IMG/VR virus record: IMGVR_UViG_3300020074_000068 | Location: 1 to 33,047 of that record | DNA length: 33,047 bases | Direction: 5' to 3' (one strand) | Source: a virus | Position numbers and translations under genes: made by a program | Notes under the pieces: model-generated | The model's database searches: none | What the model was told of the DNA's origin: nothing | The model's input: the letters and a program-made list of their open reading frames with translations, nothing else | Shown: positions 1 to 33,047 of the stretch, piece by piece | How positions within the stretch are numbered: the stretch's first letter is position 1 | Layout: each line of letters opens with the position of its first letter

Positions 1-93
1 TCCTACTGATAATCCTAGTCCAATAATTAATTTAATTGCTTTTAAAGCATCACTAATAATTCGTTTTGACCAGAAACTATAATAGTTTTTCAT
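1..93 (-). CDS. Partial small protein, N-terminus only (runs off window)
   Basis: An ATG at 93-91 opens a frame with no stop for 31 codons down to base 1. The visible residues start MKNYYSFWSKRI, then a basic/hydrophobic stretch and a run rich in Ile, Leu and Gly (LIIGLGLSVG), which could be the start of a membrane segment. The start follows the stop of the preceding gene by one base (TAA-T-ATG), the same junction used by the gene before it. I do not recognise the family. It could be a membrane protein or simply a small accessory phage protein; only the N-terminus is visible. Confidence 0.5.
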   Translation of the reverse strand, partial: MKNYYSFWSKRIISDALKAIKLIIGLGLSVG

Positions 94-110
94 ATTATAC
101 GTTTAATGTT
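87..110. repeat. 24-bp direct repeat, copy 1 (gene junction)
   Basis: This 24-base stretch is identical to 295-318, a period of 208 bases. It contains the last codons and stop of one gene (Thr-Leu-Asn-Val-stop) and the ATG plus first Lys codon of the next. Confidence 0.85.
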
Positions 111-301
111 ATTTTATAACTAGCATCAAATACTTCTTCCCAAAACGGCTTTTCTTCTGTTCCATAATTCTCATATACCTTTCCATCTAAACCTAGTACT
201 ATTGTTCCCGGTCCAAAATTATTACCTTGTATAAAATTATTTTCATTAAATATACATTTTCTTTCTACTGTTTCTTCATCAAATATTACTGTTATTTTCA
301 T
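95..301 (-). CDS. Hypothetical protein, 68 aa
   Basis: This is a small acidic, aromatic-rich protein of unknown function. It begins MKITVIFDEETVERK and contains a central segment (residues about 27-47) with Gly, Pro and several aromatics that looks like a compact beta fold; there is no signal peptide or membrane segment. The ATG lies one base after the queE stop codon, so it is probably translationally coupled to queE. Its last four residues (TLNV) are identical to the last four residues of QueE because the two gene junctions are a perfect 24-bp direct repeat. No family recognised. Confidence 0.6.
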   Translation of the reverse strand: MKITVIFDEETVERKCIFNENNFIQGNNFGPGTIVLGLDGKVYENYGTEEKPFWEEVFDASYKITLNV

Positions 302-318
302 ATTATACGTTTAATGTT
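295..318. repeat. 24-bp direct repeat, copy 2 (gene junction)
   Basis: Identical to 87-110. It spans the queE stop codon and the start of the 68-aa gene. Confidence 0.85.
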
Positions 319-1139
319 TTATTCCAAGCGGCAATATGTAAACGTGTTAATCCTCTGAATCTATACTTCTTAGCCATCTCTAAACAGAATTGAGTACGCT
401 CTTCAAAATCCTTAACATCATCTAAACCAGGCATACACACTACATTTTTAAGTGGTATATCTAACGGTTTAACAAAATCTTCAAATATTTCTATAACATC
501 ATTTTCAGTACTAATAACAAATTTAAACTGGTAATTACTATGTTCCATAATACGTCTAAGACCAGCTTCAACAAAACGTTGCTTTTTAGTCATACCTGAA
601 TTAGCTAGTTTAGGTGAGCAGTTAATTTGATCTAAAATATTAAAGAGATCTTCTTCAATAACTACAGTGCCATTTGTTTCAACTTCATTAAAGACTTTGT
701 AGTTTTCAAAGTTTTCTATAGTACTCCAATACTTAAAGAAGTTAGTTATAGCTTCCTGATGACCTTTAATTGTAGGCTCACCACCAGTCCAAATGATATG
801 TATATTACCGTTTTTAATATCGTCATATACGCCTTGTCCTTTCCATCTATTAATTAAATACTGGAACTCTTTTTCTTCTCCTCTCCATAACCACTGACTT
901 GTAGAATCACAAGTCCAAGTTGCTTTACCTTCTTTAACTAAATCACCTTCAAATATTTCTCCATCTTCTAATGATGCTTCTTTTGCTAAATTATTAGCAA
1001 ATGCTCTACTCATGCCGCAGGTTAGATTACATATACCTAAACGGACAAAGTATGAAGGTACACCTGATGATATACCTTCACCTTGGATAGAGTAAAAGTC
1101 ACTAGAAATTAATAGTTTATGCGGATCGATTTTGCTCAT
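303..1139 (-). CDS. queE: QueE-like 7-carboxy-7-deazaguanine synthase (radical SAM)
   Basis: QueE converts 6-carboxy-tetrahydropterin to 7-carboxy-7-deazaguanine (CDG) using S-adenosylmethionine and a 4Fe-4S cluster. Visible hallmarks are the N-terminal FYSIQGEG motif (residues about 15-22), RLGICNLTCG with C37 and C41, a long insertion, then TWTCDS with C77, and the radical-SAM GGEP motif at 119-122. The cysteine layout is the expanded form with an insertion before the third cysteine rather than the compact CxxxCxxC, a layout I associate with phage-type QueE. At 278 aa it is slightly longer than bacterial QueE. The gene overlaps the upstream SPFH gene by 4 bases (ATGA), so the two are translationally coupled. 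queD lies 1.2 kb upstream in the same operon. Such pairs feed preQ0-type base synthesis, either for DNA modification or tRNA queuosine; the choice cannot be made from this window. Confidence 0.9.
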   Translation of the reverse strand: MSKIDPHKLLISSDFYSIQGEGISSGVPSYFVRLGICNLTCGMSRAFANNLAKEASLEDGEIFEGDLVKEGKATWTCDSTSQWLWRGEEKEFQYLINRWKGQGVYDDIKNGNIHIIWTGGEPTIKGHQEAITNFFKYWSTIENFENYKVFNEVETNGTVVIEEDLFNILDQINCSPKLANSGMTKKQRFVEAGLRRIMEHSNYQFKFVISTENDVIEIFEDFVKPLDIPLKNVVCMPGLDDVKDFEERTQFCLEMAKKYRFRGLTRLHIAAWNKTLNV

Positions 1140-1681
1140 ACGCTTTCGTTTACTGGAATTATTTTAGACTGGTGTGTTGCATCTTGAATTATACGTATAG
1201 AACTGGCAATTTGTAGATCAGTTAATGTAACTTTTTCTACTTTGATTCCCCATTTTTTTACAAACTTTCCTACCTCAAAGGTTAACTTTTTATCAATTTC
1301 AATAATATTAACCCACTCCGTATCTTCTATAATATCTCGAATCATTCCCCCGGTAGTATCAGTAAGGACGTCTTGGGGCTGGGTTATAGTTAGCAGAAAA
1401 GTTTTTATGTCAACTATTGTAAATCGAATAATACCTTTTACTACTACATTTTTGTTATCGGCAGTAGTTATCGATTGAGGGGGTATATCGATTGACTGTG
1501 TAATTGTTGCATGTTTCCAAACAGAATCAAAGAATGGCATTTTAAAATATAGTCCTGGTTTGACTGTTTTAATATATTTTCCATTACGTAATACAATAGC
1601 CTCCTCCCATTCATCAATAATGAATACAGGCCACAGTTCGTATATGAACTGCTGTATAAGGGATATTAATTTATCAAACAT
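1136..1681 (-). CDS. SPFH/band-7 (stomatin/prohibitin-like) membrane protein
   Basis: Residues about 5-22 (LISLIQQFIYELWPVFII) form a hydrophobic membrane anchor. They are followed by a typical band-7 pattern: EWEEAIVLRNGKY, the VKPGLYFKMPFFDSV segment, then IDIPPQSITTADNKNVVVKGIIRF. The following region (DTTGGMIRDIIEDTEWVNII) matches the part of SPFH proteins leading into the helical region. At 181 aa it contains little beyond the SPFH domain and lacks the long C-terminal coiled coil of HflK/HflC or flotillin. Known SPFH proteins form ring or cage assemblies on membranes and regulate the FtsH protease; what this phage protein does is unknown. It starts within the stop of the upstream gene (TAATG) and overlaps queE by 4 bases. 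Confidence 0.8.
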   Translation of the reverse strand: MFDKLISLIQQFIYELWPVFIIDEWEEAIVLRNGKYIKTVKPGLYFKMPFFDSVWKHATITQSIDIPPQSITTADNKNVVVKGIIRFTIVDIKTFLLTITQPQDVLTDTTGGMIRDIIEDTEWVNIIEIDKKLTFEVGKFVKKWGIKVEKVTLTDLQIASSIRIIQDATHQSKIIPVNESV

Positions 1682-2031
1682 TATTGACGTTGCTTCGCTT
1701 TAAGCTTTTTGCGCTTAAGAGCCTTCTCGCTAATAGTCTGCCCTTTTTTTTCCATCTCTACCTCATATTTTTCAGTTTTACGGCTAACAGCTTTCCATTC
1801 AGACTTAGGAATAAACTTCCAAATACTACCGACCTTAGCATCGGCTTGACGATCGTCTACTCGTTGGATATCACCAGTATTGATATTTTTAATGCACTTC
1901 ATAGGTTTTAACCTCCATGTTTTAATATAATTAAATATATGATTAATCTGCGGATATTCCAAAAAAATACCTAAAATAGTTGGATGCTGTTCTCCGCAAA
2001 GACCGAGGGAGTGTATAACTGATTCAAACAT
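1681..2031 (-). CDS. Hypothetical protein, 116 aa, with a likely internal start at 1902
   Basis: No function recognised. The ORF seems to be made of two parts. Residues 1-43 start MFESVIHSLGLCGEQHPT and look like one of the small 'LGLCG-x-x-H' phage proteins. From Met44 (MKCIKNINTGD) a second, compact part carries WKFIPKSEWK and ends in a very basic tail rich in Lys/Arg. Met44 is preceded by a perfect GGAGGT at 1916-1911 with 8-base spacing, the strongest ribosome-binding site in the window, whereas the ATG at 2031 follows TATAAATAAAAAA with no Shine-Dalgarno. The gene may therefore yield a 116-aa protein, a 73-aa protein (1681-1902), or both. Its stop overlaps the SPFH start. Confidence 0.6.
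   Translation of the reverse strand: MFESVIHSLGLCGEQHPTILGIFLEYPQINHIFNYIKTWRLKPMKCIKNINTGDIQRVDDRQADAKVGSIWKFIPKSEWKAVSRKTEKYEVEMEKKGQTISEKALKRKKLKAKQRQ
1911..1916 (-). promoter_or_regulatory. Strong internal Shine-Dalgarno (GGAGGT) before ATG 1902
   Basis: GGAGGT lies 8 bases upstream of an in-frame ATG inside the 116-aa ORF. Almost no other gene in this window has a recognisable Shine-Dalgarno, so this site points to a separately translated 73-aa product. Confidence 0.6.
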
Positions 2032-2035
2032 TTTT

Positions 2036-2302
2036 TTATTTATAAGATTGTAGTTTCATTTTTAATCTATTGATCATAATTTGACAATACCATTTTCCCA
2101 TATTACTAGAAGCATTTTTGTATTTTTTTTCCCACTCTACTATCTTACGCATGATAGGCACATTAGCTTTATTCTTAATATCATTATAGTAGTAACAGTT
2201 ATTTTCTAACATAGCTTCTTCCAAATTTCCTTCACTGCACGGAGGAGGTTGCTGTACCATAAGTTCCTTACCTTCGGCTTTTTTAGATTTTTTTATAGGC
2301 AT
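2036..2302 (-). CDS. Hypothetical protein, 88 aa
   Basis: Unknown small soluble protein. The first 20 residues are basic (MPIKKSKKAEGKEL) and low complexity; the rest looks helical, with two Cys (near CYYYND and WYCQ) and a basic C-terminus (INRLKMKLQSYK). It starts 9 bases after the queD stop and ends 4 bases before the next start, so it belongs to the same transcript. A DNA- or RNA-binding role would fit the charge, but nothing in the sequence establishes it. Confidence 0.6.
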   Translation of the reverse strand: MPIKKSKKAEGKELMVQQPPPCSEGNLEEAMLENNCYYYNDIKNKANVPIMRKIVEWEKKYKNASSNMGKWYCQIMINRLKMKLQSYK

Positions 2303-2311
2303 ATAGCTAGT

Positions 2312-2776
2312 TTATTCGAAATAAGATGCTGAATTTTTATTGTTCTCCATAAATTCTACTTTTACTACTCTAACTCTACCGCTAGATTCTTCTTGAACAA
2401 ATCTATTAACCCTCTCGAAAATAAATTTCGCAAACTGTTCGGCGCCGACTGTTGGAAGTATCCTTAGTTGGATAATCCCCTCTTTATCCATATTATGAAA
2501 ATAAGAACGATATGGATCATCTTCAGCTATAACAGTTGTATGATCAAACATATAATCCATCCATTCTTTAGGCTTCATACCATCAATATTACCTTTAGCA
2601 CGCTTCATACCTCCAAAATCCCAAACCCAATTGCGTTCATCTAGTTCACCCTCAAACCATACTCTGAATGATACTCCATAGCCATGCAAAAAGCGGCAAT
2701 GGGTCGCGTCTGCTTTCCATTGACGAAATACGCAGCTATATCCGTCAAATAACTTAGTTGATTGGAATATAGTCAT
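2312..2776 (-). CDS. queD: QueD-like 6-carboxy-5,6,7,8-tetrahydropterin synthase
   Basis: QueD turns 7,8-dihydroneopterin triphosphate into 6-carboxy-tetrahydropterin, the substrate of QueE. The 154-aa length, the HCRFLHGYG motif (C27 is the expected catalytic cysteine, H31 the expected zinc ligand), VWDFGGMK, the central DHTT and the VGAEQFAKFIFE segment identify the T-fold PTPS/QueD superfamily. It departs from E. coli QueD at two zinc-ligand positions: the early His aligns with Phe in SCVFRQW and the second His of HGH is Tyr33. I recall this 'FRQW...HC...HGY' form as a divergent subfamily, so it may be functional with altered metal binding. A TATAAATA box sits 7 bases upstream of the start. 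Together with queE it supports a phage 7-deazaguanine pathway; GTP cyclohydrolase and the later enzymes are not in this window. Confidence 0.85.
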   Translation of the reverse strand: MTIFQSTKLFDGYSCVFRQWKADATHCRFLHGYGVSFRVWFEGELDERNWVWDFGGMKRAKGNIDGMKPKEWMDYMFDHTTVIAEDDPYRSYFHNMDKEGIIQLRILPTVGAEQFAKFIFERVNRFVQEESSGRVRVVKVEFMENNKNSASYFE

Positions 2777-2783
2777 AATAGAT

Positions 2784-2791
2784 TATTTATA
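2784..2791 (-). promoter_or_regulatory. TATAAATA box upstream of queD
   Basis: A perfect match to the T4 late-promoter core on the coding strand, ending 7 bases before the queD ATG. If used as a T4-type promoter the transcript would start about at the start codon. It could also be chance in AT-rich sequence. Confidence 0.35.
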
Positions 2792-2796
2792 ATAAT

Positions 2797-2994
<198 letters not shown>

Positions 2995-3003
2995 TTACTC
3001 TGT

Positions 3004-5343
3004 TTAGATTCCAAGGCTTGCTGTTACCCATCCGGTTACACTGTTTCCTGTATAGATCCATAGCTCGTTAGCGGCAGGATTAACATACATACTACCGGTA
3101 GCTGGATTTGCATCTGTTTGAGCAGGTACTATAAAGCTTCCAGTCACGATGAAAGAACCGGTTACTGTTAGAGGGCCGCCAACTATACCTACGGATCCGC
3201 TAATTATATGGCTATCTGTGAGGCTAGTACCTAACGATACCGCGTTTTTAGATAGAATGCTTCCTGAAACTGTTAATACGTGGTCTCTTCCATTTTGTTG
3301 TGAATAAGTGTAGTTGGTACTGCCGTCTTCGAGAGAAAAGTTGTTACTTATGATAGTATAGATCGGAATTTTTCCTTCGCCAGCTCCAAAAGATCCTCCA
3401 ATTAGAGTATCTGCTTGTTGCCTTACGAGTTTAATTGCACCGGCGGGGATATTTCCTGCAGCATTTGGTACTGCGTGTCCTATATTAGTATCGTTATAAT
3501 AAAAAGTATATCCTAGCGTGCTTGCAGTACTAAGATAAACGTCTCCGCGGAGAATAGTACCAAAAGCAGGTACTTGTGTTCCGCCAAACTTAATACTTGC
3601 CCAGTTAGTTCCTACTACTGAATTGCCTTGAATGTAATCAGTGCCTATTATCGAGCCGGTTACTGTTAGTCCGTTTGCATAGTTACCGCTTCCGCTTACG
3701 TCTAATGTATATTGAGGTAGTGATTTATTGATGCCTACCTTTGCTTGAGTCATTGATCCAGAGAAGCCAGTATTATTAATGTCTCCATAAGAGCCGGTTG
3801 CAAAAATTACACCACCTATATTTATAGAATCTTTTCTATTATTTTGCAGGGTTATACCGGTTCCGATAATAATATTGTTAGTACCTATCTGATTTTCTCC
3901 CGGATTTCCTGGGAATAAATATCCAGCTCTATACCCTATTATTGTAGAGTAAGAAGCAGTACTAGCTTGATTCCCTGCAAACTGTCCGATAAAGGTTGAA
4001 TTAGAAGCAGAAACGGCTGCATATCCTGCATTCTCACCAACAAAGAAAGAGCCTTCAGCTTCTCTTGCTCCTGATCCAGCAGAAGTACCTAGGAATGTTG
4101 CTCCGGCAGCATTTGTAGCTTCGTTTCCTGCATTAGCACCTATGAAAATAGAGGTTTGAGCATTAGTAGCAAAATGGCCTGCTTGATATCCTATAAAAGT
4201 AGAATTGCTAGCGTTAGTTGCTCCTTGACCTGCCGAGTTACCTAGGAAGTTAGATAGATGAGCAGAGGTCGCATTAACTCCTGCATTTGGTCCTATGAAG
4301 TTAGAATTATAAGCATTAGTAGAGCCGGATCCTGCAAACTCGCCTAAAAAGTTTGAGTGATTTGCCCCGTTTGCTCCATATCCAGCCTGGTTGCCTAAGA
4401 AGTTGGAATCGGTGGCAGTAGTGGCTTGAAAACCTGCCGAGTTACCTAGGAAGTTGGAATCGGTGGCATTAGTGGCTTGAAAACCTGCCGAGTTACCTAG
4501 GAAGTTAGAGTGATTAGCATTGGTCGCATCAACTCCTGCCGAGTTACCTAGGAAGTTAGATTGATTAGCATTGGTCGCATTATTTCCTGCATTTGTTCCA
4601 ATGAAACTTGAAAAACTTGCGGTTGCTGCTCCTGCTCCTGCGTTTAATCCAATAAAATTTGAATTATTGGCTTCTCCTGCATTTTGACCGGCATTAGTAC
4701 CGATAAAATTTGAGAACTGTGCGTTGGTAGCTGTATATCCTGCTGCATTGCCGATCATCACAGAGTTACCGGCTCCTGGTACAATATACCCTGCTACATC
4801 CCCAATAAACACCGAAGACGAAGCGTTAGTAGAGTTTTGACCGGTTCCGTTATTTCCAATAGCTACAGTTCTAATTGCATTAGTAGCAGATTGTCCGGCT
4901 GCATATCCTATAAAAATACCTTGGCCAGCATTACTGTTACCTGCTCCTGCAGCTACTCCTATAGCTACCATATTATCTGATCCGTTACTACCGTTACCGG
5001 CATTGAGCCCTAAAAATATACCGTCTGTAGTATCGAACGCAGTTGTAGGAGGGATCGTTGAATATATTGAAGATCCGCTACTTGATACTGCAAGTACTAC
5101 GTTAGCTCCTGGTGCATACGATGCTGATACGGCAAACGAGCTGCTTACTGCAAAAGAAGCTGATACAGCATTCAATACGAAGCTAGCCGTTTGTGCAGTT
5201 ATAGACGATGTTACTTGTGGTAACGAGTTTGCTAGATTCGTTATAGATAATTTCGAAGTCGTAGCTGTAGCTACTACAGGTAACACATCAGTACTTGTTA
5301 CTGAAGTAACTGCAGGAAGTTGGGATATTCTTACGTTTGCCAT
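3004..5343 (-). CDS. Large repetitive fibre-like protein, 779 aa
   Basis: This is a probable virion fibre (tail, baseplate or head decoration). The N-terminus MANVRISQLPAVTSVTSTDV resembles the attachment region common in uncultured tailed-phage fibres. It is followed by a Ser/Ala-rich stalk (ASFAVSSSFAVSASYA, residues about 50-90). From about residue 109 to 483 there are about 22 copies of a 17-residue unit, consensus S-N-F-L/I-G-x-x-A-G-x-x-A-T-N-A-x-x. The regular small-residue and hydrophobic spacing suggests a beta-roll or beta-helix like the YadA head but with a longer period. The C-terminal 290 residues contain several ASGS/TGSF motifs, and the protein ends MYVNPAANELWIYTG...WVTASLGI, a typical fibre tip. 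No S74 chaperone domain is apparent. Host recognition is likely but inferred. Confidence 0.75.
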   Translation of the reverse strand: MANVRISQLPAVTSVTSTDVLPVVATATTSKLSITNLANSLPQVTSSITAQTASFVLNAVSASFAVSSSFAVSASYAPGANVVLAVSSSGSSIYSTIPPTTAFDTTDGIFLGLNAGNGSNGSDNMVAIGVAAGAGNSNAGQGIFIGYAAGQSATNAIRTVAIGNNGTGQNSTNASSSVFIGDVAGYIVPGAGNSVMIGNAAGYTATNAQFSNFIGTNAGQNAGEANNSNFIGLNAGAGAATASFSSFIGTNAGNNATNANQSNFLGNSAGVDATNANHSNFLGNSAGFQATNATDSNFLGNSAGFQATTATDSNFLGNQAGYGANGANHSNFLGEFAGSGSTNAYNSNFIGPNAGVNATSAHLSNFLGNSAGQGATNASNSTFIGYQAGHFATNAQTSIFIGANAGNEATNAAGATFLGTSAGSGAREAEGSFFVGENAGYAAVSASNSTFIGQFAGNQASTASYSTIIGYRAGYLFPGNPGENQIGTNNIIIGTGITLQNNRKDSINIGGVIFATGSYGDINNTGFSGSMTQAKVGINKSLPQYTLDVSGSGNYANGLTVTGSIIGTDYIQGNSVVGTNWASIKFGGTQVPAFGTILRGDVYLSTASTLGYTFYYNDTNIGHAVPNAAGNIPAGAIKLVRQQADTLIGGSFGAGEGKIPIYTIISNNFSLEDGSTNYTYSQQNGRDHVLTVSGSILSKNAVSLGTSLTDSHIISGSVGIVGGPLTVTGSFIVTGSFIVPAQTDANPATGSMYVNPAANELWIYTGNSVTGWVTASLGI
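3894..5019 (-). repeat. Tandem 51-bp (17-aa) repeats in the fibre gene
   Basis: About 22 units of 51 bases lie back to back. The best conserved copies begin at 4400, 4451, 4502 and 4553 (exact 51-base spacing) and are nearly identical at nucleotide level over most of their length, while outer copies have diverged to share only the IG-x-x-AG core. Confidence 0.85.
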
Positions 5344-5367
5344 TTTTAGCTATTAGTTTAACTTATA

Positions 5368-5655
5368 CTATTCTATATTAGTACCTGTTATTAGATTATC
5401 GTCGTTTTCAGTCATTAAAAAGTGATCTATTTCCGTAACCATATAATATGTAACTTCTACAGGAGCTGGTGACCCAGCGACAGCGCCTGTCTCTTCGTAC
5501 CTTATATATTGATCAAAGTTTGTGCCTGGTGAAATATTTGCTGGGAATTTTATATTCCTTAATTTTAATATTCCGTCTTGATATGGGGTAGGTTTGTTAC
5601 CATCAGGGGTATTAATCTTTAACCTACTTTTTCTGAATAAATCAAGGAGACTCAT
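5368..5655 (-). CDS. Hypothetical protein, 95 aa
   Basis: Unknown. The N-terminus MSLLDLFRKSRLKI is basic and amphipathic, and the middle part carries LRNIKFPANISPGTNFDQYIRYE. The tail EIDHFLMTENDDNLITGTN is the sort of C-terminal beta segment often found in Bacteroidota-phage structural proteins. It lies directly upstream of the fibre gene (24-base gap), with a TATTTAT box just 4 bases upstream of its ATG, so it may be a small virion or fibre-attachment protein. That role is inferred from position only. Confidence 0.55.
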   Translation of the reverse strand: MSLLDLFRKSRLKINTPDGNKPTPYQDGILKLRNIKFPANISPGTNFDQYIRYEETGAVAGSPAPVEVTYYMVTEIDHFLMTENDDNLITGTNIE

Positions 5656-5687
5656 GTTAATAAATAGCGAGAAAACTAACTCTAAGC

Positions 5688-6287
5688 TTATTTAACCCAT
5701 GTTCTTTGATTATAGTGATAAGCGAGGCTACAGTTTTGATCATCGTAGATCTGACTGCTATCAAAAAATTTAACATCATCTCTACTTAAACACCACTCAG
5801 TAAGTGCGTATACGCTGAATGGTTCAGCCTGATCTTCTCTTAAATTAGTACGAGCTAAACAATACTCTATATATTTTTTAGTTAATCCAGGTCTAGCTAA
5901 GATAACATAATCATCTAAAAGATATATCTTTTTAGGGGGGGTGTAAGAATAGTAGCTATTCCTTCGGACGAAAATTAAATTACAATTATCAAAAAGACTA
6001 TAAACTGAATCGAAATTCGCTTTCCATTCTATATCAAAATCACAGCAGATACCGCCTTTATAATTTAATACTAAATACTTTGCAAGCTGTAGCTTATGGA
6101 AAACCGTAGAGGATAAAAATAAATTGCTAAACTCTCCAAGAATCGGGATCAACTTATCCTCAGTCCAGATTTCGAAATTGTATCCTGTATTCGATTCTTT
6201 AGCTCTATTATAATTCTTAATAAAACGTTCAGGAATATCTTTATCGCCAACCCATATATAATGTACAAAATTATTATACGATTTCAC
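5688..6287 (-). CDS. GT32-type glycosyltransferase (DXD sugar-binding)
   Basis: The N-terminus NNFVHYIWVGDKDIPERF matches the start of GT32/OCH1-like glycosyltransferases ('IPKxIHxIWxG'). The segment KLQLAKYLVLNYKGGICCDFDIE carries the family core, with the DFD (DXD) metal/nucleotide-sugar site. The C-terminal HYNQRTW matches the usual 'H..xxSW' ending. At 199 aa it is complete but compact. The start is GTG at 6287, overlapping the nrdJ end by 14 bases; the GGAGGGG formed by nrdJ's Gly codons just upstream acts as a plausible ribosome-binding site, indicating coupling to nrdJ. The acceptor is unknown; modified DNA bases, virion proteins and surface glycans are all possible. Confidence 0.75.
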   Translation of the reverse strand: MKSYNNFVHYIWVGDKDIPERFIKNYNRAKESNTGYNFEIWTEDKLIPILGEFSNLFLSSTVFHKLQLAKYLVLNYKGGICCDFDIEWKANFDSVYSLFDNCNLIFVRRNSYYSYTPPKKIYLLDDYVILARPGLTKKYIEYCLARTNLREDQAEPFSVYALTEWCLSRDDVKFFDSSQIYDDQNCSLAYHYNQRTWVK

Positions 6288-8130
6288 AAGCCCCTCCTGC
6301 GCATGCTAACTCTCCCATAAGATTTGTAGTATCAAAAAATTCTACTACCTTTGATAAGTCAATATCATTCAAACTCTTTATAAGTTCATCGTATTGTTCT
6401 TTTGAACAATCTTGAAAAGGTGCTTGTTTGTAGGTATGATCAGAAAATGGAAGTACTGATAATCCGTTGTAAAATTTGCGATTTTGCCACATCCACTTGC
6501 CTACTTCATCCCATTCGTTATCCTTAATTGAAACTGTTGCTGAGATATTATGAGTATTCTGTCCAGTTCTATGACCGGGTTTTATCCAGTGCTGATAGAA
6601 AAATTTAACTCTTTCTAGCAATTGCAAAGCCGATTCATGACGTAAGATAGATCCTTCAGGTGCTTTTTGAGGAACAGAAATTACTGCTGTATCGTGAGGA
6701 CGAAAATACTCGTCTTCAACAAGCTCTGGATGATAGATTGAAAGGTATGAGTAAATAGCTTCATTCTTACCTACACGAACCCTACGAATATAGTAATCAT
6801 TGTGCCATGCATGAATACCGCTTGATGTCCCTAGGGTTAAGGAAGAGGTACCGGAGGGTTTGATAGTAGTACATCTTGCAGCAGGATTAATACCGATCAG
6901 CTTAGCAACTCTTTCATTTTCTTCTTTTGTGACCTGAGCTGCTTGTTTGAGGTCTAATTTCAGTACCGCACCCGAACCTATCCCCGTCATACCTACTCCA
7001 ATTAATGCGTCTTTTTCAGTCGTACGCTGCCATACAGGACGTAAGTAGTGAAAATTGGTGTAAGAAGTCTGCAGGGTACCTATAAATGCTGCTGCTTTAA
7101 CTCTTTGGTTTAGATCTTCTTGATCATTAACGTCAGAAACGTTTACTTCGCATAAGTTACAAAACTGATAAGGACGCAAAGCGATTTCACAGCACGGGTT
7201 AGTTCCCCAATCTTTATCGTTGCTAAAATAAATCCCGGGCTCGCCAGCTCCCGATGCTTTAATTTTATCCCAGAGTGCTGTAAAAAACTCTTCAGTAACC
7301 TTGCTACGTAAAAGTACAGCAGAATTATTAGCGCGACCTCTTTGAGGATGGCGTTCCCACCATGCACCAGACTTGGCAGCAATCATGTCTTCATCGTCGG
7401 CGCTAAAAAGGCTAATTAAAGCAGCTCTACGGATACCCCCTGTTAGTACTGCATCTGCTATATGACATACAATATCGTGAACCTCGATAGGATTTAATTT
7501 TTCGTTATCCTCCTTGCTATCTAAAACTCCTTGAATCTTAAGTAAACATTCTTTTAGAGGTTGAGGGCCAGGCGCTTTACCACCAGATGTAATTAATTGT
7601 GTGCCTTTAGGTCTTATATCAGAAAAATCAAATACCGGTGTGGATCCGCCTTCGAAGTAAGTTCGCACTAATACCTTAACAGCATCAGCCCAACCTTCAA
7701 TACTATCACCAATTAAAAAACGGCGATGTTTTTTAGGGTCAGGTTTTCTAATCTCAGGTAGTTTATCGACGTGATGTTTTTGTACAGAGTAGCCTACTCC
7801 AGTACCGCCAAGAAGTAAGAACATCGTTTCGCCAAAAGCACGCCAATCATCTATAGGTAAGTAAGCACAATTATATATACGATTAGGGCTAATTTCAATA
7901 GGCTTGCCAGCAAACTGCATAGAGCGCATTGAAGGTAAAGCCTTTTTATTATAAACAAAAATGTAAGCATCTTCAATTTCCTTTTTTAACTTAGGAAATT
8001 TTTTTAAGTGCATTTGCTTATTTCTATCAACTAAATCACGCCAGGTCTCTCTTTTTTTTAGCTCTTGATTGAATTTCGCGTATTTCATATACACGGTAAT
8101 GTCACTTAAGATACTCCGGGAAATATCCAT
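6274..8130 (-). CDS. nrdJ: Adenosylcobalamin-dependent (class II) ribonucleotide reductase
   Basis: It reduces ribonucleotides to deoxyribonucleotides with a B12-generated thiyl radical and supplies phage DNA synthesis. The arrangement follows the monomeric Lactobacillus RTPR type. C88 (IYNCAY) and C324 (FCNLCE) are the expected redox pair, C313 in NPCCEI is the expected radical cysteine (11 residues before C324, as in RTPR), and the C-terminal ELACAGGACEIV holds the C-x4-C shuttle (C610, C615). Other signs are GGTGVGYSVQ, GGIRRAA and the PSGTSS loop. At 618 aa it is shorter than the 739-aa L. leichmannii enzyme. No NrdA/NrdB is seen. It needs host cobalamin but not oxygen. An 90-base spacer separates it from the upstream gene. 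Confidence 0.9.
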   Translation of the reverse strand: MDISRSILSDITVYMKYAKFNQELKKRETWRDLVDRNKQMHLKKFPKLKKEIEDAYIFVYNKKALPSMRSMQFAGKPIEISPNRIYNCAYLPIDDWRAFGETMFLLLGGTGVGYSVQKHHVDKLPEIRKPDPKKHRRFLIGDSIEGWADAVKVLVRTYFEGGSTPVFDFSDIRPKGTQLITSGGKAPGPQPLKECLLKIQGVLDSKEDNEKLNPIEVHDIVCHIADAVLTGGIRRAALISLFSADDEDMIAAKSGAWWERHPQRGRANNSAVLLRSKVTEEFFTALWDKIKASGAGEPGIYFSNDKDWGTNPCCEIALRPYQFCNLCEVNVSDVNDQEDLNQRVKAAAFIGTLQTSYTNFHYLRPVWQRTTEKDALIGVGMTGIGSGAVLKLDLKQAAQVTKEENERVAKLIGINPAARCTTIKPSGTSSLTLGTSSGIHAWHNDYYIRRVRVGKNEAIYSYLSIYHPELVEDEYFRPHDTAVISVPQKAPEGSILRHESALQLLERVKFFYQHWIKPGHRTGQNTHNISATVSIKDNEWDEVGKWMWQNRKFYNGLSVLPFSDHTYKQAPFQDCSKEQYDELIKSLNDIDLSKVVEFFDTTNLMGELACAGGACEIV

Positions 8131-8220
8131 TTTTTACTCTTTTTTTTTATAATTTTAAAGATAAGTAATTCTATCGGTTATCTTACGATACCGTCAAAAT
8201 CGTAACTGTGATCATTAATA

Positions 8221-8436
8221 CTAGCTCAAATTGGAATTAAGTCCTTTTTGAAATCTTTGGGCTTGATAGCTATCAGAAGCTTGCGGAGGGCGAAAGGTAG
8301 GATCGACCATATCTCTTTCTACTAGGTCGTTAGTACCGTTTCTTTCCATGTTAAATACAAACTGCTCATAAGTTGTCTGATTAGCAGGAGGTGCTAGGGG
8401 AGTTCTCTTTTCAACGTATAATTCAGCAATATTCAT
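8221..8436 (-). CDS. Hypothetical protein, 71 aa
   Basis: Small Pro-, Gln- and Asn-rich protein starting MNIAELYVEKRTPLAPPANQ, with an aromatic motif YEQFVFNMERN and the segment VDPTFRPPQASDSYQAQRF. No family recognised. It sits between the helicase and nrdJ with a TATTTAT box 19 bases upstream of its ATG. The 90 bases after its stop hold a +1-frame extension without its own start (see findings), so its true C-terminus is open to question. Confidence 0.5.
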   Translation of the reverse strand: MNIAELYVEKRTPLAPPANQTTYEQFVFNMERNGTNDLVERDMVDPTFRPPQASDSYQAQRFQKGLNSNLS

Positions 8437-8464
8437 AGTAATAACTTTTGTAATAATAAATAGC

Positions 8465-9838
8465 TTATTTCCCTAATTCAAAAAACCTTTGCTGTAAAAA
8501 ATTTCGTTCTTCTGCACTAAATCTAGTAACAGGCTTCATAGGTACTGCAGCACCTTCCTGAACAAACTCTTCTTCGCCCATCTCACGTGATTGTATCTCG
8601 ATATTCCCATTTTCAGTATTAATTTTTACAGGATATGTCATACCGTCCCCTCCATAACGGTTTTTCATAATATGTGCTCTACCTGTACCGTTAACTTTAT
8701 CTAACCTCTTCCTAGACAAGGACATCGCAAAGTCTGCAATCATTATTTTATTATAACTACCAGCAGCCTTATCTCCTTCTATTACATCATCTTTTGCGCC
8801 AGCTCGATTTACTTGAGATACGGTCCAAACAGGAATCTTTAAATCTCTAGCCAAGGCTTTAGTTGAAACATAAATATCGTCTATTTCGTCTTTTCTCTCA
8901 ACTGATTTTCTTTTTGATTTCAAAAGATCAACATAGTCAATAATAATGAGATTAGGTCTGTTTCCTAGATCAGTAAGTTTCTGAATATGACTCTCAATAG
9001 TAGATATAGATGCTTTACCCATAGTAAATTCTTTGATAATAAGTTTACCGGGCAGTTTGCTGACTGCTTCATCTACTTCTTTTCTATGTAAGTAAAGATC
9101 CTGAATTCTTATACCAGTAAATATAGAGTCATATCTTTTACCCATATATGTTTCTGAAAGTTCGAGAGTATAGTGAGCTACAGTCCCTCCGCTTGAAACT
9201 ATCATTGCTCCTAAAGCTACGAGCATCCAACTCTTACCCCCTCCGGGATTGCCGAATATAATACCTAAATCTCCTGAACCTAATCCGCCCTGTAGTAGCC
9301 CGTTTATATGCTCCCATGGAGTAGGTTGAGGGCTTCTCTCTTCCGTTCTATAACGAGTCTCAGCATCTTTTTCATACTCGTGGCCAATATTTTTATCTTG
9401 ACCCGCCTTAAGGGCAGTATCAATAAGGTAACGAATATCATCATATTGACCTTTTTCGAGTAATTCAACAGATGATAGTAATGCTTTTTTTAACTGCTGA
9501 TTTTTGCAGAAGTTAGAAAATTCTTGCTCAACAAAATCTCTATCTTCGTTTGATGCTTTATAAGCCTCTTTTAATTGCTCAATTACAGATACTTTCAGTA
9601 TTTCATTTTCAATTTTTTTTATTTCTACAGTTAATACATCTAGTGTTGGTGTAGTATGAAATTTATAATGGTATTTTAAAATTTCCTCTACAATCCATTT
9701 ATGAGCTGGATTATCGAAATAGTCTTCTTCGAGAATATCGAATATACTAAGCAGAAATTCTCTATGCTTAAGAAGACTAGATAGGACTTTTATTTGAAAG
9801 CTTACGCCGTACTGGTTCAGCTGATTTAAAACACTCAT
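8465..9838 (-). CDS. Replicative DNA helicase (DnaB/T4 gp41-like, SF4)
   Basis: A hexameric 5'-3' helicase that opens the replication fork. The N-terminal about 140 residues are helical, as in the DnaB/gp41 N-terminal domain (ILEEDYFDNPAHKWIVEEIL). The RecA-like core starts near residue 175. Walker A is GNPGGGKS (196-203), HYTLELSE follows, and Walker B is LIIIDYVDLL with D301; SQVNRAG and the later KNRYGGDG are the usual sensor and arginine regions. The C-terminal about 40 residues are acidic and then helical. At 457 aa it matches the gp41 size. It follows the glycosylase-exonuclease fusion by 19 bases. No separate primase or helicase loader is visible here. Confidence 0.9.
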   Translation of the reverse strand: MSVLNQLNQYGVSFQIKVLSSLLKHREFLLSIFDILEEDYFDNPAHKWIVEEILKYHYKFHTTPTLDVLTVEIKKIENEILKVSVIEQLKEAYKASNEDRDFVEQEFSNFCKNQQLKKALLSSVELLEKGQYDDIRYLIDTALKAGQDKNIGHEYEKDAETRYRTEERSPQPTPWEHINGLLQGGLGSGDLGIIFGNPGGGKSWMLVALGAMIVSSGGTVAHYTLELSETYMGKRYDSIFTGIRIQDLYLHRKEVDEAVSKLPGKLIIKEFTMGKASISTIESHIQKLTDLGNRPNLIIIDYVDLLKSKRKSVERKDEIDDIYVSTKALARDLKIPVWTVSQVNRAGAKDDVIEGDKAAGSYNKIMIADFAMSLSRKRLDKVNGTGRAHIMKNRYGGDGMTYPVKINTENGNIEIQSREMGEEEFVQEGAAVPMKPVTRFSAEERNFLQQRFFELGK

Positions 9839-9857
9839 ATTCTAATATAACAATCTT

Positions 9858-11255
9858 TTATTGATCTTTTAACTTATATTGAATTAATTTTGCAAAAGTT
9901 TCATTAAGCCATAATTGAGGATTTAGCAATGTTTTTCCTAGCTGATCTTCTTTGTATAATCTTACAAAACAATTAGGGTCGAAATTATTTTTAGGATTTG
10001 CAACAATATTTTCAAGAGCTAACTTATCGGAATCGGGAATATTTGGATTCTCTAAGTCCATTAACTGTTTATTTATAAGAAGTTGATTTCTGAAGTTATA
10101 AATGTTAGCATACTTCTTATCTTTTCCTTCGCACTCCTTTATCAGTTCCTCTATAGTAAATCTATCTTCAGTTGCAATCGCAGGAAATAATTTTATAAGG
10201 GTTTTTGCTGCTATACCTCTTACCCCAGGTACGTTATCTCCTTTATCCCCTACTATAATTTTATGGGTTAAAAAGTTATGGGGTGGTATACCGTAATCGG
10301 TCAGGACTTGATATGGGTTGTAAATAATTTTCTTTACTGGACTGAAAACAGTAACATCTTTCTTTACCAATTGGAGGTAATCTTGATCAGTCGATATAAT
10401 AAATACTTTATCTTTAAATTTCCCTGTTAAGAAGCCTATTACGTCGTCAGCTTCAATTTTATCTACGACTACGAGATCAACAGGGAGACATTTGAGATAA
10501 TCAATTAGACGTACTATTTGAGCAGTTATCGATTCTGACTCCTCTTCTTGGTCGTCAAAAGCATCCCAATTAGAAATTTTTGTAATATGTCTATTAGCTT
10601 TATACTCTGGATAAAGATATCTCTTGTTAGTAGACCCCCCTTGTCCGTCAAACACTAAAATAACTCTTGTCGGATGCAATTGTTTTATCAGAGACCCTAT
10701 AGATTTTAAAAATCCCCCTAAACCTCCGATATGTGCCCCGCTTAGATTGATATGACTAATAGCTGTAAAGCTACGAAGGAAAGTATTTAAAGAATCAACA
10801 ATAAGTACTCTACTATTCTTATGTAACTCTACCGGCTCTTGCTTCTCCATCTGTTCAAAGATTTTCCTGTAGTCCATTTTTTTTTGTTTTGCGATTGGAT
10901 TTGCAAGCCTGTCCGCTATCCTTTCACGTATTATATGAATATCTTTTTCGGTAGGCGTATAACCGTTCATTAACTCTTGAGGTATACAGTCCCATGACTT
11001 TAAGTAATTCTGTACATTAAATCCTCTTGATATGCATTCGTTGTATAATTCAATATACCTCTCTTTTAAATGCCCTAATTTATCGTAGAAAAAAGATACA
11101 TGACCTTTTCCTAAGCTAAATTCTTGAGGTATACTACTAAGATTAAATCTACCTTTAGCTACAACGTTCGGTATACGTTTTAACTCTCTATGTTCAGCAA
11201 TAAGATGCTTATTTGTTAGTTCTTTAGGTGGTATACCTAAGTTTATTCTTGTCAC
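9858..11255 (-). CDS. Fused pyrimidine-dimer DNA glycosylase (T4 endonuclease V/DenV-like) and 5'-3' exonuclease (T4 RNase H-like)
   Basis: One 465-aa reading frame carries two enzymes that are separate in T4. Residues 1 to about 115 match T4 endonuclease V: MTRINL start with the nucleophile Thr2 and Arg3, H17, then AEHRELKR with R23, E24 and R27, and GKGHVSFFYDKLGHLKERYIEL close to the T4 sequence; the catalytic residues all seem present. A linker (about 116-145) leads to a FEN/RNase H nuclease: VDSLN (D154), VFDGQGG (D203) with NKRYLYPEYKANR, EADD (E268, D270, D271), STDQD (D290, D292) and the helix-hairpin-helix GDKGDNVPGVRG (D337, D340). The start is GTG at 11255, confirmed by the endonuclease V alignment. 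An internal ATG (Met127, 10877) could allow separate synthesis of the nuclease, but it has no Shine-Dalgarno. Likely role: dimer incision, then removal of the damaged strand, plus RNA-primer removal. Confidence 0.9.
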   Translation of the reverse strand: MTRINLGIPPKELTNKHLIAEHRELKRIPNVVAKGRFNLSSIPQEFSLGKGHVSFFYDKLGHLKERYIELYNECISRGFNVQNYLKSWDCIPQELMNGYTPTEKDIHIIRERIADRLANPIAKQKKMDYRKIFEQMEKQEPVELHKNSRVLIVDSLNTFLRSFTAISHINLSGAHIGGLGGFLKSIGSLIKQLHPTRVILVFDGQGGSTNKRYLYPEYKANRHITKISNWDAFDDQEEESESITAQIVRLIDYLKCLPVDLVVVDKIEADDVIGFLTGKFKDKVFIISTDQDYLQLVKKDVTVFSPVKKIIYNPYQVLTDYGIPPHNFLTHKIIVGDKGDNVPGVRGIAAKTLIKLFPAIATEDRFTIEELIKECEGKDKKYANIYNFRNQLLINKQLMDLENPNIPDSDKLALENIVANPKNNFDPNCFVRLYKEDQLGKTLLNPQLWLNETFAKLIQYKLKDQ

Positions 11256-11280
11256 AACTTTAATTCAAACCGAACATAAG

Positions 11281-12357
11281 CTATTCTTCAGTAGGATCAA
11301 AAACGTCTTTGTTATCTTCGTCAGTTTCAATAATTACATCGAAATCTTTAGAGCCAAGAGTTTTAAGCCAATCTTTTGAATATTGCTTCTTATAAGCATC
11401 AATTGCTTGTTTTGTATCATCAATAAAGCCATGAGCAGTCATAATTACCCGTCCAGTAGATGTAACATCATTTACGTGATTCTTATCGCAACTTATTTTA
11501 GTACGTTTAGCAAATTCAACGTCCTTTCCGTTCTTAGTTGCTTTAATCTTATTAGTTCCTGAATTAGTTACATTACCAAAAGTAATAATTAGAGAAGCAT
11601 CAAAATACATTGTATCACCGCCTTTATTTTTCATCTTAGGCTGGGCCATAATATTCTCAGCTTTAGCAACCCAGATTTTATTAACCGCAAGCATAGTATT
11701 AGTATAAGGTTGGCTTTGTTTGCGTGATAAAACAATCTTTTGATTGATAAAATTACCAAACTGCTGTGACATAGAACCTGCATTCCACTCATTATTATTT
11801 TTATTAGACTCGACTGATAAACGGCAAGGAATAGATCCTACTGAATCCCAAAGAAACAGTAAGTTGTAGGGTAGATTACCTTTCTTTTGTTCATCAAGAA
11901 GATCTGCAATAAATGCTGCTACATCTTCGATAGTATTTAGTCTTTCTCTATCTATATAAATAAAAAACCCTTTGTAATCAGCAACCTCACCTTCCTCGTT
12001 AGGGACTTCTTCGAATACAAGTCCCATTTGCTTAGCATGATCCCAATTCCATTTCATCTCAGTAATAATAAATACAGGTAAGATACCAGTCTTTTGAGCG
12101 CTAACTGCAGCTTCTAAAAGAGCAGTAGTCTTACCAGTATCTGAATGTCCACGTAGCAACGAGATATGCCCAACCGGAATACCGGGGATAGAAAGACAGT
12201 CTTGAAAAGCCTTTGATAAAGGAATCCAAGTTTGCTCTTTCATTTTTATTGAGGTACTTGAAAGATTTTTAGATTGAATAAACTTTTCTAAATTAAAAGT
12301 ACCTTTAACAGCTCCCGCTATACTTTCGTTTAACGAGGCTTTAGCTAGTTTAACCAT
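11281..12357 (-). CDS. uvsX: UvsX-like RecA-family recombinase
   Basis: A strand-exchange ATPase for recombination-dependent replication and repair. Walker A is GHSDTGKTT (about 70-78), followed by the glutamate in IITEMKWNWDHAK. Walker B is LLFLWDSVGSIP (about 167-178). SMSQQFGNFINQKIV and the MLAVNKIWVAK strand match UvsX-type cores, and KNKGGDTMYFDASLIITF is the DNA-binding loop region. The C-terminus is acidic, as in T4 UvsX. At 358 aa it is close to T4 UvsX. The ATG overlaps a TATTTAT sequence, and the gene lies 6 bases after gp32, which also binds the same ssDNA. The UvsY mediator is not recognised here. Confidence 0.88.
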   Translation of the reverse strand: MVKLAKASLNESIAGAVKGTFNLEKFIQSKNLSSTSIKMKEQTWIPLSKAFQDCLSIPGIPVGHISLLRGHSDTGKTTALLEAAVSAQKTGILPVFIITEMKWNWDHAKQMGLVFEEVPNEEGEVADYKGFFIYIDRERLNTIEDVAAFIADLLDEQKKGNLPYNLLFLWDSVGSIPCRLSVESNKNNNEWNAGSMSQQFGNFINQKIVLSRKQSQPYTNTMLAVNKIWVAKAENIMAQPKMKNKGGDTMYFDASLIITFGNVTNSGTNKIKATKNGKDVEFAKRTKISCDKNHVNDVTSTGRVIMTAHGFIDDTKQAIDAYKKQYSKDWLKTLGSKDFDVIIETDEDNKDVFDPTEE

Positions 12358-12363
12358 AAATAT

Positions 12364-13167
12364 TTACTTAAATAGATCATCGAATTCTTCGTCAATGCTA
12401 GGTTTAGCCTTTGGAGTATTTAGAGAAAGAGAGCTTGGTTTTGCAGGAGGTGTAGCTTCCTGTTTAGCGGTAGGAGGAAGCTCTTCAGAGGTTTCTTCTG
12501 GATTCAACCATCCAAGTAGGGCTTCTTTCATATCTTCGTAGCTATACTTCCTGAAACTACTAAATAAATCCGGTTGATTTGCTAGCCACTTCTCTACCTC
12601 TTTTGAATCTTCAGATAGTGGTGTTGTTTTTGTACGTACTCGTACTTTCGATTGGTTAAAAGAAGTACCGTTAGTTTCAGGCCCGGTGGTTTCGATAGTT
12701 ATATCGCGGCCTTGAATAATGTCAGTAAAGTCTCCGATATCAGGATCATCAGCTAGACTTAATAATTCAGCATAAATTTGCTTGCCGAATTCCCAAAGGC
12801 GTACACCTTTTTCTTCTTCGCTGCGTACGATAACAGGAGTAAATACACGCATCTTTGGTTCTAATTTACGAGACATAATCCAGTTCTCTTTATCGCCGCT
12901 AGAAGCAAGCTGTTTGGAAAACTCTACAATAGGATCCTTTTCCCCGTAGTTAGTTAAGGCTAGCATTACCTTGTTTCCAATACCGTAATGGAACATTACC
13001 TCTTTAAAAGGATTTGATTTATCCCATAAAGCCGGAACAATACGGACAACATGCTTACCTATTGACGGTTTCCATAAAATAAGAGACATATCTCTCTTTT
13101 GACCGCTTTGCCTTTGATTTTGCAAGGCGGTTAGTTTAGACTTAATTGCGCCTAAATCCATACCCAT
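12364..13167 (-). CDS. gp32-like single-stranded DNA-binding protein, lacking the zinc site
   Basis: It coats ssDNA in replication and recombination. The N-terminus (MGMDLGAIKSKLTALQNQRQ) is basic and helical like the T4 gp32 cooperativity region. The OB-like core follows (LILWKPSIGKHVVRIVPALWDKSNPFKEVMFHYGIG, then KMRVFTPVIVR), and a Pro/Ala/Ser linker ends in an acidic tail (SIDEEFDDLFK), as in T4. The whole protein contains no cysteine, so the zinc ribbon of T4 gp32 is absent. At 267 aa it is close to the 301-aa T4 protein. Two in-frame ATGs (Met1, Met3) are possible starts. It directly precedes uvsX. The 66-base upstream spacer has no clear pseudoknot that I can see. Confidence 0.8.
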   Translation of the reverse strand: MGMDLGAIKSKLTALQNQRQSGQKRDMSLILWKPSIGKHVVRIVPALWDKSNPFKEVMFHYGIGNKVMLALTNYGEKDPIVEFSKQLASSGDKENWIMSRKLEPKMRVFTPVIVRSEEEKGVRLWEFGKQIYAELLSLADDPDIGDFTDIIQGRDITIETTGPETNGTSFNQSKVRVRTKTTPLSEDSKEVEKWLANQPDLFSSFRKYSYEDMKEALLGWLNPEETSEELPPTAKQEATPPAKPSSLSLNTPKAKPSIDEEFDDLFK

Positions 13168-13233
13168 AACTTATAGTTTTAATTAAAAATAGGTTTAAAT
13201 GAGAATATAAGAAAAGGTCCTCAAACTAACAAC

Positions 13234-13653
13234 TTATAGATTGATTATTTTGTGAATCTTTGTGGAAAGCTTTTTAAGTTCGTCGCCTTGAGAAAGGAGG
13301 ACAGTATTTCTGAAATCATTCCAGTTTATTCTAAATGATATATCAAGTACACCTTCGTTAAGTGATTTTATAAGAAGATTAAGACTGTTAATAGTATATA
13401 ACGTATTTGTCTCTTTCTTTCGATGTAAAAGAATTGTATTAGGTAAAACTTTTGTAGTGGAATTTTCAACTTCAATATTATAAGTACACAGAAGCTCTTC
13501 AGAATCATAAGATTCAAGCACAAAGATCTTACTGTACATTATTGAGTACTCTTTCTGGATTATAGCTAATGTATCTTCTAGCTTGTTTTTAGGAGAAAAC
13601 GTACAAAATAACTTATTTTTCAATTGTTCCTGCGTTAATTCAATGTATGCCAT
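13234..13653 (-). CDS. Hypothetical protein, 139 aa, in the replication cluster
   Basis: Not recognised. It is a soluble mixed alpha/beta protein starting MAYIELTQEQLKNKLFCTFSP, with EELLCTYNIEVEN and a conserved-looking LPNTILLHRKKETNTLYTINSLN segment; the C-terminus is basic and helical (KKLSTKIHKIINL). Position between the polymerase and gp32 suggests a replication or recombination accessory role such as a mediator or loader, but there is no motif for it. A TATTTAT box ends one base before its ATG. Confidence 0.6.
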   Translation of the reverse strand: MAYIELTQEQLKNKLFCTFSPKNKLEDTLAIIQKEYSIMYSKIFVLESYDSEELLCTYNIEVENSTTKVLPNTILLHRKKETNTLYTINSLNLLIKSLNEGVLDISFRINWNDFRNTVLLSQGDELKKLSTKIHKIINL

Positions 13654-13674
13654 AATAAATATCTATAATTACTT

Positions 13675-14970
13675 CTAAAAGTTATAGTTGTATCCTTTTT
13701 GTGCTTTAACCCTATATCCATCTTGTTCTAGCACTTCTTTTATTTGCTTTAGAAATCCTTTTCCGTCCTCAGTTGAATAGTCAACAAGAATTGAGTCGTA
13801 AACTATTAAAATTACTTTGCTTTTTTTACCTTTGAATAATATACGTAAATCATTTAGCTTTTTTACGTTATTAACAGTTTCTAGGCATTGAACATAGTAA
13901 TTAAAAAGTTTTTGCGGGTTAGCATTCTCTATCTTTAATTTTCTTTTATTTGGTAGTTCTAAAAAACTATTTCTTTTATATTTTACCCATACTGCTTCTA
14001 GTAACTGATCAACCTTAAAAAACAACTCTATATTTTTATATTTCTCTTCGATTCCGTTATAGAGTTGCCTGAAGGTTATTTTCTTAGATTCTTGGTACTC
14101 TTCAGGTGATAGTTCTTGCTTTCCGAAGTATTGCTTACCTAGTATTACATGTATAGATTCGTCAGAGGGAAGCGGTACGTTTAACATGTTAGCTATTAAC
14201 CTTATGTGATAACCATCAAAATCAAATTCAATTAAGATATCATTTTGAGGTATAAAACTTGCTCTAGAACCATTTTCTTTATTTAAAGCAAGAAAATTAA
14301 TTCCATTAAAAGCATTAGTAGGTCTAGAAGTAATATTATAAAGGTTGTAGCTTGTATAGATTCTATTATCTTTAAAAGATCTAGCCTTCCATGTAGGTTC
14401 AAAAAACTTATCAAATACCCGTTCATTTACTGTTATACCTTGTTCTTCTACCCATTTATAGGCTTCGACATACTCATTTTGCCATTTCTGATCGTTTTCA
14501 GATCCTACATAGCTCTTAACTGTTTCAAATATAGATTCACTCTTTTCATAATGCTTTGAAATAGGTATAAGAGTATTTACTTGCTCTTTATATTTAAACT
14601 TATTATAAAAGTCAAGATGTACGGGTGTATTAAATTGGAGATCTTTTATTTCTCCTGCTTTATCTAGGATATTAAAATACAGATCTATTCCTTGCGGAAT
14701 ATGAAAAAAATAAGAATGCCATTTTTTATCTAGTAAATATACTTTTTTAATATCAAAAATTAAATTTTGTATATCGTCAAGACTTAAGGAAAACCCTTCA
14801 GAATGGTTTATAGGAAAAATGTATCCTTTTTTAAAATCGTTATAATACAGGACGCATGGAGATGTTAGTAGTGGGTGGGTTTCTTCGGAAAGTGAAACTA
14901 GATCTATAAAACATTGATTTGTTTTTGGAAGATGTTTTAATTGTTCTATAGTTTCGACTATATAGTACAT
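13675..14970 (-). CDS. Family A DNA polymerase-like protein with degenerate exonuclease domain
   Basis: The C-terminal half carries recognisable but modified polymerase A motifs. Motif A is IEFDFDGYHIRLIANML (D250 as catalytic Asp; the usual Glu is His255). Motif B is SKKITFRQLYNG (K296/K297, Y304, G306), and motif C is LIVYDSILVD (D392; the usual His-Asp-Glu is Tyr-Asp-Ser). ITSRPTNAFNG (about 213-223) matches the region before motif A. The first 100 residues look like a worn 3'-5' exonuclease fold (FIDLVSLSEE where FDTET is expected), so the metal-binding Asp/Glu pair is gone. At 431 aa it is short. It is the only polymerase here, so it is probably replicative, as in Rhodothermus phage RM378, but activity is not certain. 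A TATAAATA box and a 15-base inverted repeat lie upstream. Confidence 0.7.
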   Translation of the reverse strand: MYYIVETIEQLKHLPKTNQCFIDLVSLSEETHPLLTSPCVLYYNDFKKGYIFPINHSEGFSLSLDDIQNLIFDIKKVYLLDKKWHSYFFHIPQGIDLYFNILDKAGEIKDLQFNTPVHLDFYNKFKYKEQVNTLIPISKHYEKSESIFETVKSYVGSENDQKWQNEYVEAYKWVEEQGITVNERVFDKFFEPTWKARSFKDNRIYTSYNLYNITSRPTNAFNGINFLALNKENGSRASFIPQNDILIEFDFDGYHIRLIANMLNVPLPSDESIHVILGKQYFGKQELSPEEYQESKKITFRQLYNGIEEKYKNIELFFKVDQLLEAVWVKYKRNSFLELPNKRKLKIENANPQKLFNYYVQCLETVNNVKKLNDLRILFKGKKSKVILIVYDSILVDYSTEDGKGFLKQIKEVLEQDGYRVKAQKGYNYNF

Positions 14971-14976
14971 AACATT

Positions 14977-14984
14977 TATTTATA
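14977..14984 (-). promoter_or_regulatory. TATAAATA box upstream of the polymerase
   Basis: A T4 late-promoter-like core on the coding strand 6 bases before the polymerase ATG, directly after the inverted repeat ACCTTT-ATT-AAAGGT (14985-14999). Confidence 0.35.
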
Positions 14985-15026
14985 ACCTTTATTAAAGGTA
15001 AATGAAAACAAGGTCTAATTCAACTT

Positions 15027-15695
15027 TTAAGGAGTTATTTTTGCAAACTTCGTGTAATCTTCACCTATAAATTCAAGCAATCCGTTAAAGACTTTGTTTT
15101 TTGCTTCAGTAACCCGTTTATTAGTATTATATACTCCGCCCTTAATTTGATACTGAGATACTCTTGTATCTTTTAGCGGACCGGTTAATTGCCACAGCAT
15201 ATCTATACTTTCATAACCTAAAATATTTTCAACAGCAATATCACCGTTTTGTATTTTTGTCCAATTGATTTTTGATATTTCAAAAACATACCCGGGACCA
15301 CTAACTGTCTTTGCAAAATACCGTGTAAAATAACCACGTGCATAATCATCAGCTTGCGGATCAGGAAAATAAGATGTAAGCTCAGTAAGTACTAAACTAC
15401 TTCCTTGGCTATTCTGTATTCTTGACGCTGCATAAGGTCCTGATATTTCAAGATTCTGTCCTGATAAAAGGGATCTTTGGGAGGCTAGTAAAGATGCATC
15501 AGTTAGTTCGGGTTCATTGATAGGTGTTAGAGGTAAGTTTGCACCTAGTACTGGATTTATTCCTGTAAAAGATCTACCGTTATACAGTGTATAATATCTC
15601 CCTGTATACGGAGTTTTATCAGGAAGCAAAAATTGATTACCTCTAGTGTATTTATTTTGCTGAATTGCTGCTAATGGATAATATCTTAGTGGCAT
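15027..15695 (-). CDS. Putative baseplate/tail structural protein, 222 aa
   Basis: The N-terminus MPLRYYPLAAIQQNKYTRG followed by PDKTPYTGRYYTLYNGRSFTG is a pattern I recall from unannotated structural proteins of marine T4-like phages. The rest is rich in Ser, Gly and aromatics with TRYFAKTVSGPGYVFEISKINW. No enzymatic motif, signal peptide or membrane segment is seen. It lies 2 bases downstream of the hub-like gene and ends the tail operon, so a baseplate or hub accessory role is likely. Function is inferred from position. Confidence 0.55.
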   Translation of the reverse strand: MPLRYYPLAAIQQNKYTRGNQFLLPDKTPYTGRYYTLYNGRSFTGINPVLGANLPLTPINEPELTDASLLASQRSLLSGQNLEISGPYAASRIQNSQGSSLVLTELTSYFPDPQADDYARGYFTRYFAKTVSGPGYVFEISKINWTKIQNGDIAVENILGYESIDMLWQLTGPLKDTRVSQYQIKGGVYNTNKRVTEAKNKVFNGLLEFIGEDYTKFAKITP

Positions 15696-15697
15696 AT

Positions 15698-18600
15698 TTA
15701 AATCGTTATTCCTATAGTTCCGTAGTATTGTCTAAGTCTTGGAATAGCGCTAGCGGTAGTTTCTTTCCACTTATTATCACTCCATAGCTTATATTCCTCA
15801 TTTGCTTTACTTATTATCGCCTGTACTAAACTAGCAGGGGGTCTTAAAATAACAAAAAACTTAGGGTTTTGAGCAGTACCGGTCTGAAGTTTTCCATCTA
15901 TAAGCGGAATAGAATATTTGCTTACCGTTTCGCTTAAATTACCTCCCACACCGCTAGCGCTATTGCCGCTTACGCTAACTACTATATCCCCGTGGGAACT
16001 TCCTGACCATGGATTTGTATTAAACGTAAGATTATTGTCTCGGTTTGCTACTATTATATCACCTGCTTTTACTATATTGGTTGCTGGATTTAAAATCTCA
16101 AAGCTTCTGCTACTGTTTCTTAACGATTGTGCATAAACCGTATGTTGTGCGTTAAAAGGAAATGATACTCCTGCTTGCTTCATAACATAGCTTATAAATC
16201 CAGCACTCCATGGCGTTGTTCTAATTTTTTCAACTACACTATTTCCGGCAGAAGCAGGTGCTGCGTATTCGCTTTGTTTTTTCTTGAGTGCGAAAGTTGT
16301 AAAAGTACGTAAAAGTGAATCATCTCTCAATTTAATCATCTGACCTTTTATCTTTGTTAGCCATTGATTACTGTCGACAGTATGTGAGAGTCCAGTAACA
16401 ATAAATCCTACTTTTGTATATCCGTCTTCAGCTCTCAAAGATAAAGGCAATCTACTTTCCGGTATTGTAAAAGCATTCCCCATTATTATTCCGCTTATAC
16501 CATCTATTTCAATTTCGAGATCGGCGGGTATAAACGGTGCTGCTGTAGTTGTAATATCTGAAGACTTAACTTTAGACATTCTTTCGATATAATAGTTTTT
16601 TGCCATCTCGATTCTATCTTCAGCAAGCTGAGCGTTAGAATAAATACTAGCGACATGGGCATTGAAAGTATCGGCTGCTTTTTGATCGTTAGATGCTTGG
16701 TTTACTTTACTAGTGTCATTATTGTTAGTTCCTTTATTTTTATTAGAAGGGTCTTGAATAATCGGTTTATATCTGTCTTGAAAATTTCTATTTAAATAGC
16801 TTAAAGAAGAATGATCTTTTGCATTAATTGATCCGGTAGCAGCTTGAGCAGATATTGCTATCATACTAGCTAGCTTAGTAGACATAGTTGTCCTAAATTG
16901 AAAATCTCTAGCTAAACTGAAAGTTCCATTAGGTTGATCAAGTCCAAGACTTGGTGCTTCAAATACCGGTAACTGTCCGGATAAAATAGGATCTTTAGCC
17001 TGGTTAAGAGTATCTAAATATTTTTGTCTATCTATGAGGGACTTTTCTCCTTGCAAGTTAGGTACCCATTGATCATCTACTATTTGAACTACGTTAGCAT
17101 CGTCCCTATAAGCAACCCTTAAGGTATTTATATTACCTAATGATTTATTAACATCAGCAACTATTCTCTCAAGAAAAGGCTGTAAGTTTACTGCATGTTC
17201 TTTATCTGCTCCGGCATATTCTCTGACAAGTCTTAATAAATAATCAACGTTTAAAAGAATATTCATTATTTTACCTTGGTAGGGATTAGATAAAGATTTA
17301 TAAAATAGTTTATAGCTATTTAAGGCTGCAGTAATTATATTCTGGTTTTCGGGATCAAAAAAACCGTTAGTTTTTATTCCTTCTCCAAAAAGTGATTTAT
17401 AATCGGTGTCAGATGAATTAAAAGGTATCAAGCAAATGTTAGGATCGATCGACATCTGCTGTGGAGAACTTAAACAAAAATTCGTTTCAGGATTAAAATC
17501 AATATAAATGTATGGTCGCTTTTCGGTTCCTGCTGCTTCTTGAAAAGTAGATGTTTGTAACTTTGAATCGTATATCAAACACATATTATTTAGGAAGGCA
17601 AGTAAGTATCCAAATTGCAGATATACAGGTAAGCGTACGGTATCTAAACTACCGTCCGGTGCCTGTTTTGGATATCTAACTACGTAAGCTTTGCTGAGAG
17701 CTTTGAAGTCAACGTCTGGGATAATAGTTAATCCATCCAAAAATCCGCCTTCAACCACTTTGTCGTCAGGATATGCCAACAAATCACTATTAAAGCCTCT
17801 CTTTGCGTATTGAGTAATATCAAATCTACTGCCTGGTATTATCTTATTGACTGATGTATCAAAAACTTTATCAAATATTCCGGCTTTATAAAAATCTTGC
17901 GTAATTGTCGATATATCGGCTTGTATAACAGGTTTTTCGAGCTTTTCACCAGCAGCAATAACTTGACTCTCTGACTGCACTATCGCAAGCATAGCATGTA
18001 AAGCTGATTGAAATCCTTCAGCAGAGTCTATCTGCTCTGTATCAGGTTGATTAACTTGCCCAGCAGTATCACCAGAATTAGGTTCCTGTGCTGGTTGAGA
18101 TGTAGGTTGTTGTGTTTGACTAGACTCAGCTGATGACAATATAAAGCCTGGATTGTTAGTTTCAAAATACCAGTTGATCTGTACTGGTGTTGTTCTATTT
18201 CGAACAGTAACCGGAATAGATATTTGGAAAAATCCTTCTATTTTTACTAATCCTCCACTCGTTGCTTCGACGCTAGAAACAGTTGCACTTCTATCGTTCA
18301 GAGCCCATTTAGCTAGTGCTTCGAGTGCTAGTCTTCTTGAAACAGGAAAATTAGGTTCCGGTCTAGGTATTTCTGCCCGTAAATTAAAGAAAATCTCTTT
18401 CTTTATACCTGTAGCTCCTAGTTCTACAGGGTATTTTATAAACAATCCTGCTTTATTATCTTCTTTATTACCGCGTAAAGAGGTAGTTAGTATATCATCA
18501 AGATTTAGGTCAAGAACTTGGCTTCCTAATACATAAAAACTAGAAGCATCTTGAAAAAGTTTAACTAAAGGAACTTCAGGTGCAATTTGATCTTCAGCGG

Positions 18601-19927
18601 CATTACTGATTCTTTCATTTATTCGTGCAAGATTTGGAAAGTTATCTAAAAAATTACTTATTGAACCTCCACCGTTTAGATTGAATGTAATTAATGTAGG
18701 AGTAACAGTATTAATGTTATAATAAACGTTACCTCTAGAGATCCATAAGCCGCCAAATTTTAAATTTGCAGCTTCTAATTTCCCAAGATTTATACCGGCT
18801 GCTGGTTTTTTTAAATCAACAAATTGAGCATCAGAGTAGGTAGCTGTATTTGAACTATTGAAACTACTGATCTCAATTGCTCTATAATCCAGTATAAACT
18901 GTTCAAATGAAAGGTTGCTAGGTCCTGAATATTTTTTTACTATTTCCCATAATTGGGTAGAGTTACCTGGTAACGACTCTAGGTTATTATCATCTTGAGT
19001 ATCAGCTGCTGTTTGTGTTACTAGTGCTGCTACTGTTTTAGTAAGTTCCGCTAAAGCATTTTGTTGCTCTTTAAATTTTTTTATTTGCCCATCAGGAAGG
19101 GTGTAGGATTGATTGATCCTGACTGAATCCATAATAGCTCCAAGACCAATTAGCCTTAAAGTACAGTCATAGCCTCCATCTTGGTTAAAAGCCCAATTAA
19201 AATTTGAAACTATACCCAACATTCCATCATAGTTACCAGAAGTTCTTTTCGACTTTCTAGCAATATCTTGTTGAACAGTTTCTTTAGTTCTTCCTTCGCT
19301 AAAAGGATTATCAATACCATAGATATCATTAGAAACGAATATTCCTGTTGGAATTTGACTGTTATTAGAGTCTTTATTACTAAAGTACTGTGAATGTCCC
19401 CATTCTAATAGCATCGAATACCCTAATCTAAAGTAGAGTGCTTCAATTGCGTTAAGTTGGTTCATATTCCAGACTTTTAAGCTTATAGTTGCTTGCCGTA
19501 AAGAACCTAAGCGTCCGGTCGTTTCTACTTGTACAGAAACTAATCCGGGTATTGGCCTGAAGCCTAATTCTTCAGTTCCGCCCAATCCGTAAGCACCGTT
19601 CAAGCCTATACCTTTTCTTAGTGAGATACCATTACCTTTCTGTATAGAAGTACCAGCTTCGAGAATCCAATTCTGTGCTAGTGAATTAGGATTTTGATAA
19701 TCGCCTGGATCAAGATTAAGTCTTGAAAAAAAATTTTTTCTTTCGTTGCCACTGAGTATAATATCGACTGAAGATGTAAGGCGTGCCCATCCAGTTTTAT
19801 TTGCAAGAAATAAAACCTCTTCGTCGGACCTACTGACAGTACTATTACGACGTGCTCTTATTGCGAGCTGTCTTAAAACGTCATCATTGAAAGGCGCTCC
19901 AATAACGTTTGATAACTTAATAGCCAT
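15698..19927 (-). CDS. Baseplate hub-like protein with C-terminal DUF2272-like peptidoglycan hydrolase domain, 1409 aa
   Basis: Largest gene of the window. The N-terminal about 300 residues (PIPGLVSVQVETTGRLGSL, then ALYFRLGYSMLLEWGHS) match a family of hub-like proteins in uncultured T4-like phages. The middle is long with low-complexity linkers (TSQPAQEPNSGD near 610-640; a Asn/Asp/Lys-rich linker near 1060-1080). From about residue 1230 there is PWSAGFISYVMKQAGVSFPF, NAQHTVYA, GDIIVANR and SHGDIVVSV, which match DUF2272/NlpC-like tail lysins; Ser stands where NlpC/P60 enzymes have the catalytic Cys, as I recall for DUF2272. The product may combine the roles of T4 gp27 and gp5 (hub and cell-wall-cutting needle). 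It overlaps the gp53-like gene by 11 bases. Confidence 0.7.
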   Translation of the reverse strand: MAIKLSNVIGAPFNDDVLRQLAIRARRNSTVSRSDEEVLFLANKTGWARLTSSVDIILSGNERKNFFSRLNLDPGDYQNPNSLAQNWILEAGTSIQKGNGISLRKGIGLNGAYGLGGTEELGFRPIPGLVSVQVETTGRLGSLRQATISLKVWNMNQLNAIEALYFRLGYSMLLEWGHSQYFSNKDSNNSQIPTGIFVSNDIYGIDNPFSEGRTKETVQQDIARKSKRTSGNYDGMLGIVSNFNWAFNQDGGYDCTLRLIGLGAIMDSVRINQSYTLPDGQIKKFKEQQNALAELTKTVAALVTQTAADTQDDNNLESLPGNSTQLWEIVKKYSGPSNLSFEQFILDYRAIEISSFNSSNTATYSDAQFVDLKKPAAGINLGKLEAANLKFGGLWISRGNVYYNINTVTPTLITFNLNGGGSISNFLDNFPNLARINERISNAAEDQIAPEVPLVKLFQDASSFYVLGSQVLDLNLDDILTTSLRGNKEDNKAGLFIKYPVELGATGIKKEIFFNLRAEIPRPEPNFPVSRRLALEALAKWALNDRSATVSSVEATSGGLVKIEGFFQISIPVTVRNRTTPVQINWYFETNNPGFILSSAESSQTQQPTSQPAQEPNSGDTAGQVNQPDTEQIDSAEGFQSALHAMLAIVQSESQVIAAGEKLEKPVIQADISTITQDFYKAGIFDKVFDTSVNKIIPGSRFDITQYAKRGFNSDLLAYPDDKVVEGGFLDGLTIIPDVDFKALSKAYVVRYPKQAPDGSLDTVRLPVYLQFGYLLAFLNNMCLIYDSKLQTSTFQEAAGTEKRPYIYIDFNPETNFCLSSPQQMSIDPNICLIPFNSSDTDYKSLFGEGIKTNGFFDPENQNIITAALNSYKLFYKSLSNPYQGKIMNILLNVDYLLRLVREYAGADKEHAVNLQPFLERIVADVNKSLGNINTLRVAYRDDANVVQIVDDQWVPNLQGEKSLIDRQKYLDTLNQAKDPILSGQLPVFEAPSLGLDQPNGTFSLARDFQFRTTMSTKLASMIAISAQAATGSINAKDHSSLSYLNRNFQDRYKPIIQDPSNKNKGTNNNDTSKVNQASNDQKAADTFNAHVASIYSNAQLAEDRIEMAKNYYIERMSKVKSSDITTTAAPFIPADLEIEIDGISGIIMGNAFTIPESRLPLSLRAEDGYTKVGFIVTGLSHTVDSNQWLTKIKGQMIKLRDDSLLRTFTTFALKKKQSEYAAPASAGNSVVEKIRTTPWSAGFISYVMKQAGVSFPFNAQHTVYAQSLRNSSRSFEILNPATNIVKAGDIIVANRDNNLTFNTNPWSGSSHGDIVVSVSGNSASGVGGNLSETVSKYSIPLIDGKLQTGTAQNPKFFVILRPPASLVQAIISKANEEYKLWSDNKWKETTASAIPRLRQYYGTIGITI

Positions 19928-20225
19928 TATTTACTAAGTTATAATTATTTAGTATGGTCGATATATTAGTTGGTATTCTTAATTGAACTCCAATAGGTGG
20001 ATAGATAGAATCTCCTGGTAAAGAGTTAGCGGAAGCGATTACCCACCAGAGACTTGAATCTTGATAGAAATCGAATGCAATCAAATCTAATCTATCGTTT
20101 ACAGTAGTAATTACGTAATAATCAGTATCTGTGGGCTGAACGGTTGGATAAACGTTTGTTTGATAATAAACACTCCCTGTTAAGTTTAACTTAGTAATCG
20201 GTATATTTTGATATCTTGATTGCAT
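19917..20225 (-). CDS. gp53-like baseplate wedge protein with LysM-type fold
   Basis: The sequence YYVITTVNDRLDLIAFDFYQDSSLWWVIASANSL followed by PPIGVQLRIP is the LysM-like pattern of T4 gp53 and phage P2 gpX (disordered start, 'D.ldlIA...yg...lWwvIa.aN', then 'i..G..LriP'). gp53 is a wedge component at the baseplate periphery; P2 gpX binds the tail. At 102 aa it is shorter than T4 gp53 (196 aa) and contains mainly the LysM unit. Position between the hub-like gene and a large structural gene fits a baseplate role. Its stop lies within the hub gene start region (11-base overlap). Confidence 0.75.
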   Translation of the reverse strand: MQSRYQNIPITKLNLTGSVYYQTNVYPTVQPTDTDYYVITTVNDRLDLIAFDFYQDSSLWWVIASANSLPGDSIYPPIGVQLRIPTNISTILNNYNLVNNGY

Positions 20226-20232
20226 ATACTAA

Positions 20233-22221
20233 CTAAAACGGGCTATTAATATTTTCTAGGGCTTCACGTGCTACTGATAGTTGAGCTCTTGTGCCGCCTC
20301 TACCGCTTACTCCCCTTGGCGTGGTGTCTACTTCTTGCTGTACACGAGCGCTGTCAGCCGTTCCTCCTCTACTATTTTCATTTGCAGTAGGTGCGCTAGT
20401 TATAGGTGTTATAGGGTTGGGATTTCTAGCAGTATCTTTTGCTCTATCAGCAGGTGTTTTTGCGGTAGGATCAATAAAGTGATCTTTATTTGCAATAAGA
20501 GGTACAAAAGGATTACTCTTATTGACTCTTCTCGGAAGGATATCCATAATTGGTTTGAAACTACACTGAACAGTCACCATATGAGGTAGCTGTCTTACAT
20601 CATCTTCGGGTCCAAACTGGTTTAGTAATATCTCCCATGGAGTATTTGAATTATCGATAGTTACATTTACGTTTTCTAAGAAGCCTGGCACTCTATAAAG
20701 ATAGTCTCCAATAGTTAGTCTAACAACATTACCACGCATTAAATTATACTCAGGTGAATAGTCGGGATAAACTTGAGATATAAGCTGATTTAACTTTGTA
20801 TACATCGGTAGCATTTCTTGTCTGCTCTGGGCAAACATCTTAAAACCGAATCCTATAGTTCTATCAAATCCTTGATAGGTTCTAAAATTCTCACCCCTCC
20901 CTAAATACTTAAAGGTATTATACTCGCCAGTATTAGTATCGCTGATTTGACCTTCTATGAACGCTCTAAAAATTAACGCAGTAGTAAAGCTTAAATTATC
21001 ATTATCTATACACTCGAACGCAAATTTTATGATATCCTTCGATTCATTACCTGCTACTACCCACGGGTCTTTGTTTGAAGGATCGTAGAAGAACTGGTTT
21101 GGATTCTCGGCTCCCTTAGCTAGTAGGTTAAGCATATTCAACGAATCTTCTCCGTTGTTAGTAGTATCAATATACCTAGCTCTGACTCTAGCAGCACCTG
21201 GATTACCGATACCTAAACCTCCTGTACCGGTAAATGGATTAGCGATATTAAAAACAAAGTAATCAGATCTAGGGGTTCCAGCAGGTAGTATGTCTCTAAA
21301 ATCTCGTATAGGTTGATCGATAGGTGTACGGGTATTAGTTCCTTGTTTTGCTATCTGTTGGTAAGTAAGAGCGATAGTCGAATAAGCTACTCCTAATTTT
21401 CCTTGTACTGCAAATTTAGGATCAGGAATGGTTTCACTAGTCTTAGTTATATTAGTATCAGTGTATCTTGATATTCTAGTAAAACCTATACCGTATACGG
21501 AACCCGGCCCTCCTAAGTAATTAAAAATTTGATTTTGTACTGGAGAGATTCCTAATCTATCTACTAGAGTAGGGTCAATACCAGTACCCCCTACTTGATT
21601 TGGGTTTACTATGAAGTCAGTTGATCCTACTAGTTTAAGAGCTCTTAGAATCGAAAGTCTATTAGTAGCTTGTGTATTATTCTGTGGTGCACCTACAATA
21701 TAAGCATATGTTTGTTGAGGTCTTTCGTAGATAGCAGGTCCAGTACCGTGTCTATTAAAGTGAGCACCAATACCTTGAAATTGTACTTGAGCTAGAGTGT
21801 TTAATGGATTATAAACGTTAGTGACAGGTAAAAAAGCATTACCTAAACTAGTACCTGCAAAAATCAATGCATTAGGTACCTGTATTCTAGGGTTAGTTAG
21901 CTGTAAACCTAGTTGTTTTTCTATAAAAGCAGTACCGCGCGGAGAATCTTTAAAAAATTTTTGTATTCTTTCTCTATCAATAGTAGATGTAATGATAGCT
22001 GAACCTCCAGTCAATCCATTTAATAGCTGGGTTATTGCACCTCCGCGTACTGGAAAATCAAGAGCTGTTCTGTTTGTTTGATAAAAGCGTTTTATTGAAT
22101 TAGGTGTATCATTATTATCGATAGGGAACTGCACATATGGCTGTCCGCTATCGCCGCCTCCTGGTCTGTCGCCTCCGAATCTAAGGCTAGTTAAATCTGT
22201 CTTGAAATTAATTAGGGGCAT
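20233..22221 (-). CDS. Putative baseplate/tail-tube-initiator structural protein, 662 aa
   Basis: Unknown enzymatically. The best recognised part is residues about 390-570: IKFAFECIDNDN, FRAFIEGQISDTNTGEYNTFKYLGRGENFRTYQGF, FAQSRQEMLPMYTKLNQLISQVYPDYSP, VRLTIGDYLYRVPGFLENVNVTIDNSNTPWEI. This block is familiar from structural proteins next to gp53/hub genes in marine T4-like phages, where a tube-junction or baseplate role (T4 gp48/gp54-like place) is assumed. The C-terminal 90 residues are Pro/Ala/Thr/Arg-rich and probably disordered. The N-terminus is Gly-rich (FGGDRPGGGDSG). It starts right after the stop of the 76-aa gene (TAG-ATG). Confidence 0.65.
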   Translation of the reverse strand: MPLINFKTDLTSLRFGGDRPGGGDSGQPYVQFPIDNNDTPNSIKRFYQTNRTALDFPVRGGAITQLLNGLTGGSAIITSTIDRERIQKFFKDSPRGTAFIEKQLGLQLTNPRIQVPNALIFAGTSLGNAFLPVTNVYNPLNTLAQVQFQGIGAHFNRHGTGPAIYERPQQTYAYIVGAPQNNTQATNRLSILRALKLVGSTDFIVNPNQVGGTGIDPTLVDRLGISPVQNQIFNYLGGPGSVYGIGFTRISRYTDTNITKTSETIPDPKFAVQGKLGVAYSTIALTYQQIAKQGTNTRTPIDQPIRDFRDILPAGTPRSDYFVFNIANPFTGTGGLGIGNPGAARVRARYIDTTNNGEDSLNMLNLLAKGAENPNQFFYDPSNKDPWVVAGNESKDIIKFAFECIDNDNLSFTTALIFRAFIEGQISDTNTGEYNTFKYLGRGENFRTYQGFDRTIGFGFKMFAQSRQEMLPMYTKLNQLISQVYPDYSPEYNLMRGNVVRLTIGDYLYRVPGFLENVNVTIDNSNTPWEILLNQFGPEDDVRQLPHMVTVQCSFKPIMDILPRRVNKSNPFVPLIANKDHFIDPTAKTPADRAKDTARNPNPITPITSAPTANENSRGGTADSARVQQEVDTTPRGVSGRGGTRAQLSVAREALENINSPF

Positions 22222-22452
22222 CTATTTCTTATTGACAGTTTTAAGATAATTGAGATAGGTTGGTTGCGGAAGAGAATTATAAGTTACGTCAATAGGATCT
22301 TGTATTACAGGTACTACCGAGGAGGCGAGAGGTACAGAAGATCCTCTTATCACTGTAGCTACATTAGCGGGCGTACCCTCGAAAATACCCGAAGGGTTTG
22401 TTTTACCTTGTTTACTTAATTTAGATTCTTTTATTTGATTAATTAGACTCAT
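22222..22452 (-). CDS. Hypothetical protein, 76 aa, tail cluster
   Basis: Unknown small protein, MSLINQIKESKLSKQGKTNPSG..., with a hydrophobic middle (ASSVVPVIQDPIDVTYNS) and an aromatic C-terminus (PTYLNYLKTVNKK). It abuts the next gene with no spacer and follows the tape measure by 3 bases, so it is expressed with them. A small tail or baseplate accessory is likely from position alone. Confidence 0.55.
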   Translation of the reverse strand: MSLINQIKESKLSKQGKTNPSGIFEGTPANVATVIRGSSVPLASSVVPVIQDPIDVTYNSLPQPTYLNYLKTVNKK

Positions 22453-22455
22453 AGT

Positions 22456-24828
22456 TTACGCTTTATCTAATCCTGGAATTTGATTACTTTTATTAAATAT
22501 AATCGCTCCTACCTTTTGTCCGTCTAAGTATACGTTTCCTACGCCGCCATTACTTACGCTAGAAGTTTCTTTACCAGTCATCTTAGTAGTACCTGATGTG
22601 TTTATACTTGGTTGTCTTACACCTTGTTGTACGGTATTTCCTATAGAAGGAGCTGCTTCGCCAAAGTTCATGCCCCCTATAGTTTCAGATGCGCCTCTTA
22701 ATCCTCCTGCAAATCCCGCAGTACCTGCTCTTACAGAGCTTGCAAGACCTCTAAACTTTTTTGAGTTACCGCCAAAAAATCCTGTCACGTCGGCTATAAG
22801 ATCTAATATTGAAGCTATCATACTACCTATTATTTCAACAGCTCCAGCTAGTCTATTTATTAACCCTGTAACGAAGCCTTGTATCTTTTGGGGGTTAGTT
22901 ATAAAATCTAGTATTCCGGACTTTTCAATAAACTCAATGAATATTGTTTTAATTCTATTCATCGTCTCGGTAAGACGTTCGGCAGTTGAAGTTTGTGTAA
23001 TATAATTATAGGCATCCTCTCCAATCTTTTTACTTATTTCAGCTTGTGTTAAGCCTCTTTCTTTCATTATACGAAGTTCTTCGGCAGCTTGCTTTAAATT
23101 ACTTGCACCAAGTCTTCTAAAATATTCCTGTTGCTTAAGAACATCTGCTAAACCATCTCTAGTCATGCCTACTGATTCAGCTATCGCCTCTTGCTGAATC
23201 CTATTCATCTTCAAATACTCATCTGCACTACCTACTTGTGTATTAATCTCTTTTGCCAGTGTTACAAGATCGTTATTAAGCGCAGCCTCTCTAGCTCTAG
23301 TTAAATTTAATTCTTTACCGGTTAGAACCTGTGCTTCCATCTCTTTAGAAATACTACCTTCAAAATCAAGAAAGCTACTAGCAAGTCCATCTAGCTGTTT
23401 TATTTCAAAGCCCATAGCTTTGGTTATTACCAACGACTTGGCAAGTTTTTCAGGATACTTCGTAAATGTTAATCCCAATATACCGGCTTGTTTACTAGCT
23501 TGATTTAATACATCTCTGAATTCGAAAGCAACACCAGTCTCAAACTCAAACGCTTTTGACTGGGCTAAAATACTCTTTGTAAGTTTTTCGGCGCTTCTAC
23601 CTGTTGTTATACTAGTCTGTGCAAGAGCCTTTCTAGTTTCTAATTCAAGACCGGCAATTTCTTTAAGCTTAATATTATTTTGAAGTATATCGCCAGTAAA
23701 CTTATTTCTTACACCAAATGCTTTTGTAAGTTCAACTTGGGACTCCATTAATCTGGTCTCGTTAACTACTATGTTATCGCTAGCCTTAGCTATAGCTCTG
23801 AACTCTTCTTTTACTCCACTGGCTCTATCCTTTGAAATTCCAATATTACGTGCAAAATTAGTTAATGCCTGATCCTGACCTAATACTAAATCTACAACAC
23901 CTTTTAGTATACCGACTAACCCGCCAAGTAGACCGCCTATAACAGGAATCTTGCTAATTATATCTTGAAAGCCTCCAAGGAGACTTGTAGCGCCAGTACC
24001 TGAAATAGCTCCGCCACCGATTCCTACTCCACCGCCAATTCCTCCTGATACGAGATTGGATGCTTGTGCTAAAGGAGCTGTAAGATTACTCTTTACTAGT
24101 CCTCCTAAAGCTTTAAATGGAGCAGATATCTTACTTAGACCTGCTGAGATGCCAGCTACTAGCCCAGCAATACCTAGTGCTCCTAAAATTCCGGCTCCTA
24201 TCTTTTTACCCCCGCCGCTACTGCCTCCTGCTCCAGTAGCACCAGTTGTGGTTGCGCCTCCACCAGGAGGTAGATTTGCACCGCCGCCTACTTTTGCACG
24301 AGCGAGATCAATTTGTCGCTGTCTTTCTTCTTTTGTTCTAAAAAGATTTGCAAGTCTACCGCCAATACCTCTCTCTTTATTTATGTCTGCAATTAATTTT
24401 TTTTCAGCAATAAGGGCATCTTTTTTCTTCTTCGCTTCGAATTCCATAGCCTTCAACTGCCCGCCTGCAGTTCTCTGTAAAGCTGTTTGTTTCTTTTTCT
24501 CTTCAGATAATTCTCTCTCAATTCGCTTAATTAAGTTTTTATTAGATGTAGTAGAATTTTGCTTTTTTCTTTCAGCTAATTCTTCTTCTAATTTCTTTAT
24601 TTCTAAAGTTACCTTACTATATTTGTTTGCATCTATTACGGCTTTTCTTCCTAGTTCTTTTATTTCTTTTTGTAGACCTAATTCTTCTTGCTTTGCCTTT
24701 TTAATTTTTAGAGACATAAGAAGATACTGATTCATCAGACTTAGGTCTTCTTCTCTTATGGTACCTACTTGGCTTCTTTCAAGAGCTTCCTGTTCTTCTC
24801 TTTGTTTCTTGTTCATTTTATCAGCCAT
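22456..24828 (-). CDS. Tape measure protein, 790 aa
   Basis: It sets tail length and is ejected with the DNA. Residues about 35-175 are charged, Lys/Glu-rich helices likely to form a coiled coil (LEIKKLEEELAERKKQ). Residues 181-210 are Gly-rich, and about 210-320 is a hydrophobic Gly/Ala/Ile/Leu block (IGAGILGALGIAGLVAGI) typical of tape measures. The rest is mostly helical (KQAAEELRIMKERGLTQAEI). A second hydrophobic stretch at about 680-715 (GAVEIIGSMIASILDLIADV) is also usual. The size is close to T4 gp29 (590 aa) but longer. It follows the frameshift pair 24858-25869, exactly where tail assembly chaperones lie in most tailed phages. Confidence 0.85.
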   Translation of the reverse strand: MADKMNKKQREEQEALERSQVGTIREEDLSLMNQYLLMSLKIKKAKQEELGLQKEIKELGRKAVIDANKYSKVTLEIKKLEEELAERKKQNSTTSNKNLIKRIERELSEEKKKQTALQRTAGGQLKAMEFEAKKKKDALIAEKKLIADINKERGIGGRLANLFRTKEERQRQIDLARAKVGGGANLPPGGGATTTGATGAGGSSGGGKKIGAGILGALGIAGLVAGISAGLSKISAPFKALGGLVKSNLTAPLAQASNLVSGGIGGGVGIGGGAISGTGATSLLGGFQDIISKIPVIGGLLGGLVGILKGVVDLVLGQDQALTNFARNIGISKDRASGVKEEFRAIAKASDNIVVNETRLMESQVELTKAFGVRNKFTGDILQNNIKLKEIAGLELETRKALAQTSITTGRSAEKLTKSILAQSKAFEFETGVAFEFRDVLNQASKQAGILGLTFTKYPEKLAKSLVITKAMGFEIKQLDGLASSFLDFEGSISKEMEAQVLTGKELNLTRAREAALNNDLVTLAKEINTQVGSADEYLKMNRIQQEAIAESVGMTRDGLADVLKQQEYFRRLGASNLKQAAEELRIMKERGLTQAEISKKIGEDAYNYITQTSTAERLTETMNRIKTIFIEFIEKSGILDFITNPQKIQGFVTGLINRLAGAVEIIGSMIASILDLIADVTGFFGGNSKKFRGLASSVRAGTAGFAGGLRGASETIGGMNFGEAAPSIGNTVQQGVRQPSINTSGTTKMTGKETSSVSNGGVGNVYLDGQKVGAIIFNKSNQIPGLDKA

Positions 24829-24845
24829 ACTATACTATTCTCTAA

Positions 24846-24852
24846 ATAAATA
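24846..24852 (-). promoter_or_regulatory. TATTTAT box upstream of tape measure gene
   Basis: The coding strand reads AGCTATTTATTT, ending 17 bases before the ATG. Similar boxes precede other structural genes; see findings. Confidence 0.35.
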
Positions 24853-24857
24853 GCTAT

Positions 24858-25145
24858 TTACTTCTTTTTTACCTTCGAGAAATAGGTAGGCGTTTCTGCC
24901 TTCGATTTAATGTCTGGCTTAGAAATTAAGGGTTTATCAGCTGTAACGGTTTGTCGTTCGTTCCGGATTTCTTGGAGCTTTTCTAAATGCTCATTGATAA
25001 ACTTGATATTGAGACGGCGTTCGTTGATCGGCATATCCATGACTTCAGACCATGAAAAGCCTCCGCCGCCATGATAGGTAAGCTCGAAAACCTCTCTTTT
25101 ATAAATTTGACGATATTCAACTCCCGGGAAAAAAAAATTCCGCCG
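24858..25145 (-). CDS. Downstream frame of a probable programmed frameshift (gp51/tail-chaperone-like extension)
   Basis: The stretch from its only early ATG (25040) is 60 aa, but the same frame is open for another 35 codons upstream, back to a TAA at 25148-25146, with no usable start codon. The extra part reads VEYRQIYKREVFELTYHGGGGFSWSEV and runs directly into MDMPINERRLNIKFINEHL. This looks like a single domain that would be cut in half by starting at the ATG. The frame is +1 (or -2) relative to the upstream gp26-like gene and overlaps its end, so it would be made as a C-terminal extension of that protein. 'GGFSxxEVxxMPxxxRR' segments occur in small T4-type tail assembly proteins. Alternatively, a separate 60-aa protein begins at 25040. 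The C-terminal 35 residues are Lys/Pro-rich. Confidence 0.65.
   Translation of the reverse strand, partial: RRNFFFPGVEYRQIYKREVFELTYHGGGGFSWSEVMDMPINERRLNIKFINEHLEKLQEIRNERQTVTADKPLISKPDIKSKAETPTYFSKVKKK
25117..25145 (-). promoter_or_regulatory. Candidate ribosomal frameshift site (T9-CCC-GGG)
   Basis: On the coding strand GAA is followed by nine T (25137-25129), then CCCGGGAGTTGA. The upstream frame stops at TGA (25119-25117); the downstream frame is closed by TAA at 25148-25146. Any switch between them must occur in this 29-base window, which holds the longest homopolymer nearby. Confidence 0.6.
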
Positions 25146-25869
25146 TTAGCGGTAGGCTCTCCTCAACCTCTTTTCCCGATGATAATGTAAAGTTAACTGT
25201 TAGATCAATATCAGGAGTAATTTTAGTGATATATGCCCTTAGTGGGTTAGAGTCTTTGGCAATTAATGCATTATCAACAAATTCTCTAACTGTTTTAGGT
25301 TCATAATCTCCGTTAACAGATATTATTTGTCTTTTTAGTCTTGTAGTAATCTCGCCGGCAGTTAGGTTGGCTTTCTTGAGACTTTTTATTTCGGCTTCAA
25401 TAGCCTTTTCATCTTCTACAGTAAACAGCTTAAATGATAGAGTATTTTTTGAATGAGGCAACTGAAAAGTAAATTCGTTTTTATTTTTAAAAATGCTAGT
25501 ATCTACAGCTTTATTTTTTAAAGTCTGCAAATTAATAGTAATTGTTTCTTTAGTATCAGTTTCAGAATCTGTATACTCAAAGCTATACTGGGAGCCATAA
25601 GCGAGAATACGTGCTGCAATTAATAAAGCATTTCTATCACCTAATAAAAGATCCTCGAATTTTATAGGGGATTTAATAAGAGATTGAAGCATTCTTTCGA
25701 TTGCTACACCTTGCTTTAATAAATTAACGTTTGTGAGAATATCTTCTTCACGTGCAGTCATGTATTTCATTTCTAAAGTTCCGGAAGAGAGAGGATTGGT
25801 GGTTTCGTAAACTTTACCTTGGGAAGGTAATTCGATAGTTTCAGTCGGGATTGTAAACTTTTCGGCCAT
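25117..25869 (-). CDS. gp26-like T4 baseplate/hub assembly protein (PF12322 type)
   Basis: MAEKFTIPTETIELPSQGKVYE is followed by the block GTLEMKYMTAREEDILTNVNLLKQG and FEDLLLGDRNALLIAARILAYG, which match the T4 'baseplate protein' family containing gp26 of the baseplate hub. T4 gp26 is 208 aa; this is 250 aa. The C-terminus carries ESLPLTAEFFFPGS, encoded over a T9 run. A downstream out-of-frame partner continues from it (see the 24858 entry). Being just upstream of the tape measure, it fits a tail assembly chaperone as well as a hub protein. A TATTTAT box lies 23 bases upstream of its ATG. Confidence 0.75.
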   Translation of the reverse strand: MAEKFTIPTETIELPSQGKVYETTNPLSSGTLEMKYMTAREEDILTNVNLLKQGVAIERMLQSLIKSPIKFEDLLLGDRNALLIAARILAYGSQYSFEYTDSETDTKETITINLQTLKNKAVDTSIFKNKNEFTFQLPHSKNTLSFKLFTVEDEKAIEAEIKSLKKANLTAGEITTRLKRQIISVNGDYEPKTVREFVDNALIAKDSNPLRAYITKITPDIDLTVNFTLSSGKEVEESLPLTAEFFFPGS

Positions 25870-25892
25870 AATCTTAATTTAGTTATATATTG

Positions 25893-25899
25893 ATAAATA
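25893..25899 (-). promoter_or_regulatory. TATTTAT box upstream of gp26-like gene
   Basis: The coding strand reads GATATATTTATCA, 23 bases before the ATG at 25869. It lies between the membrane-protein gene's stop and the gp26-like gene. Confidence 0.3.
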
Positions 25900-25917
25900 T
25901 ATCAAATATAACTTTTC

Positions 25918-26226
25918 TTACTTGATCTTAAAAATATCTCGTACAAAACTTACGCCGTACTTATAGAGATCAAAGATTATAACTAAAATTATTCCAAGGA
26001 TAGTTGAGTAGAGTATAAAGAAAAATATCCAGGTTTGTTGCCATCCATCAGTCTTACCTTCAATAAAGGCTACCCAGATTAAAGTAGAAGCACCTGATAT
26101 CGTCGTTAGCACAAATATAGTGCGTATAACGATAAAGATTAATGCAATCTCTAACCAGAATCTAGCTACTAGATACCCTAAAGCGATTACTGATAAACTA
26201 ACGATAAATAATGTTAACCAATTCAT
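25918..26226 (-). CDS. Small membrane protein, 102 aa (about three TM segments)
   Basis: Starting at ATG 26226 (MNWLTLFIVSLSVIALGYLV) the protein has about three hydrophobic segments, near residues 4-24, 28-55 and 70-90, separated by a short polar loop (EGKTDGWQQTW), and a basic C-terminus. I preferred this start over a TTG at 26307 because it directly begins the first membrane segment and has an A-rich leader. It interrupts the tail operon: a strong terminator separates it from the tube gene and a possible promoter precedes it. A holin, superinfection-exclusion or moron function is possible; none is shown by sequence. Confidence 0.65.
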   Translation of the reverse strand: MNWLTLFIVSLSVIALGYLVARFWLEIALIFIVIRTIFVLTTISGASTLIWVAFIEGKTDGWQQTWIFFFILYSTILGIILVIIFDLYKYGVSFVRDIFKIK

Positions 26227-26241
26227 AACTTTTATTTTATA

Positions 26242-26274
26242 CCTAAATATACGGATTCTCCGCTTTGGAAACAA
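26242..26274 (-). promoter_or_regulatory. Possible host-type (Bacteroidota) promoter for the membrane protein
   Basis: The coding strand has TTGTTT, 17 bases, then TATATTTAG, resembling the Bacteroidota -33 TTTG / -7 TAnnTTTG promoter. It ends 15 bases before ATG 26226 and lies just after a terminator. The match is imperfect. Confidence 0.3.
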
Positions 26275-26340
26275 CTTTTTATAGTAAAATAACCTATTGA
26301 AAATCAATAAGTTATAAACATTAATATTTCCGTAATACTA

Positions 26341-26370
26341 TAAAAAAAGCCGCTTTTTAGGCGGCTCTCT
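26341..26370 (-). terminator. Rho-independent terminator after the tail tube gene
   Basis: On the coding strand AGCCGC (26366-26361) pairs perfectly with GCGGCT (26353-26348) around a 7-base loop, followed by a run of seven T (26347-26341 region). It lies about 30 bases after the tube stop codon. A high-level tube transcript would end here. It is the only clear terminator in the window. Confidence 0.85.
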
Positions 26371-26394
26371 AACTCGTTGAAAATCAATTAGATA

Positions 26395-26880
26395 CTAGTA
26401 GTTTAATATACAATAATCCATTCCAATACCTAATTCAACTGTAATTGCGTCTTGATTGGACCAGTCATAAGATCCGAAGTTTGCAGTCTTAACGAAAGCT
26501 CCTTTAATAATCCATTCAGAAACTACATCTCCTACAGGACCTAGAATCGAAAGGTTCAAATCTTTCTTATAAAAGTCAGAATATCCGTCGCGTCCTGTTA
26601 CAGACTCATGTGATAGACGAATCCATTCCATACAAGCTTGTTGTCCGGAAGGTGAAATAGGATTGTAAAGATTTAAGGTCATATCTTGCCATTCAGCCTT
26701 ACCTTTAATTTTACGATATACGTTAATATGGTCTAGCTTTACTTCATTCAAGTTTATATTGGGTGCGGTAGCACTTTTAATCATGAAAGAAGGAATGCCG
26801 TCAATATACATAATAAACCGGTTCTGAACGGTAGGTTCGTATGCGGTAAACATTATTTCGTTAGCGTCTAGTACTGGCAT
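26395..26880 (-). CDS. Tail tube protein (T4 gp19-like)
   Basis: It forms the inner tail tube. The sequence MPVLDANEIMFTAYEPTVQNRFIMYIDGIPSFMIKSA is typical of the family (N-terminal domain, 'NRF...idGip.f.iks'), followed by WQDMTLNLYNPISPSGQQACMEWIRL and GYSDFYKKDLNLSILGPVGDVVSEWIIKGAFV. At 161 aa it matches T4 gp19 (163 aa). It is upstream of a terminator and downstream of the sheath and a virion gene. A TATTTAT box ends 17 bases upstream of the ATG. Confidence 0.9.
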   Translation of the reverse strand: MPVLDANEIMFTAYEPTVQNRFIMYIDGIPSFMIKSATAPNINLNEVKLDHINVYRKIKGKAEWQDMTLNLYNPISPSGQQACMEWIRLSHESVTGRDGYSDFYKKDLNLSILGPVGDVVSEWIIKGAFVKTANFGSYDWSNQDAITVELGIGMDYCILNY

Positions 26881-26897
26881 TTTATTCTATGTTTTAT

Positions 26898-26904
26898 ATA
26901 AATA
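26898..26904 (-). promoter_or_regulatory. TATTTAT box upstream of tail tube gene
   Basis: The coding strand reads AGATATTTATAT, 17 bases before the ATG at 26880. It lies right after the stop of the 274-aa gene. Confidence 0.4.
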
Positions 26905-26923
26905 TCTATTAGTACAGAACCTA

Positions 26924-27748
26924 TTACTTTTTGAGTGCTACAATAATTTTTGGATCTAATTTTGCTAGCGGATTCTTTCCTTCTCCTTCTTGTACATTAC
27001 CGCCGCCTTTTGCTAGATTTTTTAATGCTTGAGCAGCTTTTTTGATACCTGATTTAATATTATCGGCATACATTGCAAGTCCGAGGCCACCTAAACCAGC
27101 TATTCCGGTTGCTGCTGTTAATATATCGCCACCAAGTGTCATTAAGCCTTGCTCGTCTTTAACAGACAGGTTTAAAAGATCATTTGCCCATTGTCCAACT
27201 TCAATTAATCCTGTTTCAGCTGTAAGTACTTCGTTAACTTTCTCTTCAGCTGTCATAGTCTCCATTTCCCCTATTTCTTTCTTTTCAGCTACTTTACTCT
27301 TAATATTCCTTGTTGCATTTTGAAACGCTTTATCAGCAATATTGATTTGATTTGCAACGCTCCCGTCCTTCAGCTTATTCATAATGTCGTCTATGAGTTT
27401 TCCAATAGCACTAGCTTCAGCATTATCAAAATTTTTCATCATATTAATCTTACGGCCAAGATCAATAAACTTTGCTTTTAAATCTTCCTTAGAGTAAAGC
27501 GTATTCGGTGTTTTATTTTTTGATATATTAAGTCCTCCTGATTTGACTTTTCCGGCGTCGTATCTAATCTCTTTTACACCTACTTCTTTCTCTTTATGCT
27601 CTTTTTCTTTTTTCTCTTTAGTTGCTTTTACTTCCTCCATACCTGCACCAAGGTTTTGCTTAGTCTTAGCTTCAGTTAATACTTGCTTGGCAAGAGATTC
27701 AAACAATTGCTTTGATAAATGTAATCTAATCTTTGTACTATTTTTCAT
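26924..27748 (-). CDS. Putative virion protein with 'LHLSKQLFESL' N-terminus, 274 aa
   Basis: The N-terminus KIRLHLSKQLFESLAKQVLTEAK is a helical motif I recall in several uncultured T4-like phage proteins encoded among structural genes. A Lys/Glu-rich low-complexity stretch (about 40-60) follows, then a helical middle, and a Gly/Ala-rich hydrophobic segment (GGDILTAATGIAGLGGLGLAMYA, about 205-230). The C-terminus is basic with NPLAKLDPKIIVALKK. No enzymatic motif. Lying between sheath and tube genes it is probably a virion or ejected internal protein; the hydrophobic segment could interact with membranes. Function inferred from position. Confidence 0.55.
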   Translation of the reverse strand: MKNSTKIRLHLSKQLFESLAKQVLTEAKTKQNLGAGMEEVKATKEKKEKEHKEKEVGVKEIRYDAGKVKSGGLNISKNKTPNTLYSKEDLKAKFIDLGRKINMMKNFDNAEASAIGKLIDDIMNKLKDGSVANQINIADKAFQNATRNIKSKVAEKKEIGEMETMTAEEKVNEVLTAETGLIEVGQWANDLLNLSVKDEQGLMTLGGDILTAATGIAGLGGLGLAMYADNIKSGIKKAAQALKNLAKGGGNVQEGEGKNPLAKLDPKIIVALKK

Positions 27749-27767
27749 TTAGAATTTTTTTTTATTT

Positions 27768-29537
27768 TTATGCACCGAACGTTACTCCAGTTGGTAGAAT
27801 GTTAAAGTCGAGTTGAATAAATTCTGCAGTTCTAGTAGGTTGTAAGAAAATAGCACCTACAAGTAGATTGCGATCAATTACATCAGGTGTATTGTTGGTT
27901 TCGTCCATTACTACACGGAAAGCATAAAGACCTTGACGTTGCTGTACGTAATCTAGATATGGATTAACTTGAGAAAGAAACTTGTTGCGTGTGACAGCAG
28001 TGTTTTGTTCAAATACTAATGTTTGTGCGATCTGACCAATAAATCCTTTTAAGGCTATTAGTAGACGACGAACATTTACTCTATCAAGTGCAGAAGCGCG
28101 AGCTTGTAGAGTCTTCTGCCCGTAGACTACTGTACCTTGTCCTGGAAATACTGCTATAGGGTTAACTCTGCCGCTGTATAATGTATTGCGTTGACCTACA
28201 GTTAAACGTCTTTCAGGCTGAATTACAGTAGGTAGGCCTCCGCGATTCAATCCTGCAGGAGCAAACCATTCAGCAGATACCTTATCATTATACTCGTATA
28301 CTCCGGGGATGATTACTGAAGCAGGGACAAAGTTTAATTTTCCGGTTTCGTTAGAACGAACCTGTACCCATGGCCAATAAGTAGCACCATAACTGTTATC
28401 ATAAGACTGCGCTGCTATAGTTACAGAGCTAATAGATTGGTTATATCCGACCATATCTACTACTGCGATAGCGTCGCCGCGATTTTGTACTGTTGAAAGT
28501 AAACTACTAATTATTGTGCTAGCGTTTTGATTTGATATCCCTGGTGCGTAGATTGAATCGTAAACGTACTGATCTTGGTTGGATAGTAAGTTTATTGCAG
28601 TTGTATAGTTGTCGGGGAATACGCCTTGAATATTAGTACCTGAGCTAGCGCCTGTAGAGCTAACGGTTGGAATAGCTTCAAATAGATTGAGAGCTGCTAA
28701 ACCGAAGCATCCAAATAAAGGACCGCTTGCTGCACCAAATGAACCGTTCTCAGATCCGCTTCCGTTTATAGGAATGGATGCAGTATATTGTTGATAAGCA
28801 ACACCTTGAGGATTCAAGTAGTTTGGCGTAGGTAAATTAACATTCTTTACTCTTACATACAATGAAGCATTTGGATAGCTTCCAGTAATCTCTAAATATT
28901 TTTGACCGTCACTATCAGTTGCTACGTTTTGAGTTTGATCTCCAATTACGTAAGCTATATAGTTATTTTGGTTAGGATCTAATGAAAGATTAGTCCAGGT
29001 TTCAAGTACTGTTTGATTTGAAGTATAATCATCACCTCTTCTAATTAATAAAGTAAACAAGCCAGAAGCTGAATCCGCTTGTGTGATCTGCCATCTAATA
29101 TTACTTGCTGATCCAGAAGGTAAAATACCGTTAGTAGCCGTAGATGCACCTTGACTGTTGTTCATGATAGTTCCTACTGAAAGAGTCTCGAGAACAAAAG
29201 GAGATGTATTGGCTATACTACATGATATAAGAGATGAAGTTGCTGCAGTATAAGACCCGCTAGCAACTCTAGTCACCAATAAAGACGTACCTCCTTGCTG
29301 GAAATAATTAAAAGCAGCTTGAGAGGTCAAATATTCGTAAGTATTGCTATGGGAAATAAAAGTAGTTCCGAATTTAGCTTTATACTGAGAATATGAAGTA
29401 ACGAGGGTAGGGATATTAGGCTTTCCTATTACAGTAGGACCGATTAGAGCTGCGCCTACGGTTACTGGGCCTGCTGTTACTTGAGAAAGGTCGTTTTCTC
29501 TCAGGAATACGCCTGGTGAAATTAATGCTTCTGCCAT
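27768..29537 (-). CDS. Contractile tail sheath protein (T4 gp18-like)
   Basis: MAEALISPGVFLRENDLSQVTAGPVTVGAALIGPTVIG is the classic sheath N-terminus. The middle holds variable insertion domains. The C-terminal domain is diagnostic: VSAEWFAPAGLNRGG, LTVGQRNTLYSGRVNPIAVFPGQGTVVYGQKTLQ, ALDRVNVRRLLIALKGFIGQIAQTLVFEQN and AEFIQLDFNILPTGV. At 589 aa it is a bit shorter than T4 gp18 (659 aa). It defines the virus as a myovirus. A TATTTAT box ends 21 bases upstream of the ATG. Confidence 0.93.
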   Translation of the reverse strand: MAEALISPGVFLRENDLSQVTAGPVTVGAALIGPTVIGKPNIPTLVTSYSQYKAKFGTTFISHSNTYEYLTSQAAFNYFQQGGTSLLVTRVASGSYTAATSSLISCSIANTSPFVLETLSVGTIMNNSQGASTATNGILPSGSASNIRWQITQADSASGLFTLLIRRGDDYTSNQTVLETWTNLSLDPNQNNYIAYVIGDQTQNVATDSDGQKYLEITGSYPNASLYVRVKNVNLPTPNYLNPQGVAYQQYTASIPINGSGSENGSFGAASGPLFGCFGLAALNLFEAIPTVSSTGASSGTNIQGVFPDNYTTAINLLSNQDQYVYDSIYAPGISNQNASTIISSLLSTVQNRGDAIAVVDMVGYNQSISSVTIAAQSYDNSYGATYWPWVQVRSNETGKLNFVPASVIIPGVYEYNDKVSAEWFAPAGLNRGGLPTVIQPERRLTVGQRNTLYSGRVNPIAVFPGQGTVVYGQKTLQARASALDRVNVRRLLIALKGFIGQIAQTLVFEQNTAVTRNKFLSQVNPYLDYVQQRQGLYAFRVVMDETNNTPDVIDRNLLVGAIFLQPTRTAEFIQLDFNILPTGVTFGA

Positions 29538-29558
29538 TTTTATAATTTATTTCTAGTA

Positions 29559-29565
29559 ATAAATA
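29559..29565 (-). promoter_or_regulatory. TATTTAT box upstream of tail sheath gene
   Basis: The coding strand reads TGATATTTATTAC, 21 bases before the ATG at 29537, in an 81-base spacer. The sheath is a high-level late product, so a strong late promoter is expected here. Confidence 0.45.
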
Positions 29566-29618
29566 TCAGTCCATAAAGGCAAAACCTAATTTATTCCCAA
29601 GGAGTAACTTATATTAGC

Positions 29619-29867
29619 TTATGCACGAGCTATTTCGCCAGTTTCTGGGTTTATAGTGCCATCTCCATACTTTTGACCAAACTCGTTTAGCTGTGTTCGT
29701 TGTTTTACAGCGTTAGCTTTTACAGCTTCTTTTAGGTTCTCTAATTCGAGATCGAGTAATGTTCTTTGAAAATGTAACTCGCCAAGTATTGCAGCTAGGC
29801 GATTGGCTTCTGTTCGGTGAATTTGAAACTCTTGTAACTCTTCAGGAGTTAATTTTTGATTTTGCAT
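29619..29867 (-). CDS. Small coiled-coil protein, 82 aa
   Basis: MQNQKLTPEELQEFQIHRTE begins a Leu/Glu-rich helical region that should form a coiled coil to about residue 60. The end FGQKYGDGTINPETGEI matches a small family ('KYGxGTINxxTGEF') that I recall from phages of Bacteroidota. The ATG at 29867 is preferred over a TTG at 29885 because the latter lies inside the preceding 44-aa gene. It precedes the sheath gene and may be a scaffold or chaperone, which is inference. Confidence 0.65.
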   Translation of the reverse strand: MQNQKLTPEELQEFQIHRTEANRLAAILGELHFQRTLLDLELENLKEAVKANAVKQRTQLNEFGQKYGDGTINPETGEIARA

Positions 29868-29868
29868 A

Positions 29869-30003
29869 TTATTTTTTATTTGCAACTTTTTTAGTTAATT
29901 TTTTAGCTTTTTCAGGCTTTACTTCCACAACAGGAGCTTCCTTTGCAGGCTCAGGCTTTACAAAAAAGCTCTTTAATTTGTTGAGAATGTTTGCTAGCTT
30001 CAT
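29869..30003 (-). CDS. Small Lys/Pro/Val-rich peptide, 44 aa
   Basis: ATG at 30003 begins MKLANILNKLKSFFVKPEP; the rest is Lys/Glu/Pro/Val repeats and ends KKVANKK. It was found by translating the gap by eye. The stop is one base before the ATG of the coiled-coil gene (TAA-T-ATG), the usual junction here. TATTTAT boxes lie 16 and 49 bases upstream. An amphipathic N-terminus with a basic tail could mean nucleic-acid or membrane contact; function unknown. Confidence 0.55.
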   Translation of the reverse strand: MKLANILNKLKSFFVKPEPAKEAPVVEVKPEKAKKLTKKVANKK

Positions 30004-30019
30004 GATTTTGAGGTTTTTT

Positions 30020-30026
30020 ATAAATA
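30020..30026 (-). promoter_or_regulatory. TATTTAT box upstream of the 44-aa gene
   Basis: The coding strand reads TACTATTTATAAA, 16 bases before the ATG at 30003. A second copy (GATATTTATATA) lies at 30053-30059. The 128-base gap 30004-30131 holds nothing else that I can identify. Confidence 0.4.
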
Positions 30027-30131
30027 GTAAGATTAATTAGTAGGTCTAATATATAAATATCAAAATATACGGTAGAATCAACTTACTGTAACTAGTTTTA
30101 TAGAATCTATATCTACTTTATAATCAGCCGT

Positions 30132-30725
30132 TTATTGAAAATGTTCTCCGCCTACCCAGAATACTAGAGATCTACGTAAGCCTCTAGTAACTCTAGTAAC
30201 TCTATGCATCATGTAAGAAGGGAATACAAATACAGCGCCTTTGTCTCTTGAAGCAGTAACGTAGTTGTCTCCGCCTAACCAATACTGTAAATCGCCTCCT
30301 CCATATTCATCAGGTCCAGCAAGCTGTACAACTAGAGAAACTTTTCTTAAAGATGCAGAACCAGGTCCGATGTCTTGATGCCATACGTAATGTCCGCTTT
30401 CAGATGCTAAATACTCAGTATACTGAATGTTATCAACTATATGGTGTAAATTAAAATTCCATAGAACGTCATTTGCTTCAATAACGCATGCCATTAAACG
30501 TTCATAAAGCCATTCCCATTGAGTGTTTTTTGGAATCCATTTCAAACGTGAAGATCGTATTTTCTTAGCTTCGTTGCCATCCCCAATTACAGTAGCTTCT
30601 TCAAAATTAAGAGAATTTAAATCTTGATCGATTTTACCTAACTCTTCTATACTAAACTTAGTCAAGTAGTAGTAGTAATTTTGCGGATCGTTTTCCTTCT
30701 TGGGAAAGGTGTAGGTTGTTAACAT
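30132..30725 (-). CDS. 2-oxoglutarate/Fe(II)-dependent dioxygenase (PKHD-type)
   Basis: Iron-coordinating residues of the double-stranded beta-helix fold are visible: H116 and D118 in WHQDIG, H174 in MMHRVT, and the 2-oxoglutarate-binding Arg in RRSLVFW (R184/R185). VSLVVQLAGPDEYGGGDLQYW is the typical core before the second half. It resembles PiuC/PKHD-type hydroxylases (about 225 aa) but at 197 aa is shorter. Such enzymes hydroxylate proteins or nucleobases; substrate unknown. It follows the glycosyltransferase by 10 bases, so it may act on the same surface or protein substrate. Confidence 0.85.
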   Translation of the reverse strand: MLTTYTFPKKENDPQNYYYYLTKFSIEELGKIDQDLNSLNFEEATVIGDGNEAKKIRSSRLKWIPKNTQWEWLYERLMACVIEANDVLWNFNLHHIVDNIQYTEYLASESGHYVWHQDIGPGSASLRKVSLVVQLAGPDEYGGGDLQYWLGGDNYVTASRDKGAVFVFPSYMMHRVTRVTRGLRRSLVFWVGGEHFQ

Positions 30726-30735
30726 TGCTTTTATT

Positions 30736-31515
30736 TTAAATATTGATTTGTTTGCTTCTAACGAATTCTAGATCAAAAGTAGTTGCTGAAATAGGAAAAG
30801 CCTCGTTATTGAAAGGATTCTTATATGGATCAGTCATTCTCCAACCTTTACCCCATTTTTTATTCAAATATTCGAAATTAATTTTATTTATCTCTGAGAG
30901 ACGGGTTTGAAGTTCTAAACTTGATTTTACTGTTTGACTTCCGTGTTTATAGTATTCATGTGCGAATCCATCACCATGGTAATAAGATCTAGTCAAGCTA
31001 TATATACGTTTGAGAGGTTTTGCCCAGACTCTCATAGTATAATCAGCATCTTCACAGTAAGCGGGAGATAGGTTCTCATCGAATAGTCCATATTCCTGTA
31101 TTACCCAGTCTTTAATTAAAAATAAGTCCCATGAACCATCGTCAAAGTCTCCGCCATATCCGTGAACTATCCCTACATCCTGTTGTTGAGAGGCTTGTAC
31201 CATCTCCTTCAAAAAGCCTTCAGTAAATGCTACATCGTCGTTTGTAATAATCCAGAAAGGGGCTAGTATATACGACTTTAATATAAGATTCCATACACAA
31301 GGGATCCCTAAATTAGACGGTAGATGACAGATAGTTAGTTTATCTACAAAATAATTTTTATTCATATGCAGGTCTTCTAACTGCTGTGTTATCTCCCCTT
31401 TACCGTTGTTATTAAAAATCACGAAATTCTCTACTGGATAATCGATACTATAATATAGTCGCTGAACCCACCGAGGATTTTTCATAACTGGAGCTCCTAT
31501 AACTGGTATTTTCAT
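30736..31515 (-). CDS. GT-A (family 2-like) glycosyltransferase
   Basis: The N-terminus MKIPVIGAPVMKNPRWVQRLYYSI starts a Rossmann-like GT-A fold. LTICHLPSNLGIPCVWN is the usual nucleotide-sugar region and TNDDV (N92-D93-D94) the DXD-like metal site. SPAYCEDADYTMRVW (E155, D156) carries the ED catalytic-base motif of family 2 enzymes. At 259 aa it is a full single domain. It lies between a deoxysugar-type methyltransferase and an oxygenase, so it may add a methylated sugar to phage or host surface; the sugar is unknown. Confidence 0.8.
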   Translation of the reverse strand: MKIPVIGAPVMKNPRWVQRLYYSIDYPVENFVIFNNNGKGEITQQLEDLHMNKNYFVDKLTICHLPSNLGIPCVWNLILKSYILAPFWIITNDDVAFTEGFLKEMVQASQQQDVGIVHGYGGDFDDGSWDLFLIKDWVIQEYGLFDENLSPAYCEDADYTMRVWAKPLKRIYSLTRSYYHGDGFAHEYYKHGSQTVKSSLELQTRLSEINKINFEYLNKKWGKGWRMTDPYKNPFNNEAFPISATTFDLEFVRSKQINI

Positions 31516-31519
31516 ATCA

Positions 31520-32761
31520 TTAATTTAAATCTATGATTTTGATCCTTGGTAATAAAATAATAAATTTTGCTTGAATTTCCAACGCCAAGGACTTAATTAT
31601 ATACTCTGCAAAATTATGTGCAAGTATTAGTATGTAATCTGGGGGAAATACTTTAAGGGCAGATCTATCCACAACTTTTATTCCGGTACCGGGTATATAC
31701 TTACCTTGCTTTAAATTAGTATCATCTACTACATAGTCTATATGTTCATCGGTAAGTTGCATAGCATTAAGATAGATACATCCTTTAGCGGCAGCCCCGA
31801 AACCTGCTATACTCTTTCCTTCTCTTTTTAAATTTAAAATAAAGTCTCTTGACTGTTCAATATGTAGCTTAACTTCTCTTCCCCATTCTAGATACTCTTC
31901 TATTGAAGACTTCTCATTCTCTAAAATAGGTTTAACACTATAATCACATGTTTGAAAAGCCTCACCTACCCCCCCTTTATGTGTAATAAGTAGTCTCATA
32001 GTACCGCCATGAATAGGATAGTTAACGGCTTTTATGACTCTGAGATTATATTTATCAAATAATTTTGTTAACGGACCTACATTATAATAATAAACGTGTT
32101 CGTGATATACTTGATCGAATTGGTTAGTTTCGATATTAGTTTTTAAATAAGGGAATTCAAGGCACCAAATTCCGAACTTCTCTAAGCTAGCTGAAATACC
32201 CTCAACGAAACTCTCTATAGGTTCAGTATGCTGAAAGCAATTAGTAGTAACTATTAATTTGAACTGCTTATTAAGATCGCAAGCTGTTTTCGAATTCCAA
32301 AACGTATTGATAGAGTTTATCCCGTTTTTGACTGCTATTTCAGTTAGATTTTTAGATGCGTCTACATTCAAAACATCTAGTCCGGGTTTTAATTTAAGAA
32401 ACGTCTTTAGTAACGTACCATCGTTTCCTCCTATATCTAAAATCTTATCTCCCTGTTTAAGTTGGAGATATACATTTAGGTAGTTAAACATCTCTTCACA
32501 ATGTTCTATATAAGGATAAGATATACCTGATTTATAGGTATAGTTTGTATAAAGAATTTCTGGATTAATAATATGAGTTAAAGTGCAAAGTTCGCTTTCA
32601 GGAAAATATTGAACTGCTAACGGATAGCGGGGACAGTTCAAAGATTCTAGCCGGCTATAACATAAATTATTTACTAACGGTAGATCTCCTAAGTTAAAAA
32701 ATTCAACAGGATTTTTATCACCAGTTATAGGACAGACTCGTAAACCTTTTTTAATATTCAT
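31520..32761 (-). CDS. SAM-dependent C-methyltransferase (TylC3/NovU-like, three-domain)
   Basis: The arrangement matches the family with an N-terminal zinc-binding segment, a SAM-binding core and a C-terminal domain. Visible are NLGDLPLVNN (N-terminal domain), DKILDIGGNDGTLLKTFL (SAM-binding glycine loop), LIVTTNCFQHTEPIESFVEGI, the diagnostic FDQVYHEHVYYYNVGPLTKLF and PIHGGTMRLLI, and C-terminal IAGFGAAAKGCIYLNAM with a bound-nucleotide-like motif. The zinc-binding cysteines seem incomplete: only one Cys is in the first pair position (RVCPITGD). NDP-hexose C-methyltransferases use this fold. The start is ATG 32761, overlapping the upstream stop by one base (TAATG), not the TTG at 32770. Confidence 0.8.
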   Translation of the reverse strand: MNIKKGLRVCPITGDKNPVEFFNLGDLPLVNNLCYSRLESLNCPRYPLAVQYFPESELCTLTHIINPEILYTNYTYKSGISYPYIEHCEEMFNYLNVYLQLKQGDKILDIGGNDGTLLKTFLKLKPGLDVLNVDASKNLTEIAVKNGINSINTFWNSKTACDLNKQFKLIVTTNCFQHTEPIESFVEGISASLEKFGIWCLEFPYLKTNIETNQFDQVYHEHVYYYNVGPLTKLFDKYNLRVIKAVNYPIHGGTMRLLITHKGGVGEAFQTCDYSVKPILENEKSSIEEYLEWGREVKLHIEQSRDFILNLKREGKSIAGFGAAAKGCIYLNAMQLTDEHIDYVVDDTNLKQGKYIPGTGIKVVDRSALKVFPPDYILILAHNFAEYIIKSLALEIQAKFIILLPRIKIIDLN

Positions 32762-33047
32762 TAATCCCAAACTTGATCAAAAAAGAATATATGAAATAAT
32801 CTACTATTTTCCATATTGTATCCAAAATAGTTAACACCGGAGTGAATAAGTCCGCCATCAAATATTACTAGTCTATTAAAGATGTTTCCCACTGTATCTA
32901 CCATTTCATAAGGTGTACCATCTAAGAAAGTATGCCCGGGAAACACTTTAAATCCATCGCCTAGCGGACCCCAGTCCATTTGAGTATTGTGGTGTATTTT
33001 TGTTTCTCTATGACGGTAGAAACAGGTTCCAGACTGTGGTGGTGCAT
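32761..33047 (-). CDS. Partial DUF6445/prolyl-hydroxylase-like oxygenase, C-terminal part
   Basis: The frame is open from the window edge for 94 codons to the stop at 32763-32761, so the apparent ATG at 32979 is internal. The visible end reads SGTCFYRHRETK near the edge, then GNIFNRLVIFDGGLIHSGVNYFG and ENSRLFHIFFFDQVW. The pattern 'GTxFYRH...NRLVxxxxxxxHSxxxYFG...RLxxxFFF' resembles DUF6445/2OG-Fe(II) oxygenase-like proteins of phages; the His of IHSG and the Arg of SRLFHIFF would be the second iron ligand and the 2-oxoglutarate-binding Arg. The N-terminal half lies outside the window, so activity cannot be judged. It would be the second oxygenase in this module. Confidence 0.65.
   Translation of the reverse strand, partial: APPQSGTCFYRHRETKIHHNTQMDWGPLGDGFKVFPGHTFLDGTPYEMVDTVGNIFNRLVIFDGGLIHSGVNYFGYNMENSRLFHIFFFDQVWD

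Follow-up and report, generated by a model that had tools for sequence, protein, structure and literature searches.

T4 endonuclease V (DenV) is a free protein of 138 amino acids that cuts DNA at a pyrimidine dimer by the glycosylase and AP-lyase action of its N-terminal threonine and leaves a nick, from which a 5'–3' exonuclease can remove the lesion-bearing end before polymerase fill-in. Among 5'–3' nucleases, T5 D15, the Taq Pol I 5' nuclease and M. smegmatis FEN share domain order, acidic metal-binding motifs and predicted fold with the nuclease described here, while the exonucleases of Flavobacterium phage immuto (QQO91924) and Microcystis phage Mel-JY01, which are 37–41% identical to it over residues 128–461, stand alone, denV being neither joined to them nor next to them. 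Gene pairs that overlap are common, and many show translational coupling or encode partners (PMC10666635); transitions between reading frames at short runs of A are likewise well documented (PMC3711429). In many bacteria slippage becomes relevant at a run of nine As (A9), and at the A9 of T. thermophilus dnaX it yields about 50% shorter product (PMC1088944).

We analyzed a viral sequence of 33,047 nucleotides (IMG/VR record IMGVR_UViG_3300020074_000068, positions 1 to 33,047; hereafter, the window), in which denV and a FEN-type exonuclease gene (exo) occupy one reading frame (Table 1). We consider it likely that this locus represents a recent fusion, confined to a single lineage and caused by a single base, of adjacent and normally overlapping genes, which would encode a protein of 465 amino acids. 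Overlapping pairs and A-run transitions are known; new are this particular gene pair and its fusion, caught near the single-base change. The claim of the original prediction that no DenV–exonuclease fusion had been described agreed with our search of the open-access literature, which found none.

Table 1 Features of the fused locus and its neighborhood in the window
Feature	Position	Strand	Description and basis
denV–exo fused reading frame	9858..11255	minus	465 aa, GTG start, TAA stop
DenV/T4 endonuclease V (Pyr_excise) domain	10899..11255	minus	Residues 1–119; profile, sequence and structure matches
Linker	10812..10898	minus	Residues 120–148; conserved DenV tail (PIAKQKK) and N-terminal extension also found on free exonucleases
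A9 run at the junction	10877..10885	minus	10 purines here in separated simple-junction relatives; DNA alignment
Internal ATG	10875..10877	minus	Residue 127; start codon of free exo in most relatives, retained
FEN-type 5'–3' exonuclease domain	10047..10811	minus	Residues 149–403; profiles, motifs and Foldseek
DnaB-type replicative helicase	8465..9838	minus	Downstream neighbor; Pfam DnaB_C E = 1.1e-20
RecA/UvsX-like recombinase	11281..12357	minus	Upstream neighbor; Pfam RecA E = 1e-5, below cut-off
gp32-like single-strand binding protein	12364..13167	minus	Same gene block; Pfam gp32 E = 2.9e-11
Family A DNA polymerase-like protein	13675..14970	minus	Weak Pfam DNA_pol_A E = 5e-4, below cut-off

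At the DNA level, the single uninterrupted DenV–nuclease frame of the original prediction is present: 465 codons run from the GTG at 11253–11255 to the TAA at 9858–9860 without interruption. The Pfam searches proposed with it matched Pyr_excise at the N-terminus and 5_3_exonuc_N toward the C-terminus, followed by 5_3_exonuc just under its cut-off. The Pyr_excise match (PF03013) reached E = 4.5e-13 and 49.8 bits against a cut-off of 23, the phrog_1183 'endonuclease V' profile matched residues 1–120 (E = 1.6e-37) and T4 endonuclease V itself (2END) matched residues 1–119 of the fused protein (E = 3e-21). An AlphaFold model of residues 1–126 (pLDDT 89) likewise had 2END as its top structural match (TM 0.82/0.76, 42% identity). 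Fold, catalytic residues and N-terminal Thr are thus common to the T4 and window proteins. Alignment with the T4 enzyme found T2, R3, H17, R23, E24 and R27 all in place, as had been claimed: Thr2 directly follows the start codon, R3, R23 and R27 are the equivalents of T4 Arg3, Arg22 and Arg26, and E24 is the catalytic Glu. R112 is also present, and R116 replaces T4 K121. Whereas T4 DenV is a free protein, the window domain is joined to a nuclease, and its description as a near-complete endonuclease V stands through T4 residue 124, where the match stops, but not for the aromatic tail from T4 residue 125 on. This C-terminal aromatic segment is also absent from the DenV of relatives, and we treated it as a feature of T4 DenV rather than as family-defining. 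By homology, the DenV half is a predicted pyrimidine-dimer glycosylase/AP-lyase that keeps all catalytic residues.

Relatives of this DenV showed further variation at the N-terminus. At four loci (L032:3456, L156:2160, L158:3001 and L173:3001), representing at least three separate lineages, ATC stands in place of the start codon before the Thr2 codon; translation from ATC would be non-canonical, and starting farther upstream would be at odds with a mechanism that relies on an N-terminal Thr. The DenV relative in a Candidatus Kapaibacterium MAG (L179, match at 4001) begins MSRIN, with Ser for the catalytic Thr2. In Klebsiella phages, denV genes (records MN781108.1, MN434092.1 and MG746602.1) carry the annotation diguanylate cyclase/phosphodiesterase, which is most likely wrong.

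The exonuclease half matched 5_3_exonuc_N (PF02739; residues 150–322, E = 2.7e-29, 102 bits), while the match of residues 323–403 to the helix-3-turn-helix domain 5_3_exonuc (PF01367) scored 35.2 bits, just under the cut-off of 40. Its motifs (VDSLN at 153, VFDG at 201, IEADD at 267, STDQD at 288 and GDKGDN at 336) carry aspartates that align with those of M. smegmatis FEN. Foldseek searches with the fused model retrieved plastid exonuclease 1, M. smegmatis FEN and T5 FEN (E 1e-15 to 1e-13), with the fold match covering the nuclease part of the protein. The likeness to T4 RNase H originally proposed for this half did not hold up as the closest one, since T4 RNase H (E = 8e-8) ranked behind M. 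smegmatis FEN, Taq and T5 (4e-16 to 1e-11); by sequence, the exonuclease is nearer to T5/PolI-type nucleases. Unlike the T5, Taq and M. smegmatis enzymes, it carries an N-terminal DenV domain, and does so in the window clade only.

Gene order around the locus is shared with cultured phages: recA–exo–dnaB is found alike in the window, immuto and Mel-JY01, with recA annotated before exo in both named phages. Pfam recognized no 5' nuclease domain in the polymerase A-like protein of the window. Positions 6274–8130 encode a ribonucleotide reductase with a B12-dependent (class II) insertion domain, unlike immuto, where an nrdA/nrdF pair is annotated near exo.

We scanned IMG/VR with the fused protein and obtained 80 loci, about half of which seemed to match the whole protein by tblastn. 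A widespread fusion was nonetheless rejected, because nearly all of these full-length matches proved to consist of two overlapping segments read in different frames. Arrangements were counted in a denV-centered scan, on IMG/VR contigs with both genes readable. The genes were fused in the window and four other contigs, whereas all 65 others kept them as separate neighbors, so the survey of fused versus separate forms envisaged in the original prediction places the fusion in one near-identical clade. In 58 of the 65 separate pairs the genes overlap: exo occupies the +1 frame and has its start codon inside the denV 3' end; in the other 7, exo starts just after denV. Separated denV genes end after 129–158 codons, usually inside exo, which begins at an ATG (rarely GTG) matching window residue 127. 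About 20 further distinct exo sequences had no adjacent denV, and three long partial exo-only records contained no denV elsewhere.

The fused sequences formed one clade in the exonuclease tree (SH-aLRT 99), sister to the unfused L005 (SH-aLRT 96) and inside the overlapping-gene group, and this nesting indicates that the fusion is derived. Both the contig counts and the tree thus place it in one clade rather than across the phage family. No DenV–exonuclease fusion was found in 50,697 phage records, none of which covered 80% of the fused protein, or in the wider exonuclease family among the matches listed (80 loci). Across 395 genomes from a single bacterial phylum, Pyr_excise frames reached at most 171 aa.

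Overlapping pairs such as L005, L007, L025 and L079 share gene order with the window but remain two genes in different frames, with a purine run one base longer. The L005-type junction matches that of the window nearly base for base, and separated relatives reach 88% DNA identity. In separated simple-junction relatives, ten purines lie between CAAAAC and TGG (for example, AAAAGAAGAA in L005), whereas the window and contig L002 have nine As there, exactly one base fewer. The Gs of the purine run are replaced by A in the fused clade, and these G-to-A changes are common to the carriers. One base has therefore been lost from the purine run that immediately precedes the start codon of exo, and denV reads straight into exo. 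Programmed frameshifting was rejected as a route to a joined product in separated relatives: reaching exo would need a +1 (or −2) shift, no slippery motif is conserved in their purine run and denV tails vary.

The A run lies exactly where the original prediction had placed it, and its A9 form is common to the window and the four other IMG/VR contigs, that is, to five assemblies. A pattern scan of IMG/VR allowing variable run length recovered only A9 alleles, with no A8 or A10, on those four contigs. Three of them are 99.97–99.99% identical to the window, and the fourth, L002, differs from it at 97 positions over 10.2 kb (~1% divergence). The sole indel in these 10.2 kb is at an intergenic A9 (coding strand; window 8140–8148), which is one base shorter in L002. 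All carriers belong to one small group of water-borne phages, and we treated them as two distinguishable strains, L002 and the near-identical rest; with only two such strains, the age and persistence of the fusion are poorly bounded.

Comparison of these two strains indicated constraint on the fused gene, with 11 synonymous and 2 non-synonymous differences (P = 2e-6 against neutrality) and a ratio of 4:1 for denV alone (P = 0.008). Judged by this synonymous excess, both halves stayed under purifying selection while fused, barring recombination of alleles. Such selection on the halves gives no sign that being joined is itself selected.

The exonuclease also keeps its own start. Because the ATG at residue 127 is retained, free exonuclease is probably still made from position 10877. 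The context upstream of this codon ranks 4th among the 121 internal ATGs and falls within the range of real starts, which in this phage mostly have A-rich upstream sequence and rarely a Shine–Dalgarno motif. Structure prediction gave low confidence in the fused model up to about residue 133, and the whole-protein model (pLDDT 73) was low in the DenV half, probably owing to a shallow alignment there. Among relatives, denV genes adjoining exo (L096–L164) encode a conserved tail, RLANPxxKQKK, which is missing from free denV genes (L165–L178). Its A-rich codons immediately precede the exo start, where they may contribute to exo translation.

We envisage that the frame opened at the GTG at 11255 would be read through into exo to give a 465-aa DenV–exonuclease, and that the retained ATG with its A-rich upstream stretch would give free exonuclease as well. 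DenV would nick at the dimer, the 5'–3' exonuclease would remove the damaged strand end and a polymerase would fill in. Joining the two proteins is probably tolerated because past residue 126 the end of DenV varies among relatives and can be dispensed with there (DenV lengths range from 129 to 158 aa, so the tail is not conserved), and because exo already has a flexible N-terminal extension.

The original prediction went further and proposed a bifunctional enzyme. A true DNA-level fusion with the DenV N-terminus placed as required stands, but an established bifunctional enzyme does not, given 65 contigs with separate genes, a one-base origin and an exo ATG that is kept. Coupling of incision and excision within one molecule is plausible from the domain content, and physical tethering may help repair; equally, exonuclease or DenV activity might be impaired in the joined protein, whose model is of low confidence in the DenV half, although that half modeled by itself is good. 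That tethering dimer incision to 5'–3' excision has made this a selected bifunctional enzyme nevertheless strikes us as unlikely. Both domains are intact and were under purifying selection while fused, the DenV nucleophile is still N-terminal, and the genes lie side by side in about 70 contigs, which makes it plausible that their products act together. However, the genes are joined in one clade only and through one base, exo retains its start codon, relatives with exo only exist (including the three long partial records without denV), and purifying selection would look identical if two activities merely persisted.

We regard it as quite improbable that the A9 acts by transcriptional slippage, as in Thermus dnaX, with A9 transcripts giving the fusion, A10 transcripts a free DenV of 133 aa and the internal ATG the exonuclease. 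The run has the length that is relevant in many bacteria and that in T. thermophilus dnaX gives ~50% shorter product (PMC1088944), slippage there likewise switching between long and short products; from A10 or A7 transcripts, DenV would end at 133 or 132 aa, near its shorter natural lengths. Yet slippage at the window A9 is hypothetical, and the run, unlike that of dnaX, is not conserved: it is confined to the window clade, and the purine runs of relatives are interrupted. Furthermore, A9 is not depleted in the phage genes (1 observed, 1.7 expected), which fits a host in which A9 is not very slippery. A gene with three products, namely a tethered DenV–exonuclease that cuts and excises, exonuclease alone, started internally, and DenV alone, through A9 slippage, appears highly improbable.

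There is similarly little likelihood that the arrangement is decaying, as a mildly harmful allele with exonuclease made only from the internal ATG and DenV compromised; its narrow distribution, one-base origin and alternative start would fit, but DenV codons accumulated 4 synonymous changes against 1 non-synonymous since the fused strains split, and the catalytic residues are intact. Finally, a homopolymer error of assembly or sequencing in a genome that truly has the usual overlapping genes is barely credible: although the junction is a homopolymer and the intergenic A9 of L002 does differ from that of the window by a single base, an assembly slip is disfavored because the junction A9 recurs in all five assemblies, one of them from a strain with 96 substitutions, IMG/VR yielded neither an A8 nor an A10 allele and the surrounding G-to-A changes that leave the run all A are likewise shared by the carriers.

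The single-base fusion that we favor is real, recent and lineage-specific, and we view it as a natural experiment and not as an established repair enzyme with two activities. It captures a gene fusion soon after it arose, while the causal one-base change is still visible and separated relatives share 88% DNA identity, and allows one to ask whether joining sequential enzymes that act on one lesion alters repair or is merely tolerated. More broadly, the conserved denV–exo pair suggests that the uncultivated phages carrying it keep pyrimidine-dimer incision and 5'–3' excision under common expression.
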